Made by a program: the position numbers and the translations under genes
The notes under the pieces: model-generated
What the model was told of the DNA's origin: nothing
Database searches by the model: none
The model's input: the letters and a program-made list of their open reading frames with translations, nothing else
Assembly: GCF_003703975.1 (NCBI RefSeq)
Contig: NZ_QTJY01000004.1
Coordinates: 186,001-250,000 of the forward strand
Length of the DNA stretch: 64,000 nucleotides
Direction of reading: 5' to 3'
Source: Larkinella soli
GTDB lineage: Bacteria; Bacteroidota; Bacteroidia; Cytophagales; Spirosomataceae
Shown: one piece after another, positions 1 through 64,000 of the stretch
How positions within the stretch are numbered: position 1 is the first letter of the stretch
How the letters are laid out: each line of letters opens with the position of its first letter

Positions 1-738
1 GGCCCCGCGGCCCAGAATCCGGCTCATGCCGATCACCAGAAAGCCCCGGAACATCAGCTCCGTCGGGACGAAATCCCAGCCGTAGGCCAGTTCATAAATG
101 ACGGCCGTTACCCAGGTCGGTACGTTGAAAAACTCGTCGGCTTCGGTGTCCCGGTAGGTAGGGTAGGTTTCCAGAAAGGAGGGCTGGAAAGAGGCATAGG
201 TGATCAGCGGAGCCATGCAGAGCAGCAGGATGAAGTAGATCCGCAGCCCCTTCCATTTGGGCCGCATCCCATAGAAGCCGTTTTTCTCCTTTTCCGCAAA
301 CCAGTAAAACAGCAGCAGCGGCAGCAGCACCGTCACCAGCGAGTGCAGGTTGCGCAGGCAGTAGAAGGCGAAACGGTAAATCGCGCCGTCCAGTAGCCGG
401 TGACTCCAGTCGTTGAATCCGTAGAACCCGGCATAGACCGCATACACCGCCAGCCCGAACAGGCTATACAGCCAGAAATCCCGCGATTGCCAGACCTCCG
501 TCTGCCCGTGAAACCGGGTCCAGAGGCCCACACCGGTATAGTAGGCGAAGGCATAGAGGAGAAAATAATAGACAATCCGGATGTTTTGGCCCCGGTAGGC
601 GTCGATGTAGGAATCCTCGAAATCGAGGTAGTAATTCAGACCGATGCAGGCGGCCAGAAAGACCGCAGTCACGGCATACAGGTCCGGGCGGAAATCGGCT
701 TTCAGGTAGTCACGGAGGTAACGGATGATCGTACGCAT
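1..738 (-). CDS. CPBP-like polytopic membrane protein (partial, runs off the window start)
   Basis: The reading frame starts at an ATG at 736-738 and stays open for 246 codons to the window edge, so the C-terminus is missing. It is strongly hydrophobic, with about five or six membrane segments (for example around residues 20-38 and the stretch LVTVLLPLLLFYWFA). Near the cut end is PTELMFRGFLVIGM (about 225-238), which resembles the EExxxR motif of CPBP (CAAX protease/bacteriocin-processing) intramembrane proteins. The first glutamate of the usual EE pair is Thr here. The fold is plausible, but protease activity is uncertain because the later His motifs lie outside the window and one motif-1 residue differs. 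Confidence 0.6.
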   Translation of the reverse strand, partial: MRTIIRYLRDYLKADFRPDLYAVTAVFLAACIGLNYYLDFEDSYIDAYRGQNIRIVYYFLLYAFAYYTGVGLWTRFHGQTEVWQSRDFWLYSLFGLAVYAVYAGFYGFNDWSHRLLDGAIYRFAFYCLRNLHSLVTVLLPLLLFYWFAEKEKNGFYGMRPKWKGLRIYFILLLCMAPLITYASFQPSFLETYPTYRDTEADEFFNVPTWVTAVIYELAYGWDFVPTELMFRGFLVIGMSRILGRGA

Positions 739-840
739 GGCGGCCCGAAATTGGCACAATCCGGACAGGAAACCAACCAGCCCACGCTTGTAAGGATCAG
801 ATGGTTGGCTGAATTGCGGATTCGGTTCGATGAAGCGGTT

Positions 841-1773
841 TCACTGCCCTTCGGCCAGCTGGTTCACCAGCGCCGGCACTTCGGGTTCTCCTTTGAAAAA
901 CGCGCCTTTTTTGCCGCGCGTCAGCGCCCAGCGGTGCAGCCAGGAAATGCCGCCCCGGCCCACATACCGGTCTTCCGAGCGGTACGCTTCGTCTTTCAGG
1001 GCATCTTCTAAAGAGATAAACGAATAACCCCGGTTTTTCAGCCGGCGCAGCAGCTCACCGAAATAATGGGCGTTGATGCTGTTGGCATGAATCAGCAGCG
1101 TCTGCGGAATCTGCCGCCCGAACAGCGAGTCGGTCTGCGCTTCGTAATACCCGACCACAGCCGTCATATAGTCCAGATACTGCCGCCCGACTTCTCCGGC
1201 CGTTGCCGTATCCCCTTTCAGCAGGGCTTTGTCGAAGGCCAGCGAAAACAGGTAATCGGAGTTATCGACCGTGACGGGCGCTTCGCGGTATTGGTGCTGC
1301 ACCAGAAAGCGTTCCAGCGAATCTTTCTTACCGGGCGTGTCGCCTTTCCGCAGAAAGGGGTGCCGGAAATACCGGAACGGTTTTCCCTGCCGGCTGACTA
1401 AATCCCGCGTGATCTTCTCCCCGCCGGAAACGTCGTCGAGGTATTCCCGAATCGATATCCGGTTGAGGTCTTTATGCGCGAACGTGTGGTTACCCAGTTC
1501 ATAGCCGGCCTCCAGCCACTGCTTCAGGATGGCAACCTGGTCCGGGTCGGGCGCGCCGTCGCGGTAAAGCCACTGCGAAACTACGAAGCCGATGGCCGGA
1601 ACCTGGTACTCCCGGAAGTGATGCAGCAGCCGCCGGGTCATGGCCATCCGGTCGGCGGGTGTCCGGTAAAATCGGGAAACCGTGGGCAGATCGTCGACCG
1701 TGACGACGATTTGTTTCTGGGCCTGGAGGGAAAAAGCCGTCGGCAGGCAGAGGAGGAGAAGCCAAAAGCGCAT
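841..1773 (-). CDS. Exported polysaccharide deacetylase family protein
   Basis: This is a 310-residue protein. The start is placed at the ATG at 1771-1773 because it opens with a clean signal peptide (MRFWLLLLCLPTAFSLQAQ); the 45 extra codons upstream would bury it. The NodB-homology motifs are visible: TVDDLP (Asp27-Asp28) and NHTFAHKDL (His96, His100), which together form the metal-binding D-H-H set of carbohydrate esterase family 4. The expected role is metal-dependent removal of N- or O-acetyl groups from a periplasmic or surface glycan. The substrate cannot be read from the sequence. It is transcribed divergently from the EamA transporter, with a 76-bp gap between the start codons. Confidence 0.85.
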   Translation of the reverse strand: MRFWLLLLCLPTAFSLQAQKQIVVTVDDLPTVSRFYRTPADRMAMTRRLLHHFREYQVPAIGFVVSQWLYRDGAPDPDQVAILKQWLEAGYELGNHTFAHKDLNRISIREYLDDVSGGEKITRDLVSRQGKPFRYFRHPFLRKGDTPGKKDSLERFLVQHQYREAPVTVDNSDYLFSLAFDKALLKGDTATAGEVGRQYLDYMTAVVGYYEAQTDSLFGRQIPQTLLIHANSINAHYFGELLRRLKNRGYSFISLEDALKDEAYRSEDRYVGRGGISWLHRWALTRGKKGAFFKGEPEVPALVNQLAEGQ

Positions 1774-1849
1774 CGGTTTTCGGGCGGAGGTTTGGCGCAA
1801 AGATGGGCAAACTATTTCAAATGTTCCGGCAATCGCTATACTTGTAACC

Positions 1850-2743
1850 ATGTTACTGTTTATCATCACGCTTACCACCCTGGCCGTAATCATCCGGATC
1901 GTGGCCAATCCGCTTTCGAACGTTTTTCAGAAGCAGCTCACCCAGCGGTCGGCCGAACCGCTCTTCGTAACCTCGGCCACCTACGGTTTTCTGAGCCTGC
2001 TCAGCCTGTTTTTCTGGAAGGACATCTCTCTGACGGCCCTTTCGCCGGCTTTCTGGTACAACGCGTTGATCGTCAGTATTCTGGCGGTATTGGGCAATGT
2101 GTTTCTGGTACGGGCGCTCCGGACGGGCGACCTCTCGGTGCTGGGGCCGGTCAACGCCTACAAGTCCGTTGTCAGCATCGTGTTCGGGATCGTTCTGCTG
2201 AACGAGGTGCCGAGCTGGCTCGGGCTGCTCGGCGTCGCGCTGATCGTGGCCGGCAGTTACTTCGTGCTGGGGTCCGGCCGGTTGGAAGGCGGTTTTTCCT
2301 GGCAGCTGCTCCGCCGGCCCGAAATCCAGCTGCGGCTGGCGGCTCTGGTCTGTTCGGCCATCGAAGCGGTATTCATCAAACGGGCCATGCTGCTGTCTTC
2401 CGCCGTTACGACCTTCGTGTTCTGGTGTGTGCTGGGGTTCGTTCTTTCGCTCGTCTGGGTCGGGGTGGCGCTGCGGGGCCGGTGGCAGGAACAGGTCCGG
2501 TTGCTGTTTTCCCAGAAAATCACCTACCTGGCTCTGTTTCTCTCCGTGGGCCTGATGCAGTTTTCGACCAATGTGGCCTTCGACGGAACACAGGTCGGCT
2601 ACGCGCTGGCCCTGTTTCAGACTTCCGCGCTGCTGAGCGTTCTGTTTGGATATCAGTTTTTTAAGGAAAAGAATATCCTGCCGAAGCTGATCGGCGCGGC
2701 CATCATGGTGACGGGTGCGGCTTTGATCGTCGTGTTTAAATAA
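1850..2743 (+). CDS. EamA/DMT-family transporter
   Basis: This is a 298-residue, almost wholly hydrophobic protein with about ten membrane helices in two EamA-like halves, typical for drug/metabolite transporters. The start at 1850 (MLLFIITLTTLAVIIRIVANP) gives a helix at the N-terminus; a longer upstream frame reads into the divergent gene's region and looks non-coding. A first-half pattern with LNEVPSWLGLLGVALIVAGSY matches the conserved EamA repeat end, and a similar pattern (FFKEKNILPKLIGAAIMVTGA) closes the second half. The substrate is unknown. The next gene begins 4 bp after the stop, so co-transcription with the acyl-CoA dehydrogenase is possible. Confidence 0.85.
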   Translation: MLLFIITLTTLAVIIRIVANPLSNVFQKQLTQRSAEPLFVTSATYGFLSLLSLFFWKDISLTALSPAFWYNALIVSILAVLGNVFLVRALRTGDLSVLGPVNAYKSVVSIVFGIVLLNEVPSWLGLLGVALIVAGSYFVLGSGRLEGGFSWQLLRRPEIQLRLAALVCSAIEAVFIKRAMLLSSAVTTFVFWCVLGFVLSLVWVGVALRGRWQEQVRLLFSQKITYLALFLSVGLMQFSTNVAFDGTQVGYALALFQTSALLSVLFGYQFFKEKNILPKLIGAAIMVTGAALIVVFK

Positions 2744-2747
2744 TCGT

Positions 2748-3965
2748 ATGGAAGACCTCTTCGCCACCGACCAAACCCGCGACCTGGTGCCCCGCATCCG
2801 GGCCTTCGTCGAAACCGAACTGTTTCCGCTGGAAACGGCCGAGTACCTGACCGGGCGGTTTTCCAGGGTGGCCGCGTTGCTGGACCAGAAGCGCGATCTG
2901 GTCAAAAAAGCCGGCCTGTGGGGGCTGCAACTCGGGGCCGGAGAGGGCGGGCCGGGGCTAACGCTCTGCGAGTTCGGGCAGGTCAGCGAGGTGATGGCCG
3001 CGAGCCCGTTCGGGCATTATACGTTCAACTGCCAGGCTCCCGACATCGGGAACATGGAACTGATGCACCGGCACGCGTCCGATGCGCTCAAAAGCCGGTA
3101 TCTGGAACCCCTCCGCGACGGCCGTATCCGGTCCTGTTTTGCCATGACCGAACCTGAATTTGCCGGTTCGAACCCCACCCGGCTCGGAACCACGGCCGTT
3201 CGGGAAGGCGACGACTATGTGATCGACGGCCATAAATGGTTTACGTCTTCGGCCGACGGGGCGGCTTTTGCCGTCGTCATGGCCGTGACCAACCCGGAGG
3301 CCCCGGCCCACCGGCGGGCGAGCATAATCGTGGTGCCGACCGACACCCCTGGTTTTCAGCGGGTTCGGAACCTGTCCATCATGGGTGACCCCGGCGACCA
3401 CTGGGGTAGTCACGCGGAGGTGCGTCTGGCCGACGTGCGGGTGCCGGTTGCAAACCGGATCGGGGAGGAGGGTATGGGCTTCGTGCTGGCGCAGGAGCGG
3501 CTGGGGCCGGGCCGGATTCACCACTGCATGCGCTGGATCGGCATCAGCGAACGCTGTTTCGACCTGATGTGCCGCCGGGCGGCTTCCCGCGAGATCGAAA
3601 CCGGCGTGATGCTGGGCGAAAAGCAGTTTATTCAGGGATTCATTGCCGAAAGCCGCGCCGAAATCGATGCCGCCCGGCTGATGGTGCTGCGGACGGCCCG
3701 CAACATTGACCGGTATGGAGCAGCAGGAGTTCGGAACGAAATTTCGGCCATCAAATTTTTTGTCGCCAACGTGATGCTGAAGGTCGTGGACCGCACGATC
3801 CAGACCTACGGAGCCATGGGCATCACCGACGACCTGCTGCCGGCCTGGTATTACCGCCACGAACGGGGCGCCCGCATTTACGACGGGGCCGACGAGGTCC
3901 ACAAGTCCGCCCTGGCGCGAAGCATTCTGAAGGAATACGGTCTGGAGATAAAAAAGAAGCCATGA
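2748..3965 (+). CDS. Acyl-CoA dehydrogenase, ACAD10/ACAD11-like
   Basis: This is a 405-residue flavin acyl-CoA dehydrogenase. The FAD/substrate loop CFAMTEPEFAGSNPT and the GHKWFTSSADGAA segment are visible in the middle domain. Where most family members carry the catalytic Glu in an IYEGT motif, this one has RIYDGADEVH (Asp at about residue 379). As I recall the family, this Asp form (DGPDEVH) is typical of ACAD10/ACAD11 and their bacterial relatives. Its stop overlaps the start of the next gene in an ATGA, so the two are translationally coupled. That partner is the kinase-like half found fused to this domain in animals. The substrate is inferred to be a branched or 4-hydroxy acyl-CoA. Confidence 0.88.
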   Translation: MEDLFATDQTRDLVPRIRAFVETELFPLETAEYLTGRFSRVAALLDQKRDLVKKAGLWGLQLGAGEGGPGLTLCEFGQVSEVMAASPFGHYTFNCQAPDIGNMELMHRHASDALKSRYLEPLRDGRIRSCFAMTEPEFAGSNPTRLGTTAVREGDDYVIDGHKWFTSSADGAAFAVVMAVTNPEAPAHRRASIIVVPTDTPGFQRVRNLSIMGDPGDHWGSHAEVRLADVRVPVANRIGEEGMGFVLAQERLGPGRIHHCMRWIGISERCFDLMCRRAASREIETGVMLGEKQFIQGFIAESRAEIDAARLMVLRTARNIDRYGAAGVRNEISAIKFFVANVMLKVVDRTIQTYGAMGITDDLLPAWYYRHERGARIYDGADEVHKSALARSILKEYGLEIKKKP

Positions 3966-5038
3966 ACCCCGACTCCGCTTCCCGAATCCGACCCGGCGAA
4001 GAACTCGACCAGGCTCACCTGAATAATTATCTGGCGACGGTGGTACCCGGCTTCGGCCGGCTGACCGCCATCGCCCAGTTTCCGGGCGGTTATTCCAACC
4101 TGACGTATCTGCTGACGGCCCTTACAAACGCTTCCGTGTCAGTGGAATATGTGCTTCGGCGGCCGCCGTTCGGGGCCAAAGACATCAAAGGCGGCCACGA
4201 CATGGGCCGTGAATACCGGGTGTTGACGCTGCTGCATTCGGCCGGTTACCGTTCTGCGCCGGAACCGGTGGTTTTCTGCGAGGACGATGCGGTCATCGGT
4301 GCACCTTTTTACGTCATGAAACGGGTGCCCGGCGTCATTCTGCGGGCCGGCAGCCCGTCGGCATTGAACCTCCCTGCCGAAACGATGCGCCGGTTGTCCG
4401 AAGCGCTGGTCGATCAGCTGGTGGCGCTTCATGCACTGGACATCCACGGATCAGGGCTGGTACAGCTGGGCAAACCGGAGGGTTACATCCGGCGGCAGGT
4501 GGAGGGCTGGCACCGGCGGTATCAGGCCGCCCAGACCGACGAACTGCCCGTTATGGACAAACTCGCCCGGTGGCTGGATGCCCAATTGCCGCCCGAACAG
4601 GCGCCGACGCTGCTGCACAACGACTATAAATATGACAACGTGGTGCTGAACAGGACGGACCTGACGCAGATCGAAGCGCTGCTCGACTGGGAGATGTGTA
4701 CGGTCGGCGACCCGCGCATGGATGTCGGCACGGCTCTTTCCTACTGGTCGGAAACCGGCGACGGGCCGTTCGAGAAGTCGTTCAACCTGAGCTGGCTGCC
4801 GGGCAACCTGACGCGCCGGGAGGTAGTCGAAAGATACGGGGCCGGCAGCGGCCGTGATTTGTCCCGGATTTTGTATTTTTACGTATTCGGTCTGTTCAAA
4901 AACGCAGTGGTGATGCAGCAGATTTACGGACGCTACCGGCGCGGACTGACCCGCGACCCGCGCTTCGCCGGCCTGTTGACCGGCGTTCGTACACTGGCCG
5001 CCAAAGCCGCCACCGCCATCGAAACCGACCGCTTATAA
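3962..5038 (+). CDS. Phosphotransferase family protein (APH-type kinase), ACAD10/11 N-domain-like
   Basis: This is a 358-residue protein of the aminoglycoside phosphotransferase/choline kinase fold. The catalytic loop LLHNDYKYDN (His219, Asp221, Asn226) and the metal-binding LLDWEMCTVGDP (Asp242) are intact, as is an N-terminal GGYSNLTYLL nucleotide-loop-like segment near residues 42-51. The start overlaps the previous acyl-CoA dehydrogenase stop by 4 bp (ATGA). In vertebrates the same kinase-like and dehydrogenase modules are one polypeptide (ACAD10/11), so the likely job is phosphorylating a hydroxyacyl-CoA for its partner rather than antibiotic resistance. The next gene, another acyl-CoA dehydrogenase, follows after 24 bp. 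Confidence 0.85.
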   Translation: MNPDSASRIRPGEELDQAHLNNYLATVVPGFGRLTAIAQFPGGYSNLTYLLTALTNASVSVEYVLRRPPFGAKDIKGGHDMGREYRVLTLLHSAGYRSAPEPVVFCEDDAVIGAPFYVMKRVPGVILRAGSPSALNLPAETMRRLSEALVDQLVALHALDIHGSGLVQLGKPEGYIRRQVEGWHRRYQAAQTDELPVMDKLARWLDAQLPPEQAPTLLHNDYKYDNVVLNRTDLTQIEALLDWEMCTVGDPRMDVGTALSYWSETGDGPFEKSFNLSWLPGNLTRREVVERYGAGSGRDLSRILYFYVFGLFKNAVVMQQIYGRYRRGLTRDPRFAGLLTGVRTLAAKAATAIETDRL

Positions 5039-5062
5039 TTTCACTCATCAACAACAGAACCT

Positions 5063-6232
5063 ATGGCTTCGACCACCCTTGAACTGAACGGTTTGAATTT
5101 CAATTTAACGGAAGAACATATGGCCGTGCGGGATGCGGCCCGGGATTTTGCGCAGAACGAACTGCTGCCCGGCGTCATCGAGCGCGACAGCCAGGCAAAA
5201 TTTCCGACGGAACAGGTCCGTCGTATGGGCGAACTGGGTTTTCTGGGCATGATGGTTTCGCCCGATTATGGCGGGGGCGGCATGGATACGGTGTCGTATG
5301 TGATCGCGATGGAGGAAATATCCAGGGTGGACGCTTCCAGTTCAGTCATCATGTCGGTCAATAACTCGCTGGTCTGCTGGGGGCTGGAGATGTTCGGCAC
5401 CGAAGCGCAGAAGCAGAACTATCTGACGCGGCTGGCAACGGGTGAGGTCATCGGCGCTTTCTGCCTTTCCGAGCCGGAAGCCGGTTCGGACGCCACCTCG
5501 CAGCACACCACCGCCACCGACCAGGGCGACCATTACCTGCTGAACGGCACTAAAAACTGGATCACCAACGGCGGCTCGGCCGCCGTTTATTTGGTGATGG
5601 CCCAGACTGACGCCGAAAAGCGGCACCGCGGTATCAACTGCCTGATCGTCGAGAAGGACCAGCCCGGTTTTGTGGTCGGTAAAAAAGAAGACAAGCTGGG
5701 CATCCGGGCTTCGGACACCCACTCGCTGATGTTCACGGACGTCAAAGTGCCGAAGGAAAACCGCATCGGCGACGACGGGTTCGGGTTCAAGTTTGCCATG
5801 TCGACGCTGAACGGCGGCCGCATCGGGATTGCCGCCCAGGCACTCGGCATTGCCGCCGGAGCCTATGAACTGGCCCTGGCTTACGCGCAGGAACGGAAAT
5901 CATTCGGAAAAAAGATTTTCGAGCATCAGGCCATCCAGTTCAAGCTGGCCGAAATGGCGACGAAGATCGAAGCGGCCCGGCTGCTGGTGTACAAGGCGGC
6001 CCGGCTGAAAGATGAACACAAGGACTACGTGCAGGCGGCCGCCATGGCCAAACTGTTCGCGTCGGATGTGGCGATGTGGGCGACGACGGAAGCCGTTCAG
6101 ATTCACGGAGGATACGGTTATGTGAAAGAATTTCACGTAGAGCGGATGATGCGGGACGCCAAAATCACCCAGATTTATGAAGGTACGTCGGAAATACAAA
6201 AACTGGTTATAGCCCGAGAGCTGGTTAAATAG
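5063..6232 (+). CDS. Acyl-CoA dehydrogenase (short-chain type)
   Basis: This is a 389-residue canonical acyl-CoA dehydrogenase. It has FCLSEPEAGSDA and GTKNWITNGG for FAD binding, RKSFGKKIFEHQAIQFKLAEM in the C-terminal helical domain, and the catalytic base in IYEGTSEIQ (Glu at about 373). Length and motifs match the butyryl/short-chain group; it oxidises the alpha-beta bond of an acyl-CoA and passes electrons to ETF. It sits 24 bp behind the kinase gene and probably shares its transcript. The chain length cannot be fixed from sequence alone. Confidence 0.93.
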   Translation: MASTTLELNGLNFNLTEEHMAVRDAARDFAQNELLPGVIERDSQAKFPTEQVRRMGELGFLGMMVSPDYGGGGMDTVSYVIAMEEISRVDASSSVIMSVNNSLVCWGLEMFGTEAQKQNYLTRLATGEVIGAFCLSEPEAGSDATSQHTTATDQGDHYLLNGTKNWITNGGSAAVYLVMAQTDAEKRHRGINCLIVEKDQPGFVVGKKEDKLGIRASDTHSLMFTDVKVPKENRIGDDGFGFKFAMSTLNGGRIGIAAQALGIAAGAYELALAYAQERKSFGKKIFEHQAIQFKLAEMATKIEAARLLVYKAARLKDEHKDYVQAAAMAKLFASDVAMWATTEAVQIHGGYGYVKEFHVERMMRDAKITQIYEGTSEIQKLVIARELVK

Positions 6233-6332
6233 AACTTTTTCGCCTTTTACACAATTTTTTCAAAAAAGACGCGCGTTGCCTTGTAGGTGACGCGCAATTT
6301 TTTTTATCTTTTCGCAAGAATCATTGTTGTAT

Positions 6333-6358
6333 TAGATTTGTACAATTTATTAGTTTTG
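6333..6358 (+). promoter_or_regulatory. Two candidate Bacteroidota -7 boxes upstream of the AraC gene
   Basis: TAGATTTG (6333-6340) and TAGTTTTG (6351-6358) both match the TAnnTTTG -7 consensus of Bacteroidota. The second has a TTG at 6327-6329, 21 bp upstream. Both lie in the AT-rich 172-bp gap between the acyl-CoA dehydrogenase and the AraC gene, so the regulator probably has its own promoter. Confidence 0.5.
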
Positions 6359-6404
6359 TGCAAATTTGCATCAGCAATACCTGTAGATACATCTCTTTCA
6401 CCGT

Positions 6405-7331
6405 ATGGAAGACTATAATAAAATAATCGAATCGCTGGGTGTAAAATTCATTAAAGCCCGAAATATCCGCATTTTACAGCCTATAACCATCAAAAACTAC
6501 TACGACGTCGAGAACTCTCTGACGATTCTCTACAACGGGGAAGTCTCCTTCGGTGACGAGAAAGTAAAGGTGGAAGTGGGCGATATGCTGTTCATCCCGG
6601 GCGGAAAGCACGTCACCGTCACGTACGGAGACTCCTCCCAGCCCAGGACCGTATCGAACGAAGAGTTCATGACGCATCGTGAGCTCTACTTCGAAGCCAA
6701 CCGCGATCCGCAGAAGATCGCCAACATGCCGAATTCGTTCGGGTACGTGTCGTTCGAAGCGAAGGTGTTCGATTCGGTGAACTTCTTCAACTCCCTGGAC
6801 GTACCGCCCTTCATCATCAAGCGGGAAGATTCGCTGGCGCAGACCATCAACCAGATTCTGGCCGAGGATATGCTCGATACGCCGGGGAAAGGCCGAATCA
6901 TCAAGATCAAGACCGAGGAGATCGTGATCGAGGTGATTCGCTACATCCTGAAAAACCGCCTGTTCGTCGAGCAGCTGGTAACCAACAGCACCTACTTCAA
7001 AGACCCGCGTCTGATCGACATTTTTGCCTACATCAAAGATAATCTGGGGGGCGACCTGTCGAACAAGGTGCTGGCCAACGTCGCCAACGTGTCGGAAGAT
7101 TACGTCGGGCAGTATTTCAAGATGCTGACGGGAATCAATCCGCAGGACTACATCGAATACCAGCGGATGGAAGCGGCCGTGGGCCTGCTGCGCACCTCCA
7201 AGAAAAGCATCCGCGCGATCGGTGCCGAGGTAGGTTACAAGGATACGGCGTATTTCTGCCGCCGGTTCAAGATGATGTTCGGAATCCCGGCCGGGAAGAT
7301 GCGCCGTCGGGAGTCGCTGATGAACGTATAA
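6405..7331 (+). CDS. AraC-family transcriptional regulator
   Basis: This is a 308-residue protein with an N-terminal cupin-like sensor part (GDMLFIPGGKHVTV, about residues 63-76) and a C-terminal double helix-turn-helix (about 205-305). The second HTH ends in the AraC signature GYKDTAYFCRRFKMMFGIPAGKMRR. It may be autoregulated or control the upstream fatty-acid genes, but nothing in the sequence proves a target. A very stable hairpin directly follows the stop codon. Confidence 0.88.
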   Translation: MEDYNKIIESLGVKFIKARNIRILQPITIKNYYDVENSLTILYNGEVSFGDEKVKVEVGDMLFIPGGKHVTVTYGDSSQPRTVSNEEFMTHRELYFEANRDPQKIANMPNSFGYVSFEAKVFDSVNFFNSLDVPPFIIKREDSLAQTINQILAEDMLDTPGKGRIIKIKTEEIVIEVIRYILKNRLFVEQLVTNSTYFKDPRLIDIFAYIKDNLGGDLSNKVLANVANVSEDYVGQYFKMLTGINPQDYIEYQRMEAAVGLLRTSKKSIRAIGAEVGYKDTAYFCRRFKMMFGIPAGKMRRRESLMNV

Positions 7332-7340
7332 AAAGAAAAT

Positions 7341-7403
7341 AACAGGGCCGCTGCGGAGAGGCTCCTGTTTACTAAACGGGAGCCTCTCCGCAGCGGCCCT
7401 GTT
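7341..7403. terminator. Long bidirectional hairpin between convergent genes
   Basis: 7341-7371 and 7373-7403 are inverted repeats that pair over 31 positions, with one G-T wobble (t7366/g7378) as the only imperfection. The arm core is ACAGGGCCGCTGCGGAG. The hairpin sits between the stops of the AraC gene and of the convergent GGGP synthase, whose stop codon it touches. It is far longer than an ordinary intrinsic terminator. Confidence 0.8.
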
Positions 7404-8209
7404 TATTGGGCGCTGCGGAGGGCCGGCTGATTGAGGGCCTGGACGGCGGATGCGATTTCCGGTAACAATTCCGGGTCTTTCTCAATCCCGTTGCCCACCA
7501 CGATTACATCGGCTCCGGCCCGCAGGGCGGCCTGTGCCTTTTCGACGGAGTTGATGCCCCCACCCACGATGATCGGCGTATCGACACACTTCCGCACGGC
7601 CCCGATCATTTCCGGCGAGATAGGCCGGCGGGCTCCGCTGCCGGCATCCATGTAAATTAGCTTCAGGCCCAGCATCTCACCGGCCATGGCCGTACAGGCG
7701 GCTACGCTCGGTTTGTCGTACGGAATCGGAGTAGTGTTGCTGATGTAGGAAACCGTCGTCTGAACCCCGCTGTCGATCAGCATATAACCGGTCGGTAAAA
7801 TCTCCAGCCCACTCTGTTTCAGGATGGGGGCGGCAATGACGTGCTGCCCGATCAGAAACTCCGGATTTCGGCCGGAGATCAGAGACAGCAGGAGAATGGC
7901 ATCGGCGGTGGGTTCGATATGCAGGCTATTTCCGGGAAACAGAATCGTGGGGATGTTCGTATACTCCCGAATGGTTTCGATCACCTCCCGCAGGACGAAA
8001 TTGGTGATGAGGCTGCCGCCGACAAAAAAGAAGTCGACCCGGTTTTCGACGCTCCGGATTAAGAGATCCTTAAAAGAGTCTTGCCCGACCTTATCCGGAT
8101 CGAGCAAGACGACAAATGATTTCTGCCCTGTTTCCTTACGGTCACAGAGGGTTGTTAGTAGCGGATGGCGTGTATGGGCTGGTCGCTGTTGGTTGCTGCT
8201 GGGCTGCAT
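7403..8209 (-). CDS. Geranylgeranylglyceryl/heptaprenylglyceryl phosphate synthase family protein
   Basis: This is a 268-residue TIM-barrel prenyltransferase of the GGGP-synthase/PcrB family. It joins a polyprenyl diphosphate to glycerol-1-phosphate through an ether bond. Characteristic pieces are FVVLLDPDKV near the N-terminus, FFFVGGSLIT, ILFPGNS, the glycerol-phosphate loop YMDAGSGARRPIS, and the phosphate-binding IIVGGGINSVEKA and VIVVGNGIEKD. The ATG at 8207-8209 lies inside the end of the upstream gene (about 68 bp overlap). Family N-termini would fit a start near LLTTLCDRK, but no ATG is available there, so the exact start is uncertain. Confidence 0.85.
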   Translation of the reverse strand: MQPSSNQQRPAHTRHPLLTTLCDRKETGQKSFVVLLDPDKVGQDSFKDLLIRSVENRVDFFFVGGSLITNFVLREVIETIREYTNIPTILFPGNSLHIEPTADAILLLSLISGRNPEFLIGQHVIAAPILKQSGLEILPTGYMLIDSGVQTTVSYISNTTPIPYDKPSVAACTAMAGEMLGLKLIYMDAGSGARRPISPEMIGAVRKCVDTPIIVGGGINSVEKAQAALRAGADVIVVGNGIEKDPELLPEIASAVQALNQPALRSAQ

Positions 8210-8633
8210 TATTCTGACGTAAGCGAGACATAAAATCAGTCACCTGCTGGCGGGCCATATTCGTCACGATGGACGTCAATATCCCGGTGATGGCACCTCC
8301 GATCGCTGATTTTTTCGGCGCTTCCTCTGCGGCTTTCGCAGCCCGTCTGGCCTGGGCTTTCGTGCTGTTTTCGTAGAGGTGGTTGTCCGCTTCCTCGTCA
8401 TCGTAATCTTCGTCATCCTCATCCTCGTCATTTGACTTCGGGAGCAGGATGCTGGCGACTACGAACACGGCGAAGCAGACACCGGCCACCAACGCCACGG
8501 ATTTGCCGACTTCGACGGCGTCGCCTTTCAGCGCCTGGACGTTGGTTTCAATCGAACTTTTATACTGCTCGGTGGCTTCCATCAACTCGGCCCGCCGGGC
8601 TGAGGTATCTGAAAAAGGCACATTCGGATCCAT
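8142..8633 (-). CDS. Small single-pass membrane protein with acidic linker
   Basis: This 163-residue protein is not assigned to a named family. A helical N-terminal part is followed by one membrane segment (ALVAGVCFAVFVVASILLP, about residues 47-65). Then come a strongly acidic stretch (SNDEDEDDEDYDDEEADN), an Ala/Lys-rich segment, a second weakly hydrophobic glycine-rich stretch (SAIGGAITGILTSIVTNMA) and a Gln/Pro/Thr-rich tail. It overlaps the GGGP synthase start and lies 88 bp below a holin-X-like gene on the same strand, so the three may form one unit. The function is unknown; a membrane-stress or envelope-scaffold role is only a guess. Confidence 0.7.
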   Translation of the reverse strand: MDPNVPFSDTSARRAELMEATEQYKSSIETNVQALKGDAVEVGKSVALVAGVCFAVFVVASILLPKSNDEDEDDEDYDDEEADNHLYENSTKAQARRAAKAAEEAPKKSAIGGAITGILTSIVTNMARQQVTDFMSRLRQNNAAQQQPTATSPYTPSATNNPL

Positions 8634-8721
8634 AAAATGAGCGTTCTAAATTAGTAAAAAAATGAATTGACCAATTTTAAAGCTTTGAGGACGCCTGGTC
8701 AGTAGAGGTTTACCTGAGCGT

Positions 8722-9147
8722 TTATTTGTTCATGGAAGTGCTCTGGCTGAGCGATTCCCGCGTTTGATTCATCAAATCCTGCACGACTTCAGTTTTTTCC
8801 TCTGCCTTCTTCTCCTGTCGATTTTTTATCAGATTATAAGCCGTTTTCCGAAGCATTCCTTCAATGGAGTTCTTGGCGAACACCCAGATCAGCGTCAGCA
8901 CCAGGAAGAACCCGGCAACGATCAGGAAACCCAGATACCGGCTGTCCAGCACTTCGTTCAGATAGGCGGCCAACAGGCTGAATAAAAAGATGGTAGTGAT
9001 GGTGGCTAAGAATCCCAGCACGATTCCGTGAACACCCTGAACCACTCCATCCTCTACCCGGTTACGGGTTTCGAGCTTGAATAACTCGATTCTCGCTTCC
9101 AGATATTTGAAGAGGCTCTCTCTGATTTCTTCTATCTTCTCTAACAT
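8722..9147 (-). CDS. Phage-holin-family (Holin-X/DUF1469-like) membrane protein
   Basis: This 141-residue protein has an amphipathic N-terminal helix (MLEKIEEIRESLFKYLEARIE), two membrane helices (GIVLGFLATITTIFLFSLLAAYL and YLGFLIVAGFFLVLTLIWVF) and a charged C-terminal tail. This layout matches the 'Actinobacterial Holin-X / phage holin superfamily III' group. Despite the name, these are widespread chromosomal proteins and no phage genes lie nearby. It sits upstream of the acidic membrane protein on the same strand. Confidence 0.75.
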   Translation of the reverse strand: MLEKIEEIRESLFKYLEARIELFKLETRNRVEDGVVQGVHGIVLGFLATITTIFLFSLLAAYLNEVLDSRYLGFLIVAGFFLVLTLIWVFAKNSIEGMLRKTAYNLIKNRQEKKAEEKTEVVQDLMNQTRESLSQSTSMNK

Positions 9148-9517
9148 AGCTGTATATCATTAGTGGCTGCTGTAGTAGTACAAATAAGGCTCCATTTTGT
9201 TTGGAAAAAGTCTCGTAGGGAGCCGGTTTACCGCAACAATATGCTTATTGGACGCCAAAATCAATGGAGAGTCATTCTTCCGGGACACAAAAAAACCGCT
9301 TCAGCATTGGAAAGCGGTTTGCGAACTCATGATAATCCCGGAGATTGTGGAAATTTTTCCTGTTTATCGTTGCTGATTTTACCCCGGAAAATAAGCATGC
9401 CGGGTCAGTCATGGTTATTTTTCACTTATTTCGGAGACGAGCCCCGGAGAAGCGAAGAAGTTCCCATGACCGACGCCGGCAGCGGAATTTCAGTCTCGGT
9501 GAAGCCGGCAGAAGCCC
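9148..9517. other. Intergenic stretch, no convincing gene
   Basis: These 370 bases separate the DksA-like gene from the holin-X-like gene, both on the minus strand. Apart from the terminator at 9289-9320, nothing coding was recognised. A plus-strand frame at 9163-9534 has low-complexity composition, no recognisable domain and no start signal. The 200 bases between the DksA-like stop and the terminator would be an unusually long 3' untranslated region. Confidence 0.6.
9289..9320 (-). terminator. Intrinsic terminator for the DksA-like gene
   Basis: On the minus strand the 9-bp stem AAACCGCTT/AAGCGGTTT (9312-9320 with 9293-9301) is followed by a run of T (9289-9295). It faces the correct way to end transcription from 9904, about 200 bp beyond the stop. 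Confidence 0.8.
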
Positions 9518-9904
9518 TTAGCTGGTCCGCTTGAGCTTCGCTTCGATGGTTTGCTGCGTATGCGGGACGGCCCGCAGGCGCTCTTTCGGAATCAGCTTGC
9601 CGGTATCGATACAGACACCATAGGTTCCGTTCTTGATCCGCACAAGAGCCGCTTCCAGTTGCTGGATGAATTTCTGCTGCCGGGCAGCCAGCTGGCTCAG
9701 GTTTTCACGTTCACTCGTGTCGGCTCCGTCTTCCAGCAGTTTCGATGTGCCGGAGGTGTTATCGGTCCCGCTGTCGTTACGTTTGCTAAGTGCCTCCTTG
9801 ATGTAATTCAACTCGTTACGGGAGGTTTCCAACTTCTGACTGATCAGAACCTCAAACTCCTTCAGTTCCTCCTCGGAGTACCTTTTTTTTTCTTCCTGAA
9901 CCAT
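9518..9904 (-). CDS. TraR/DksA-family protein with degenerate zinc finger
   Basis: This 128-residue protein has a long N-terminal coiled-coil region (about residues 5-85) and a C-terminal YGVCIDTGKLIPKERLRAVP segment that aligns with the DksA zinc-finger core. The classical finger needs four cysteines; only one is present (in GVCIDTG), and the second CxxC position reads PHTQ, so zinc is probably not bound in the usual way. DksA-type proteins enter the RNA polymerase secondary channel and tune stress transcription with ppGpp. It has its own promoter at 9955-9985. Confidence 0.8.
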   Translation of the reverse strand: MVQEEKKRYSEEELKEFEVLISQKLETSRNELNYIKEALSKRNDSGTDNTSGTSKLLEDGADTSERENLSQLAARQQKFIQQLEAALVRIKNGTYGVCIDTGKLIPKERLRAVPHTQQTIEAKLKRTS

Positions 9905-9954
9905 ACACTGACCAGATGGTTTAGTGGGTGAAAACTTTCCTGTCGATTAAACAA

Positions 9955-9985
9955 CAAAATTACAACTCTATTGATTCTTTTTCAA
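9955..9985 (-). promoter_or_regulatory. Promoter of the DksA-like gene
   Basis: Reading the minus strand, TTG (9985-9983), a 20-bp spacer, then TAATTTTG (9962-9955) matches the Bacteroidota TTG/TAnnTTTG promoter. The start codon is about 50 bp downstream. Confidence 0.65.
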
Positions 9986-10167
9986 TCGATTTGACCTGCC
10001 GTTTAAAAAAAAGTTCAAAAATTATGAATCGGTAAATACCCAATAACACCAATCAAAATTTGGCTATACAACTTTTAGCTTAAAATGAAGTTTGGTATTA
10101 ATGAACGATCGGGGTAAATCATTCTGAATCAGAAAATTATATTTAATCGTGAAAAAATAGTTCTTTA

Positions 10168-10197
10168 TTGGTGTCGTTATCTTTTTTGGTAAGTTTG
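10168..10197 (+). promoter_or_regulatory. Promoter of the glutamate dehydrogenase gene
   Basis: TTG (10168-10170), a 19-bp spacer, then TAAGTTTG (10190-10197) is an excellent match to the Bacteroidota promoter. It leaves a leader of roughly 37 nt before the ATG at 10241. Confidence 0.7.
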
Positions 10198-10240
10198 TTT
10201 CGACACTTCATCAAGGTGGTCAACTAAAACGTTAGTTCTT

Positions 10241-11515
10241 ATGGCTTACATAGAACCTGCTCCTATAAAAGATAAAGAAAACCCGCTCGAATCGATGATG
10301 TCGCGGTTCGATGCGGCCGCGCGGCTGCTTGGACTCACGGAGGAGATGTATCATATTCTGAAAGTTCCGGCCCGTCAGGTTACCGTCGGTTTGCCCATTA
10401 CGATGGACAACGGCGAAATAAAAGTTTTCGAAGGTCACCGGGTGATTCACTCGACTATTTTAGGACCCTCCAAGGGCGGGATCCGGCTCGACCCGGGTGT
10501 CAACATCGACGAGGTGCGGGCCCTGGCTGCCTGGATGACCTGGAAGTGTGCCGTCGTCGATATTCCCTACGGCGGGGCCAAGGGCGGTATTGCCTGTAAC
10601 CCCCGGGAAATGTCGGCCGGCGAAATCGAACGCCTGATGCGGGCCTATACCGTGGCGATGCTCGACGTCTTCGGCCCCGACCGCGATATTCCGGCTCCCG
10701 ACATGGGCACCGGCCCCCGTGAGATGGCCTGGCTGATGGATGAATATTCCAAATCCCGGGGTATGACCATCAACGGGGTCGTGACGGGTAAACCACTGGT
10801 ACTGGGCGGTTCCCTGGGCCGGACCGAGGCCACCGGCCGGGGCGTCACCATCGCGGCCCTGTCGGCGATGGATAAGCTCCGCATGAACCCCTACCGCGCT
10901 ACGGCCGCCATTCAGGGCTTCGGCAACGTCGGCTCTTTCGCGGCCGAACTGCTCCACGAGCGGGGCGTCACGGTCACCGCCATCAGCGACATTACCGGCG
11001 GCTATTACAACGAGAAAGGGCTGGACATTACGGCGGCTATGGCCTACCGCAATGCCCACAACGGCACACTCGACGGCTTTACGGGCGCCGAGCGCATTAC
11101 CAACGAGGAACTGCTGGCGTTACCGGTCGACGTGCTGGTTCCGGCGGCCAAGGAAGACGTCATTACGGCCGAAAACGCCGATGCCATCCAGGCCCGCATG
11201 ATCGTGGAAGGTGCCAACGGCCCCACCTCGGCCAGCGCCGACGACATCATCAACGAAAAGGGCATCATGGTCGTGCCGGACATTCTGGCCAACGCCGGCG
11301 GGGTAACCGTTTCGTATTTCGAATGGGTGCAGAACCGGATCGGCTACAAATGGACGCTCGACCGCATCAACCGCCGGTCCGACCGCAACATGAAGGACGC
11401 CTTCGACCGGGTGTTCGAGACGTCCAAGAAATACAAGGTGTCCATGCGGCTGGCGGCTTATATCGTCGCCATCGACAAGGTGGCCAGCACCTACAAATAC
11501 CGGGGCGGCTATTAA
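10241..11515 (+). CDS. gdhA: Glu/Leu/Phe/Val-family glutamate dehydrogenase
   Basis: This 424-residue enzyme interconverts glutamate with 2-oxoglutarate and ammonia. Substrate-binding and catalytic lysines are in GPSKGGIRLDPG (Lys78) and IPYGGAKGG (Lys114). The cofactor domain carries AAIQGFGNVGSFAAELL, a GxGxxG dinucleotide fold, followed by VTAISDITGGYYNEKGLD. The length fits the hexameric 420-residue class. It stands alone behind its own promoter. Cofactor preference (NAD or NADP) is not settled; the Asp at the end of beta-2 (ISD) slightly favours NAD. Confidence 0.93.
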   Translation: MAYIEPAPIKDKENPLESMMSRFDAAARLLGLTEEMYHILKVPARQVTVGLPITMDNGEIKVFEGHRVIHSTILGPSKGGIRLDPGVNIDEVRALAAWMTWKCAVVDIPYGGAKGGIACNPREMSAGEIERLMRAYTVAMLDVFGPDRDIPAPDMGTGPREMAWLMDEYSKSRGMTINGVVTGKPLVLGGSLGRTEATGRGVTIAALSAMDKLRMNPYRATAAIQGFGNVGSFAAELLHERGVTVTAISDITGGYYNEKGLDITAAMAYRNAHNGTLDGFTGAERITNEELLALPVDVLVPAAKEDVITAENADAIQARMIVEGANGPTSASADDIINEKGIMVVPDILANAGGVTVSYFEWVQNRIGYKWTLDRINRRSDRNMKDAFDRVFETSKKYKVSMRLAAYIVAIDKVASTYKYRGGY

Positions 11516-11679
11516 GCCCAGGACTTGCGGGACAAGGTCTTACCGGACGGAGTCTCCATTCCCGGATTCCGGTCGGCTGCCGAGGTTTGATAGGGTGAAG
11601 GTATGAAGGCGATTCGGGTGATTCCCGATTGTTTCGTACTTTCACCCCGTCTTTTTGTGTCATTTGACCTTACGACTGC

Positions 11680-12354
11680 ATGACAATCCACAAGGAAGGA
11701 TATTCCATTCTTTTCTGGACACTGGTGATTCTGCTGGCAATCAACATTCTGTCCATCTCTTATCTGTTCACCGGCAACGAGACGGCTATTACCATTGTCC
11801 TGGCCGTCAGCCTGGTACTGTTTCTCCTGATTCTCCAGTTTTTCCGCAAACCCCGCCGGCTGACCTCCCTGAATGACCGGCAGGTGATTTCTCCCTGCGA
11901 CGGAACGGTCGTCGTCATCGAAGAGGTCAACGAGCCGGAATACTTCAGGGGGCCGCGCCGTCAGGTGTCGATTTTCATGTCGCCCCTGAATGTCCACATC
12001 AACTTTCACCCGGTGAGTGGTATCGTGCGTTACGTCAAATATTATCCCGGGAAATATTTAGTGGCCTGGCACCCGAAATCCAGCACGGAAAATGAACGGA
12101 CCTCGGTCGTGATTCAGACGAAAACCGGTGTCGAGGTTTTGCTCCGTCAGATTGCGGGGGCGCTGGCCCGGCGCATCGTCTGGTATGCCAAAGAGGGCCA
12201 GGAGGTGCAGCAGGGCCATGAACTGGGCTTCATCAAGTTCGGCTCGCGGGTCGACGTCTTCCTGCCGCTCGATGCGGAAGTGAAAGTCAGGATCGGCGAA
12301 AAAACGAAAGGAGGCACCACCGTCCTGGCTGAGTTTGACGATCCGGCCGCTTAG
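11680..12354 (+). CDS. psd: Phosphatidylserine decarboxylase, short archaeal-type proenzyme
   Basis: This 224-residue proenzyme makes phosphatidylethanolamine from phosphatidylserine. Two membrane helices lie in the first 52 residues. The catalytic set is visible: SPCDGTVVV (Asp74), NVHINFHPVSG (His106) and the self-cleavage site FGSR (Gly188-Ser189), where cleavage produces the pyruvoyl group. The short form with GS rather than LGST is the class usual in Bacteroidota. A 164-bp gap separates it from gdhA, and it converges on gcvP across a shared terminator. Confidence 0.9.
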   Translation: MTIHKEGYSILFWTLVILLAINILSISYLFTGNETAITIVLAVSLVLFLLILQFFRKPRRLTSLNDRQVISPCDGTVVVIEEVNEPEYFRGPRRQVSIFMSPLNVHINFHPVSGIVRYVKYYPGKYLVAWHPKSSTENERTSVVIQTKTGVEVLLRQIAGALARRIVWYAKEGQEVQQGHELGFIKFGSRVDVFLPLDAEVKVRIGEKTKGGTTVLAEFDDPAA

Positions 12355-12359
12355 CACGA

Positions 12360-12384
12360 AAAACCCCGGCAGAGCCGGGGTTTT
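12360..12384. terminator. Bidirectional terminator between psd and gcvP
   Basis: An 11-bp perfect stem (AAAACCCCGGC at 12360-12370 with GCCGGGGTTTT at 12374-12384) with an AGA loop lies in the gap between two convergent genes. It has T-rich sequence on both sides and so can serve either strand. Confidence 0.85.
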
Positions 12385-12397
12385 GGTTATTTTCTGC

Positions 12398-15289
12398 TTA
12401 CAGGCTGTCCGCTTCCGAATGGACGGCTTCGTCGTATTCTTCCACCGGCACACACGAACACACCAGATTCCGGTCGCCATAGGCATTGTCGATCCGGCTG
12501 ACGCTCGGCCAGAACTTGCGCGCTCGGATGTAAGGCAGCGGGAAAGCGGCTTTCTCACGACTGTAGGGCCGGTCCCACTGGTCGGAAAGTACGACCCCTG
12601 TGGTGTGCGGAGCGTTTTTCAGCACGTTGGCCGCCTTATCGGCTTTCCCTTCCTCCACTTCCCGGATTTCTTCCCGGATCTGAATGAGCGCGTCGCAGAA
12701 CCGGTCGAGTTCGTCTTTGGATTCTGATTCGGTCGGCTCGATCATCATCGTGCCCGGCACGGGGAAAGAAATCGTCGGCGCGTGAAACCCGTAGTCCATC
12801 AGCCGCTTGGCGATGTCTTCCACCTCGACCCCGGCCGCTTTGAACGGGCGGCAGTCGACGATCATCTCGTGCGCGCAGCGGCCGTTGGTTCCGGTATAGA
12901 GAATCGGATAATGGTCTTCCAGCCGGGCTTTCAGGTAATTGGCATTCAGAATAGCGGTTTTGGTGGCATTCGTCAGGCCCTCACTGCCCATCATAGCAAT
13001 ATAGGCATAGGAGATCGTCAGGATGCTGGCCGAGCCGTAGGGGGCCGCCGATACCGCATGAATGGCCTTCTGGCCTCCCGTCTCCACCACCGCATGACCC
13101 GGCAGGAAAGGCGCCAGATGTTCGACCACGCCGATAGGCCCCATTCCGGGACCGCCACCACCGTGCGGAATGCAGAAGGTTTTATGCAGGTTGAGATGGC
13201 AGACATCGGCCCCGATGGCCGCCGGGCTGGTCAGCCCCACCTGTGCGTTCATGTTGGCTCCGTCCATGTAGACCTGACCGCCCTGCTGATGGATCACGTC
13301 ACAAATGGTTTTGATGCTTTCCTCGAAGACGCCGTGCGTGGACGGATACGTCACCATCAGACAGGAAAGGTCTTTGCCGTACTGTTCGGCTTTGGCCTTC
13401 AGGTCATCGACGTCGATGTTACCCCGCTCGTCGCACCGCACGATCACGACCTTCATGCCGGCCATGACGGCGCTGGCCGGGTTGGTGCCGTGGGCTGAAG
13501 ACGGAATCAGGGCGACGTTGCGGTGGCTTTCGCCCCGGCTTTCGTGGTAAGCCCGGATCACCATCAGACCGGCGTATTCGCCCTGAGCACCCGAGTTGGG
13601 CTGGAGCGAAACGGCCGCGAAGCCGGTAATTTCGCAGAGCCAGGCGCTCAGTTCTTCGATCATCTTCTGGTAGCCGGCCGCCTGTTCTTTCGGAGCAAAC
13701 GGGTGCAGCCCGCCAAACTCGGACCAGGTCACCGGAATCATCTCGGCAGTGGCGTTCAGCTTCATGGTGCAGCTGCCCAGCGAAATCATCGAATGAACGA
13801 GGGAAAGATCTTTTTCTTCCAGCGAGCGCAGATAGCGCAGCATCTCATGCTCCGTATGATGCTTGTTGAAGACCGGGTGCGTCAGATAGTCCGATTTGCG
13901 GATCAGACGCTCCGGCCATTTGAGGGTCAGCGTTTCGATGGCCGCGTCGAGGTCGGCGCTGACGCCGAAGATGTCCAGCAACTGGGAGACGTCGTCGAGC
14001 GTCTTCGTCTCGTCGAATGAGATACCTACGTGTTCGTCGTTCTGAAAATACCGGAGGTTGACGCCGGCCGTCCGCGCCGATTTCCGCAGGGACTCCACAT
14101 CGTCGACCCGAACCGTGATCGTATCGAAATAATGATTGGTCAGGATTTCGTAGCCGTTCCAGCGCAGGACCGTCGCCAGCAGGCGGGTCAGGCCGTGAAC
14201 GCGCTCGGCGATCGCCCGCAGCCGCTCCGGACCGTGGTAGACCGCGTAACTGCTCGCCATGACCGCCAGCAGCACCTGGGCCGTACAGATATTGGAGGTG
14301 GCTTTTTCACGGCGGATGTGCTGCTCCCGGGTTTGCAGGGCCATGCGCAGGGCCGGGTTGCCTTCCGCGTCCACCGACACGCCGATGATCCGGCCCGGAA
14401 TCTGCCGCTTAAAGGCATCTTTCGTCGCGAAGAAAGCCGCATGCGGTCCGCCGTATCCCATGGGAACGCCGAAACGCTGGGAAGAACCGACCACTACGTC
14501 GGCGCCCATTTCACCCGGAGGAGTCAGCATCGTCAGGCTCAGCAGGTCGGCGGCCACGGCGACGAACACGTTGTGTTCGTGGGCGGCTGCGATCAGGTCG
14601 GTGTAATCGAACACCTCGCCGTCGGTGGCCGGATACTGGAGCAGCATGCCGAACAGCCCTTCGTCCGTCACGTTGACCTGCCGGTGATCACCCACCTGAA
14701 CGGTAATGCCGAGGGGCGTGGCACGGGTTTTGATGACATCGATAGTCTGGGGGTGGCAGTGCTTTGAAACGAAGAGGGTAGCCGCATTTTTTCGGGCGGC
14801 CGGGCGCATGGCATACAGCATGTGCATGGCTTCGGCAGCCGCGGTGCCCTCGTCGAGCAGCGATGCGTTGGCGATCTCCATACCGGTCAGGTCCATCACC
14901 ATGGTCTGGAAGTTCAGCAGGGCTTCCAGGCGACCCTGAGCGATCTCGGCCTGATAGGGCGTATAGGCGGTATACCAGGCCGGGTTTTCGAGAATATTGC
15001 GAAGAATGACGTTGGGCGTAATCGTATCGTAATAGCCCATGCCGATGTACGACCGGAAGACTTTGTTCTGCCGGGCCAGCTTCTTGAAATCGTTCAAAAA
15101 CTGGTATTCCGATTTGGGAGCCGGCAGGTCGAGCGGCTTCGGAAGCCGGATGGCCGCCGGAACCGTCTGGTCGATCAGTTCATCCACCGAGTCGAGCCCG
15201 ATGGTCTTCAGCATGGAGGTAATCTGGGAAGCGTCGGAGCCGTTATGACGATCGGCAAACTGCTCCTGATAGCGCACATTGAGCTTCAT
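12398..15289 (-). CDS. gcvP: Glycine dehydrogenase (aminomethyl-transferring), P-protein
   Basis: This is a 963-residue, full-length single-chain P-protein of the glycine cleavage system. It decarboxylates glycine with pyridoxal phosphate and loads the aminomethyl group on the H-protein. The PLP lysine lies in [18 protein letters not shown], and N-terminal motifs [16 protein letters not shown] and [14 protein letters not shown] are typical. The ATG at 15289 is preferred; a TTG two codons upstream is the only alternative. gcvT and gcvH are not in this window, so the system is split in the genome. Confidence 0.96.
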
Positions 15290-15370
15290 TATCAACGAAG
15301 TATATTAGTCTGTAAGTGAAGTCGAAATGATCGGAAACCGGAAGTTGTGTTTCGGATTAAAGCATAGTTA

Positions 15371-15378
15371 CAAAAGTA
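15371..15378 (-). promoter_or_regulatory. Candidate -7 box for gcvP
   Basis: On the minus strand TACTTTTG (15378-15371) fits TAnnTTTG. It lies about 80 bp before the gcvP start, in the divergent gap with the glycosyltransferase gene. No good TTG is seen at the -33 position, so support is moderate. Confidence 0.45.
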
Positions 15379-15483
15379 CAAAGAATAACCGAACTCATTT
15401 GGTTCCCGTCGTTGATTCCCGTTCGGATTTCGATTAATCCTGCAATAGTATAAGATTTCGGATGCCTAATCAGAGTTTGAAAT

Positions 15484-16317
15484 ATGTCTGTACATCCAAC
15501 TGTTTCGGTGGTGATGCCGGTTCATAATGCGGAACGCTTCGTGGAGGAGGCCATCCGAAGTGTGCTCAGTCAGACATTCGCGGACCTTGAACTTATCCTG
15601 ATCGACGACGGATCGACAGATAGGTCACCCGCCATTCTCCGGCAATACCGGGACCGCGACGACCGCGTTCGGTTGATCGTCAACGCTACGGCGCTGGGAT
15701 TCGGCGGGGAGAAAGCCTGCAACGAAGCCTACCGGCAGGCCCGGGGGACATACGTCGCCAAACTCGATGCCGACGACCGGGCCCACCCCGACCGCCTGGC
15801 CCGGCAGGTGGCGTTTCTTGAAGGGAATCCCAACGTCTTTCTGGTGGGAAGCTGGCTGGAAATCATCGACGGGCAGGGCCGGACGGTCGGGGTACGGAAG
15901 TATCCGACGGATCACGCGGCCATTTTCCGGGAGTTTTATTTCCGAAGCTGCATCGGACATCCCTCGATCCTGTTCCGAAACGGGGTCGTCCCCGGCGATT
16001 TTTACGAGCTGAAGTTTCCGCACCTGAACGACTACTACAGCTTCTTCCGCCACATGCGCTCCGGGCTGGAATTCGCCAATATTCCCGCCTGTCTGACCGC
16101 CTACCGGGTTCATACTTCCAACACGGTTTTTACCGGCCTGCGCGAAAAATGGAACACCAACATGGCGATCAAGAAAGTCATTCTGGAAGAATCGGGGATC
16201 AGACCACCTCTGCATCAGAAAGCCGCCCTGGGCGTCGCCACCGGCCTGATCAACACCGTTCCTGAAAGGCGGGTCTTTCAGACGCTGAACTTCCTGAGGC
16301 AGGCTTTCACGCTTTAA
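15484..16317 (+). CDS. Glycosyltransferase family 2
   Basis: This 277-residue GT-A fold transferase has the nucleotide-sugar loop LIDDGSTDRS (residues 39-48) and the metal-binding AKLDADDRAHPDR (Asp95, Asp97, Asp98). No membrane helix is evident, so it is cytoplasmic or peripheral. It is the first gene of a plus-strand trio with the DUF268 and fucosyltransferase genes, suggesting that it adds one sugar in the assembly of a surface glycan. Donor and acceptor sugars are unknown. Confidence 0.88.
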   Translation: MSVHPTVSVVMPVHNAERFVEEAIRSVLSQTFADLELILIDDGSTDRSPAILRQYRDRDDRVRLIVNATALGFGGEKACNEAYRQARGTYVAKLDADDRAHPDRLARQVAFLEGNPNVFLVGSWLEIIDGQGRTVGVRKYPTDHAAIFREFYFRSCIGHPSILFRNGVVPGDFYELKFPHLNDYYSFFRHMRSGLEFANIPACLTAYRVHTSNTVFTGLREKWNTNMAIKKVILEESGIRPPLHQKAALGVATGLINTVPERRVFQTLNFLRQAFTL

Positions 16318-16341
16318 ACCAGTCACCTTCCTCACCACGCT

Positions 16342-17133
16342 ATGATCGTTCGACTGACCAGAATCGCCTTCGGAATGGGCTGGAACGCCGTCCGGACCGT
16401 TCCTTATTTCACCCGGAATTTTTTTACCCTGCGCCGGCAACTAAGAGCCGATCCTGACCCGCCGTTCCGCATCGGCGGGTTTTTCCCTTTTCTCTTCGAC
16501 CGGTTTGCGGAGAGCGGTTACCTCGTCCGGCATTATTTTCAGCAGGATCTGCACGTCGCGCAGCGTATTTTTGACCACCAACCGGAACGGCACCTCGACA
16601 TCGGCTCCCGAATCGACGGGTTTGTGGCCCATGTGGCGGCTTTCCGGGAAATTGAGGTGCTGGACATCCGGCCGCTCACCCGGTCGTTTCCAAACATCCG
16701 GTTTCGGCAGGTCGATCTGATGAATATGCCCGCCGACCTGCGCCTTTCCTGCGATTCGATCTCGTCCCTTCACGCCATCGAACATTTTGGGCTGGGGCGG
16801 TACGGGGACCCCGTGGATTCCAACGGGTATCTGAAAGCCCTCGATCATATCCACGCCCTCCTGAAACCGGGAGGGAAGTTCTATTTCTCGGTGCCGGTCG
16901 GCCCGCAGCAGATCGTCTACAACGCGCACCGGATTTTCAGCATCGACTATCTCGTTTCCCTGCTATCGACGCGCTACCGGATCGACGAATTTGCTTTAAT
17001 TGACGATCAGGAGAACTTTCACCGGCACCTCGATCTACGTTCGCCGGAGGTAAAAAACAACTTCGGGTGCCGGTTCGGCTGCGGGATTTTCGAGCTGACC
17101 AAGCACCACGAACCAGCAAGGGCAGCTTTATGA
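16342..17133 (+). CDS. DUF268-like, methyltransferase-fold protein
   Basis: This is a 263-residue protein. It contains HLDIGSRIDGFVAHV and SSLHAIEHFGLGRYGDP, followed by GYLKALDHIHALLKPGGKFYFSVPVG. These look like a Rossmann methyltransferase with an altered SAM site and agree with the DUF268 family often found in glycan clusters. It lies between a GT2 and a GT11 gene and overlaps the latter by 4 bp (ATGA). The role is probably modification or control in the same glycan pathway. I have not identified an acceptor. Confidence 0.75.
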   Translation: MIVRLTRIAFGMGWNAVRTVPYFTRNFFTLRRQLRADPDPPFRIGGFFPFLFDRFAESGYLVRHYFQQDLHVAQRIFDHQPERHLDIGSRIDGFVAHVAAFREIEVLDIRPLTRSFPNIRFRQVDLMNMPADLRLSCDSISSLHAIEHFGLGRYGDPVDSNGYLKALDHIHALLKPGGKFYFSVPVGPQQIVYNAHRIFSIDYLVSLLSTRYRIDEFALIDDQENFHRHLDLRSPEVKNNFGCRFGCGIFELTKHHEPARAAL

Positions 17134-18014
17134 TTATCGTCGAACTGATGGGCGGGCTGGGAAACCAGATGTTTCAGTACGCGGCCGGCCGGCACCTGGC
17201 CCTGCTCAATCAAACGGAACTGGCTCTGGATATATACTATCTGCTCGACCGGGGGCCGCGGCTGGACAAACATTTCGTCTACCGGAATTTCGATCTGGAT
17301 ATCTTCGGCATTGAAACACCGGCCATACCGCCGGAAATTTCACTGAAATACGGCCGGTGCGCCCCGTTGGGGCGGCAGATTCTCAATCGGTTCCGGTCGC
17401 CCGGGCCGTATCGGTACACGGCCGAGCGGCATTTTCACTTCGACCCCGCTCTGCTGCGAAAACGGGGGCCGCTCTATCTCAGCGGTTACTGGCAGTCGCC
17501 CCGGTATTTTGAAGCCATCGGGGCCGTCATTCGGGACGATTTCCGCTTCTCGGACCCCCTTCCCGGCGCTTCCCGGCTCCTGCTCGCGCAGATTCAGGAG
17601 ACAAACTCGGTCTGTCTGAACGTCCGGCGGGCCGACTTCGTCACCAATCCGGTTCACGGCACGTTCGGAAACGACTATTACCGGAAAGCGGAGGCCCTGC
17701 TGCTGAAGAAGGTGGAAAATCCCCATTTTTTCGTGTTCTCCGACGACCTGGACTGGTGCCGGACGCATCTGGCCCTACGCTCTCCGGTGACCCTGGTCGA
17801 CCACCGACATGCCGGATCAAAATTCCGGCATTACCTTTTTCTGATGAGCTGCTGCCGCCATTTCATTATCCCGAACAGCACCTTTGCCTGGTGGGCCGCC
17901 TGGCTGAGCCGCCATGAAGAGAAAGTGGTTATCGGGCCGGGAAAGTGGTTCAGCCGGCCGCTTTTCGCCCGGAATACGGACTCGCTTTTTCCGGAAGGCT
18001 GGATTAGGATGTAA
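17130..18014 (+). CDS. Alpha-1,2-fucosyltransferase-like, glycosyltransferase family 11
   Basis: This is a 294-residue protein. The start at 17130 gives the family N-terminus MIIVELMGGLGNQMFQYAAG and overlaps the previous stop (ATGA). The GDP-fucose motif that usually reads HxRRGDY is NVRRADF here (Asn164-Phe170), a variant of the key site with the two arginines kept. The C-terminal FIIPNSTFAWWAAWL motif of GT11 is intact. It would transfer fucose from GDP-fucose in alpha-1,2 linkage to a terminal sugar. The last 11 bp overlap the convergent DUF2304 gene. Confidence 0.87.
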   Translation: MIIVELMGGLGNQMFQYAAGRHLALLNQTELALDIYYLLDRGPRLDKHFVYRNFDLDIFGIETPAIPPEISLKYGRCAPLGRQILNRFRSPGPYRYTAERHFHFDPALLRKRGPLYLSGYWQSPRYFEAIGAVIRDDFRFSDPLPGASRLLLAQIQETNSVCLNVRRADFVTNPVHGTFGNDYYRKAEALLLKKVENPHFFVFSDDLDWCRTHLALRSPVTLVDHRHAGSKFRHYLFLMSCCRHFIIPNSTFAWWAAWLSRHEEKVVIGPGKWFSRPLFARNTDSLFPEGWIRM

Positions 18015-18447
18015 CGGACGGTGGCGTCCCGGCGGTTTCTGTCTCCGCCGGGTCCGTGCCGGGCAACGGCGGCCGGGCTTCGGGCGTTTCGGCGGTCGGT
18101 TCGTGGCCGGACCGGAACTTTAAGTAGGCGATTTCATGAGCCAGGTCCTTGATCTGGGATTGTAGTCTTGAGATGACGATGGACAGGTGGAGAAGAAAGC
18201 AGATGATGGCGAAGATCGCCACCAGAAATAGGAGGGATGGGGCATAATAGACGCCCAGCAGGGCCGCGATGTATTGCAGGCCCTGCCGCCAGACCGAAAA
18301 CACCAGAAGGACGGCCGTACAGAAAATCCAGACGACGGAGTATTCCTCCCGCAATTTTCCGCGGGCGATCAGCCGGACGATCACGTACATGAACGATACC
18401 GTGCCGAGGAGGCTCATAATCTGAATTTTAAGCGGGATGATGTCCAT
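18004..18447 (-). CDS. DUF2304 family small membrane protein
   Basis: This 147-residue protein has three hydrophobic helices in the first 100 residues (IQIMSLLGTVSFMYVIVRLIA, YSVVWIFCTAVLLVFSVW, SLLFLVAIFAIICFLLHLSIV), then a short coiled coil (SRLQSQIKDLAHEIAYLK) and a Pro/Glu-rich tail. DUF2304 proteins commonly sit next to a polyprenol-phosphate GT2, as here, where the GT2 stop is 1 bp upstream. It probably assists that enzyme in the membrane. Confidence 0.78.
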   Translation of the reverse strand: MDIIPLKIQIMSLLGTVSFMYVIVRLIARGKLREEYSVVWIFCTAVLLVFSVWRQGLQYIAALLGVYYAPSLLFLVAIFAIICFLLHLSIVISRLQSQIKDLAHEIAYLKFRSGHEPTAETPEARPPLPGTDPAETETAGTPPSVTS

Positions 18448-18448
18448 C

Positions 18449-19174
18449 TCAATCCGGTTTCAGACGCAGGAAAACAAACAGTGAACTCAGCGTCACCTTC
18501 GTCATGTAGTAAATGGAATTCAGGGACGAAATGGAGGAGGTACCGCCCTGGCGCTCCCGCATCTCGACGGCTACCTCCTTCATCCGGAGGCCATGCATAC
18601 CGAACTGAACGATGGCTTCCGGCTCAGGGTATTCGTCGGGGTAATACCGACTTACGATTTCGAGCGTCTGCCGGTTGAAGGCCCGGAAGCCGGACGTGCT
18701 GTCGTGAACCGTCTGGCCGACCAGCAATCGGTTCAGGAACCTGAAAAACCGGATACCGAGCCGCCGGGCGTAGGTCGAGCGAAAACCGGTCTGGCCCAGA
18801 AACCGTGACCCGATCACGACATCGGCCTCACCAGCCAGCAGCGGCTGAAGGAGCTTGGGCAGCTCGGATGCGGGATGCTGGCCGTCGCCGTCGACCTGAA
18901 CGACGATGGAATACCCCCGCCGGAAGGCAAACCGATACCCGCACTGCATGGCTCCCCCGATTCCGAGATTGACCGACAGGTCCAGATAATCACAGCCCAG
19001 CCGCCGGATGACGGAAAGAGAGCGGTCGGTGGAGCAGTCGTTGACTACCAGAACGTCGATGGGCAGGCGATGGGAACGCCGGAGCCCGTACAGTTCGGAC
19101 ACCACCTGGGCGATGGTCGATTCTTCGTTATAGCACGGCACGATGGCCAGTACGGAACGCGGGCTGTTTATCAT
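18449..19174 (-). CDS. GT2 polyprenyl-phosphate glycosyltransferase-like (DPM1 type)
   Basis: This 241-residue protein has the GT2 nucleotide loop VLVVNDCSTDRS (about 41-52) and the catalytic QVDGDGQHP (Asp95-Gln99) characteristic of dolichol/undecaprenol-phosphate mannose or glucose synthases. SGFRAFNRQTLE is the usual acceptor-side motif. It likely charges undecaprenyl phosphate with a hexose that the neighbouring membrane proteins use. It is tightly packed between the 689-residue membrane protein (1-bp gap) and DUF2304 (1-bp gap), forming a minus-strand operon. Confidence 0.87.
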   Translation of the reverse strand: MINSPRSVLAIVPCYNEESTIAQVVSELYGLRRSHRLPIDVLVVNDCSTDRSLSVIRRLGCDYLDLSVNLGIGGAMQCGYRFAFRRGYSIVVQVDGDGQHPASELPKLLQPLLAGEADVVIGSRFLGQTGFRSTYARRLGIRFFRFLNRLLVGQTVHDSTSGFRAFNRQTLEIVSRYYPDEYPEPEAIVQFGMHGLRMKEVAVEMRERQGGTSSISSLNSIYYMTKVTLSSLFVFLRLKPD

Positions 19175-19175
19175 C

Positions 19176-21245
19176 TCAGTCGTTTCGTCGGTAAATGTGA
19201 AGACTGCCCAGCGTCCGGATTTCCGAAAGACACCGTGTCTCGACCGCCTGGGGTTGCCGGTCGAAAATCAGATACTTTACGCCGAGGCTTTTCAGTTTAG
19301 ACGAGCAGGGGTCGATTCCGACACTATAGGCGTCCTGAAAAGTATTGACGATGACCACGGAGTCCCTGCCGTCGATGTACGTATTCCAGGTCGTGTGGGC
19401 ATACCGGTTGTAGGCCGAGTCCCGTACGGCCGTCGGGTCCAGCACCCGCATCGCGCGGAAATCCGGCTGATTTTTTACCCCGCTGAGCAGATTCACCCCC
19501 GTGGCTTCGACCAGGTAACTGATGTACTGGCTTCCCATCACCACCCAGCAGGCGGCCGGGTCTTCGGCCTGAATTTCCCGAACGGTTTTGTAGAGGGCAT
19601 GATCCGTGATCGGGGATAGGCCGACCGAAACCGGATTGGCCCGGAGGTTGGGCAGGAGAAAAAATACCATACCGAACGAGAAGAGGGCAGTTTTATAAGG
19701 CCACTGAATGGAGGGCAGCAGCAGTACGCTCAGAACCGTGAAGAAAAGCGTCGGTACCAGAATTTGATGCAGCTTCAAAAAGCCCCCGGAATCGCTGAGG
19801 TTCAGCCCGGCGGCATAAACCAGGAGGCCGATGCAGAACACGACGCCGAAACCGGAAACCAGCCCCGGCAGGCGGAAGCTACGGTCCTGGATGGAATCGA
19901 GGTAAAGGACGGTGAGAAAGACGTTGGCCGTCCCGAAAAGAACCTGGGTTCTCCGCGTTGGGCTGGTGCCGAGGAGCGTCCCTCTGGCCAGCCATTCGGG
20001 GAAACCGATTTCGATCCAGGCCAGCAGAATCAGAATGATACCGGATAGGGCCAGCAGCACCGGGTCGACGGCTTTCGTATTCGTATAAATCAGCACCAGG
20101 CTCAGAAAGACAACGGGCGCGAAGGTGACGGAGTGGGAAAGCTCGCAGATGTTGAGCCAACCGGCCGGAATCTGACGGTCCGTCAGCAGCCAGCTGTAAT
20201 ACTCTGAAAACCAGTTGGCGACGAAGCCCGTGCCTCCGGTTTCCATCCGGCGCCCCGGGTAGACGGTGCCCGCCATCAGGTCAAAGGTGGTTCGGGCCTC
20301 CTGATAATAAAGCCAGCCGCAGATGGCGATGCCGGCGGCCGCCAGGGCCAGAGCGGTCAGTTTGAGGGGCAGGAAGGCCGTCAGGGCCTTTGACCGGCGG
20401 TGTTTGACCAGAAAACCGGCGAGCAGGGCGAGCAGGACATAGGCCATCGGCACCTGGAAGGGCGGGTAAAGATGCAGGGCGTAGAAAGCCGCAAAATACG
20501 CCAGCAGGACGCCGGGCAGCAGAAGGTGCCTCCGGTTGCGGCTGAACAGGAGCTGGAGCAGCAGGGCCAGCGTCAGCGAACCGACCGAGACGACCACTAC
20601 CGGATACATCGACCACCAGACCATGCCGGAAGAAAAAACTACCCAGAAACTGCCGAAAACCGACAGCCAGAAGCGGTTTCGCGTAAAGGCCAGAAAGAAC
20701 AGCGTGACGGCGGCCAGGCTGAAAAAGTATTTGAAGTTCCACCACCAGGCCAGTCCCCGGGCTTCGTCGAACAGCAGAAAACCCCAGTAATCGGGCCGAA
20801 ACACCACGACCGGATGTTTCACCGGCAGATTGGCCACCAGCGGAGCCTGATCACCGCCGATGCTCGGATTCTGCGTCGGAAAGTCCCGCTGCGCCTGCGA
20901 CAGCATGAAAGGGACCATGACCGCCCATTCGTCCATGCGGATCGGCCGGGCGGTTCCCGAGACCAGACCACGCTTCGGGTCGGAGCCGTCCGGAAGGATC
21001 TGATTCCACATCGGAATCGAGGAATAATGAATCTTCAGAAAGGTCAGCACGAAAAACAGCGCGGCACACAGGCCCAGAAACCACCGTACTTTCCGGTCGA
21101 ACCGGATGAGGCCCGGCGGCAGCTCCGCCTGAGCCACCGGACCCGCCGAAACCGGAAGACCGGCCGGCTTCAAAGCCACCGTCGCCGGGCCGGAGTCGGA
21201 TCGGGCTCCGGCCGGCGGAGGAGTTTTTTTACTTTTTTTGGACAT
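19176..21245 (-). CDS. Large polytopic membrane protein, GT-C/YfhO-like
   Basis: This 689-residue protein has a Pro/Ala-rich cytoplasmic N-terminus (about 55 residues), roughly a dozen membrane helices and a soluble C-terminal domain of about 150 residues (from about 540). A long first extracytoplasmic loop contains RPIRMDEWAVMVPFMLSQAQ, which has an acidic residue (Asp-Glu) after the first helix, as in GT-C transferases. The shape is that of a polyprenol-sugar dependent glycosyltransferase or a YfhO-like protein. The operon partner is a GT2 that could supply the lipid-linked sugar. No exact family was identified. Confidence 0.65.
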   Translation of the reverse strand: MSKKSKKTPPPAGARSDSGPATVALKPAGLPVSAGPVAQAELPPGLIRFDRKVRWFLGLCAALFFVLTFLKIHYSSIPMWNQILPDGSDPKRGLVSGTARPIRMDEWAVMVPFMLSQAQRDFPTQNPSIGGDQAPLVANLPVKHPVVVFRPDYWGFLLFDEARGLAWWWNFKYFFSLAAVTLFFLAFTRNRFWLSVFGSFWVVFSSGMVWWSMYPVVVVSVGSLTLALLLQLLFSRNRRHLLLPGVLLAYFAAFYALHLYPPFQVPMAYVLLALLAGFLVKHRRSKALTAFLPLKLTALALAAAGIAICGWLYYQEARTTFDLMAGTVYPGRRMETGGTGFVANWFSEYYSWLLTDRQIPAGWLNICELSHSVTFAPVVFLSLVLIYTNTKAVDPVLLALSGIILILLAWIEIGFPEWLARGTLLGTSPTRRTQVLFGTANVFLTVLYLDSIQDRSFRLPGLVSGFGVVFCIGLLVYAAGLNLSDSGGFLKLHQILVPTLFFTVLSVLLLPSIQWPYKTALFSFGMVFFLLPNLRANPVSVGLSPITDHALYKTVREIQAEDPAACWVVMGSQYISYLVEATGVNLLSGVKNQPDFRAMRVLDPTAVRDSAYNRYAHTTWNTYIDGRDSVVIVNTFQDAYSVGIDPCSSKLKSLGVKYLIFDRQPQAVETRCLSEIRTLGSLHIYRRND

Positions 21246-21295
21246 GATGCGGGTAGTTAGCGACAGGATGGTTTCATTTTTGCCGTAAGATTCCT

Positions 21296-22312
21296 ATGAA
21301 GAAGCCGTTCCGATCCCTGTTTTCCCTCGCCTTATCGGCCGGTTTGCTCGGGTATGTCCTGACGGGAATCTCCCTGCAGGAAATCAGGCTGGCCTTCAGC
21401 CGGGCCGAATGGAGCGGTATGGGATGGATGGCGCTTTGCATCTTGCTTTCCTATGTGTTCAGAGCCGTTCGCTGGCGGCTCATGCTGGAGCCTCTGGGCC
21501 ATCGCCCGCCCGTCTGGCGAACGGGAGCCGCGCTGATGGCCGGAAGTTTTGCCAGTATGATTCTGCCCGGTCTGGGAGAAATCACCCGCTGCACCACCCT
21601 TCAGCGCGCCGGTGGGGTGCCCTTTGCGAAAGCCCTCGGAACGGTAGCGACGGAGCGGCTTTGCGAACTGGCGGCCCTGCTGATGGTTACCGGAATATTT
21701 TTTAGCCTGGAAACCAGGCGGTTTCGTGATTATGTAGCGGGCCTCCATCGCCCGGACGACCGCTCATTATTTTTAATCACGATGATCGGATTGCCGGCTC
21801 TGGCTTTGGTTCTGTTCGGCTATAAACGGTTCCGGAAAACCCGCTCATTTTCAGGGCGTCATTTGTTTGTTCAAAATACTATCAAATTTCAGGCCGGTTT
21901 ACGCAGTGGGCTGACCAGCATCCTGAAACTGGAACACCCGAGCGCGTTCTGGCTGCTGACGGCCCTGATCTGGTGGCTTTATCTACTGATCAATTACGCG
22001 GTCTTTGCCGCCCTTCCGATGACCCGATTGCTGCCCTTGAAAGCCGCACTCGCCGTGCTGGTCATCAGCGCCCTTGGAGGAATCGCCGTTCCGACGCAGG
22101 CCGGTCTGGGCACTTACCATTTCCTTACCGCCTATGCCCTTCAGCAATATGGCCTTCCGGCCGCCGAAAGCATCGTGGCCGCAACCTTCATGCACAGCGT
22201 CCAGCTGGCGGTCCATGTTTTTCTGAGCGGCATCAGTTTTCTGGTCGTCTCTCTGCTGCACGGCCGGGTTCCTGTTTCGACCGGTCAGACCCTCCCGACC
22301 GAAAACGGATGA
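21296..22312 (+). CDS. Lysylphosphatidylglycerol-synthase-TM/UPF0104-type flippase-like protein
   Basis: This 338-residue membrane protein has about eight helices. Segments such as SYVFRAVRWRLMLEPLG, ASMILPGLGEITRCTTLQ and GGIAVPTQAGLGTYHFLTAYAL are signatures of the UPF0104 / MprF-like 'flippase-like' domain, without the lysyl-transferase part. It is divergent from the 689-residue membrane protein, with 50 bp between the start codons. It may move or protect a lipid-linked intermediate; this is inferred from family and position only. Confidence 0.82.
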   Translation: MKKPFRSLFSLALSAGLLGYVLTGISLQEIRLAFSRAEWSGMGWMALCILLSYVFRAVRWRLMLEPLGHRPPVWRTGAALMAGSFASMILPGLGEITRCTTLQRAGGVPFAKALGTVATERLCELAALLMVTGIFFSLETRRFRDYVAGLHRPDDRSLFLITMIGLPALALVLFGYKRFRKTRSFSGRHLFVQNTIKFQAGLRSGLTSILKLEHPSAFWLLTALIWWLYLLINYAVFAALPMTRLLPLKAALAVLVISALGGIAVPTQAGLGTYHFLTAYALQQYGLPAAESIVAATFMHSVQLAVHVFLSGISFLVVSLLHGRVPVSTGQTLPTENG

Positions 22313-22396
22313 CAGGAATCAGAAATTTTCTTCCATAAGTTATTGCACAAGCAAATATAATGTGAAATCTTGCTGATCGAGTTAAAGTGGAAATAA

Positions 22397-25300
22397 ATGT
22401 TTTCGCTTCCGCGTGGCAGTATGTTTGTTAGTTATCCTTTACCAGACCTCGGCATCGCACCCGCCGGGGATTTTTCTTTTCCCGGAATCCTTTTTCCCCA
22501 CTTTTCAGGTCACTGGCCCCCCCTACCGACCCCTCCCGGCGGGTTGCCTCTAATCCGTGCGCCGGAGGTGATTCTGCCCACTTCCAACCGGGTTCTGAAT
22601 GCCCTTCTGAACGGGGAAAATCCCGAGCGGCCGGGGTTTCTGTCCCGTTGGACCGAGCCGGAAGGAGAAGCCTTGCGGGCGTATCTGTCCCGACAGGCCG
22701 CCGAACGCCGTCAGGTCGGCACCGTCGATGTCGTCACCGGGCGGCCGGCCCTTGACGAAACGGATTTCGAACTGCCCGGTCCGATACCGATCCGCTGGGG
22801 GCGGACCTATGCGTTCGCCGACGACTGCCCCGGCTCGGTCGGTACGCAGTGGCGTCATCATTACGACTACCGGCTCCTCGTCGGACGGGGCAACGTGACG
22901 GTCTTCCTGCCGGACGGACGGAAGGCCCGCTTTCCGGATTTGAAAGCGGCCGGTGTCCACTTTGCCCGCCCGCAGCAACTGACCCTGCGCTACGACGGAC
23001 ACACCTATGTTCTTCAGGATGTCCAGGGTTGCCTTTACTACTTCAGCCGCCACGTCCGCAACGGTTTCCGGCTGCTCGACCGGATTGAAAACCATCTGGG
23101 CTTCACTATTTCGTTCAGCTATACGGGGGAGGGCATTCTGGAGCGGATCATCGACTCGGCAGGCCGTGTTCTGACGGTATTGTCCGATGCCGCCGGACGG
23201 ATGACCACCCTGGAAATCAACGATTCGGGAGGCACGCTGCCCCTGGTGCGCTACCGCTACGATGCGGGCGGGAATCTGGCCGGCGTCAGTAACCAGCCCG
23301 AGCGGTTTCGGCTTTACGAATACGAGCAGGGCCGGCTGGTCCGCTCCTCCGATTACAACGGACTAAACCGCTACTGGCAGTATGAAAAGGCCGGTGGCTT
23401 CCGGTGCGTCCGGTTCTGGAGCGCCGGCGGCTCTCCGGATTTCCAGCTGGCCTACGGCGACCGCCACACGACGGCAACCGATTCGCTCGGCCGGACGATC
23501 ACCTGGCGGTTCAACGCCGACGGGCAGGTCACGAAACGAATCAATCCGGACGAAAGCTTCCGGCAATTTACCTACGACACCTTCGGGAATCCGGCATCCG
23601 AAACCGACGAAACCGGTAACCGGACAAACTACGACTATGACGAATCGGGCAACTGCTGGGAGATCACGGACCCCGAGGGTCAGATCATTCGTTTCGGGTA
23701 TGACGATGCGCACCGGCTTTGCTCCGTCCGCCTGGCTTCCGGGGCCGAATGGTGCCGGCAGTTTGATGAATACGGGCGGCTGACCGAACGGGTCGGCCCT
23801 GCGGGCGAAACCTTATTTTTCGAATGGGAAAAAGGGCGTCTGGTGGCCGTCACCGACCGGCGCGGTCGCCGGCATGGTCTTCGGTATGATCGCCAGCACA
23901 ACATTCAGGTCCTGAGCCTGCCCGGCGGCCGCGAATACCATTGGCTTTACGACCGGCTCGGCCGGCTGACGGCTTCCTCGGATCTGGCCGGCAACCAGAC
24001 CCGTTATGTCTACGACCGCTCGGGCCGCCTGACGGAAATCCTGGAACCGGATGGGGCTCACCTCCGCATGACTTTCGACGGGGAGGGCCGCATGACGCGG
24101 GTTCAGGGCCGCCGACGTGACATTCGGATAGAGTATGAAGCCACCGGGAAACCCGCTGTACGGAGCGAGAACGGAACCTGCCTTGATTTTCGCTACGATA
24201 CGGAAGGGCGGCTGACCGGTATCCGCAATCCGAGGAAAGAGGTCCGGGCGTTCCGGCTTAACGATTTGGGGCAGGTGACGGAAGAAAGGGGATTCGACGC
24301 GGTAATCCGCAAGTACGGACGCGATCCGGTCGGGCGGGTCGGCCCGGTGGGCTTCCCGGACGGAAAAACGGCGACGTACGTCGCTGACCGGCTTGGCCGC
24401 GTGACCGAAATTCAGTACGCTGACCAAATGCGGGAGAATTTCCGGTACAACGAAGACGGGTTTCTGGTTGAAGCCGCCAATGTCCACAGCGTAGTTCGTC
24501 TCGAACGCAGCCCGGATGGTCTGATCCTGCGCGAAACGCTGACGACGGAGGGCAGCGAGTATGAAATCCGCCATGAATATGACGACCGGAGAAACCGGCT
24601 TCGGTTAGCTTCTTCGCTGGGAGCCGATATCCGGTACCAGCGGGTTCGGGCGGGTGAGGTGTTCAGGACCACCGCCGGTTACTGGGAAGCTGAGTTTCGT
24701 TACGATTTGTCCGGGCAGGAAATCGAGCGGAAACTGCCCGGAGGCCTGATCGGACGACAGGAGCGCAACGCCCTCGGGCGCGTTGTCCGGCATTCCCTGC
24801 TTCGGGGCAAAAGCCGGGTATTCCGCCGGCAGTACCAGTGGCTGCCGGGAGGCCGCCTGGGTCAGGTGGTCGACGAAGTCGGCAAAACGGTAACGTCGTT
24901 CGGGTATGACGCCTTCGGCCGGCTGGAAAGCGAGACGTCCGGGGCTTCAACCGTGCTGAATTATTTCCGCGACGAGGTCGGACAGATGTATGGTACCAAA
25001 GACCGGAAGGACCGTCGCTACCTCCCCGGCGGCTGGATGATCGAAAACCGCGGCTGCCGGTATACGTTCGATGCCCGCGGCCGGCAGGTGGGGCGGCTTC
25101 ACCGCGACAAAAAGGCGAAATGGCAGTATGTCTGGAATGAGAATGATAGCCTGAAGGCCGTTATTCGGCCGGATGGGGAAGAAATCGGCTTTCGGTACGA
25201 TGCGCTGGGCCGCCGGATCGTTAAGAGCAGCGGTGGAAGGGTGGTCCGGTACGTGTGGGAAGGCGACCGGCTTCTTCACGAATGGACTCAGGGGAGCCGT

Positions 25301-25696
25301 CCGACCACCTGGGTGTACGAGCCGGACAGCGGCATCCCGATGGCCGGCCTGATCGATGGGCGGGCCTACTCCATCCTGACCGATTACCGGGGCTGCCCGC
25401 AGCAGGCGTATGACGTCGGCGGCCGCAAGGTCTGGGAACTGGGTCTGACCGCCTACGGGGTCGTCGGCCGGCGGCTGAATGAACACCTGATCCCTTTCAG
25501 GCTGCCGGGGCATTACCACGATCGGGAGACGGGGCTGGATTACGACGGCAGCCGCTACTATCATCCGGAAAATGCCCGGTATTTAAGTCCCGACCCGGCC
25601 GGTCTGAAAGGCTGTCTGGACCCGTACGGCTACTTGCCGGACCCCTATCGCCTGCCGGACCGCCGGCCGGGTCTTAACGGTTATTCAACCTTCTGA
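22397..25696 (+). CDS. DUF6531/RHS-repeat protein lacking a C-terminal toxin domain
   Basis: This is a 1099-residue protein. After about 100 non-repetitive residues comes the DUF6531-like start (VDVVTGRPALDETDFELPGP), then many YD repeats, e.g. YDTFGNPASETDETGNRTNY and YDRSGRLTEILEPDG, that build the Rhs shell. The Rhs core end is seen as YHDRETGLDYDGSRYY, then ENARYLSPDPAGL. Normally a variable toxin of 100 or more residues follows; here only about 30 residues remain before the stop. There is no signal peptide, no PAAR domain and no small immunity gene next to it. Start codon choice between 22397 and the ATG at 22421 is uncertain. Confidence 0.88.
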   Translation: MFSLPRGSMFVSYPLPDLGIAPAGDFSFPGILFPHFSGHWPPLPTPPGGLPLIRAPEVILPTSNRVLNALLNGENPERPGFLSRWTEPEGEALRAYLSRQAAERRQVGTVDVVTGRPALDETDFELPGPIPIRWGRTYAFADDCPGSVGTQWRHHYDYRLLVGRGNVTVFLPDGRKARFPDLKAAGVHFARPQQLTLRYDGHTYVLQDVQGCLYYFSRHVRNGFRLLDRIENHLGFTISFSYTGEGILERIIDSAGRVLTVLSDAAGRMTTLEINDSGGTLPLVRYRYDAGGNLAGVSNQPERFRLYEYEQGRLVRSSDYNGLNRYWQYEKAGGFRCVRFWSAGGSPDFQLAYGDRHTTATDSLGRTITWRFNADGQVTKRINPDESFRQFTYDTFGNPASETDETGNRTNYDYDESGNCWEITDPEGQIIRFGYDDAHRLCSVRLASGAEWCRQFDEYGRLTERVGPAGETLFFEWEKGRLVAVTDRRGRRHGLRYDRQHNIQVLSLPGGREYHWLYDRLGRLTASSDLAGNQTRYVYDRSGRLTEILEPDGAHLRMTFDGEGRMTRVQGRRRDIRIEYEATGKPAVRSENGTCLDFRYDTEGRLTGIRNPRKEVRAFRLNDLGQVTEERGFDAVIRKYGRDPVGRVGPVGFPDGKTATYVADRLGRVTEIQYADQMRENFRYNEDGFLVEAANVHSVVRLERSPDGLILRETLTTEGSEYEIRHEYDDRRNRLRLASSLGADIRYQRVRAGEVFRTTAGYWEAEFRYDLSGQEIERKLPGGLIGRQERNALGRVVRHSLLRGKSRVFRRQYQWLPGGRLGQVVDEVGKTVTSFGYDAFGRLESETSGASTVLNYFRDEVGQMYGTKDRKDRRYLPGGWMIENRGCRYTFDARGRQVGRLHRDKKAKWQYVWNENDSLKAVIRPDGEEIGFRYDALGRRIVKSSGGRVVRYVWEGDRLLHEWTQGSRPTTWVYEPDSGIPMAGLIDGRAYSILTDYRGCPQQAYDVGGRKVWELGLTAYGVVGRRLNEHLIPFRLPGHYHDRETGLDYDGSRYYHPENARYLSPDPAGLKGCLDPYGYLPDPYRLPDRRPGLNGYSTF

Positions 25697-25728
25697 GAGC
25701 GAGTACTAAATTAAACCGGGATTCCGTT

Positions 25729-25736
25729 TATATTTG
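25729..25736 (+). promoter_or_regulatory. Candidate -7 box for the M28 peptidase gene
   Basis: TATATTTG fits TAnnTTTG exactly and lies 67 bp before the ATG, just after the Rhs stop. No clear TTG is seen 19-21 bp upstream. If used, transcription starts close to the hairpin at 25745. Confidence 0.45.
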
Positions 25737-25744
25737 CATGAACA

Positions 25745-25777
25745 GGGATAGGATTCGTTCTATCCCTCCTTTTTTTC
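25745..25777 (+). terminator. Hairpin with T-run after the Rhs gene
   Basis: GGGATAG (25745-25751) pairs with CTATCCC (25760-25766), followed by CCTTTTTTT-like sequence. It looks like the intrinsic terminator of the Rhs gene, but a candidate promoter box lies just upstream, so it could also be a leader hairpin of the M28 gene. Confidence 0.6.
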
Positions 25778-25802
25778 AGACCGTTTTCTTCTCAACATAC
25801 CC

Positions 25803-27398
25803 ATGAAATCATTGATTCTCAGTGCGGGTTTTCTGCTGTGGGTTCAGGCCGTGTCGGGACAGACCGCCACTGATTACGCCCGGACCATTCAGGCCGCCGA
25901 CCTTGAAAAACACCTGCGGGTGCTGGCCGCCGACGATATGCAGGGCCGCGAAACCGGAACGCCCGGCCAGCGAAAAGCCGCCGAGTATATTTCCGAACAG
26001 TTCAGCGCCGAAGGGCTCAAGCCCATCGTGCCCGTGCCGGACGGAAAAGCCGCTTACCTTCAGCATTTTAAACTCTACCGGAAAACCTGGGGAGATTTCT
26101 ACGTGAAAGCGGGCGGCAAGGTCTTCACGTATCCGAAAGACTTTATCGTCAACGGGCTGTTCGGCGTCATGCAGGAAGCGCCCTTCGAAACGGTGTTTGC
26201 GGGCTACGGCATCAGCACCGGGAACTATGATGATTACGCCGGGCTGAACGTAAAAGGAAAAGCCGTCGTGATGCTCGAGGGCGAGCCGAAGAAAGCCAAC
26301 GGCCACTCGGCCGTTACCAACTCCGCCGAAGCCTCCGAATGGGGCGGGGAGGACAGCTGGCGCAAGAAAGTGACGTTAGCCAAAGACAAAGGAGCCGCCC
26401 AGATTTTTATCGTTTCTGCCGAGAACGCCGAAGGATTTCGCCGGCTGATCGCCGAACGGAGTGCGCTGATGGGCCGCTTCAATCGCCTGAATCTGCAACC
26501 GGTATCGGAAAAGATCGGGGCGGTCGGGACTTTTCTGGTGACGAAAGACATGGCGCTATCCCTGCTGAACACGACCGAATCCAAATGGCAGACCGCCCTC
26601 GATAAGATCGCCAAAACCGGCAAAACCACCGCCGGAAGCCTTAAGGGCAAAATCGCTCTGAAAGCCGAACGCAAAGACGAAACCGTCGAAAGCAGCAACG
26701 TGCTGGGTTTTCTGGAAGGAACCGATAAAAAAGACGAAGTCGTGATTATCTCGGCGCATTACGATCACATCGGCGTCAACCCTGACGGTCAGGTGAACAA
26801 CGGCGCCAACGACGACGGCTCCGGGACGGTATCGGTCCTGGAAATCGCCCAGGCGTTCGCCAAAGCCAAAGCCGAAGGAAACGGCCCACGCCGGAGCCTC
26901 CTGTTCCTGGCGGTTTCGGGCGAAGAAAAGGGACTGCTGGGGTCGGAGTACTACGCCGACGTGAACCCGGTGCTGCCGCTGGCCAATACCGTCTGCGACC
27001 TGAACATCGACATGGTGGGTCGGGTGGATGACCTGCACCAGGGTAAATCGGACAACTACATTTATGTGATCGGCTCCGACAAACTCTCGTCCGATCTGCA
27101 CAAGATCAGCGAAGACGTGAACCGGAAACACACCATGCTGGAACTGGATTATAAATACAACGAGCCGACCGATCCCGAACGGATTTACTACCGCTCCGAC
27201 CACTATAATTTCGCCAAGCACAAAATTCCCATCATCTTCTACTTCAACGGCCTTCACGCCGATTACCACCGCCCTACCGACGACGTGGAGAAGATCAACT
27301 TCGAGCTGGCCGAAAAATCCGCCCGGCTCGTCTTCTTCACCGCCTGGGAAGTGGCGAACCGGGATGCCCGGCTGGTCGTCGACAGTAATAAGCCGTAA
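25803..27398 (+). CDS. Exported M28-family zinc aminopeptidase with PA-like insert
   Basis: This is a 531-residue protein with a signal peptide (MKSLILSAGFLLWVQAVSGQ). A protease-associated-like segment (FAGYGISTGNYDDYAGLNVKGKA) precedes the M28 peptidase domain. The metal ligands are visible: SAHYDHIG (His about 318), NGANDDGSG (Asp), SGEEKGLLGS (Glu catalytic pair), DLNIDMVGR (Asp) and HADYHRPTDD (His). It is expected to be a two-zinc exopeptidase in the periplasm or at the cell surface. It converges on the amidohydrolase gene with 46 bp between stops. Confidence 0.92.
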   Translation: MKSLILSAGFLLWVQAVSGQTATDYARTIQAADLEKHLRVLAADDMQGRETGTPGQRKAAEYISEQFSAEGLKPIVPVPDGKAAYLQHFKLYRKTWGDFYVKAGGKVFTYPKDFIVNGLFGVMQEAPFETVFAGYGISTGNYDDYAGLNVKGKAVVMLEGEPKKANGHSAVTNSAEASEWGGEDSWRKKVTLAKDKGAAQIFIVSAENAEGFRRLIAERSALMGRFNRLNLQPVSEKIGAVGTFLVTKDMALSLLNTTESKWQTALDKIAKTGKTTAGSLKGKIALKAERKDETVESSNVLGFLEGTDKKDEVVIISAHYDHIGVNPDGQVNNGANDDGSGTVSVLEIAQAFAKAKAEGNGPRRSLLFLAVSGEEKGLLGSEYYADVNPVLPLANTVCDLNIDMVGRVDDLHQGKSDNYIYVIGSDKLSSDLHKISEDVNRKHTMLELDYKYNEPTDPERIYYRSDHYNFAKHKIPIIFYFNGLHADYHRPTDDVEKINFELAEKSARLVFFTAWEVANRDARLVVDSNKP

Positions 27399-27444
27399 GT
27401 TCTTTTTAAGCTGTAGAGGGCTGGCAGCGGGCAGGCTTCCGCCT

Positions 27445-29073
27445 TCATTGCTTTCCGCCCGACAGCTTTCCGGCTTTCGGAGGCACGCCCGGCTGGGTGA
27501 TCTCGAAGCCTTCTTTCTGCTTGGCTTCGGCCACAATCCGGCGCACGTCGGCGAGCAGTTGTTTGGCGTCGTAGACGACACCGTCTTTCACGGTGTATTT
27601 CACCCCGCCGGCCCGGACCACCTCATTTTTCTCATTCAGGCGAATGGCCCCGGTGCCGTAGAGGACTTTCAGGTTGGCCAGCGGGTTTTCCTCCACAATG
27701 ACGAAGTCGGCGAGCTTCCCTATCTCCACGGAACCGATCTGACTCGCCATGCCGAGGGCTTCGGCCCCTTTCAGGGTAGCGGCCCGGATCACTTCGAGCG
27801 GATGGAAACCGGCTTCCCGTAGCAGTTCCAGTTCCCGGATGTAGGCAAAGCCGTACAGCTGGTAGATGAAACCGGAGTCGGAGCCGGTCGTGACCCGGCC
27901 GCCCCGGTTTTTGTATTCGTTTACGAACGCCATCCAGAGCTGGTAATTCCGCTTCCAGGTCACTTCCTGTTCGGTGCCCCAGTTATGCCAGTAGGACCCG
28001 TGGCTGATCCGGCTCGGGCCATAGAACCGCCAGAGGGCCGGGAGGGTATATTCGTCGTGCCATTCGGCCCGGCGGGTCAGCATCAGTTCCCGGTTGGCTT
28101 CGTAGATATTGAAAGTCGGGTCGATGGTGAAATCCATGGCAATCAGTTCGTCCATCACCCGGTTCCAGGTTTCGGTGCCGGGTTTGGCGGCCTGCTGCCA
28201 GAGCTTGCCGGCTTCCTCGAAGCGGTTCTGTTCGTTGTTGTAATTATAGTCGGCCGGGTAGTTCTGGATCGTCTTGTCTTCGAACAGGGCTTCGGGCAGG
28301 CCGTACCAGTGTTCCATGGTGGTCAGGCCGGCTTTGGCCGTGGCCAGCACGTTCATCCGGGCCACTTCGAGCTGGGCGTGGTGACAGGCCGACCGCAGTC
28401 CCAGCTTCCGGTTTTCATCCAGAGCGGCCCGGAACACCTCCGGTTCGGCCCCGAAGAACTTAATACCGTCGGCGCCTTTCTTCGCGTTTTCGCGCACCCA
28501 CTCGCGGGCCTGCTCGGCGGTGGTGATGGGGGCTTTCGCGCCCTGCCCGAACACCGTATAGGCTTTGATGCGGGGCGCGGTGATCTCGTTCCGCTCGCTT
28601 TTGGCGCGGTGTTCGAGCACCCAGTCCAGACCGTTGCCGCAGGAGGGGTCGCGGATGGTAGTGATGCCGTGGGCCAGCCAGAGTTTGAAGACGTATTCCG
28701 CCGGAGTGCCCTGCGCCTGCCCGCCGATGTGGCCGTGCATATCGACGAATCCCGGCATCAGATACATGCCTTCGCAGTTCAGTTCCTTATCGCCCGGGCC
28801 GGCCTGCGGGCGGTTTTTGGGGTCCACCGTTACGCCCGGATACCCGACCTGCCGGATCTGGGCGATCCGGTTCTTTTCAACCACGATGTCGACCGGGCCG
28901 ACCGGGGGGGCGCCCGTGCTGTTGACGAGCGTAACGCCCCGGATGATCAGGCGGTTATGCGGGCCGTCGCCCTCCTTGCGGGCGGGAGCTTTCGGAATCT
29001 GGGCAAAAAGGGGCGAAAACCAGACGGAAAGGAGCAGACAAACCGTTATCCGGCGGATAAAAGTCTTCTTCAT
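27445..29073 (-). CDS. Exported amidohydrolase-family protein
   Basis: This is a 542-residue protein. The start at 29073 (MKKTFIRRITVCLLLSVWFSP) gives a signal peptide; 12 codons upstream are rejected. Metal-site motifs are MPGFVDMHGHIGG (HxH), GADGIKFFGAEP (bridging Lys), ACHHAQLEV (His), MEHWYG (His) and TTGSDSGFIYQLYG (Asp). This is the layout of binuclear imidazolonepropionase/prolidase-type amidohydrolases. The substrate is unknown; together with the adjacent convergent peptidase it fits extracytoplasmic peptide scavenging. Confidence 0.88.
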   Translation of the reverse strand: MKKTFIRRITVCLLLSVWFSPLFAQIPKAPARKEGDGPHNRLIIRGVTLVNSTGAPPVGPVDIVVEKNRIAQIRQVGYPGVTVDPKNRPQAGPGDKELNCEGMYLMPGFVDMHGHIGGQAQGTPAEYVFKLWLAHGITTIRDPSCGNGLDWVLEHRAKSERNEITAPRIKAYTVFGQGAKAPITTAEQAREWVRENAKKGADGIKFFGAEPEVFRAALDENRKLGLRSACHHAQLEVARMNVLATAKAGLTTMEHWYGLPEALFEDKTIQNYPADYNYNNEQNRFEEAGKLWQQAAKPGTETWNRVMDELIAMDFTIDPTFNIYEANRELMLTRRAEWHDEYTLPALWRFYGPSRISHGSYWHNWGTEQEVTWKRNYQLWMAFVNEYKNRGGRVTTGSDSGFIYQLYGFAYIRELELLREAGFHPLEVIRAATLKGAEALGMASQIGSVEIGKLADFVIVEENPLANLKVLYGTGAIRLNEKNEVVRAGGVKYTVKDGVVYDAKQLLADVRRIVAEAKQKEGFEITQPGVPPKAGKLSGGKQ

Positions 29074-29213
29074 AAAGGAAGGATCGGGTTGATGGAGCCT
29101 GGAGGGCAAGATACGCAGGTTGGCCGTAAACTAATGAGGGTCAACGAAACAAATTCCCCCGCCGTCTCGTTGGTTGGAAGAAACCGGGCCGCCATTTCAA
29201 CGGTCTTTGTTTT

Positions 29214-29990
29214 ATGAAAATCATCCTGAAAAGCTGCCTACTGCTCCTGACCGTTGCCGCCTGCTCGTCGGAAAACGGCAGGGAATCGGACCCCTCCACC
29301 AGGAAGCCGGAGCCGACCTACACCCTCATTTTCCTGGATAAGTCCCGGAGCGTCAATGAGAACAAGACCTTCGTGACCCAGAAATACCAGCAGGCCATCA
29401 ACGACATCGTCGAGCAGAACATCCACACGAAAGGGGATAAGCTGGAGGTCTATCTGATCCACGAGAATACCTCCAAGGCCCGCGCGTTATCGCTGACCAC
29501 CCGCTCCGAGCTGGAGGTGGCCGACAACGCCAACGCCACCGACCAGGAAGCCGCCCAGACCGCCTTCGACCTGTCGCTGGGCCGGGAGAAGGCCGCCATC
29601 CGGCAACGGGTTCTCCAGCAACTGGCCACGCCCAACCATTCGGCGTCCGGAAAGGAAACCGACATTCAGGCCAGCCTGCCCGTCATCGCCAGAGCCAATG
29701 AGAGCGGAGCGGCCGTGAAGATATATTACCTGAGCGATATGGTCGAGAGCGTCTACCGCGCCGGTCGCCGGGACTTTCATAAGACTCCTCCCAAAGACAA
29801 CGCCCAGGCCGAAACGTGGGCCAAAGCCGATGCCGAAAAGCTGAAGCAATACACCATCGGCAGCCCCGACATTACCATGATTCTGCCCTTTGAGCCGAAC
29901 GCTTCCGTCAAACAGAACAACCCGGCCGTCACCCAATACTGGCAGACGCTGTTTCAGGAACTGGGTGCCGGGAACGTCGAAGAGCAGTAG
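29214..29990 (+). CDS. vWA-like lipoprotein
   Basis: This 258-residue protein has a lipoprotein signal (lipidation Cys17 in TVAACSS), so it should be anchored to a membrane. The next part, TLIFLDKSRSVNENK, contains DxSxS (Asp42, Ser44, Ser46), the metal-ion-dependent adhesion site of von Willebrand factor A domains. VKIYYLSDMVES further on (about residues 165-176) resembles the later vWA strand with its Asp. No fixed family was recognised. It lies 83 bp before the ABC sugar-binding gene on the same strand but may be an independent unit. The function is unknown. Confidence 0.7.
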   Translation: MKIILKSCLLLLTVAACSSENGRESDPSTRKPEPTYTLIFLDKSRSVNENKTFVTQKYQQAINDIVEQNIHTKGDKLEVYLIHENTSKARALSLTTRSELEVADNANATDQEAAQTAFDLSLGREKAAIRQRVLQQLATPNHSASGKETDIQASLPVIARANESGAAVKIYYLSDMVESVYRAGRRDFHKTPPKDNAQAETWAKADAEKLKQYTIGSPDITMILPFEPNASVKQNNPAVTQYWQTLFQELGAGNVEEQ

Positions 29991-30073
29991 CGGATTTTGA
30001 TTCTTGCGGGAAAGGGGTTATTTCGCAATCCGTACCGGGTAGCGGAACAACCCTTTTGTTAATCTGAAACCGG

Positions 30074-31345
30074 ATGAGATACCTGCTCCTGCTTTCTGTC
30101 CTGCTCGTGCCGGCCTGCGAGCGCCGGACTACCGACCGCACGCTGGTGTTCTGGTGTTCGAACAACGCCGGGGAGATTGCCTTTGCGAAGGAGTTTACGG
30201 AACAATGGCAGCGCCGGCGACCCGACAAACCGCTGCGGTTCCAGCCCATTCCGGAAGGACAGTCGAGCGAGGAAATCATTCTGGCGTCGGTGGTCGGCAA
30301 GACCACGCCCGACATCTACGCCAACCTGTGGCAGGGCAACGTCGAGATGTACGCCCGGGCGAAGGTCCTGGTGCCGCTCGACACGCTAAAGGGCTTCCTG
30401 GACTTTATCCGCACCCGCTGCGACAGCAGCATGATCCGCGAAATTACCTCGACCGACGGACACATCTATCAGGTACCGTGGAAGGTGAACCCGATCATGA
30501 CCCTCTGCAACCCCCGCGCCCTGGCCGCCCGCCGGGCCCCGCAGCCGCCTTATACCTACTCGGAATACCTGAAAGCCGGGGCGCAGTTCCGGTTCGACCG
30601 GAACCATGACGGCTATACCGACCAGTGGCTGGGCTACACGGAAGTGAAACCGATCTGGTATCAGCGGCTTTTCAACTTTTACCCGCTTTACCTGGCCGCG
30701 TCGAACGGCGCTCCGCTGATCGCCGACAACCGGGCGGCTTTCAATAACCGGTATGCGGTGGAGGTCTTCCGGTTTTTGCAGGAACTGTACCGGAAAGATT
30801 ATTTCGCCCGCGAGCGGCTCTCAGCCACGCGCGACCCGTTTCTGGCCCGGCGCATCGCCACCCAGTTTACCGGCCCCTGGACCATCGGTTTTCTGGAGAA
30901 GTTCAAAGACCCCGGTTTCGAATACGAGACGTACCCCATGCCCGTGCCTGACGATCACCGGGGGCCGGTGTATACGTACGGCGATCCGAAAAATATCGTC
31001 ATTTTCAACACCTGCCCGGACCCGCAGGCCGCCTGGGAGTTCGTCCGGACGCTGATCGACCGGCCGGGCGACCTCCGGCTGATGGAGCTGACCGGCCAGT
31101 TTCCACGTCGTCAGGGGCTGAACAGCGACCCGTATTTTGCCGGCTTCCTGCGGAAGAACCCGCGACTGGTGCCGTTCGCCCGGCAGGCGCAGTACATCCG
31201 GGGCGTCGACAACTGCGAGGTGATCGTGGAGGTGTTCGACATTATCTCGCAGGAATACCAGGCCTGCGTGCTGTATGACCGGAAGACGCCCGAAGAGGCC
31301 GTCCGGGATGCCGCCCGGGCGGTGGATGTGTTACTCGGCAACTGA
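30074..31345 (+). CDS. ABC-importer extracellular sugar-binding lipoprotein
   Basis: This is a 423-residue family-1 extracellular solute-binding protein. The lipoprotein signal ends in VLLVPAC (Cys15), so it is tethered outside the inner membrane. Family features include ASVVGKTTPDIYANLW, WKVNPIMTLCNPRALAA and FTGPWTIGFLEKF. An insert FDRNHDGYTDQW (about 174-185) looks like a DxDxDG-type calcium loop with Asp at 175, Asn at 177 and Asp at 179. It is the first gene of a five-gene import operon, with the MalF-like permease starting 2 bp after its stop. The sugar cannot be predicted. Confidence 0.88.
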   Translation: MRYLLLLSVLLVPACERRTTDRTLVFWCSNNAGEIAFAKEFTEQWQRRRPDKPLRFQPIPEGQSSEEIILASVVGKTTPDIYANLWQGNVEMYARAKVLVPLDTLKGFLDFIRTRCDSSMIREITSTDGHIYQVPWKVNPIMTLCNPRALAARRAPQPPYTYSEYLKAGAQFRFDRNHDGYTDQWLGYTEVKPIWYQRLFNFYPLYLAASNGAPLIADNRAAFNNRYAVEVFRFLQELYRKDYFARERLSATRDPFLARRIATQFTGPWTIGFLEKFKDPGFEYETYPMPVPDDHRGPVYTYGDPKNIVIFNTCPDPQAAWEFVRTLIDRPGDLRLMELTGQFPRRQGLNSDPYFAGFLRKNPRLVPFARQAQYIRGVDNCEVIVEVFDIISQEYQACVLYDRKTPEEAVRDAARAVDVLLGN

Positions 31346-31346
31346 T

Positions 31347-32204
31347 ATGCGAAAAGACAAATGGATACCCTACGGCCTGGTGGCGCCTTATATCCTGCAC
31401 TTTGCGGTGTTCGTGGCGTTTCCGGTCGTGTTTTCGGTCGTGCTGACGTTTCATCGCTGGAACATTATTTCGCCGATGGAATTCATCGGGCTGGATAACT
31501 ACGTCCGGCTGTTCAAAGACCGGCTCTTTTGGCAGGCGATCTACAACACGCTGCGCTTTCTGGTGGTCCATATCCCGTTGCAGATCGTGGTGGCCCTGGC
31601 GCTGGCCGAACTGCTGAACCGGACCGTGCGGGGAGCCTCGTTCTTCCGGGCGGCTTTTTTTCTGCCGGTGATCGTGTCGGGGGTAGTCGTGACGATTCTC
31701 TGGCAGCAGTTGCTGGGATACAACCTCGGCCTCCTGAACCGGCTGCTGACGGCCGTCAGCCTGCCCCGGGTGGCCTGGCTCGACGATCCGGACATCGCCA
31801 TGTACTCAATCGCCGTCATGGCTACCTGGAAGAACGTCGGCCTGTACGTCATTCTGTTCCTGGTCGGCCTCCAGACCGTACCGGCGCAGTATTACGAAGC
31901 CGCCGATCTCGAAGGCGCCACTGACTGGCAGAAGTTCCGGTACATTACGCTGCCGATGATCAACCCGACCATTTTCACGGTGGTGGTGCTGTCGACCATC
32001 GGCGGGTTTTCGCTTTTTATCGAGCCGTACATCATGACGGAAGGCGGGCCGCTCAACAGTACGCTCTCGGCCGTCATGTACATTTATCAACAGGCGTTTC
32101 AGTACTATCATATGGGTTATTCAGCCACGCTGGGCTTCTTTTTCGCCCTGCTGATCCTGGGGGTGGTCATGCTCCAGCGCCGGTACATCGAACAGGAAAA
32201 TTGA
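31347..32204 (+). CDS. ABC sugar-importer permease (MalF/UgpA type)
   Basis: This is a 285-residue protein. The ATG at 31347 directly follows the upstream stop (TGATATG), so the longer frame starting inside the binding-protein gene is rejected. It has six membrane helices. The EAA loop that docks the ATPase is YYEAADLEGATDWQKFRYI followed by TLPMINPTI (about residues 184-212). It forms the channel with the next permease. Confidence 0.92.
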   Translation: MRKDKWIPYGLVAPYILHFAVFVAFPVVFSVVLTFHRWNIISPMEFIGLDNYVRLFKDRLFWQAIYNTLRFLVVHIPLQIVVALALAELLNRTVRGASFFRAAFFLPVIVSGVVVTILWQQLLGYNLGLLNRLLTAVSLPRVAWLDDPDIAMYSIAVMATWKNVGLYVILFLVGLQTVPAQYYEAADLEGATDWQKFRYITLPMINPTIFTVVVLSTIGGFSLFIEPYIMTEGGPLNSTLSAVMYIYQQAFQYYHMGYSATLGFFFALLILGVVMLQRRYIEQEN

Positions 32205-32216
32205 CCGCATACGACC

Positions 32217-33026
32217 GTGGGACGATTGCTCCGATACTTACTTCTGACGCTGGCGGCAGCCTCGTTCCTCTATCCGTTCATCTGGATGGTCAGTGCGTCG
32301 CTGTCCTCGGAAAACGGGCTGAGTTCGCTGACGCTGCTGCCGGTGGAGCCGACGTGGAGCAACTACGTGAACATGTTTTCGAAAATCCCGCTGGGCCGGG
32401 CGTTTCTGAACAGCGTGCTGGTGGCGGTCGTGACGACGGGGCTGGTGCTGGTATCGGGGGCGATGGCGGGGTACGCGCTGGCCCGGATGCGGTTTCGCGG
32501 CCGCAACCTGATCTTTTACCTGATCATCTTCACGATGACGCTGCCTATGCAGATCACGCTGATTCCCAACTACATCTCCATGGTGAAGCTGGGCTGGGTG
32601 GATACGTATTTCGCGCTGATCATGCCGTTTGTGCTTAATTCACTGTCCATTCTGCTGTTCCGGCAGGCATTCATGGGGTTACCGCAGGCGCTGATCGACG
32701 CGGCCCGGCTCGACGGCTGCGGGGAGTTGCGGATCATCTTCCAGATTCTTCTGCCCAATATCCTGCCCACCGTCCTGACCATCACGATTCTGACGTTCAT
32801 GGGTTTGTGGAACGAAGCGCTCTGGCCGCTGATCGTGATCCGCGACGAACCCACCATGACCATGCCGCAGCTGGTGACCCTGTTTTCGGTGGGTGGGCGG
32901 GCCGAGGCACAACTGGGCGTCAAGATTGCCGCAGCCGTGATGCTGGCCCTCCCGATTGTGGTGCTGTACCTGTTTTTCCAGCGGCATTTTATCCGAAGCA
33001 TGGCTTCATCGGGCTTAAAAGACTGA
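32217..33026 (+). CDS. ABC sugar-importer permease (MalG/UgpE type)
   Basis: This is a 269-residue protein that starts with GTG at 32217, 13 bp after the previous stop. It has six membrane helices, and the EAA loop is LIDAARLDGCGELRIIFQIL followed by LPNILP. The second half of the permease pair has the usual C-terminal FQRHFIRSMASSGLKD end typical of MalG-like proteins. Confidence 0.92.
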   Translation: MGRLLRYLLLTLAAASFLYPFIWMVSASLSSENGLSSLTLLPVEPTWSNYVNMFSKIPLGRAFLNSVLVAVVTTGLVLVSGAMAGYALARMRFRGRNLIFYLIIFTMTLPMQITLIPNYISMVKLGWVDTYFALIMPFVLNSLSILLFRQAFMGLPQALIDAARLDGCGELRIIFQILLPNILPTVLTITILTFMGLWNEALWPLIVIRDEPTMTMPQLVTLFSVGGRAEAQLGVKIAAAVMLALPIVVLYLFFQRHFIRSMASSGLKD

Positions 33027-33030
33027 ACGA

Positions 33031-34341
33031 ATGCATTTATCAGGACGACCGTCGAGTATCTGGCTCCTGCTGATTCTGGGGCTGTTTCCGGCGTTTTCTT
33101 ACAGGGAATCGCCCGCTGCGGAACCGGCGCCGGCCACCCGCTGGGTGAATCCCGCCCATCTGGAGCATCTGTACCGGACCTTCAGACTGCCCAACGGGGC
33201 CGAAGTCGGGACCATCGCCATTTACAGCAATGCGCCGGAGTATCACCTCATCACGGACGCCGACGAAGGCTTCACCTGTGTCGACGACGTGTCAAGGGCG
33301 GCCCTTTTTCTGCTCCACGAACCGGACCTGACCACCCGCGCCGACCGGCAGGACCAGCTGCGGAAGCTGACGGAATTCGTTCTTCGGCTCCAGTCGGACA
33401 ACGGATATTTCTACAACTTCTTATGGCCCGACCACACCATCAACCGCACGTTCCGGACCAGCGTGAATCAGCCCAACTGGTGGTCCTGGCGGGCGTTCTG
33501 GCACCTGACCGAAGCCTATCCATATTTTCAGAAAGCCGACCCCGCTCTGGCCGGTCGTATCCACACCGCCAACCGGCGGCTGGCCGAAGTCATGCTCCGC
33601 GACTTCGGCCACAAACCGAAGGAAATGACCCTCATCGGGGGGCTGTCCGTCCCAAAATGGCTGCCCTACGGCTCCGGGACCGACCAGGCCGCCATTATGA
33701 TGCTCGGGCTCCTGAACTATCGGCGGCATACGCCCGATCCGCAGGTGGTGGGCCTGATCGAATTGCTGGGCGAAGGCATTCTGGCGATGCAGCAGGGCGA
33801 TGCGCAGCAGTTTCCGCACGGCGCGTTCCTGAGCTTTGAAACGACCTGGCATGCCTACGGGAGCGATCAGGCCTACGCCCTGCTCCGGGCCGGGAAGGCC
33901 CTGAACAAACCGGCCTGGGTGGAAGCGGCCCGGCGGGAGATCGACCATTTTTACCCGTATCTGTTGAAAGAGGGTTTTCTGGAGTCATTTGCGGTGATTA
34001 AACCGGGGGACACCATCAGGGCCGAAAAAATGTCGCGGTTTGCGCAGATCGCCTACGGTGTCCGGCCGATGATCTGGTCCGCCCTCGAAGCCTACGACCA
34101 GACGCAGGAAGCCCGGTATCTGGACACGGCCGCTCAACTGGCCGGATGGTTTCTGGGGGTCAATGCCGCCCGAACGAAGATGTACGACCCCGCCACAGGC
34201 CGTTGTTTCGACGGCATTACCTCGGCCACGGCCGTCAACCGAAACTCCGGCGCCGAATCGACGATCGAAGCGCTTTGGGCCTTCCAGCGGCTTGAAAAAT
34301 ACCCCGGCGTTATGAAGGCGCTGGAAAAATACCGTAATTAA
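33031..34341 (+). CDS. Exported (alpha/alpha)-barrel glycosidase-like protein
   Basis: This is a 436-residue protein with an N-terminal signal (ends near AFSYRESPAA). The rest is helix-rich, with aromatic repeats such as TSVNQPNWWSWRAFWHLTEA and KWLPYGSGTDQAAIMMLGLL, consistent with a six-hairpin glycosidase toroid. The segment GVNAARTKMYDPATGRCFDG followed by VNRNSGAESTIEALWAF recalls a signature I associate with (alpha/alpha)6 proteins next to glycan genes. Catalytic residues were not identified. It sits inside the importer operon, 4 bp after the MalG-like gene, so it probably trims the imported sugar outside the cell or in the periplasm. Hydrolase, lyase and phosphorylase chemistry all remain open. 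Confidence 0.65.
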   Translation: MHLSGRPSSIWLLLILGLFPAFSYRESPAAEPAPATRWVNPAHLEHLYRTFRLPNGAEVGTIAIYSNAPEYHLITDADEGFTCVDDVSRAALFLLHEPDLTTRADRQDQLRKLTEFVLRLQSDNGYFYNFLWPDHTINRTFRTSVNQPNWWSWRAFWHLTEAYPYFQKADPALAGRIHTANRRLAEVMLRDFGHKPKEMTLIGGLSVPKWLPYGSGTDQAAIMMLGLLNYRRHTPDPQVVGLIELLGEGILAMQQGDAQQFPHGAFLSFETTWHAYGSDQAYALLRAGKALNKPAWVEAARREIDHFYPYLLKEGFLESFAVIKPGDTIRAEKMSRFAQIAYGVRPMIWSALEAYDQTQEARYLDTAAQLAGWFLGVNAARTKMYDPATGRCFDGITSATAVNRNSGAESTIEALWAFQRLEKYPGVMKALEKYRN

Positions 34342-34392
34342 ACCACACCCCCGGCCCCTCTCCTTGGCAAGGAGAGGGGCCGGGGGTGTGGT
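34342..34392. repeat. Perfect 24-bp inverted repeat inside the ABC-importer operon
   Basis: 34342-34365 pairs perfectly over 24 bp with 34369-34392 around a 3-base GGC loop. The core is CCCCTCTCCTT/AAGGAGAGGGG. It begins right after the stop of the glycosidase-like gene and ends 10 bp before the ATPase start. GC-rich palindromes of this type occur as dispersed intergenic repeats in other bacteria (from memory). There is no T-run after either arm, so it is not a standard intrinsic terminator. Confidence 0.8.
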
Positions 34393-34402
34393 CAGAAACA
34401 CT

Positions 34403-35509
34403 ATGGCAGGAGTCAGACTTGAACACCTTGCGAAAGCCTACGACAAAGGGCCGCTCGTGATCAGAGACGTAAACATCGACATCAAAGACAAGGAATTCGT
34501 CGTGCTGGTGGGGCCGTCGGGCTGCGGCAAATCGACCCTGCTGCGGATGATCGCCGGGCTGGAATCCATCACCGGCGGCCATCTCTACATCGGCGACCGC
34601 CGGGTGAACGAGGTGCCGGCCAGCGAGCGCGACATCGCAATGGTGTTCCAGAACTACGCGCTGTATCCGCACATGACGGTATTTGAGAACATGGCGTTCG
34701 GATTGAAGCTCCGTGGGTTACCGAAGGAGGAAATCCGGCAGCGGGTCGAAAAAGCCGCCCGGATGCTGGAGATCGAAACCCTGCTCGACCGCCGGCCGAA
34801 AGACATGTCGGGCGGGCAGCGGCAGCGCGTCGCCATCGGGCGGGCCATCGTCCGGAATCCGCAGGTATTTCTGTTCGACGAGCCGCTTTCCAACCTCGAC
34901 GCCAAGCTCCGGGGCCAGACCCGCATCGAACTTCAGAAACTGCACCGGGAACTGAACGCGACGATGATCTATGTCACCCACGACCAGGTGGAAGCCATGA
35001 CGCTCGGCGACCGGATCGTGGTGCTGCGCAACGGCGACGTCATGCAGCAGGATACCCCCCTGAACCTCTATAACCATCCGGCCAACCAGTTCGTAGCCGG
35101 CTTCATCGGCTCCCCGCCCATGAATTTTCTGCCCGGCCGTATTTGTGCTGACGGCCCGCTCCGGTTCGAAAGCCGGGGCGGTATGCTGGGCATCGATCTT
35201 TCGGAATATCCGCAGGCCGCCACCCTGCGGGCCTATCAGGGAAAACCGGTCGTGCTGGGCATCCGGGCCGAACACATCCGCCGGCGCCCCGGGCCGAACG
35301 AACGGCGGTTTTTTCGCCGGCTCGTGCCCGTCGAAGCCGTCGAGAACATGGGCAGCGAGACGATGGTCTATTTTCCGCTGGAAACGCAGCGCTTCATCGC
35401 CCGGCTTTCCGCCGATTACCCCATCCCGGCCGATCAGCCGCTCGACCTGTTCTGGGACCTGGGCAAACTCCACTTCTTCGACGCGGAGACGGAGGTGGCG
35501 ATTCGATAG
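34403..35509 (+). CDS. ABC sugar-importer ATPase (MalK/UgpC/MsmX type)
   Basis: This is a 368-residue protein. The start at 34403 (MAGVRLEHLAKAYDKGP) follows the hairpin; a longer frame would read through the hairpin and is rejected. Walker A is GPSGCGKST (37-45), the signature is MSGGQRQRVAIGRA (about 134), Walker B is VFLFDEPLSNLDAKLR, and the H-loop is YVTHDQVEAM. After about residue 240 comes the TOBE/regulatory domain usual for sugar importers. It supplies ATP hydrolysis for the two upstream permeases. Confidence 0.95.
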   Translation: MAGVRLEHLAKAYDKGPLVIRDVNIDIKDKEFVVLVGPSGCGKSTLLRMIAGLESITGGHLYIGDRRVNEVPASERDIAMVFQNYALYPHMTVFENMAFGLKLRGLPKEEIRQRVEKAARMLEIETLLDRRPKDMSGGQRQRVAIGRAIVRNPQVFLFDEPLSNLDAKLRGQTRIELQKLHRELNATMIYVTHDQVEAMTLGDRIVVLRNGDVMQQDTPLNLYNHPANQFVAGFIGSPPMNFLPGRICADGPLRFESRGGMLGIDLSEYPQAATLRAYQGKPVVLGIRAEHIRRRPGPNERRFFRRLVPVEAVENMGSETMVYFPLETQRFIARLSADYPIPADQPLDLFWDLGKLHFFDAETEVAIR

Positions 35510-35535
35510 CGGGAAACGGCACGGCCGGTGAGTGT

Positions 35536-38265
35536 TTAAAATTCTTCCTCTCCTCCCGAATTGTTGTCCTCCCGGTCGCGCTCCCGATCCCGTTCGCGGG
35601 TGACCTGTCTGCTCAGCCGGTAGCTGAAGCCGATGAAACCGATGCGGCTTTCGCGCTTGTTCCGACTGGTCGAGACGAAGTTCGGGCCGAAGCTTTCGTT
35701 CCGGAACTGAAGGGTATTGAAGACGTCGCTCACCCGCAGGCTGACGGTGCCGCGTCCTTTCAATACCTCCTGCTTGACGCCGACGTCGACATTGAAAAAG
35801 CCTTTGATCGTGCCCTGCGCGACGATGAAGGGCGAGCGGTAATTGGCCGCGATCTGAATGTCGGTGCCCCGCTTCGGATTCATGTTCGAGGTAACGCGGG
35901 CCGTCCAGCTTCGGTTGGTACGCGTCAGGATGCCCGGTACGTCGGCGCTGCCCTGAATGGTCCGCTGGAAAAAGGAGAAATTCCCATTGGCTTTCCACCA
36001 TTTCGTAATATCCTGGCTCAGCACGATCTCCAGACCGTAATTCTGCGAGCGGTTCAGGTTCAGAGAAGTCTGCTCCGTGATGCCGTCGGGGCGGAGCGTC
36101 CGGTAGGTCGTCACCTCGTTGTTGGTCTGGCGGTAAAAGAGCGACGAGGTCAGCGACGTGCTTTTGCCGTACCAAAGGTGGCTCAGTTCGAACGAGTTGA
36201 CCAGTTCCGGGTTCAGCAGCGGGTTCCCGAACCGGATGTTCAGCGGGTCCGACAGGTCGACGAACGGGTTCAGCGAACGCACCGACGGCCGGTTGATCCG
36301 CCGGGAATAGTTGATCTGCATCTTCTGCGCATCGCTCAGGTTATAGTTGACGAAAGCGCTCGGAAACAGGTAGATATAGTCTCGTTTAGCAACCTGGTTC
36401 GTCGTGCGCTGATCGGTTGCGATGGCCGTATATTCGCTCCGCAGCCCGACCTGATAGCTGATTTTCTTGAATTCATTTCCGAAATTGACGTAAGCCGCGC
36501 TCGTCCGCTCGTCGTAGATGAAGTTGTTGCTGATGTTGGGGTTGATCGTCCAGGCCGTCCCTTCCTGATTCTGGAACACATAGTCGGCTCCCAGCCGGCG
36601 GTAGGTGTGTTTCAGCCCGGCTTCCAGTCGTTTTTTCTCCTTCATGGGTTCCACAAAATCCAGTTGCAGGACGGCCACCCGGTTATTACGCTCGTTTTCG
36701 GCCCGCTGCCGGCCGATCAGGAAGTTGGGCGTCAGCAGGCTGTCGGGCAGCGTGGTCGTGTTGTTGAAGTCCTGGCGTTCGGTACCCCGGTTGTTGGACA
36801 GGGTGGCGTCGAAGGAGAGTTCCCGGCCCTTTTTGGCGAAGGTCCGGCGGTAGCCGAAGGCATAGTCGAGGCCCCGCTCGGGTTCGCTTTCATCCGTCGT
36901 CCGCAACGTCTTTCCGAGCGAAAGCCGGCGGGCGTTCTGGGTGTCGAAGGTCTCGACCTCCGTGTCGCGGCTAAATTCCGGCCGGTAGAGGATGGAAGCC
37001 GTGATATTGTCGCGGGGTGAGAGCGTATAATCGAAACCAAACCGCAGGTTGTTGTTCACCTGCCGGCGGATGGCGTCGTTGCGCTGAGCCAGGTAGCTGG
37101 TCGAATCCCCGAACAGATTCTGGCGGTCCGAGATCCGGTATTGGAACCGGCGGTCGGCCCGGAAGTTGTAGCTGCTGAACAGATTGATCTTTTTAAACCG
37201 GGAATTGAGGTTGATCGACGCGTTGTATTTATCGCGCGTTCCGACGTTGACCTGTACGCTGCCGTTGAAGCCGGCGGCCCGTTCTTTCTTCAGAACGATG
37301 TTGATGATTCCGGCCGCGCCGTCGGCATCAAAGCGTGACGACGGGTTGGTGATCATTTCGATGCGTTCAATGTTACTGGCCGGAATCTGCTCCAGAATGG
37401 CCTGCCGGTCCAGGCCGGTCAGCCCCGACGGTTTGCCGTCGACCAGCACGATCACGTTGCTGCTTCCGCGCAGGCTCAGCGTCCCGTCGACGTCCACCGT
37501 AACGGAGGGCACGTTCTGGAGGATGTCGATGGCCGAGCCGCCCTGCGCGATCGGCAGCTGATCGACGTTGACGATCTTCCGGTCGAGCGAGTATTCATAT
37601 GCCTGCCGCTGGCCCTGCACCGTTACCTCCTGGAGCTGTTTGGCGGTTTCGGCCATCGAAATATTGCCCAGATCGGCCGTCGGTTTGTCAGGGCTGACCA
37701 CGATTCGCGGAATGCGCTTATTAGAAAAACCGAGGCTTTGAATAAGCAGATAATAGGCACCCGGCGCCAGGTTGCTGATCTGGAAAAAGCCTTTTTCGTC
37801 GGTCAGCGAACCCGTAACCGAGCTGGAATCCGTCGAGCGGAACAGTCCGACGCTGGCAAACTCGACGGGGGCATTCTTTCCCCCCTGCGGGGCCACGAGC
37901 CGGCCGGTGATGCGGCCGATGCCCTGCCCGGCGTCGGCCGGAACCGGTCGGGCGGATGCGTTACCCGTGGCCGGCTGACGGGTGGGCCGGGCGGACCTGA
38001 CCGGCTGCGTGGAATCGGAAAGGGCCGGAGCCGTTGCAACCGGAGCCGGATTCGTCACGGTCCGGACGGTATCGGGCCGGTCGGCGGTATTGAACTGGAT
38101 GGTGTCGGGGCGGGTCGGAGCCGCGGGCCGGGTGGTATCGGGTTGCAGGCCGATGGCCTGAATCATGGAGTTGGGTAAGGTCGGCGATTCCTGAGCACAA
38201 ACGCTTTCCACGCCCATCGCCAGACCAGTCAGGATCAGAGAAAATGTAAACCGATAATCTTTCAT
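35536..38265 (-). CDS. Outer-membrane beta-barrel (TonB-receptor-like) protein
   Basis: This is a 909-residue protein. The start at 38265 gives a signal peptide (MKDYRFTFSLILTGLAMGVE, then SVCAQ); six more codons upstream are rejected. After a Pro/Thr-rich linker (about 45-110) come a carboxypeptidase-like regulatory domain (IGRITGRLVAPQGG) and a plug (LPIAQGGSAIDILQNVPS). The rest is a large barrel with many alternating strands, such as RFGFDYTLSPRDNITASILY. It belongs to the 'outer membrane beta-barrel protein' group of Bacteroidota. The sequence ends in a charged tail (RERDRERDRED, then GGEEEF) that extends past the last strand. No partner SusD gene is present. Confidence 0.87.
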   Translation of the reverse strand: MKDYRFTFSLILTGLAMGVESVCAQESPTLPNSMIQAIGLQPDTTRPAAPTRPDTIQFNTADRPDTVRTVTNPAPVATAPALSDSTQPVRSARPTRQPATGNASARPVPADAGQGIGRITGRLVAPQGGKNAPVEFASVGLFRSTDSSSVTGSLTDEKGFFQISNLAPGAYYLLIQSLGFSNKRIPRIVVSPDKPTADLGNISMAETAKQLQEVTVQGQRQAYEYSLDRKIVNVDQLPIAQGGSAIDILQNVPSVTVDVDGTLSLRGSSNVIVLVDGKPSGLTGLDRQAILEQIPASNIERIEMITNPSSRFDADGAAGIINIVLKKERAAGFNGSVQVNVGTRDKYNASINLNSRFKKINLFSSYNFRADRRFQYRISDRQNLFGDSTSYLAQRNDAIRRQVNNNLRFGFDYTLSPRDNITASILYRPEFSRDTEVETFDTQNARRLSLGKTLRTTDESEPERGLDYAFGYRRTFAKKGRELSFDATLSNNRGTERQDFNNTTTLPDSLLTPNFLIGRQRAENERNNRVAVLQLDFVEPMKEKKRLEAGLKHTYRRLGADYVFQNQEGTAWTINPNISNNFIYDERTSAAYVNFGNEFKKISYQVGLRSEYTAIATDQRTTNQVAKRDYIYLFPSAFVNYNLSDAQKMQINYSRRINRPSVRSLNPFVDLSDPLNIRFGNPLLNPELVNSFELSHLWYGKSTSLTSSLFYRQTNNEVTTYRTLRPDGITEQTSLNLNRSQNYGLEIVLSQDITKWWKANGNFSFFQRTIQGSADVPGILTRTNRSWTARVTSNMNPKRGTDIQIAANYRSPFIVAQGTIKGFFNVDVGVKQEVLKGRGTVSLRVSDVFNTLQFRNESFGPNFVSTSRNKRESRIGFIGFSYRLSRQVTRERDRERDREDNNSGGEEEF

Positions 38266-38288
38266 AACGTGTGAATAAGCCAATAATG

Positions 38289-38322
38289 AAAAAAGCCCGT
38301 CAGCACGAAGGCCAACGGGCTT
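38289..38322 (-). terminator. Intrinsic terminator of asd
   Basis: On the minus strand the stem AAGCCCGT/ACGGGCTT (38322-38315 with 38300-38293) has a 14-base loop and is followed by TTTTTT (38294-38289). It lies just after the asd stop at 38344. Confidence 0.85.
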
Positions 38323-38343
38323 ACTTATCGTATTAACTCTTTT

Positions 38344-39336
38344 TTATGCCAGGTTGTTTGCGAGCAGGTACTCGGCAATCTGGACGGCGTTGGTGGCCGC
38401 ACCCTTCCGGAGGTTGTCGGCTACGATCCAGAGGTTGAGCGCATTAGGCCGGCTTTCGTCCCGGCGGATGCGTCCGACGAACACCTCGTCGCGGCCATGG
38501 GCCGTCAGCGGCATCGGATACACGAAGTTTTTCGGATCGTCCTGCACGACGACGCCTTCCGCGCCTTCCAGAATTTCCTTCACTTCGGCTACGTCGAAAT
38601 CCTGACCGAATTCCACGTTCACGGCCTCGGAATGGCCCCCGATGGTCGGAATCCGGACGGTCGTGGCCGTGACCAGAATGGAGTCGTCGCCCATAATCTT
38701 TTTCGTCTCGTTGACCATCTTCATTTCCTCTTTCGTGTAGCCGTTGTCGAGGAAAACGTCGATATGGGGCAGCACGTTGAGGTCGATGGGGTGCGGGTAC
38801 ACCTTCTCGGTCGAATGGTCGCCCGAGCGCTCGGCAAAGAGCTGATCGACGGCGGCTTTCCCGGTTCCGGTGACGGACTGGTAGGTCGAAACCACGACGC
38901 GTTTTACGCCGTATTTTTTATGCAGCGGATTCAGCACCACCACCATCTGAATGGTCGAGCAGTTGGGGTTGGCGATGATCTTGTCCTCTTTGGTCAGCGT
39001 GTTGGCGTTGATTTCCGGAACGACCAGTTTTTTGGTCGGGTCCATCCGCCAGGCCGAGGAGTTGTCGATCACCGTAATACCGGCTTCCGCGAAGAGGGGC
39101 GCCAGTTTCAGCGACGTACCGCCACCGGCCGAGAAGATCGCAATAGCCGGTTTGGCCTTGATGGCGTCCTCGAAGCCGACGACCGTAACCTGTTTACCCT
39201 TGAACGTAATCTGTTTACCTACCGAGCGTTCCGACGCGACAGGAATCAGTTCCGTTACCGGGAAGTTACGCTCTTCCAGTACTTTCAGGATCTCACCACC
39301 GACGAGGCCGGTTGAACCTACTACTGCAATTTTCAT
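38344..39336 (-). CDS. asd: Aspartate-semialdehyde dehydrogenase
   Basis: This is a 330-residue enzyme that reduces aspartyl phosphate to aspartate semialdehyde for Lys, Thr, Met and diaminopimelate synthesis. The ATG at 39336 (MKIAVVGSTGLVGGEILKVL) is the family N-terminus with the GxxGxxG NADP fold; the upstream frame is rejected. The catalytic Cys is in ANPNCSTIQMVV (Cys126). It stands alone between a terminator and a candidate promoter. Confidence 0.96.
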   Translation of the reverse strand: MKIAVVGSTGLVGGEILKVLEERNFPVTELIPVASERSVGKQITFKGKQVTVVGFEDAIKAKPAIAIFSAGGGTSLKLAPLFAEAGITVIDNSSAWRMDPTKKLVVPEINANTLTKEDKIIANPNCSTIQMVVVLNPLHKKYGVKRVVVSTYQSVTGTGKAAVDQLFAERSGDHSTEKVYPHPIDLNVLPHIDVFLDNGYTKEEMKMVNETKKIMGDDSILVTATTVRIPTIGGHSEAVNVEFGQDFDVAEVKEILEGAEGVVVQDDPKNFVYPMPLTAHGRDEVFVGRIRRDESRPNALNLWIVADNLRKGAATNAVQIAEYLLANNLA

Positions 39337-39381
39337 TTTGCACCAACAGTTTAACGTGAAAGAAATTGTAAAAATTGGGTG

Positions 39382-39389
39382 CAAAATTA
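39382..39389 (-). promoter_or_regulatory. Candidate -7 box for asd
   Basis: On the minus strand TAATTTTG (39389-39382) matches TAnnTTTG and lies about 46 bp before the asd ATG. The TTTG at 39405-39402 is only 12 bp upstream, too close for a standard -33 element. Confidence 0.45.
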
Positions 39390-39463
39390 AGTAGAAAAGA
39401 TCAAAGGCAGGGGGTTATGTCCATAAAAAAGTACAAATATTTTTCAGGATAACCGGCTCATTT

Positions 39464-40108
39464 TCAAAATCTGGCTACCAGCGCCACCCCGGTATTCGTA
39501 GCCTCACGGTACGGTTCGAGCCGGATCGACACCCGGTTGCGGAGCGCCCGGTTGTAATACTGAACCGACCGCCGGAAGTGTAGTCCCGGCGTCTGGACGA
39601 AATAACCCGCCGTCGCCAGCATCAGACCGCCGAAGATCAGACCGAAGCTGACCGGATTGGCTTCCCGCACATCGGAGGAGGGCCGGTTCGCATACGGGTT
39701 GCCGCCGTACACCTGGCCGTTGCCGTAATAGAGGCCGTTGTAGTAGGTCAGATTGCCCGGCACGACGGAGCGCGGTTCCGACTTGCGGGTCGGCCCTAAA
39801 AATAGCCCTACGACCGTCAGGACGCCCCCGGCGGCCATCATCCCGCTGCCGGCATGGCGGGCCCGGATAAACTTGCGGTATTCGCCGATCGCATCGGGGT
39901 CCTGCGACGCCAGAATGTATTTCCCGAGTTCGGTTACCCGGCGCACTTCGATGCCGTCGTAGTAATAGGCCGACGCAATGGAATGGCGGGGTCCGTATTG
40001 GCCCGGCACATAGGTCGGCCAGCTTTCGTGTTCGATGGGCTTGAGCGATTCCGGCTGCGCCCACACACCCAGCGGGGCCGCCATCAGGAGGAGAAGAAGA
40101 CGTTTCAT
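39464..40108 (-). CDS. Exported protein of unknown function
   Basis: This is a 214-residue protein with a signal peptide (MKRLLLLLMAAPLGVWAQP). Two later hydrophobic segments (GMMAAGGVLTVVGLFLG and PVSFGLIFGGLMLATAGYF) could span a membrane. The middle is rich in Tyr, Asn and Gly (NLTYYNGLYYGNGQVYGGNP). I recognise no family. It stands between asd and the 5-formyl-THF cyclo-ligase on the same strand. Confidence 0.65.
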   Translation of the reverse strand: MKRLLLLLMAAPLGVWAQPESLKPIEHESWPTYVPGQYGPRHSIASAYYYDGIEVRRVTELGKYILASQDPDAIGEYRKFIRARHAGSGMMAAGGVLTVVGLFLGPTRKSEPRSVVPGNLTYYNGLYYGNGQVYGGNPYANRPSSDVREANPVSFGLIFGGLMLATAGYFVQTPGLHFRRSVQYYNRALRNRVSIRLEPYREATNTGVALVARF

Positions 40109-40194
40109 AAGCCGAGTCTTTTTGAAAGAAATATACTGAAAGACAACGATGAACCGTCAAAGGTTGGAAAGCAGTCGATTAAAAAATTATTAAA

Positions 40195-40806
40195 TCAAAA
40201 TAAATTAATTTGAAGTGAATGGAAGGCATCCGGCGTCACGCAGCCGTCCAGCGGAACGTCGCCTGCATCCACGTCCTGTATGGCCCCGACCGGCTCGAAA
40301 AGCGACAGGCCGATTTTCCGGCAATCCGGGCGGCACCGGGCCAGAAACCGGTCGTAATACCCGCCCCCGTAACCGACCCGGTGGCCCCGGCGGTCGAAGC
40401 AGTGGAGCGGCACCAGCACCAGATCCAAGGCCGTCGGCGGCAGGGGGTTCGGGTCCGGCACCGGCTCGGGAATCCCGTAGCGGCTGTTGTTGAATTCAGT
40501 GTCCGGACCGATGCGGTAATGGTTCATCTGCCCCGAGGCTATGATGGTCACCGGGGCGGCCGTCTGCACCTGCGGGAACTGCTTCCACAACGCCCGGACG
40601 ATGCGCCAGGTGTCGATCTCGCGGTTTTTGACGATGGGCAGAAACGTATGAATGACCAGAGGTCTATCGGTACGGGTCGGCTCGAAATGGCCTTCGAACC
40701 AGGAAAGAAACCGGGCATTAATCCGATCACAGGCCGTCGACCACTCCGTTTCCGACAGGGCGGTTCGTTTCGCGAAATAGTGGGTTCGCAACTCGGCTTT
40801 GGTCAT
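40195..40806 (-). CDS. 5-formyltetrahydrofolate cyclo-ligase
   Basis: This is a 203-residue enzyme that converts 5-formyl-THF to 5,10-methenyl-THF with ATP. The hallmark RVGYGGGYYDRFLA (about residues 142-155) and the FLPIVKNREIDTW and DLVLVPLHCFD segments are in place. Its start lies 4 bp after the BshC stop, so the two share a transcript; a start at 40806 (MTKAELRTHYFAKR) fits the family. Confidence 0.93.
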   Translation of the reverse strand: MTKAELRTHYFAKRTALSETEWSTACDRINARFLSWFEGHFEPTRTDRPLVIHTFLPIVKNREIDTWRIVRALWKQFPQVQTAAPVTIIASGQMNHYRIGPDTEFNNSRYGIPEPVPDPNPLPPTALDLVLVPLHCFDRRGHRVGYGGGYYDRFLARCRPDCRKIGLSLFEPVGAIQDVDAGDVPLDGCVTPDAFHSLQINLF

Positions 40807-40810
40807 GCGG

Positions 40811-42355
40811 TCAGTCCTTCAGGATCAGCATGCGCTGCTCGAACGGCTCGAAGGCGTCGAGCAGTTTTTCGAGGAACCGGGGATCGTTCAGATAAAAATT
40901 CAGGAAGTTTTCGGTGCGCTCCTGAATACCGCCGTTCGGGAAGAGCTTGTTTTTCAGGGTAAGGAGCTGATTGACCACCGTTTCGTGGTTGCGTTCCTCG
41001 GCTTTTTTCAGCCGCTTTTCCAGGTTGTCGAGGGTATTCAGCAGCTTGGCTTTCTCGGCCAGAACGGCCCCTTCCAGGGATTTGTCGACCCGGACGGCTT
41101 TAGCCAGAATATCGCCGAAACACTGCTCCAGGCAGGCTTTTTCGTCGGAAAGATGCAGGGAGTTTTCGGTAATTTTTTCAATGTACGACCGACGGAGCTT
41201 CACCTCGTCGTAGAACAGCTCTTCCGGCGTCACGCCCAGCTTTTCCATTTTCTTCGTGCTGGCCGGGTTCACATACAGGGCGAAGTTCCGGGCGAACAGA
41301 AAAGGGAACGGCTGTCGGTAATGATCGAAAATACCCTTCAGCTGGAGCCAGTACGGCACCTCCGACGGGCCGCCGATATAGGCCAGGTTGGGCAGAATGG
41401 CTTCCTGATACAGCGGGCGCAGCACCACGTTCGGGCTGAACCGCTCGGGGTGTTCGTCAAGCAGTTTCAGAATTTCCTCCTGCGTAAAGCGCAGGTCGGT
41501 ATGCAGCACACGATAGGTGTCGTCTTCGAGGACGATCCGCTCCCGCAGCTGATGATCCAGATAGAACAGATTGATTTCCCGGGGAGTCACCTGGGTCCGG
41601 TAGCCCAGCGTTTCCAGTTCTTCCGAGGTCTTCGTGATGATTTCGCCCGTCGTGTGGTGCATCAGCTCATCCTTCATAACCGGAATGAACATCCGCTTCA
41701 GGTCGGCGTCGTCGGGATCGATGCAGATCAGACCCTGTTCGCCCAGCATTTCGTGGACGTACCACCGGACGGCATCGGCCAGGGTATCGTGTTTCAGGTA
41801 GGCTTCCTCGAACAGGGGCAGCTTCTCGGGCATCTCGCGGAAGACGGCTTCCAGTTCCTTCGGATTCATCCGGCCGACGGCGCCCCGCTGCTCCGTTTCC
41901 CAGGTATAGTTCCGCCCGAACAGGCTGAAATGGTTGATTTCGGCAAAGTCGTGGTCTTCGGCGGCCAGCCAGTAGACCGGCACGAAGCGGTATTCGGGAT
42001 AGGCCAGATTGAGCTTTTTCGCCAGATTGACGGTCGTGATCCATTTGTAGAGGATGTACAGCGGACCGGTGAAGATGTTCAGCTGGTGGCCCGTCGTCAC
42101 CGTGAAAGTGTTGGGCTGGGTCAGAACGGAGAAATCCGGTTTGTCGGGGATGTGCCGGTACTGCCGCTCCAGCACCCGGACGAGGGTCTGCCGTTTTTCA
42201 TCGTCGAACGACCGTTCTTTTGCCTGCTCGGCGAAGGCTTCCAGGGTCGGAAACCGGTTATAAAAGGGTCGGAGGGTATCTTGCTGGGAAATATAGTCGA
42301 GAAAGAGAGAAGAAAACTGGCCGGTAGCCGATAGCGGAAGGTACTGACAGTCCAT
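40811..42355 (-). CDS. bshC: Bacillithiol biosynthesis cysteine-adding enzyme BshC
   Basis: This is a 514-residue protein. The ATG at 42355 (MDCQYLPLSATGQFSSLFLDY) is preferred because the frame extends upstream only into non-conserved sequence. BshC features are GHQLNIFTGPLYILYKWITT, WLAAEDHDFAEINHFS and YIGGPSEVPYWLQLK, followed by a C-terminal coiled coil. It adds cysteine to glucosaminyl malate in the last step of bacillithiol synthesis. BshA and BshB are not in the window. It shares a transcript with the downstream 5-formyl-THF cyclo-ligase. Confidence 0.92.
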   Translation of the reverse strand: MDCQYLPLSATGQFSSLFLDYISQQDTLRPFYNRFPTLEAFAEQAKERSFDDEKRQTLVRVLERQYRHIPDKPDFSVLTQPNTFTVTTGHQLNIFTGPLYILYKWITTVNLAKKLNLAYPEYRFVPVYWLAAEDHDFAEINHFSLFGRNYTWETEQRGAVGRMNPKELEAVFREMPEKLPLFEEAYLKHDTLADAVRWYVHEMLGEQGLICIDPDDADLKRMFIPVMKDELMHHTTGEIITKTSEELETLGYRTQVTPREINLFYLDHQLRERIVLEDDTYRVLHTDLRFTQEEILKLLDEHPERFSPNVVLRPLYQEAILPNLAYIGGPSEVPYWLQLKGIFDHYRQPFPFLFARNFALYVNPASTKKMEKLGVTPEELFYDEVKLRRSYIEKITENSLHLSDEKACLEQCFGDILAKAVRVDKSLEGAVLAEKAKLLNTLDNLEKRLKKAEERNHETVVNQLLTLKNKLFPNGGIQERTENFLNFYLNDPRFLEKLLDAFEPFEQRMLILKD

Positions 42356-42497
42356 GAAACTGGGGTGATTTATGTCCGTCAACACAGAAACGTCTGGCAT
42401 GGTTCGGAGGAAGCGTTACGAATACACGAACGGTTACAAGGCCCATAAGGTTTCCCGGCCCTTCCGGGGATTATTAAAAAACACCCGCATCCGCTGT

Positions 42498-45203
42498 TCA
42501 GAGATCGCGGAGACTGTCCACCGGATTGCTCAGGGCGGCCCGAAGGGTTTGGGAGGCCACGGTCAGGAAGGCGAGCAGGAGGGTGCCGGCCCCGGCCAGC
42601 GCGAATACCCAGCCCGTCAGCGGAGCGCGGTTGGCGTAATCCGCCAGCCAGCGGTCGAGCAGCAGCCAGGAAACCGGCCCGGCCACCAGATTGGCGATCA
42701 GCACCAGCCGGATAAAATCCCGGGAGAGAAGGGTAACCAACCCCACCGTTCCGGCTCCCATGACTTTCCGGATACCGATTTCCTTCGTGCGGCTGAACGT
42801 CAGGTAGGCCGCCAGCCCGAACAGACCCAGGCAGGAGATGAGCAGGGCAAGGGCGGAGAAGGAGGTCAGCAGGCGGCTCAGTTGTTCCTGAACCCGGTAT
42901 TGCCGGTTCAGGTCTTCGTCCAGGAACGAATATTCGAAAACCCGCTCCGGAAACAGCATTTCCCACTCCCGTTTCAGGAAGGCCAGCGTCTCCGGCATCC
43001 GCTCGGGGGCGATGCGGACCACAAAACCGGTAAACCGGTTCACCCTCAGGTCGATGATCAGGGCGTCGATGGGCTGGTCGAGCGGGTCGAAGTGAAAATC
43101 CCGGACAACGCCGATGATCGTTCCTTTCTGGCCGCCTTCCCCTCCGCGCTGAATCGGCCGGCCCACGGCCGCGGCCGCATTCGGATAGCCGAAGGCTTTA
43201 ACGGCGGATTCGTTGATGAGGTAGGCGTCAAGATGGTCGGTGCCGGTCTGTTTCGAAAAATTGCGCCCGGCCGCCAGCGGAATGTTCATCGTGGGCAGAA
43301 AATCATAATCGACCGACAGCCAGGAGGCAAAGATATTGTCGGCTTCAGTCCGGCCTTCCGGCACCACCAGCGACCGCACAAAGCCGCTGCCGGGCGTTCC
43401 GGACGCGGCCGAAATGCCTTTGATCCGACTAAACCCTGAAACCGCCTGTTCGAAGCGGTTCATCCGGGTCCGGAATGCCTGATCGACGCCCTGGGAGATG
43501 CTGGTGCCGCCCCCGCTTCCGAACAGAGGAACCACCACGACCTGCTCTTTCTGAAATCCAAGCGGTTTGCTTCTCAGATAATCCAGCTGGCGGTAAACGC
43601 CGATCGCCACCGTCATCAGCACCAGCGACAGGCTGAACTGCGCAATGACCAGCCCCTGACGCAGCCGCCTTCCGCCCTGGCGGCCGCGGTGGACGGTGCC
43701 CCGCAGACTCTGAATCGGCCGGAAACCGGAGGCAAAAAGGGCGGGATAGGCACCGGAGAGCAGGCCCGTCAGCCCGAAAAGACCCAGCCAGAGCAGCAGC
43801 GGGCCGGGGCGGAACAGATCCTCCGTCCCGAAAGCCCTTTCGGCCAGGTGGTTCAGCCCGGGAAGCAGGAGGAAGGCCATCAAAAGAGCCAGCAGGCAGG
43901 CCACCCCGCACTGGAAGAGAGCCTCGCCCAGAAACTGGCCGCCAAGCTGAAGCCGGATGGCCCCAAGCACCTTCCGTACGCCCACTTCTCTGGCCCGGCG
44001 AAGCGAATACGCCGTGGACAGATTAATGAAATTGAAACAGGCGATCAGCAGCGTAATGCCGGCGATGATGGCCAGCAGCCGGACATAGCGGATATTACCG
44101 GTAGCGCCGGAACCCTGCATGTCGGCGGAGTACAGATGGAGGTCGTGGAGCGGCTGGAGCGATAGCCGGACGTGTTTCATTACCCGTTCGTCGGCGCTCT
44201 GCCGCAGCAGGCCCGGCATCCGGGCTTCAATCCGGGCGGGGTCGGTTCCGGGGCTTAGGCGGGCAAAGGTCTGCGTCGGGTTATACAGCCAGTTGGTCCG
44301 GATGAAATCGGCAACCCCGGGATCTTCGACCCGGTAGAGGGTTTCAAAATCGACCAGAAAATCATAGTTGAAGTCGGACGCCCGCGGCAGGTCGGCGAAA
44401 ACGCCCGTAACGGTCAGATCGACCCGGTTTTCAAACCGCAGGGTCCGGCCCATTGGATTCCCGCTGCCGAAATACCGGCGGGCTGCGGATTCCGACAGAA
44501 CGACGCTCCCCGGCGCGGCCAGCGCCCGGTTCGGACTTCCTTTCAAAAGCGGCAGCGCAAATACCCGAAAGAACGAAGAATCTGCAAACGTGACGTGTTC
44601 CTCCTGAAACAGTTTGCGGGAGGAACCGGCGGAGCCTGAGAACAGCATACTTCCGGCCCGGCTGAATAGACGGGTAACGGCCTCGACGCCCGAAACCGTC
44701 CGGGCCAGCGCCGGGCCGACAGGCGCCGAAACCAGGGCGGCCGTCCGTTCCTCCTCAAAATGGTTCGTCTGATTAACCCGGTAGATGCGTTCGCCTGCCG
44801 GCCAGAAGCGTTCGTAGCGGGTTTCTTCCAGCAGGTAGAGACCGATGAGCAGGCAGCAGCTCATGCCCAGAGCCAGCCCGAACACGTTGATGGCGGTATA
44901 CGTCCGGTTGCGCCAGGCCGTCCGGACGGCCATTTTCATCTGATTCCGGAACAATCCGTTGAAGAAGGTCGACGAAGGCTCCGGAAAGGGTCGGGCTTTC
45001 CGGAAGGGGTTCAGGAACGACAGGGCCGTCAGCACATACTCCCGGCGGGCCTGCACCGGTCCGACGGTTTCCAGGCGCTTTTGAAACAGCTCCTGCAGGT
45101 CGCCCTGAATCTCCTCGATGGAGTCGCCCGGATAAAACCAATCCAGCAGGCGTTCAGGCCAGCGGGGTGGGTAGGCCTTCCCGGTGTCACGGTCCTTCTT
45201 CAT
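42498..45203 (-). CDS. FtsX-like ABC permease with N-terminal permease-prefix domain
   Basis: This is a 901-residue protein. The first 75 residues (PPRWPERLLDWFYPGDSIEE, then IQGDLQELFQKRLETVG) match the 'permease prefix domain 2' seen in Bacteroidota. Then come an MacB/FtsX-type unit: a helix (TYTAINVFGLALGMSCCLLIG), a periplasmic domain, three helices, a second periplasmic domain and three more helices with FSRTKEIGIRKVMGAG. There is no ATPase in the gene or next to it. It overlaps the PadR gene by 4 bp (ATGA), so the regulator most likely controls its transcription. Confidence 0.9.
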   Translation of the reverse strand: MKKDRDTGKAYPPRWPERLLDWFYPGDSIEEIQGDLQELFQKRLETVGPVQARREYVLTALSFLNPFRKARPFPEPSSTFFNGLFRNQMKMAVRTAWRNRTYTAINVFGLALGMSCCLLIGLYLLEETRYERFWPAGERIYRVNQTNHFEEERTAALVSAPVGPALARTVSGVEAVTRLFSRAGSMLFSGSAGSSRKLFQEEHVTFADSSFFRVFALPLLKGSPNRALAAPGSVVLSESAARRYFGSGNPMGRTLRFENRVDLTVTGVFADLPRASDFNYDFLVDFETLYRVEDPGVADFIRTNWLYNPTQTFARLSPGTDPARIEARMPGLLRQSADERVMKHVRLSLQPLHDLHLYSADMQGSGATGNIRYVRLLAIIAGITLLIACFNFINLSTAYSLRRAREVGVRKVLGAIRLQLGGQFLGEALFQCGVACLLALLMAFLLLPGLNHLAERAFGTEDLFRPGPLLLWLGLFGLTGLLSGAYPALFASGFRPIQSLRGTVHRGRQGGRRLRQGLVIAQFSLSLVLMTVAIGVYRQLDYLRSKPLGFQKEQVVVVPLFGSGGGTSISQGVDQAFRTRMNRFEQAVSGFSRIKGISAASGTPGSGFVRSLVVPEGRTEADNIFASWLSVDYDFLPTMNIPLAAGRNFSKQTGTDHLDAYLINESAVKAFGYPNAAAAVGRPIQRGGEGGQKGTIIGVVRDFHFDPLDQPIDALIIDLRVNRFTGFVVRIAPERMPETLAFLKREWEMLFPERVFEYSFLDEDLNRQYRVQEQLSRLLTSFSALALLISCLGLFGLAAYLTFSRTKEIGIRKVMGAGTVGLVTLLSRDFIRLVLIANLVAGPVSWLLLDRWLADYANRAPLTGWVFALAGAGTLLLAFLTVASQTLRAALSNPVDSLRDL

Positions 45204-45526
45204 GCCAGTCCGGTTTTGGGAAGAAGATTCCAGAGGTGATTCCGGGTGGTATGAATTTCAGCCAGCGCCCGGCTTCCGGCGGGCGTGACGTTGAAAAACC
45301 GCTTCCGGCGGCCTCCGCGTTCGGCGGTGGCTCCGCCCATCTCCGAGTGCAGAAATCCTTTTTCCTCCAGCCGCTGGAGCGTGGCATGGATGGCGCTCAG
45401 ACTCACGATGCGGCCGGTCTGCCTCTCCAGTTCCTCGAGAATGGTAATGCCGTAGGCCCCGCCGTCGAGCAGCGCGACCGTCAGCAGCACCAGCTCCTCG
45501 AATTCGCCCAGATAGGTTCGGTTCAT
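45200..45526 (-). CDS. PadR-family transcriptional regulator
   Basis: This 108-residue winged-helix protein contains FEELVLLTVALLDGGAYGIT, ATLQRLEEKGFLHSEMGG and RRKRFFNVTPAGSRAL, the PadR signature. It is the first gene of a two-gene operon with the FtsX-like permease and probably represses it in response to an unknown ligand. The promoter is at 45548-45577. Confidence 0.92.
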   Translation of the reverse strand: MNRTYLGEFEELVLLTVALLDGGAYGITILEELERQTGRIVSLSAIHATLQRLEEKGFLHSEMGGATAERGGRRKRFFNVTPAGSRALAEIHTTRNHLWNLLPKTGLA

Positions 45527-45547
45527 ATTTATTCAAACTTTGCAGAA

Positions 45548-45577
45548 CAAATATATATGAAAAAGGGTGAGCCGCAA
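45548..45577 (-). promoter_or_regulatory. Promoter of the PadR-permease operon, embedded in the rimO terminator
   Basis: On the minus strand TTG (45577-45575), a 19-bp spacer and TATATTTG (45555-45548) fit the Bacteroidota promoter exactly. The leader to the ATG is about 15 nt. The -33 element lies in the loop of the rimO terminator at 45560-45588. Confidence 0.7.
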
Positions 45578-45588
45578 GCGATTCACCC
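45560..45588 (-). terminator. Intrinsic terminator of rimO
   Basis: On the minus strand GGGTGA (45588-45583) pairs with TCACCC (45570-45565), followed by TTTTT (45564-45560). It begins 27 bp past the rimO stop. Confidence 0.75.
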
Positions 45589-45614
45589 CGAAAGCCTTTT
45601 TCAGGCACTTTTCG

Positions 45615-46922
45615 TCAAATCAGTTCGCCGTAGAGATCGAACTCGTGGGCTTCCGTAATGCGAACGTCGGCAAAGTCGCCCAGGCGGGCATACTGCACGG
45701 CCGGAACCAGTACTTCATTATCGACTTCGGGCGAGTCGAACTCGGTCCGGCCGATGAAATAACCGCCTTCTTTCCGGTCGAAAAGCACCTTATACGTTTT
45801 GCCCAGCCGCTCCTGATTCAGGTCCCAGGAAATGCTCTGCTGAAGTTCCATGATGGCGTCGGCGCGTTCCTGCTTGACTTCGGACGGGAGGTCGTCGGGC
45901 ATCGAGAATGAATGGGTGTTTTCCTCATGGGAGTAGGTGAACACACCCAGCCGGTCGAAACGCATGCGTTCCACAAACTCGTAGGTTTCGTCGAACATGG
46001 CTTCCGTCTCGCCGGGGTGGCCGACGATCAGCGTGGTGCGGAGGGCGATGCCGGGCACTTTCTCCCGGATGGTCTGGATGAGCGCTTCGGTTTTCTCCCG
46101 GGTGATGCCCCGGCGCATGAGCTTCAGCAGGTCGGTGGAGCCGGTTTGCAGCGGCATATCCAGGTAGTTGCAGACGTTGGGCCGTTCGCGCATGACGTCG
46201 AGTATATCCGTCGGGAAGCCGGAGGGGTAGGCATACTGCAGGCGAATCCAGTCGATGCCCGCGACTCCGGAAAGCTGGTCGATCAGCTCGGCCAGATTGC
46301 GCTTTTTGTACAGGTCCAGGCCGTAGTAGGTGAGGTCCTGAGCGATCAGGATAAGTTCTTTGGTGCCTCGCCGGGCCAGCGACTGCGCTTCTTTGACCAG
46401 TTCCTCCATCGGTCGGGAGACATGTCCCCCGCGCATGAGCGGAATGGCGCAGAAGGAGCAGGGCCGGTCGCAGCCCTCGGCAATTTTCAGGTAGGCGTAG
46501 TGGGCAGGGGTGGTCAGAAGCCGCTCGCCGACGAGCTCGTGCTTATAGTCGGCTTTGAGCGTTTTGAGCAGCCGGGGCAGTTCGTTCGTCCCGAACCATG
46601 CATCGACGGTCGGGATTTCGACCTCCAGTTCGTCCTTGTAACGATGGGAGAGACATCCCGTCACATAGACCTTATCCACGACGCCGGCATCCTTAGCGTC
46701 GACGTAGCGGAGGATGGTGTTGATCGATTCCTCCTTGGCGTTGTCGATGAAGCCGCAGGTATTGATCACGACGATGTTGGCGTCGTCTTTCTTCGATTCG
46801 TGCGTCACGTTGTAGCCGTTGCCCCGCAGCTGAGTATACAGCACCTCCGAGTCCACGAGGTTTTTAGAGCAGCCCAGCGTGACGATATTGATTTTATTGG
46901 TACGTAAGCCTTTTGTTTTCAA
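45615..46922 (-). CDS. rimO: Ribosomal protein uS12 methylthiotransferase
   Basis: This is a 435-residue radical-SAM enzyme that methylthiolates Asp of ribosomal protein S12. Cys18, Cys56 and Cys90 form the N-terminal cluster (LGCSK, NTCGF, VTGCL) and CDRPCSFC (Cys151, 155, 158) is the radical-SAM cluster. SKNLVDSE near the start separates RimO from MiaB. A TRAM domain closes the protein (from about 370). It sits below two small envelope genes on the minus strand, with 93 bp between. Confidence 0.95.
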   Translation of the reverse strand: MKTKGLRTNKINIVTLGCSKNLVDSEVLYTQLRGNGYNVTHESKKDDANIVVINTCGFIDNAKEESINTILRYVDAKDAGVVDKVYVTGCLSHRYKDELEVEIPTVDAWFGTNELPRLLKTLKADYKHELVGERLLTTPAHYAYLKIAEGCDRPCSFCAIPLMRGGHVSRPMEELVKEAQSLARRGTKELILIAQDLTYYGLDLYKKRNLAELIDQLSGVAGIDWIRLQYAYPSGFPTDILDVMRERPNVCNYLDMPLQTGSTDLLKLMRRGITREKTEALIQTIREKVPGIALRTTLIVGHPGETEAMFDETYEFVERMRFDRLGVFTYSHEENTHSFSMPDDLPSEVKQERADAIMELQQSISWDLNQERLGKTYKVLFDRKEGGYFIGRTEFDSPEVDNEVLVPAVQYARLGDFADVRITEAHEFDLYGELI

Positions 46923-47015
46923 AATAATAGAATGCTAAATGCCCGGAGCGTAAACCGCCCTGAGACAACACCGGTGTTTTCTGCAAAGTTCGGAAAAGTA
47001 CAATTCAGGAGAAAG

Positions 47016-47456
47016 CTATTCCGTCCGAATCCACGGAATATTCTGGTATTCGACCGTCATGGGCACCCCGGCGAAATATTCATCGAGCGCAAACTGGAGG
47101 GTCGGCATCATATTGGTGATGAACAGCTGCCGGCCGGTCTTCAGCCGGAGTCCTAAAACGGCAAGGCCAATCAGGGCAAAGTCGATCAGAAAGAGAAGGA
47201 GTTTATACAGGGAGTGAATCGGCTTTTCCACCGGGAAGTTGGGAATCACAAACAGCAGCCCGATGCAGAGGCTCAGGAGGAACAGAATCAACCCCACCTG
47301 CATCCGGCTGAAATACCACCCGGGCGTGATGGTGAAGGAAACCCGGGTTTTCAGGGGCGATTCGTCGCCGAGCGTTCGGGCGGTAAACCGGAGCGCCTTG
47401 TAGAGGAACCAGCCGAAGGGCAGAAAGGTGATCAGGAAGATCAGGATCGTCGTCAT
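47016..47456 (-). CDS. Small polytopic membrane protein of unknown function
   Basis: This 146-residue protein has three hydrophobic segments (LIFLITFLPFGWFLYKALRF, QVGLILFLLSLCIGLLFVIP, LLLFLIDFALIGLAVLGLRL) and a short soluble end. No family is recognised. It lies 6 bp below the exported 166-residue protein, so they probably form one unit between ftsY and rimO. Confidence 0.65.
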   Translation of the reverse strand: MTTILIFLITFLPFGWFLYKALRFTARTLGDESPLKTRVSFTITPGWYFSRMQVGLILFLLSLCIGLLFVIPNFPVEKPIHSLYKLLLFLIDFALIGLAVLGLRLKTGRQLFITNMMPTLQFALDEYFAGVPMTVEYQNIPWIRTE

Positions 47457-47462
47457 CGACGA

Positions 47463-47963
47463 CTAAAATACCGCCTGATGGGTAATCTCGAAAGGGAGGC
47501 TGGTCCGGCGGTTTTTCTTCACCGTGACCGGGTTGATATTATTCTGACCGTCGAACAGGTTGGCGTAAAGCCCCTTATCTTCTTTCACGAACACCGAGTA
47601 GGTTCCGGCCGGCAGCCGCACGCAGAACCGACCGTCTTTCCCGGAGGTGGCGGTTTTGACCAGCCGGGTCTTTACGTCGGAATAAAAGCCGTCATCTGCC
47701 GCTTCGGTCTGGTCCTTATGGGTCAGTTCATAAATCCGGATTTCCCGCACCACCGGTTTGCCTTTGGCCTGGGGCCGGTCGGGGCCGGGCATGAGGTTGC
47801 CGGATTTGAATACGACCGTGCCGCAGATGCCCTGAAACGGCTTTTTAGCGGCTTTCTTCTGCCCGAACGCCAGATAGCCTGTGCCTAGCAGCAGACCGAA
47901 AAGGATCAGCCAGGCCGAAGCGTTGCAGGCCCGGCGCGAACGACAGGAGGAGCGTCTATTCAT
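47463..47963 (-). CDS. Exported small protein with carboxypeptidase-regulatory-like fold
   Basis: This is a 166-residue protein with an N-terminal basic stretch and a membrane helix (WLILFGLLLGTGYLAFG) that can be a signal anchor. GKDGRFCVRLPAGTYSVFV is the typical end of a carboxypeptidase-regulatory-like beta-sandwich. It sits 4 bp below the ftsY stop. The function is unknown. Confidence 0.65.
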   Translation of the reverse strand: MNRRSSCRSRRACNASAWLILFGLLLGTGYLAFGQKKAAKKPFQGICGTVVFKSGNLMPGPDRPQAKGKPVVREIRIYELTHKDQTEAADDGFYSDVKTRLVKTATSGKDGRFCVRLPAGTYSVFVKEDKGLYANLFDGQNNINPVTVKKNRRTSLPFEITHQAVF

Positions 47964-47966
47964 GGT

Positions 47967-48926
47967 TCAGACTTTCTTAAAAAACGAGTCGACGAACTCC
48001 ATTTTGTTGAAGGTTTGCAGATCTTCGATCTTTTCGCCGACGCCGATGTATTTGACCGGTATTTTGAACTGGTCCGAAATGCCGATGACGACGCCCCCTT
48101 TGGCGGTTCCGTCGAGCTTGGTGATCGCCAGGGCCGTCACGTCGGTGGCTTTCGTGAATTCGGTGGCCTGGATGAAGGCGTTCTGGCCCGTCGATCCGTC
48201 GAGCACCAGCAGCACTTCATGCGGAGCGTCCGCCATGAACTTCTGCATCACGCGCTTGATCTTCGACAGCTCGTTCATCAGGTTCACCTTCGTATGCAAA
48301 CGTCCGGCGGTATCGATGATGACCACGTCGGCGTTCATGTCGACGGCCTTTTTGATGGCGTCGAAGGCGACGGCTGAGGGGTCGGTGTTCATGCCGTGGT
48401 CGATGACCGGTACGCCCACGCGCTGGCCCCAGAGCTTTAGCTGGTCGACGGCGGCCGCCCGGAACGTGTCGCCGGCCCCCAGCACGACCTGGAGGCCGCG
48501 TTTGTGGAACTGGGCCGCCAGCTTCCCGATGGTTGTGGTTTTGCCCACGCCGTTGACGCCGACCACCATGATCACATACGGTTTTTTGTCGGCCGGCAGG
48601 GAGAAATCGTCGTCGAGATCGACCGATTTGTTTTCGGCCAGGAGGGAGGCAATTTCTTCGCGGAGGATACGGTCGAGTTCGTCGGTGCCGACGTATTTTT
48701 CACGGGCGACGCGGGCTTCGATCCGGCGGATGATCTTGACGGTGGTTTCAACGCCCACGTCGGAGGAGATCAGCACTTCTTCCAGTTCGTCGAGCACCTC
48801 CTCATCGACCGTCGACTTTCCGACCACGGCCCGGCTGAGTTTCGAGAAGAAGCTATCCTTCGACTTTTCCAGCCCTTTATCCAGCGACTCTTTCTTATCC
48901 TTGGAGAAGAAATCAAACAGACCCAT
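47967..48926 (-). CDS. ftsY: Signal recognition particle receptor FtsY
   Basis: This is a 319-residue SRP GTPase. The start at 48926 (MGLFDFFSKDKKESLDKGL) is the FtsY N-terminus and lies downstream of the promoter at 48987; the longest frame starts above it, at 49001, and is rejected. The NG domain has GVNGVGKTTTIGKLA (P-loop), DTFRAAAVDQL, DTAGRLHTKVNLM and TKLDGTAKGG. The acidic A domain of E. coli is absent, as usual for this phylum. Confidence 0.96.
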   Translation of the reverse strand: MGLFDFFSKDKKESLDKGLEKSKDSFFSKLSRAVVGKSTVDEEVLDELEEVLISSDVGVETTVKIIRRIEARVAREKYVGTDELDRILREEIASLLAENKSVDLDDDFSLPADKKPYVIMVVGVNGVGKTTTIGKLAAQFHKRGLQVVLGAGDTFRAAAVDQLKLWGQRVGVPVIDHGMNTDPSAVAFDAIKKAVDMNADVVIIDTAGRLHTKVNLMNELSKIKRVMQKFMADAPHEVLLVLDGSTGQNAFIQATEFTKATDVTALAITKLDGTAKGGVVIGISDQFKIPVKYIGVGEKIEDLQTFNKMEFVDSFFKKV

Positions 48927-48986
48927 GTGTGTGCTATAAAATGGTAAACGCCCGGTATGGAGGAATTCGGCGTTTAAGTTCTCAAA

Positions 48987-48994
48987 CAAATATA
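48987..48994 (-). promoter_or_regulatory. Candidate -7 box for ftsY
   Basis: On the minus strand TATATTTG (48994-48987) matches TAnnTTTG; the start of ftsY is about 60 nt downstream. It lies immediately after the terminator of the preceding ribosomal unit. Confidence 0.55.
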
Positions 48995-48995
48995 A

Positions 48996-49023
48996 AAACA
49001 AAAAAGTCCCTCGCCGGGACTTT
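48996..49023 (-). terminator. Terminator of the rpmG-DUF4295 unit
   Basis: On the minus strand AAAGTCCC (49023-49016) and GGGACTTT (49010-49003) form an 8-bp stem with a 5-base loop, followed by TTTTTTGTTTTT. Confidence 0.8.
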
Positions 49024-49052
49024 CTGTATAATGCTTCGAATGGAAGAACGGA

Positions 49053-49208
49053 TCAGCTCTTCAGAGCCGCCTGGACTTCTTCCAGCGGGACCATTTCTTC
49101 ACGGAAGGTATAAGCGCCCGTTTTCGGTGACTTCACGGCTTTGATGATCTTCGCGAAGTTCTTGCCGCTACCTTCTTTCTTCAGGGTTGCAACTACTTTC
49201 TTTGCCAT
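49053..49208 (-). CDS. DUF4295 small basic protein
   Basis: This 51-residue protein runs from ATG 49206-49208 to TGA 49053-49055. It begins MAKKVVATLKKEGSGKNFAK and ends with EEMVPLEEVQAALKS. It lies 9 bp below the L33 gene, as is usual for DUF4295 in Bacteroidota, where it follows rpmG. Many such genes are annotated as a ribosome-associated small protein. The exact role is unknown. Confidence 0.9.
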   Translation of the reverse strand: MAKKVVATLKKEGSGKNFAKIIKAVKSPKTGAYTFREEMVPLEEVQAALKS

Positions 49209-49217
49209 GACGCTTAA

Positions 49218-49400
49218 TTACTTAATTTCTTTGTGAACGGTTACACGCTTTAAAAACGGATTGTACTTTTTCAGTTCCATCCGGCTCGGAGTATTCTTAC
49301 GGTTCTTCGTCGTGATATACCGTGACATGCCCGGTACATTCGAGTCTTTCTGCTCCGTACACTCCAGAATTACCTGAATTCTATTGCCTTTCTTAGCCAT
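49218..49400 (-). CDS. rpmG: Ribosomal protein bL33
   Basis: This is a 60-residue protein. The ATG at 49400 gives [20 protein letters not shown] followed by [20 protein letters not shown], the bL33 signature. The Cys4 zinc site is absent (only Cys14 remains), so this is the zinc-free form. The 20 upstream codons of the long frame are rejected. rpmB, often the neighbour in this phylum, is not found upstream of it here. Confidence 0.95.
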
Positions 49401-49429
49401 TTCGGTACGTATTTTCTCAAACAGGAACG

Positions 49430-49460
49430 CAAAGGTAGGAAAATGCGAAAACAAGCGCAA
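49430..49460 (-). promoter_or_regulatory. Promoter of rpmG-DUF4295
   Basis: On the minus strand TTG (49460-49458), a 20-bp spacer and TACCTTTG (49437-49430) match the Bacteroidota promoter. The L33 ATG lies about 30 bp downstream. Confidence 0.68.
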
Positions 49461-49572
49461 AAGTTTTCCTTAAAAAGTAATGATTTGTAGCCGGTTATAG
49501 TTCTGTTTCGGAGAGAACTTTGACTTTTGGTTTCAGAGTCTGACTTTTGACCGGGAATTATAGTAAAAAAAA

Positions 49573-50814
49573 ATGACCGAGCGACTTACGACTGTCCAGT
49601 ACGAATACCAGCCCGGCGTTTTCCAGGCGTCGGAGCCGAACAAATATACGCTCGACACGCTGGCCCCCGGCGAGATGATCCTGAACATGGGGCCGCAGCA
49701 CCCGTCCACTCACGGCGTGCTGCGCTTCGAGGTGGTCACCGACGGCGAGGTGGTGGTCGACGTGGTGCCGCACCTGGGCTACCTGCATCGCTGCTTCGAA
49801 AAACACGCTGAATCGCTGCCGTATAACCAGACCATCCCGTTCGTCGACCGGCTCGACTACATGGGCGCCATGAATAACGAACACGTTTTCTGCATGGGCG
49901 TGGAACGGATGCTGGGCATCGACCAGGACCTGCTGACGCGGCCCGACGGCCGGCGCGTCGAATACATCCGGGTGCTGGTGGCCGAACTGAACCGGCTGGC
50001 GTCGCACTTCGTGGCACTGGGCACGTATGCCCTGGACATCGGGGCCTACACGCCCTTCCTCTGGATGATGCGCGACCGCGAGCACCTCCAGCGCCTGCTC
50101 GAATGGGTGAGCGGAGCCCGGATGCTCTATAACTACATCTGGATCGGCGGTCTGTATTACGACCTGCCCGTCGGGTTCGAGGAACGCTGCGGGGAATTTT
50201 TGAAGTATTTGAAACCTAAGCTGCTGGAGCTTCAGCAACTGGTGATCGACAACAAGATTTTCGTTCAGCGGACCGCCAATGTGGGCGTGCTTCCGCTGCC
50301 GGTGGCGATCAGTTACGGCTGCACGGGGCCGATGCTGCGCGGATCCGGCCTGCGCTACGACCTGCGCCGGATCGATAACTACTCGGTGTATCCGGAGCTG
50401 GAGTTCGACGTGCCGATCGGGGAGGGAAAGATGGGTACCCTCGGCGACTGCTGGGACCGCAGTTACGTGCGGGTGCAGGAGTGCTGGGAGTCCGTCCGGA
50501 TCGCCGAGCAGTGTCTGACGCAGCTCACCGGCGATCTCAAACGCACCCGCGACTTCGATCCGCAGGCCCTCGTGCCGAAGAAAATCCGCCCGAAGGCGCA
50601 GGAATTTTACATCCGGGGCGAAATTCCGAAGGGCGAACTGGGCTTCTTCTTCCGGGCCGACGGGCGTTCCGACGTGCCGTTCCGCTGCCGGGCGCGTTCC
50701 TGTTCGTATCACAACCTCTCGGTGATCGGGGAAATCTCGAAAGGCGCGATGATCGCGGATCTGGTGGCCATTATCGGTTCGATCGACGTGGTGATGGGGG
50801 AGGTGGACCGCTGA
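49573..50814 (+). CDS. nuoD: NADH-quinone oxidoreductase subunit D
   Basis: This is a 413-residue 49-kDa-type subunit of complex I. Motifs are [45 protein letters not shown] and [13 protein letters not shown], and the C-terminus ends in [20 protein letters not shown]. It is full length. No other nuo gene is present on either side, so it is separated from the rest of complex I in this region. It ends 8 bp before the convergent hpt stop. Confidence 0.93.
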
Positions 50815-50821
50815 GACCGGC

Positions 50822-51352
50822 TTACTCCTGCAGTACGAAAACCTCCTTCGTATTGCGCCCGAATCCGTCATAATCCAGCCCGTAGCCTACGACAAACCGG
50901 TTTTCGATCGAGAATCCGACGTAATCGGGCGAAAGGTCGGCTTGCAGCGCATCCGGTTTGAAGAGCAACGTAGCGACGGCGATGCTGGCGGGTTGCCGGT
51001 CGCCGAGTTGCCGGCAAACCCTCTGGAGCGTCAGGCCGGTATCGACGATGTCTTCGATCAGGATAAGATCCTGGCCCTCCAGCGGTTCGTGCAGGCCCAG
51101 GATTTCCCGAATCACTCCGGTAGAAGCGGTCTGATGATAGGAGCTGACGCGTATAAAGGTAACCCGGCAGGCGATGGTGAGCTGTTTCATCAGCTCGGCC
51201 GCAAAAATGAAAGCGCCGTTCAGCACGACTACCAGCAGCGGTTCCCGATCCTTATAATCCTGATTGATCTGTTCGGCCAGTTGGGTAATGCGGTTTTCAA
51301 GCGTGGCCTGGGTGATAAACGGAACGAAGGTTTTGTCTTTGATCGTCAGCAT
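50822..51352 (-). CDS. hpt: Hypoxanthine phosphoribosyltransferase
   Basis: This is a 176-residue purine salvage enzyme that forms IMP or GMP from hypoxanthine or guanine with PRPP. The PRPP motif is DLILIEDIVDTGLTL, and an upstream flexible-loop strand is LLVVVLNGAFIFAAEL. The start at 51352 (MLTIKDKTFVPF) is preferred since the promoter -7 box at 51375 places the transcript start close to the longer frame's first codon. Confidence 0.93.
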   Translation of the reverse strand: MLTIKDKTFVPFITQATLENRITQLAEQINQDYKDREPLLVVVLNGAFIFAAELMKQLTIACRVTFIRVSSYHQTASTGVIREILGLHEPLEGQDLILIEDIVDTGLTLQRVCRQLGDRQPASIAVATLLFKPDALQADLSPDYVGFSIENRFVVGYGLDYDGFGRNTKEVFVLQE

Positions 51353-51374
51353 ACGGGCGGTTGTGCACAAAAAC

Positions 51375-51382
51375 CAAAGTTA
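51375..51382 (-). promoter_or_regulatory. Candidate -7 box for hpt
   Basis: On the minus strand TAACTTTG (51382-51375) matches TAnnTTTG. It predicts a transcript start near 51368 and supports the ATG at 51352. No TTG was found at -33. Confidence 0.5.
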
Positions 51383-51474
51383 CGGCATCCGGCGGCTTGG
51401 TAAAAACTTTCCGTCAGGTAAACTTGAATTTCAAAAACTTCGTTGATAGGAGGTAATCGAAGTATCGCGAAAAA

Positions 51475-52695
51475 ATGAAAAAAGCCATCTTTGGTCTGCT
51501 GGTTCTTCTGTCCGCTTTTTCAGCGCGGGCGCAGGTGTATTCGCTGGCCGAATTTGATAAGAAATACGACATGCTTCTGAAGCATCCGGGCGTCCAGATC
51601 GAGTCGGCGGAGGCTATCAATAACTTGTATAATTACAAATTTTACGAGGCCGACAAGGAGTTCAAATGGCTCCGGCTGCGCTACCCTGACCACCCCATGC
51701 CGTACTTCCTGATGGGACTGGCCGAGTGGTGGAAAATCGTGCCGAACACCGAGGTGACCGACTACGACGACAAATGCCTGGCGTACCTGGATACCGCCAT
51801 CACCAAAGCGGAGAAGCTCTACGATGAAAAGGATAACAAAGTCGAGCCGGCTTTTTTTCTGGCGGCTGCCTACGGCTTTAAAGGGCGTCTTTACTCCGAG
51901 CGAAAGAAATGGGCCAAGGCTACGCTGGCCGGGAAGAACGCGCTCAAATACTTTGATAAGTGCAAAGGCTACGGCGACCTCACCCCCGAACTTCTGTTCG
52001 GCGACGGGCTGTATAACTTCTACGCCCAGTGGATTCCGAAGAACTACCCGGCGCTGAAACCCATCCTGATGTTTTTCCCGAAAGGGAACAAGACGCTGGG
52101 CATTCAGCAACTGGAGAAAACCGCCAACAATGCATTCTATACCCGCACGGAGGCCCGGTATTTCCTGCTGCAGATATACAGCATGGAGAACCAGTATGAT
52201 AAAGCCTATGACCTGGCGAAGTATATGTGGCAGCAATACCCGGACAACCCGTATTTCGAGCGGTATTATGCCCGATCGGCCTTCGTCCGGGGCAGCATGA
52301 CCGAGGCCGAAACGGCTTCTAAAAACATCCTTAGCAAGATCGAACGGGGGATGGACGGCTACGAAGCGGTCGGCGGACGAACGGCGGCCTATATCCTGGC
52401 CTACATCAACTACAATTACCGCCGGGATCTGCCCCAGGCCAGGCAGTTTTATCAGAAATCGATCGATTTCGCCAAACAAACGGGCTCGTTCGATGCGGGC
52501 TATTACTGGGCGTCGGTGCTGAGTCTGGGGAAGATCGCCACGGCGGAGAAGAACTACGACGAGGCCCAGATTCATTTCAAGGAAGTGCTGGATAAGGCCG
52601 ATAAAAAATCGAGCCAGTATAAAGAGGCCAAAGACGCGCTCCAGGAGTTGAAAAAGAGCCGGAGAGACGAACGGCGGAAGGCCAGACGGGCCTGA
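51475..52695 (+). CDS. Exported TPR-repeat protein
   Basis: This 406-residue protein has a signal peptide (MKKAIFGLLVLLSAFSARAQ). The rest is built from helical repeats; TPR-like pairs include AEAINNLYNYKFYEADKEFK, YDKAYDLAKYMWQQYPDNPY and GKIATAEKNYDEAQIHFKEV, and the tail is Lys/Arg-rich. It probably acts as a periplasmic binding scaffold. No partner is evident. Confidence 0.8.
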   Translation: MKKAIFGLLVLLSAFSARAQVYSLAEFDKKYDMLLKHPGVQIESAEAINNLYNYKFYEADKEFKWLRLRYPDHPMPYFLMGLAEWWKIVPNTEVTDYDDKCLAYLDTAITKAEKLYDEKDNKVEPAFFLAAAYGFKGRLYSERKKWAKATLAGKNALKYFDKCKGYGDLTPELLFGDGLYNFYAQWIPKNYPALKPILMFFPKGNKTLGIQQLEKTANNAFYTRTEARYFLLQIYSMENQYDKAYDLAKYMWQQYPDNPYFERYYARSAFVRGSMTEAETASKNILSKIERGMDGYEAVGGRTAAYILAYINYNYRRDLPQARQFYQKSIDFAKQTGSFDAGYYWASVLSLGKIATAEKNYDEAQIHFKEVLDKADKKSSQYKEAKDALQELKKSRRDERRKARRA

Positions 52696-52698
52696 GCA

Positions 52699-52779
52699 GT
52701 AACAAAAAACGGTTCGCCGTTGCGATAGACTGCCGGTTTTGGCCGGCTTCTGCCGCAAGGACGAACCGTTTTTTGTTAC
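52699..52779. terminator. Nested bidirectional terminator
   Basis: The outer 18-bp arms (52699-52716 and 52762-52779) are perfect complements with A/T runs (AAAAAA/TTTTTT) in the stem. The inside also folds, with TTGCG/CGCAA and CCGG/CCGG pairs. It separates the convergent TPR and Lrp genes and can end both. Confidence 0.8.
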
Positions 52780-52799
52780 CGGTATTAACCGGGCCGGTT

Positions 52800-53270
52800 T
52801 CAGGGAATCGGAAGTACTTTGCTTTCCTTGAAGGTCGACAGGATCACCATCGTCTGGGTGCTGGCTACCTCCTCGATCTCGTTGATTTTTTCCAGCATCA
52901 GCACCTGATACGACGAGATATCCCTGGCGATGACCTTCAGCAGAAAATCACCGGAACCCGTGATGTGATGGCATTCGATAATCTCCGGAATCTCGCGGAC
53001 CGCATTGACGAATGACTCGGTTACCTGCTTTTTGTGTCCGACGAGCGTCACCTGAACGAAGGTGGTAACTCCCAGGCCGACGCGCTCGCGGTTCAGTTGC
53101 GCATGGTAACTCTGAATGATGCCTGAGGTTTCTAATTTCTTTACGCGTTCAAGTGTTGGGGCGGGTGAGAGGCCGATTTCCTTCGACAACTGGGCGTTGG
53201 TGATCTTGGCGTTTGTCTGAAGAATCTCTAACACTTTCCGATCGATCTGATCGAGTTTGGTTCCTGACAT
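52800..53270 (-). CDS. Lrp/AsnC-family transcriptional regulator
   Basis: This is a 156-residue protein with the start at 53270 (MSGTKLDQIDRKVLEILQTN), the family N-terminus with its winged helix; the longer frame overlaps the promoter and is rejected. The HTH is AQLSKEIGLSPAPTLERVKK, followed by the RAM effector domain (GHHITGSGDFLLKV-like segment, about 105-150). These proteins sense amino acids or similar small molecules. Targets are unknown. Confidence 0.92.
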   Translation of the reverse strand: MSGTKLDQIDRKVLEILQTNAKITNAQLSKEIGLSPAPTLERVKKLETSGIIQSYHAQLNRERVGLGVTTFVQVTLVGHKKQVTESFVNAVREIPEIIECHHITGSGDFLLKVIARDISSYQVLMLEKINEIEEVASTQTMVILSTFKESKVLPIP

Positions 53271-53308
53271 GATAGTAATAAACTTAATCCAACCATAAGG
53301 AGATGGCA

Positions 53309-53316
53309 CAAAACTA
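53309..53316 (-). promoter_or_regulatory. Candidate -7 box for the Lrp-type gene
   Basis: On the minus strand TAGTTTTG (53316-53309) fits TAnnTTTG and lies 39 bp before the chosen ATG. It argues against the longer frame starting at 53324. Confidence 0.5.
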
Positions 53317-53656
53317 AGACACAATCAATTAATCTTCTAAAAGAATATGGATTAATTACTAAAAAATAGAATAATGATTGGTTTTGTGGCCCAAATCTGG
53401 GTTCAAAATTACAGGAAACAATAGTTATACCAAATCGTATTGCACACTATAGGGCATTGTTTTTCAGACAGCCTCCAAATAAAATTCGGATATTGGTTGT
53501 CATTAAAAAATCTTTTTGGTCAGGAAGGCCGAAATTTTATCAAAAATCTTCCCGGTTCCGGCCCGATACTGCCTGCGGCATAACGGAAAACGGTTACAAA
53601 GCCGACCCTGCCCGGGGTTGCCTTAGTCCAATGCAATAAATCCGGGGCCGGTAAAG

Positions 53657-53689
53657 TTTGATCGATGAGACGGTTGTTCCGTATCTTTG
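53657..53689 (+). promoter_or_regulatory. Promoter of the GHL10-type glycosidase gene
   Basis: TTTG (53657-53660), a 21-bp spacer and TATCTTTG (53682-53689) fit the Bacteroidota promoter. The transcript starts about 24 bases before the ATG at 53720, ruling out the earlier TTG at 53687. Confidence 0.65.
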
Positions 53690-53719
53690 GAAATACTAAT
53701 CTCGATCCATCCGTTTTCA

Positions 53720-55261
53720 ATGCGTTTTCTTTGCCGGGCTATTTTGGCCGTTCTTTTGTCGTGGTGCCTGGGGAATTTTGGGACCGTCGCCCAGAAGCCG
53801 CCTAAACGTGAATTTCGGGCCGTCTGGATCGCCACGGTCGACAACATCGACTGGCCCAGTCTGAAGGGAATGCCGGCCGACAGCCAGCGCGTCGAATTCG
53901 TTAAAATTCTGGACCAGCACCAGCGGGCCGGGATCAACGCCGTGGTCGTGCAGATCCGGGCGGCCGCCGACGCCTTCTACGCCAAAGGCTCCGAGCCGTG
54001 GTCCGAGTGGCTGACGGGCCGGCAGGGCGTGGCGCCGATGCCTTTCTACGACCCGCTGGAGTTCATGATCAAGGAAACCCACGACCGCGGCATGGAATTT
54101 CATGCGTGGTTCAACCTCGACCGGGCCACCTTCAGCCGGATCGCTTCCGTTGCCCCCGACCATATCAGTGCGCGCCGTCCGGACTGGATGCTGCTTTACG
54201 GCGGCCGCAAACTCTTCAACCTCGGTCTGCCCGAAGTCCGGAATTACATTACCGGGATCGTGACGAACATCGTCCGGAACTATGACGTAGACGGGATTCA
54301 CTTCGACGATTATTTCTATCCCTACGGAATTGCCGGACAGGTCGTACGCGACGATGCCACCTACAAAACCTATTATAACGGCATGAACCGCGACAACTGG
54401 CGACGCGATAACGTCGACCGGCTGATTCTCCAGCTTCGGGATTCGATTCAGGCCATCAAGCCGTACGTGAAGTTCGGAGTCAGTCCGTTCGGGGTTTGGA
54501 AAAACCGCAGCCAGGACCCGGAGGGCTCACCCACGACCGGCGGTCTGACGTCCTACTTCGATCTGTACGCCGATACACGGAAATGGATTCGGGAAGGCTG
54601 GATCGATTATATCGCCCCGCAGGTCTATTTTAGTACGGATTTCGTGAAAGTGCCGTACCGTGGCCTGGTCGACTGGTGGATCAAAAACGGCTTCAACCGA
54701 CACCTCTACATCGGGCAGGGCGCCTTTCGGATCGGCCGCCCGACCTCGCGCGACCAGGCCTGGGGTGACCCCGTCGAAATGCCGACGCAACTGCGCTACA
54801 ACCGGCAGTATCCGCAGATCCACGGCAGCATTTTCTTCAGCTCCAAATCACTGACCAGCAACCTGAACGGTGTTCGGGATTCATTGCTGACGGATTTCTA
54901 CCGGTATCCGGCCCTGATCCCGCCCATGCCCTGGAAAGATCCGGAACCGCCCCTGGCCCCAAAAGACCTGAAAGCCACCGCTTCGCCCGAGGGTGTCGAG
55001 CTGTTCTGGCAGGAACCTGCCCCGGCTCCCGACGGGGATCGGGCGAATTACTACGTGGTTTATCGGTTCGACCGGAAAGGGAAAGTCGACCTGGATGACC
55101 CAAGGCACATTCTGGCCATCTGCGTGGGAGAACATACAACCCGTTTCGTCGACCGGACGGCCGAGAAAGACCGGCGGTATGCCTATGTGGTCACGTCCGT
55201 GGACCGGCTGCACAACGAAAGCGCCCCGACGGAAGTGACGGTGCGTGTTCCGGAACAGTAA
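53720..55261 (+). CDS. Exported family-10-like glycosyl hydrolase (GHL10/DUF187-type)
   Basis: This is a 513-residue protein. The start at 53720 gives a signal peptide (MRFLCRAILAVLLSWCLGNF). The domain opens with REFRAVWIATVDNIDWPSLK and continues with NAVVVQIRAAADAFYAKGSE, EFHAWFNLDRATF and VDGIHFDDYFYPYGI, the GHL10 TIM barrel signature. The C-terminal 90 residues (APKDLKATASPEGVELFWQE onwards) look like a fibronectin-type-III domain. It likely acts outside the cytoplasm on a glycan. Confidence 0.88.
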   Translation: MRFLCRAILAVLLSWCLGNFGTVAQKPPKREFRAVWIATVDNIDWPSLKGMPADSQRVEFVKILDQHQRAGINAVVVQIRAAADAFYAKGSEPWSEWLTGRQGVAPMPFYDPLEFMIKETHDRGMEFHAWFNLDRATFSRIASVAPDHISARRPDWMLLYGGRKLFNLGLPEVRNYITGIVTNIVRNYDVDGIHFDDYFYPYGIAGQVVRDDATYKTYYNGMNRDNWRRDNVDRLILQLRDSIQAIKPYVKFGVSPFGVWKNRSQDPEGSPTTGGLTSYFDLYADTRKWIREGWIDYIAPQVYFSTDFVKVPYRGLVDWWIKNGFNRHLYIGQGAFRIGRPTSRDQAWGDPVEMPTQLRYNRQYPQIHGSIFFSSKSLTSNLNGVRDSLLTDFYRYPALIPPMPWKDPEPPLAPKDLKATASPEGVELFWQEPAPAPDGDRANYYVVYRFDRKGKVDLDDPRHILAICVGEHTTRFVDRTAEKDRRYAYVVTSVDRLHNESAPTEVTVRVPEQ

Positions 55262-55267
55262 CCGGTA

Positions 55268-56506
55268 TCAGGCATAGGTCTGTTCGATGGCGTCCATCAC
55301 CTCTTCCACCGTTCGGGTATTTTCAAAGAAGGAGACGATTTTCATCAGAATGCCTTCCACGACCGCGTCCGGGCAGGAGGCCCCGCAGGTCAGCAGGATG
55401 GTCACGGGTTGACGGCCGGGCAGGAAGTTTTCCGTCACCACCTCCTGTTTTGTCTGAAGGTCAAAATGCCGGATCAGCTCACGGGAAAGAATTTTCTGCT
55501 CGGTTTCGATAAAATAGGTCGGCAGTTTTTCTTCGCAAAGCTCCACAAGGTGCGAGGTATTCGAACTGTTGTATCCGCCGGCCACCAGGGCAAAATCGGC
55601 CGGATGATCCAGCAGGGCGTAGGTTGAATCCTGATTGTCGTTGGTCGCGTAGCAGAGCGTATCGCGGGTATTGGCGAAGCGGCTGTCCACCTCCTCGGGC
55701 AGCAGGTTGTACTGCCGGATCATCACCTGCTTCAGATAATCGGCAATCCCCTGGGTATCGGAAGCCAGCATGGTGGTCTGGTTAACGACGCCGATGCGCT
55801 GAAGGTCGGTTTCCGGACTGAAGCCCTCCGAGAATTGCCCTTTAAATTCTTCATAGAACCATTCGGTCGGGGACTCGCCGGTAAGGTAGGTAGCCAGCCG
55901 TCGGGCCTGGGCCATATCTTTAACGATAACGGTCGGGGCCGATTCCTTGCTGTGAGAGAACGTCGCCCGGGTTTCTTCGTGCGACGGCTTTCCGTGGACG
56001 ACCACCGTATAATTCTTCTGACCGATCTGGTGCGCCTTGTTCCAGACTTTTTCGACAAATGGGCAGGTCGTATCGTATTGCTCGATACCGACGCCGATCC
56101 CGGCCAGCTTGCGCTGGGTTTCCAGGGTGGTTCCGAACGCCGGAATGACCACGACATCGTCCGGCCCGATCTGTTCCCAGGGAATCAGCTGACGACCGGA
56201 GGTTTCCATGATGAACTGCACGCCCCGGTCCTGAAGGTCCCGGTTGACGTCCGGGTTATGAATCATTTCACTGAGCAGGAAGATGCGCTTGCCGGGGTTT
56301 TCGGCAATGGCCTTGTAGGCAATCTCGATAGCGTTCTCGACACCGTAACAGAAGCCGAAGTGCCGGGCAATGAAGAAACGAACCGGACCGAAATCCAGCA
56401 CCGTGGGCGTAAAGTCCCGCTTGAGTTTATCGCGCTTCCGCCGAAACTCCTTCAAGGGGCTGATAATGCGGCTACGGTAGTATTCCGGAATATTGAAAGA
56501 CTTCAT
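55268..56506 (-). CDS. ispH: 4-hydroxy-3-methylbut-2-enyl diphosphate reductase, long form
   Basis: This is a 412-residue Fe-S enzyme giving IPP and DMAPP, the last step of the MEP pathway. The three cluster cysteines are in FGFCYGVENA (Cys53), YDTTCPFVEKV (Cys148) and DTLCYATNDNQDS. It is about 100 residues longer than E. coli IspH, like the plant/cyanobacterial type. The promoter lies at 56602-56632, giving a leader of about 90 nt. Confidence 0.95.
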   Translation of the reverse strand: MKSFNIPEYYRSRIISPLKEFRRKRDKLKRDFTPTVLDFGPVRFFIARHFGFCYGVENAIEIAYKAIAENPGKRIFLLSEMIHNPDVNRDLQDRGVQFIMETSGRQLIPWEQIGPDDVVVIPAFGTTLETQRKLAGIGVGIEQYDTTCPFVEKVWNKAHQIGQKNYTVVVHGKPSHEETRATFSHSKESAPTVIVKDMAQARRLATYLTGESPTEWFYEEFKGQFSEGFSPETDLQRIGVVNQTTMLASDTQGIADYLKQVMIRQYNLLPEEVDSRFANTRDTLCYATNDNQDSTYALLDHPADFALVAGGYNSSNTSHLVELCEEKLPTYFIETEQKILSRELIRHFDLQTKQEVVTENFLPGRQPVTILLTCGASCPDAVVEGILMKIVSFFENTRTVEEVMDAIEQTYA

Positions 56507-56601
56507 GCTGAGACGTTTAGTGTCGATGCCGGGAAGTAGGCCAAAGACCGGCCGGCTACTCCTGCCCGGTCTGTTTCGCGGATCGGAACGGTTTCGGGCT
56601 T

Positions 56602-56632
56602 CAAAAATAGACAGGGTTTACCGGAAGAACAA
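56602..56632 (-). promoter_or_regulatory. Promoter of ispH
   Basis: On the minus strand TTG (56632-56630), a 20-bp spacer and TATTTTTG (56609-56602) fit the consensus well. Confidence 0.68.
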
Positions 56633-56666
56633 CGGAGTGAAACGCTTCGTTCGACGGGCCGAAAAC

Positions 56667-58193
56667 TCAGGAGTGGGTAGCCATTCGGTCGAGCAGATCG
56701 TCCAGGTATTGCCGGTCATTGCTCAGCCGGGGCACCTTGTGCTGCCCACCGAGCTTGCCCCGGGTTTTCATCCACTCGTAGAATGTTCCACGAGGAACAG
56801 CATGAACGAGGGGCGGTTGCAGCACCATGTCATTGTATCGCTTGGCGTCGTAGTCGGAATTTACCTGCCGCAGCGTCTGATCCAGGATGGCGCAGAATGT
56901 ATCGAAGTGATCCGGCTCGCTGGAGAACTCGATGATCCACTCATGACGGCCGTGGGTGTCGTTGTTTATATAAACCGGCCCGGCGGTATAATCGCTGACC
57001 CGGGCGCCGGTGACTTCACAGGCTTTGGTAATGGCGGTTTCGGCATTCTCCACAATGACCTCCTCGCCGAAGGCATTGATAAAATGCTTCGTCCGGCCGC
57101 TGACCTTCAGACGGTAAGGATTGAGCGAGGTAAACCGGACCGTATCGCCCACCCGATACCGCCACAAACCGGCGTTGGTGGAGATCACCAGCGCGTAGTT
57201 CTTATTCAGTTCCACTTCCCCGATAGTCAGCGCTTTCGGATGCGGGTTGTCGGCCTCCTCGACGGGCACAAACTCGTAGAAAATACCGTAATCGAGCATT
57301 ACCAGCATTTCGCCTACCCGGCTCAGGTCGTCCTGAATGGCGAAAAAGCCTTCCGAGGCATTGTAGGTTTCAAGGTAGGAAATGCCGGAGGACGGAAAAA
57401 TCTGATGGGAGAATAAATCCCGGTAAGGCTGAAAAGCGACCGCGCCATGGATGAACACCTCGAAGTTCGGCCACACTTCCAGAATATTGCGCTTTCCGGT
57501 GATTCCCAGCACTTTTTCCAGCAGAACCAGCGTCCAGGTCGGAACGCCCAGAATACTGGTAACATTCTCGCGGGCGGTAATTTCGGCCATGCGGTCGATC
57601 TTGTCCTCCCATTTGCTCATCAGCGCCACATCGATGGGCGGGGTCCGGATATACTGTGCCCAGGACGGTAGGTTTTTCATGACCACCGCCGAGACGTCGC
57701 CGGCAAAACCCTGCCTGCTGTGCGGATTGTCGTGCAGGCTGCCGCCGATGGACAGACCCTTGCCCTCGAATACTCTGGTTTCCGGCCGGTTGGCGACAAA
57801 CAGCGCCATCAGGTCCTTTCCGCCCTTAAAGTGGCATTCGTCCAGCGCTTCCTGTGAAACCGGAATGAATTTACTGCGGGCGTTGGTGGTGCCGGACGAT
57901 TTCGAGAACCAGTGAATGGTGGAGGGCCAGAGGAGTTTCTGTTCTCCCCGCATCACCCGCTCGATATAGGGATAAAGGTCTTCGTAAGACGAAATCGGTA
58001 CGCGTTCCTGATAGTCCCGGACGGACCGGATGGAATCGTAATGGTGAGAACGGCCCCATTCCGTGGCCCGGCCTTTCCGGATCAGATGGGTAAAGATGCC
58101 CTGCTGCACCTCGCCGGGGCGCTTCATCACGGCCTCGATGCGGGGCATACGTCGCATTAACAGCCATTTTAAAGTCGTGTTCAGCAGGGTCAT
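56667..58193 (-). CDS. GH3 auxin-responsive-promoter-family acyl-adenylate enzyme
   Basis: This is a 508-residue bacterial member of the GH3/JAR1 family of acyl-acid amido synthetases. The ATP-binding KSSGTTNARSKFIPVS motif lies near residues 99-114. SYLETYNASEGFFAI and GLWRYRVGDTVRFTSLNPYR (motif 3 of adenylating enzymes) follow. It would activate a carboxylic acid as an adenylate and join it to an amine or thiol. Plant relatives conjugate hormones; the bacterial substrate is unknown. The promoter is at 58213-58242, overlapping the end of the GDPD gene. Confidence 0.88.
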   Translation of the reverse strand: MTLLNTTLKWLLMRRMPRIEAVMKRPGEVQQGIFTHLIRKGRATEWGRSHHYDSIRSVRDYQERVPISSYEDLYPYIERVMRGEQKLLWPSTIHWFSKSSGTTNARSKFIPVSQEALDECHFKGGKDLMALFVANRPETRVFEGKGLSIGGSLHDNPHSRQGFAGDVSAVVMKNLPSWAQYIRTPPIDVALMSKWEDKIDRMAEITARENVTSILGVPTWTLVLLEKVLGITGKRNILEVWPNFEVFIHGAVAFQPYRDLFSHQIFPSSGISYLETYNASEGFFAIQDDLSRVGEMLVMLDYGIFYEFVPVEEADNPHPKALTIGEVELNKNYALVISTNAGLWRYRVGDTVRFTSLNPYRLKVSGRTKHFINAFGEEVIVENAETAITKACEVTGARVSDYTAGPVYINNDTHGRHEWIIEFSSEPDHFDTFCAILDQTLRQVNSDYDAKRYNDMVLQPPLVHAVPRGTFYEWMKTRGKLGGQHKVPRLSNDRQYLDDLLDRMATHS

Positions 58194-58212
58194 AGCATTG
58201 CGTATTCTACGT

Positions 58213-58242
58213 CAAACTTAACGAAATCTGGTGTACTTACAA
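58213..58242 (-). promoter_or_regulatory. Promoter of the GH3-like gene
   Basis: On the minus strand TTG (58242-58240), a 19-bp spacer and TAAGTTTG (58220-58213) fit the Bacteroidota consensus. The -33 element overlaps the last codons of the upstream gene. Confidence 0.68.
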
Positions 58243-59118
58243 GTATTTGGCCCGGTCGGGATAATCCGTAATGAGTCCGTCAACGCCCCAGTCCCTGAGT
58301 CGTTTCATCCGGCCGGGATCGTTCACCGTCCAGGGAATCACTTTCATCCCTTTTTCATGGAGATGCCGTATGGTTCCTTTTCCCAGTAACCGATGGTACG
58401 GGCTGTAGATGTCTGGTGTAAATCCCAGGCGTTTCAGATGAGAATCGACGCTTTTCAGGTCGAGCACCAGAGCCGATAGCCTTACCTTGCGGTAGTGACC
58501 CTGATCGATCCGCTCCTTCCAGTATTTCAACACGTTAAAGTCGAAACTCTGCATAATAACCCGTTCGGGAGGAAGTTGTTCGCTGACGACCCGGTAAACG
58601 AGTTCGGAGAATTCTGCCGGTTCGGGTTGAGAAATTCCGTATTGATCCGGCTCACTCTTGATCTCGATGTTATAGGAAAAAGCCGGCAGGTTCTTTTCCA
58701 CCCGGTAGGCTTCCATTTGGGTGATTACTTCCCGAAGCAATGGTTTGACGGTTTTTAGTTTCTGCTGCTCCGGGTAAGCGGCATGGTTCCTCGACCCGCA
58801 ATCGTATTGCCGGATCTGCTCGTAAGTCATCCGATACAGGTTCAGTTGAGCCTGAATTTTTTTATCGACCGGTTGGCCGTCGGGCGTCAGGCAGAATACG
58901 GCGCTGATGTACGGATCATGGGAAACCACCACCTGTCTGTCTTTGCTGACGACCACGTCGAGTTCCAGGGTCGTCACCCCCGAATCGAGCGCTTTCAAAA
59001 AAGCCGGGATGGAATTTTCAGGCATCAATCCCCGGCAGCCCCGGTGCCCCTGGAGGTCAAACGGCTCTGACTGATAAGGCATTATGGCTGTCCAAAGAAG
59101 GTAGATGAAGAACGGCAT
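58237..59118 (-). CDS. Glycerophosphodiester phosphodiesterase family protein
   Basis: This is a 293-residue TIM-barrel enzyme with the GDPD catalytic set: LQGHRGCRGLMPENS (His and Arg, about 23-37), TLELDVVVSKDRQVVVSHDP and YNIEIKSEPDQYG. It hydrolyses glycerophosphodiesters to glycerol-3-phosphate and an alcohol. The first 12 residues are hydrophobic (MPFFIYLLWTAI), and a second Met (59082) is an alternative start that drops them, so export is uncertain. Confidence 0.9.
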   Translation of the reverse strand: MPFFIYLLWTAIMPYQSEPFDLQGHRGCRGLMPENSIPAFLKALDSGVTTLELDVVVSKDRQVVVSHDPYISAVFCLTPDGQPVDKKIQAQLNLYRMTYEQIRQYDCGSRNHAAYPEQQKLKTVKPLLREVITQMEAYRVEKNLPAFSYNIEIKSEPDQYGISQPEPAEFSELVYRVVSEQLPPERVIMQSFDFNVLKYWKERIDQGHYRKVRLSALVLDLKSVDSHLKRLGFTPDIYSPYHRLLGKGTIRHLHEKGMKVIPWTVNDPGRMKRLRDWGVDGLITDYPDRAKYL

Positions 59119-59173
59119 GAACGCAGGGCATTGGTAGCAGGACGGGGTCTGGTATAAAAGTAAGATTAATTTC

Positions 59174-59181
59174 TATTTTTG
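59174..59181 (+). promoter_or_regulatory. Candidate -7 box for the penicillin-acylase gene
   Basis: TATTTTTG (59174-59181) matches TAnnTTTG. The ATG of the acylase lies 31 bp downstream. The -33 element is not clear. Confidence 0.5.
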
Positions 59182-59211
59182 GGCCACTAACCGGTCGATC
59201 CACCTAACTTT

Positions 59212-61653
59212 ATGAGACGATTGAAAGCCCTTCTGTTTGGGGCAGTTACCATCGCACTCACCATTGCCTTGAATCGGCAATGGGGCAGTGTTCCCGCCTT
59301 CGGCCGGTTGCTGAGTCCGTTCGAAGGCTTCTGGCAAAACGCCGAAAAACCGGGGATGGAACCGGAGCAGACACTGTCGATTCCGGGAGCCAGGGAGGAA
59401 ATCGTCGTTCGGTACGACGAACTCGGTGTTCCGCATATTTTCGCCCGCAACGATTATGACGTTTATTTCGCCCAGGGCTATGTAACGGCCCGCGATCGTC
59501 TGTGGCAGATGGAATTTCAGACCCATGCCGCGGCCGGCCGCATCTCCGAACTCATCGGTGACCGCGCCCTTGAACTGGACCGGTATAATCGTCGGCTGGG
59601 CATGGTTTACGGGGCCGAGCAGACGCTGCGGGGCATGATGGCCGACCCGGTTTCCCGCGAAGTGGTGGAGGCCTATACCGCCGGCATCAACGCCTGGATC
59701 AACCGGTTAAGGCCGTCAACGTATCCGCTGGAGTATAAGCTATTGGGCTATTCACCCGAACCCTGGACCCCGCTGAAAGTGGCGCTGCTTCTGAAGCAGA
59801 TGACCCAGACGCTGGCCGCCGGAGCCGACGATCTGCTGATGACGAACGTGCTGCAAAAGCTGGGTCCGGCGGTGACGGCCAACCTCTTTCCCGATTATCC
59901 CTTCCGTGAAGACCCGATCATTCCGGCCGGAACGAAGTGGGATTTCAGCCCGGCAACCATTCCTCTCCCTCCGCCGTTGAACGGCCCCGACAGCCTGCTG
60001 AGCCTGCACTGGCCGGGCCACGATCACGGCGTCGGCAGTAACAACTGGGCGGTCGGCGGGCAGAAAACCGCCGGCGGTTACCCGATCCTGGCGAACGATC
60101 CGCATCTGAATCTGACGCTGCCGTCGATCTGGTACCAGATTCAGCTGGTCAGCCCGACCATGAACGTATACGGTGTATCGCTGCCCGGATCACCGGCGGT
60201 CATCATCGGCTTTAACAGGGACGTGGCCTGGGGCGTCACCAACGTCGGCGCCGACGTGCTGGACTTCTATAAAATCCGGTTTCGCGACGGGCGGAGAACC
60301 GAATACCTCCACGGAAACCAGTGGAAACCGGTGCGTCGCCGGGTAGAGGTCATCAGGGTGAAGGGAAAGCCGGACGTGGTGGATACGGTGCTGTATACGC
60401 ATCATGGACCGATAGTTTACCGGCCCGACGAAAAGCCCTTCCGGAACAACATCCCGGTCGGGTATGCCGCCCGCTGGGTAGCTCATGAGGTAGACAACAC
60501 CCTGAAAACGTTCCATATTCTAAACCGGGCCGTCACGTATGACGACTATGTGAAGGCGCTGGCTTTTTATTCGGCTCCGGCGCAGAATTTCGTTTTTGCC
60601 AATGCTCGGAAAGATATTGCCATTTCGCCCAACGGTCGCTTTCCGCTGAAATGGCGGGATCAGGGTAAGTTTTTGCTCGACGGAACCAACCCTGCTCACG
60701 ACTGGCAGGGATGGGTTCCGGCCGACCAGAATCCCCGGGTAAAAAACCCGCCCCGGGGGTTCGTCAGCTCGGCCAACCAGTCTCCGACCGACCCGGGTTA
60801 TCCCTATTACCTCAACTGGGAGTTCGAATCGCCGGAACGGGCCATGCGGATCAACCAGACACTGGCGGCCATGCAACGGGCCACGGTCGACAGCATACGC
60901 CGGCTTCAGAACGACGTCTACAATCTTCGGGCGGCCCGGTTTCTGCCGGTCTTGCTACCCCGGGTTCGGAGAAACGGCTTCACGGCCGTACAGGCGCAGG
61001 CGCTGACCACGCTTTCGCGCTGGAACTATCAGAACGATACGGCTTCCGTCGGTGCAACGATTTTCGGGGAATGGATCGACTTCCTGGACGATGCCATCTG
61101 GCAGGACGAACTGAGCGATCCTTCCCGTCCGCTGCGGCATCCCAACATAAGCCGGACCTTACAGTTGCTGACGGAAGAACCGGCATCCGTCTGGTTTGAC
61201 AACGTCCGGACGCCCGACCGGAAGGAAACCATCGACGACATAGTGACCGGTAGCTTCAGGGCCGCGGTCGATTCGCTGGCCGCTAGGTACGGTCCGGTGG
61301 GAGCGCGCTGGCACTGGGCAAGCCATAAGGGAACCGGCATCCGGCACCTGATTCCGGGCCTGGACGCCTTCAGCCGGCTGAACGTGCAGATCGGCGGAGG
61401 GCCGAACATCGTCAATGCCGCCGGTCGACGGGCCGGACCCTCCTGGCGGATGGTGGTCCAGACCGGCCCGGCGGTGCGGGCCTACGGGGTCTATCCCGGC
61501 GGGCAGTCGGGCAATCCCGGCAGTCCCTACTATATGAACATGATCGACACCTGGCGGAAGGGAGAATTGTATGAGTTGCTGTACCTGAAATCCGCAGCCG
61601 ACTCGCATCCCCGCCTGAAATCCACCCTCAAACTGACGCCCGAGACAAAATGA
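59212..61653 (+). CDS. Penicillin acylase family (Ntn-hydrolase) protein
   Basis: This is an 813-residue N-terminal-nucleophile hydrolase. An N-terminal membrane helix (LKALLFGAVTIALTIALNRQ, about residues 3-22) targets it to the periplasm. The alpha-chain end and beta-chain start meet at GVGSNNWAVGGQKT: the nucleophile is Ser276, exposed after self-cleavage. DRLWQMEFQTHAAAGRISEL and NDPHLNLTLPSIWYQIQL are family motifs. The natural substrate is an amide, such as an acyl-homoserine lactone or other acyl compound, and is not known. It overlaps the next gene by 4 bp (ATGA). Confidence 0.93.
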   Translation: MRRLKALLFGAVTIALTIALNRQWGSVPAFGRLLSPFEGFWQNAEKPGMEPEQTLSIPGAREEIVVRYDELGVPHIFARNDYDVYFAQGYVTARDRLWQMEFQTHAAAGRISELIGDRALELDRYNRRLGMVYGAEQTLRGMMADPVSREVVEAYTAGINAWINRLRPSTYPLEYKLLGYSPEPWTPLKVALLLKQMTQTLAAGADDLLMTNVLQKLGPAVTANLFPDYPFREDPIIPAGTKWDFSPATIPLPPPLNGPDSLLSLHWPGHDHGVGSNNWAVGGQKTAGGYPILANDPHLNLTLPSIWYQIQLVSPTMNVYGVSLPGSPAVIIGFNRDVAWGVTNVGADVLDFYKIRFRDGRRTEYLHGNQWKPVRRRVEVIRVKGKPDVVDTVLYTHHGPIVYRPDEKPFRNNIPVGYAARWVAHEVDNTLKTFHILNRAVTYDDYVKALAFYSAPAQNFVFANARKDIAISPNGRFPLKWRDQGKFLLDGTNPAHDWQGWVPADQNPRVKNPPRGFVSSANQSPTDPGYPYYLNWEFESPERAMRINQTLAAMQRATVDSIRRLQNDVYNLRAARFLPVLLPRVRRNGFTAVQAQALTTLSRWNYQNDTASVGATIFGEWIDFLDDAIWQDELSDPSRPLRHPNISRTLQLLTEEPASVWFDNVRTPDRKETIDDIVTGSFRAAVDSLAARYGPVGARWHWASHKGTGIRHLIPGLDAFSRLNVQIGGGPNIVNAAGRRAGPSWRMVVQTGPAVRAYGVYPGGQSGNPGSPYYMNMIDTWRKGELYELLYLKSAADSHPRLKSTLKLTPETK

Positions 61654-61997
61654 TTCCGTTTCTTATGATTGCGCTTCTCAGTGCGATCGCACAGCTTTTT
61701 CTGCCCTGGTGGGTAATTGCGGTGGTGGCTTTTACCGTCTGCTTCTGGCGGAAACCATCCGGCGGACGGGCCTTTCTGAGCGGCTTTCTCGGCATCGGCC
61801 TCGTCTGGCTTCTCTATGCACTGCTGATCCATCTCCGGACCGACGGCCTTCTGACGGCCCGCATGGCCGAGCTGCTTTTCAAGAGCTCAAGCCCGGCTTT
61901 ACTGTTGCTGGTTACCTTGCTGATCGGGGGTCTTGTCGGCGGTTTTGCCGGAGTAGCGGGAAGCGGAATGCGGCAGGTTTTCTCAACAAATTCGTAA
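61650..61997 (+). CDS. Small polytopic membrane protein coupled to the acylase
   Basis: This 115-residue protein has about four hydrophobic segments (MIPFLMIALLSAIAQLF, WWVIAVVAFTVCFW, GFLGIGLVWLLYALLI, LLLLVTLLIGGLVGGFAG). It starts in the acylase stop (ATGA), so it is translated with it. No family is known; a helper for the acylase or an unrelated gene in the operon are equally possible. Confidence 0.75.
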   Translation: MIPFLMIALLSAIAQLFLPWWVIAVVAFTVCFWRKPSGGRAFLSGFLGIGLVWLLYALLIHLRTDGLLTARMAELLFKSSSPALLLLVTLLIGGLVGGFAGVAGSGMRQVFSTNS

Positions 61998-62015
61998 AAC
62001 CTGAAACGTAAATTG

Positions 62016-62023
62016 TAACTTTG
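62016..62023 (+). promoter_or_regulatory. Candidate -7 box for the OmpH-like gene
   Basis: TAACTTTG fits TAnnTTTG; the GTG start is 34 bp downstream. The best -33 candidate is TTCG at 61991-61994. Confidence 0.5.
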
Positions 62024-62056
62024 TAAAATCTTTAATCCATTAATTAACTGTTTCTT

Positions 62057-62653
62057 GTGAAAAACGCATCGTTGATTTTAAACGCCGTTCTGGCGGTTGC
62101 CGTAGCTGTTTTGTACTACCTGCACTTTTCTGAGAAGAAAAATCCTGAACCCGTTGCCGCCGTTACCACCCCGGCTGCGCCTGCCCGCAAGATGGTTTTT
62201 GTCAATGTCGACTCCCTGCTGACCAAATATGAATATTTCAAGGATACCCGCAAAGTACTGGAAAGTAAACGATATCAGCTGGACAACGAACTGAATAACA
62301 AAGGCCGTTCCCTCCAGAACGAGGTGGCTTTCTTCCAGCAGCGCGCCCAGACGATGACGCTGGAACAGGCCCGGGCGACGGAAGCCTCCCTGCAGAAAAA
62401 ACAGCAGGATCTGGTAGCCTATCGGGATCGCGTCGTTCAGCAACTGGCCGAGGAGGAGCAGAAAAAGAACGAAGAACTGTACAACCAGATTCAGGACTAT
62501 CTCCGCAAGGTGAACAAGCAGAATAAATACGATTTTGTGCTGGGCTATACCAAAGGCGGAGGAATTCTCTTTGCCGACGGCTCGCTGGATGCCACCCGGC
62601 AGATCATCGAAGGGCTGAACAAGGAGTACACACAGAAACAAACGAAGAAATAA
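62057..62653 (+). CDS. OmpH/Skp-family periplasmic chaperone-like protein
   Basis: This 198-residue protein starts with GTG. It has one N-terminal membrane anchor (LILNAVLAVAVAVLYYLHF), then a linker and a long coiled coil (about residues 55-145, e.g. QLDNELNNKGRSLQNEVAFF). It ends with VLGYTKGGGILFADGSLDA, the OmpH C-terminal motif. It is expected to hold unfolded outer-membrane proteins in the periplasm. It is followed by a terminator at 62676-62705. Confidence 0.9.
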   Translation: MKNASLILNAVLAVAVAVLYYLHFSEKKNPEPVAAVTTPAAPARKMVFVNVDSLLTKYEYFKDTRKVLESKRYQLDNELNNKGRSLQNEVAFFQQRAQTMTLEQARATEASLQKKQQDLVAYRDRVVQQLAEEEQKKNEELYNQIQDYLRKVNKQNKYDFVLGYTKGGGILFADGSLDATRQIIEGLNKEYTQKQTKK

Positions 62654-62675
62654 GGGCTTTTTCGGCTCCTGTTAA

Positions 62676-62705
62676 AGCTTTCTCCGCCCTCGGGGAAGGC
62701 TTTTT
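62676..62705 (+). terminator. Terminator of the OmpH-like gene
   Basis: AGCTTTCTCCG (62676-62686) pairs with CGGGGAAGGCT (62691-62701), using two G-U pairs, then TTTTT. Confidence 0.75.
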
Positions 62706-62915
62706 ATTTTCCGACCTGTCCCGGTCGGATGGTTCCTGTCAGTACGGCACAATAATTGTTTAGATATACAAGGGTGACCTTATTCTGGAGTAAGCCGGTA
62801 TGTGCGGAAGAATCTGAGGCTGTGGTTCGTCCGTATAGCCTGCCTGATCGATCGGTATGGTGAAATGCCGGCTTCTCCAGTTTTATCTCTTTTTGTCCGT
62901 TGATGATTCGATCTG

Positions 62916-62943
62916 AACCCCGAAGGGCCCTTCGGGGTTTTCT
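62916..62943 (+). terminator. Strong hairpin terminator of an unassigned transcript
   Basis: 62916-62939 is a perfect 24-base palindrome (left half AACCCCGAAGGG), followed by T-rich sequence on the plus strand. It lies about 80 bp before the smpB start, and no called gene ends just upstream. Confidence 0.7.
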
Positions 62944-63019
62944 GTTCACAAATTGGTAATTTTACGCCCAAACCTACCGGTGGGCCGGGCGTATCGGCTC
63001 ATCATTGTCGAAACAGAAT

Positions 63020-63478
63020 ATGGCGGACAAGGCAATTGCAAAACAGGTCGACATCAAAAACCGTCGGGCCTCGTTTGAATACTTTTTTCTGGAAACCTAC
63101 ACGGCCGGGATCATGCTGACCGGCACCGAGATAAAATCCGTCCGGCAGGGAAAGGTCAATCTGGGCGACGCGTATTGTCTGTTCATGGGCGACGAATTGT
63201 ACGTCCGGCAGATGCACATCTCGCAGTATACCGAAGGAACCTACAACAACCACGAACCCCTGCGCGACCGGAAGCTTCTGCTGCAGAAACGGGAGCTGAA
63301 GCGGCTGGTTTCGAAGCTGACCGACCAGGGACTGACGATCATCCCGACACGGCTGTTCATCAACGACCGCGGTTTTGCCAAGCTGGACATCGCGCTGGCC
63401 AAAGGGAAGAAGCTGTACGATAAGCGGGAAACCATTAAGGAAAGGGACGTTTCGCGGGAAATGAGCCGGGAGCAATAA
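63020..63478 (+). CDS. smpB: SsrA-binding protein SmpB
   Basis: This is a 152-residue tmRNA partner for ribosome rescue. The ATG at 63020 (MADKAIAKQVDIKNRRASFE) is the family start; a TTG five codons earlier is rejected. AGIMLTGTEIKSVRQGKVNL and VRQMHISQYTEGTYNNHEPL are SmpB motifs, and the basic tail is KGKKLYDKRETIKERD. It lies alone upstream of an HNH endonuclease gene. Confidence 0.96.
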   Translation: MADKAIAKQVDIKNRRASFEYFFLETYTAGIMLTGTEIKSVRQGKVNLGDAYCLFMGDELYVRQMHISQYTEGTYNNHEPLRDRKLLLQKRELKRLVSKLTDQGLTIIPTRLFINDRGFAKLDIALAKGKKLYDKRETIKERDVSREMSREQ

Positions 63479-63607
63479 GGCACCGAAAAGCCCGGAAGCC
63501 GTTCGCTTTCAGATTTGTAAAAAAATAAAACAACTTGGCCGGGACGTATCGTTTTTATAATGAATTATAGTTAACTTGCTTAAAAAGAGAGGAGCCAGAC
63601 AAGCATT

Positions 63608-64000
63608 ATGGGCAGGAAAGTACTGGTGCTTAATCAAGACTATAGCGCATTGAGCATCTGTTCCGTACCGAAAGCGTTCTTGTTAGTCTACCTGAACAAA
63701 GCGGAACTCGTTGCTGAATCTCAGACCTACGTTCTACGCACCGTGGACGATGAATATCCGTCTCCTACCGTTATCCGCCTTCACCGTTATGTCCACCTGC
63801 CCTACAAGGGCGTCATGCTGAACCGTCAGAACATCTTCAAACGGGACGGCAATCGCTGCCAGTACTGCGGAACCCACGATGATCTGACGCTCGACCATGT
63901 TCTTCCGAAGTCGCGGGGCGGAAAGACGAACTGGGACAATCTGGTGACGGCCTGCAAGCGCTGCAATTCCAAAAAAGGCGATCTGACCCCGGAAGAATCC
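63608..64000 (+). CDS. HNH endonuclease (partial, runs off the window end)
   Basis: The ATG at 63608 opens 131 codons to the window edge. The N-terminal part, MGRKVLVLNQDYSALSICSV, is followed by an HNH zinc-finger motif with Cys pairs in RCQYCGTHDDLTLDHVLPKS and VTACKRCNSKKGDL. These chromosomal single-domain HNH proteins are common beside housekeeping genes in Bacteroidota. The C-terminus is beyond the window. Confidence 0.85.
   Translation, partial: MGRKVLVLNQDYSALSICSVPKAFLLVYLNKAELVAESQTYVLRTVDDEYPSPTVIRLHRYVHLPYKGVMLNRQNIFKRDGNRCQYCGTHDDLTLDHVLPKSRGGKTNWDNLVTACKRCNSKKGDLTPEES

Follow-up and report, generated by a model that had tools for sequence, protein, structure and literature searches.

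Between positions 30074 and 35509 of the window, by which we mean the whole 64-kb stretch of Larkinella soli DNA that was analyzed, lie five genes, all open and all on the forward strand, in the order binding protein (SBP), permease 1, permease 2, an exported enzyme (here called ENZ), and ATPase. The operon is real and intact in L. soli. The SBP gene (30074..31345, likely start at 30074) encodes a protein of the SBP_bac_8/SBP_bac_1 type (PF13416, E 1e-18, and PF01547). Permease 1 (31347..32204), MalF/UgpA-like and matching BPD_transp_1, lies within a longer reading frame that opens at 31275 and overlaps the SBP gene, and the ATG at 31347 was taken as its likely start. Permease 2 (32217..33026), MalG/UgpE-like and also matching BPD_transp_1, has a likely GTG start at 32217. 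The ENZ gene (33031..34341) has a likely start at 33031, its product being described as an (alpha/alpha)-barrel enzyme with a GAEST motif from its predicted structure and its homology to YPO2471 (PDB 7TEM). A hairpin at 34342..34392 (24 bp with a 3-nt loop; -55.9 kcal/mol, z -9.2) separates the ENZ stop from the start of the ATPase gene, and its 15-base arm has a single occurrence in the whole genome. The last gene (34403..35509) encodes an ATPase of the UgpC/MalK type; a TTG upstream at 34364 sits within the hairpin, and the ATG at 34403 was taken as the likely start. A sigma-70 promoter scan returned one promoter-like site against 1.5 expected and was uninformative.

A preliminary description of this DNA had proposed a complete ABC sugar importer, and this was borne out, with the SBP, both permeases, and the ATPase all scoring over their own Pfam cutoffs and the five genes open in the order that it gave. 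The top NCBIfam models for the permeases were UgpA and UgpE, at scores under the cutoffs of those models, and the ATPase cleared the UgpC subfamily model NF008653 (481 versus 432 bits) and also carries an OB_MalK domain. The N terminus of the SBP (LLVPAC) was judged by eye to be a lipoprotein signal. The SBP is the only PF13416 (SBP_bac_8) match in the genome, and two of the just four BPD_transp_1 matches are in the operon. The closest solved relative of the SBP is Lmo0859 of Listeria (4gqo, E 4e-40), for which the ligand is listed as unknown. By its protein families, the operon is assigned as a complete SBP-dependent carbohydrate ABC importer of the MalEFGK/UgpABCE type, with a ligand that we infer.

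Gene order was compared in related genomes, a check that the preliminary description had suggested, and 28 of 30 family regions had the full block from SBP through both permeases to ENZ, the misses being L094 and L114, the latter on a truncated contig. The operon is thus unbroken in most close relatives, though ENZ is often absent altogether; it is missing from five of the nine same-genus genomes listed, a set that includes the L. soli genome itself. In each of the five genes, most differences from two congeners are at the third codon position (0.19/0.15/0.46 for ENZ), a bias that fits purifying selection, and the conservation and codon-position pattern together ruled out chance or broken reading frames.

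The importer had also been thought to stand in place of a SusCD system. No match to the SusC, SusD, LamG, or GH130 genes of relatives was found within the 64 kb of the window. As a general statement the replacement of SusCD was dropped, since 13 of 30 family regions have SusD and LamG lipoprotein genes upstream in the same orientation, with SusC detected by tblastn in 10 of these, and seven other loci (L014 to L017, L019, L021, and L022) combine ENZ with SusC and SusD genes and an MFS carrier, with no ABC genes found. Two of the SusCD-type neighbors, C8 (L014:11641-13464) and C14 (L014:415-2892), gave no Pfam match and no useful PDB match. No close SusD was found elsewhere in the L. soli genome, the best being 44% identical versus 87% in the congener L085, and the genome seems to have lost the upstream SusD. 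Unlike SusCD polysaccharide utilization loci, the window has neither SusD nor LamG, and the inner-membrane step of the operon is an ABC pump. The ENZ N terminus reads as a plain signal peptide, with a Tyr at the position of the lipobox Cys of close relatives; SusD-linked family relatives carry a lipobox there. Across 30 rows, the lipobox was associated with SusD (13/0/4/13; Fisher p 2e-5), but only five independent pairs on supported branches of the tree were available and the sign test was not significant (median p 0.5), so this link is not used as proof. Lipobox labels came from a pattern that matched 42 of 72 N termini, except for L112 and L113, which were labeled by eye; the truncated L114 was left out.

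The AlphaFold2 model of ENZ is an (alpha/alpha)-barrel (pLDDT 91.4, pTM 0.88), and this, with the signal peptide, agrees with the exported helix-toroid enzyme of the preliminary description. Its GAEST-type signature had been given no nameable function, and we likewise obtained no Pfam or NCBIfam model above cutoff; GH127 and GH88 were rejected as assignments, the Pfam matches being under cutoff at 16.6 of 24.9 and 12.9 of 26.6 bits, respectively. No epimerase model in Pfam or NCBIfam and no GH76 model in Pfam matched up to an E of 0.1, and within what was searched no unrelated enzyme activity was assigned to the protein. YPO2471 (7TEM), annotated as a putative exported protein, is a full-length homolog (41 to 42% identity, rmsd 1.3 over 397 residues, profile E 9e-176), and a literature search found no reported function or activity for its family. 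After 7TEM, the top folds are cellobiose 2-epimerases (Z ~30, rmsd 3.0 to 3.1, ~330 residues aligned, 8 to 14% identity), a Foldseek search with the ENZ model reaching an E of 5e-8 for an AGE. The GH76 alpha-1,6-mannanases, which share the barrel fold and act on mannan, rank behind them (Z 26.4 and 26.2; 7 to 12% identity). Most of the best 50 fold matches are named as enzymes and one is a virus tail protein (7xdi); a family not appearing in the list was not counted as evidence. Outside the YPO2471 family, the predicted model links ENZ to sugar 2-epimerases and GH76 mannanases only through a distant similarity of fold. Among 38 ENZ sequences, 36 columns are invariant, including E79, D85, D86, D218, E303, and D394, with E409 near-invariant, and the GAEST motif residues are kept in at least 90% of the 38 homologs. 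The only invariant histidines are H43, which lies in the first helix, and H274.

The target sugar had been called unknown; a strong lead now comes from the neighbors of ENZ in relatives, which point to beta-mannosides as the probable ligand. Clustering placed GH130 genes at 34 of 42 ENZ loci and tblastn at 36 of 42, the gene lying at the edge of the locus in two of the latter. In a phylum sample (an even draw of 395 genomes, 30 with ENZ, giving 28 regions of 12 to 17 kb), GH130 was present in 26 of the 28 ENZ regions, about 6 kb from ENZ in L141 and L142. Among the 30 family regions, just 4 contain GH130; the other 26 are without it, as is the window operon, which differs in this from GH130-dependent beta-mannoside utilization clusters. 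The L. soli genome holds three GH130 genes in 6.9 Mb, all outside the operon, and at that density chance proximity to ENZ should be rare. The link between ENZ and GH130 survives changes of transporter, being seen with SusCD and MFS (L014, L016, L017, and L021), with the Bacteroidota ABC type, and with another ABC type in Yersinia, Serratia, and Sphingomonas (SBP 24 to 27% identical). From 53 clustered GH130 proteins, one cut by a contig end was excluded, and all 52 others match both NF050092 and NF052550 (beta-1,2-mannobiose phosphorylase) at 1e-10 or better, at scores that, as far as seen, are all under the equivalog cutoff (best 474 of 550 bits); 20 of the 52 additionally match a beta-1,2-mannosidase model. 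The GH130 profile scored 352 bits with Uhgb_MS, 342 with Lin0857, 276 with a beta-1,2-mannobiose phosphorylase, and 275 with a 1,2-beta-oligomannan phosphorylase, against 185 with a beta-1,4 phosphorylase and 151 and 136 with mannosylglucose phosphorylases. The linkage handled by the GH130 proteins of relatives is probably beta-1,2, the profile being nearest to beta-1,2 enzymes, although the scores seen all fall under equivalog cutoffs and do not prove the exact linkage. Lin0857, a beta-1,2-mannobiose phosphorylase from Listeria, is the closest to the Yersinia GH130, and its gene and that of Lmo0859 would lie in one cluster, judging from the locus numbers of two species. As a missing partner for the operon, the L. 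soli GH130 most like the operon type was considered and rejected; it is of a different type, which turned up in all 34 family genomes tested, five of them without ENZ, and a type found with or without ENZ says nothing specific. In L. soli, the one genome checked for this, a GT4-ENZ fusion adjoins that GH130.

In three other Yersinia species, a relative of YPO2471 is encoded by the gene that closes an ABC-GH130 cluster. These loci, which do not include that of Y. pestis, differ from the window in ABC subtype (SBP 25 to 27% identical), in having DUF1861 in the cluster, and, in two of the three, in having GH13. The DUF1861 neighbor matches the MPT-1/2/4 structures of the Leishmania GT108 mannogen family (E 4e-47 to 4e-42), and some enterobacterial loci contain such a homolog of the Leishmania mannogen enzymes. 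A GH2 enzyme occurs at eight loci, the mannosidase-type Ig domains of its representative being matched only below cutoff. GH13 genes, found also in the Serratia locus and in one Flavobacterium locus, hint at an alpha-glucosyl part of the substrate. A comparable Thermoanaerobacter cluster encodes an SBP, two permeases, ATPases, and two beta-1,2 GH130 enzymes, and import of 1,2-beta-oligomannan followed by GH130 phosphorolysis was proposed for it; in the excerpt of that report, it differs in carrying a GH5 and two hypothetical proteins, and no SusCD is named (PMC4264767).

On balance, we favor the view that the operon encodes a carbohydrate ABC importer of short beta-mannosides, the likeliest cargo being beta-1,2-linked oligomannosides or glycans that bear them as caps, with a putative activity for ENZ. 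Counting against this view are the missing GH130 in the window operon and in most family regions, the GH13 genes of some clusters, and the ranking of epimerase folds ahead of GH76. The glycan would cross the outer membrane through the adjacent SusC/SusD in many relatives and by some other route in L. soli. ENZ, as a glycoside hydrolase of unassigned family, would cut it to an importable oligosaccharide, a role suggested by its fold, its invariant acidic residues, and its gene company; in L. soli the protein is predicted to be a soluble periplasmic one, and in SusD-linked relatives to be held by a lipid anchor. Import of the product, of presumed identity, would fall to the SBP, the permease pair, and the UgpC/MalK-type ATPase, all placed by their families. 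Cytoplasmic GH130 phosphorylases, the genes for which are present elsewhere in L. soli and co-clustered in many relatives, may then release mannose 1-phosphate.

ENZ could act on another part of such a glycan. It is conceivable, if rather doubtful, that it is an accessory hydrolase and not a beta-mannanase, trimming a non-mannose or alpha-linked decoration (e.g., alpha-mannosyl or alpha-glucosyl) and freeing the beta-mannoside core. GH76 enzymes have tandem catalytic Asp residues and are among the next best folds, the invariant D85-D86 of ENZ may correspond to the tandem Asp mutants (D136/D137) in GH76 PDB titles, and four clusters contain GH13; against this, the Asp-Asp pair is also kept in the GT4-fused ENZ-type domain. 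We regard it as unlikely that ENZ works in the periplasm as an isomerase akin to sugar 2-epimerases (cellobiose 2-epimerase/AGE type), altering the reducing-end glucose or mannose of an oligosaccharide before import. In known mannan pathways, GH130 shares operons with cellobiose 2-epimerase, and cellobiose 2-epimerases are the best folds after 7TEM, but the identity is very low, no epimerase Pfam model was matched up to an E of 0.1, and H43 and H274 are the only invariant histidines. Catalysis by AGE enzymes probably requires two His residues in the barrel, and PDB titles among the fold matches mention H247 and H248 mutants.

The neighbors of relatives would be uninformative on substrate if the window operon had drifted to another sugar after SusCD loss, without GH130. 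The unmatched SusC, SusD, LamG, and GH130 of the window, the distant best SusD, and the Tyr in place of the lipobox Cys are all consistent with this, but the SBP is 81% and the permeases are 88 to 91% identical to those of two SusD-keeping congeners, with differences mostly at third positions, and the window ENZ retains the residues that do not vary even among distant relatives, so that we consider such drift improbable. There is very little likelihood, in our judgment, that ENZ handles sugars without any catalysis, for example as a chaperone in the periplasm or as a binding partner of the SBP or SusCD. The literature searches turned up no activity for the family, and the virus tail protein among the fold matches indicates that the fold is not always catalytic; the 36 invariant columns with their acidic residues and the preponderance of named enzymes among the best 50 folds argue for catalysis.

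A broader proposal built on the beta-mannoside importer is offered tentatively. ENZ, YPO2471, and their relatives may constitute a novel family of glycoside hydrolases, active on beta-1,2-mannan outside the cytoplasm as the depolymerizing partner of GH130, the Bacteroidota loci being hybrids that pass material from SusCD to an ABC pump and the GT4 fusion beside the other GH130 pointing to an internal cycle of beta-mannosides akin to mannogen turnover. No endo-acting beta-1,2-mannanase was named among the titles listed in our literature searches, which is not proof of absence, and ENZ could fill a gap as the missing enzyme feeding the known beta-1,2-mannoside phosphorylases. The beta-mannoside reading provides a substrate hypothesis for 7TEM and its family in both Bacteroidota-type and proteobacterial genomes, and the loci in which SusCD genes and an ABC sugar pump stand side by side point to a possible hand-over between two membranes.

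The operon at 30074-35509 on the plus strand is, by ORF reading, a tightly packed run of five genes encoding a solute-binding protein (SBP), permease 1, permease 2, the exported enzyme with the GAEST motif (ENZ) and an ATPase. Genes 1, 2, 3 and 5 fall in the carbohydrate ABC importer class in Pfam and NCBIfam searches; with five plus-strand genes and these family matches, the operon of the preliminary description is real and its parts were well named. Permease 1 likely starts at ATG 31347, just one base beyond the stop codon of the SBP, and the ATPase likely at ATG 34403. The intergenic space between ENZ and the ATPase is taken up by a 24-bp hairpin whose loop is 3 nt long (34342-34392; -55.9 kcal/mol, z -9.2), which may lower the ATPase level or stabilize the upstream mRNA. 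Its 15-base arm occurs once per orientation in the whole genome, both times at this hairpin. A search of 151 loci for its 11-base core found it only in L001 and L121, both copies from the own genome, and as a single occurrence in L027 from Yersinia. The operon SBP is the single SBP_bac_8 match in the genome (6.92 Mb, 82 contigs; searched with PF13416), and the operon permeases are two of four BPD_transp_1 matches. The closest solved SBP is Lmo0859, whose ligand is given as unknown in a table of PMC7676653; lmo0858-0865 was once proposed for maltose, the uptake of which is assigned to a different system (PMC2860498). Directly downstream of the operon and convergent with it lies a TonB-receptor-like outer membrane barrel (OMP_b-brl_3; 35536-38283, minus strand), and an RHS-repeat protein of about 1,099 amino acids with DUF6531 is encoded at 22397-25696 on the plus strand.

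ENZ matched no Pfam or NCBIfam model above any cut-off. Among solved structures, a sequence search gave one strong relative, the Yersinia pestis protein YPO2471 (7TEM; E 1e-105). An AlphaFold2 model built from 38 homologues (pLDDT 91.4) aligned with 7TEM at Z 62 and an rmsd of 1.3 over 397 residues, and the structural matches of this confident model identify ENZ as a predicted (alpha/alpha)-barrel. The structures that come next are cellobiose 2-epimerases at Z 30, isomerases of the AGE and YihS types and, at Z 26, GH76 alpha-mannanases; terpene synthases and a viral tail protein also appear among the 50 fold matches listed. Given this diversity of folds, and an identity of 7 to 14% to the epimerase, isomerase and GH76 structures, the reaction of ENZ cannot be read from the fold alone. 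The homologue alignment has 36 invariant columns, including E79, D85, D86, R89, D218, H274, E303 and D394, and the GAEST residues are at least 90% conserved in it.

The gene company of ENZ points to mannoside phosphorylases of family GH130. A scan of the genome_contigs collection, starting from peptide patterns, gave 42 ENZ loci, with GH130 in 34 by gene clustering and in 36 by tblastn (two at the locus edge); tblastn found none in L003, L005, L006, L008, L015 and the truncated L043. Because that scan begins from peptide patterns, an even sample of the phylum was drawn, in which 30 of 395 genomes carried ENZ at E 1e-40 or better. Leaving out the own genome and G008, already in the family set, 28 regions were read, part of which overlap with the 42 loci. 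A profile from alignment A2 detected GH130 in 26 of them, about 6 kb from ENZ in L141 and L142, and not in L131 or L148; the SBP and both permeases were present in all except L131 (27/28). Within the window's own family, ENZ occurs in 31 of 200 genomes. Among the 30 family regions other than the window's own, SBP, both permeases and ENZ are complete in 28 and the ATPase adjoins in 25, the truncated contig L114 being scored as a miss. GH130 lies inside the operon in four of the 30, and the window falls with the majority that lack it.

The GH130 proteins near ENZ suggest which sugar is handled. A profile of 52 of them scored highest against Uhgb_MS (352 bits) and Lin0857 (342), followed by beta-1,2-mannobiose phosphorylase (276), 1,2-beta-oligomannan phosphorylase (275), beta-1,4-mannooligosaccharide phosphorylase (185) and mannosylglucose phosphorylases (151 and 136); by these sequence scores the top-ranking enzymes are those of beta-1,2-mannosides. 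All 52 match NF050092 and NF052550, with the scores displayed staying below the equivalog cut-offs. A DUF1861 relative lies near GH130 in Yersinia (L027, L033, L036), Serratia (L035) and Sphingomonas (L028) by clustering, with Pfam matches in L027 and L028. At E ≤0.001 it has five relatives of solved structure, namely MPT-1, -2 and -4 entries and 2b4w ("hypothetical protein, conserved"). In the review PMC8950772, 6Q50 is listed under the GT108 enzymes of Leishmania, which are said there to act on mannogen, a beta-1,2-mannan. For Thermoanaerobacter, PMC4264767 proposes ABC import of 1,2-beta-oligomannan followed by GH130 phosphorolysis. Clustering also placed a GH2 relative in eight loci; in the one scanned, the GH2 domains passed the cut-off and the mannosidase-type Ig domains did not. 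Evidence against a pure beta-1,2-mannan comes from four loci (L010, L027, L035, L036) that carry a GH13 gene. That the operon has drifted to another sugar is the one rival reading that contests the cargo; the others, in which ENZ is epimerase-like, trims a decoration or is non-catalytic, contest the ENZ step alone, and the odds given to these readings overlap. For the target sugar, previously called unknown, beta-1,2-mannosides are a testable candidate from the GH130 company, with the ligand itself still putative.

The contrast first drawn between ABC and SusCD uptake needs correction, since 13 of the 30 family regions have SusD upstream on the operon's strand. The congener L085 retains a SusD with 87% identity to the L. 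knui protein, versus 44% for the best own-genome match. The 64-kb window gave no match to SusD, nor to SusC and LamG, which were sought in this stretch alone. Because of these differences SusCD has probably been lost here. All 13 family relatives with SusD have a lipobox on ENZ, versus 4 of 17 rows without SusD; the window ENZ has none, its N-terminal stretch (33031-33130) showing Tyr at the position of the lipobox Cys of close relatives (compared with loci L085-L113), and the tree places the window amid relatives bearing both lipobox and SusD. On the tree the lipobox-SusD link is not significant, there being too few independent pairs, so we hypothesize, from sequence, that ENZ is lipid anchored where SusCD adjoins and soluble where it is absent. 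Four loci (L014, L016, L017, L021) hold a SusCD-MFS version with ENZ, SusC, SusD, GH130, an MFS carrier and a large protein, C8, and three of them also hold C14; the L014 copies of both (11641-13464 and 415-2892) gave no Pfam match at E 0.01. In the Yersinia and Serratia clusters a 373-amino-acid protein (L027 6767-7888) sits between DUF1861 and ENZ. It had no Pfam match at E 0.01; by eye it resembles a porin of the outer membrane and would in that case be a counterpart to SusCD.

A second, weaker ENZ homologue in the genome (E 2e-16 to the ENZ profile, columns 80-422) is an ENZ-like barrel domain behind a GT4 glycosyltransferase (L115 6986-10881; own-genome C2, about 113985-117880). The fusion adjoins a 496-amino-acid GH130, an arrangement checked in this genome only; GH130s of this type are present in all 34 family genomes tested, with and without ENZ. 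Relatives of the fusion share a region with ENZ and GH130 in L136, L137 and L139. The GT4-ENZ fusion beside GH130 may represent an internal beta-mannoside cycle.

The analysis demonstrates gene content, protein families, the predicted fold, conservation and gene company; we infer the ligand and every reaction of the following route. Where the pair exists, adjacency suggests that SusCD would carry the glycan across the outer membrane; ENZ would then trim it, the SBP and pump would import the trimmed glycan, and GH130 would finally release mannose 1-phosphate. The logic of transport and phosphorolysis is already known; the unassigned enzyme ENZ and the hybrid SusCD-ABC layout set this system apart as a variant.
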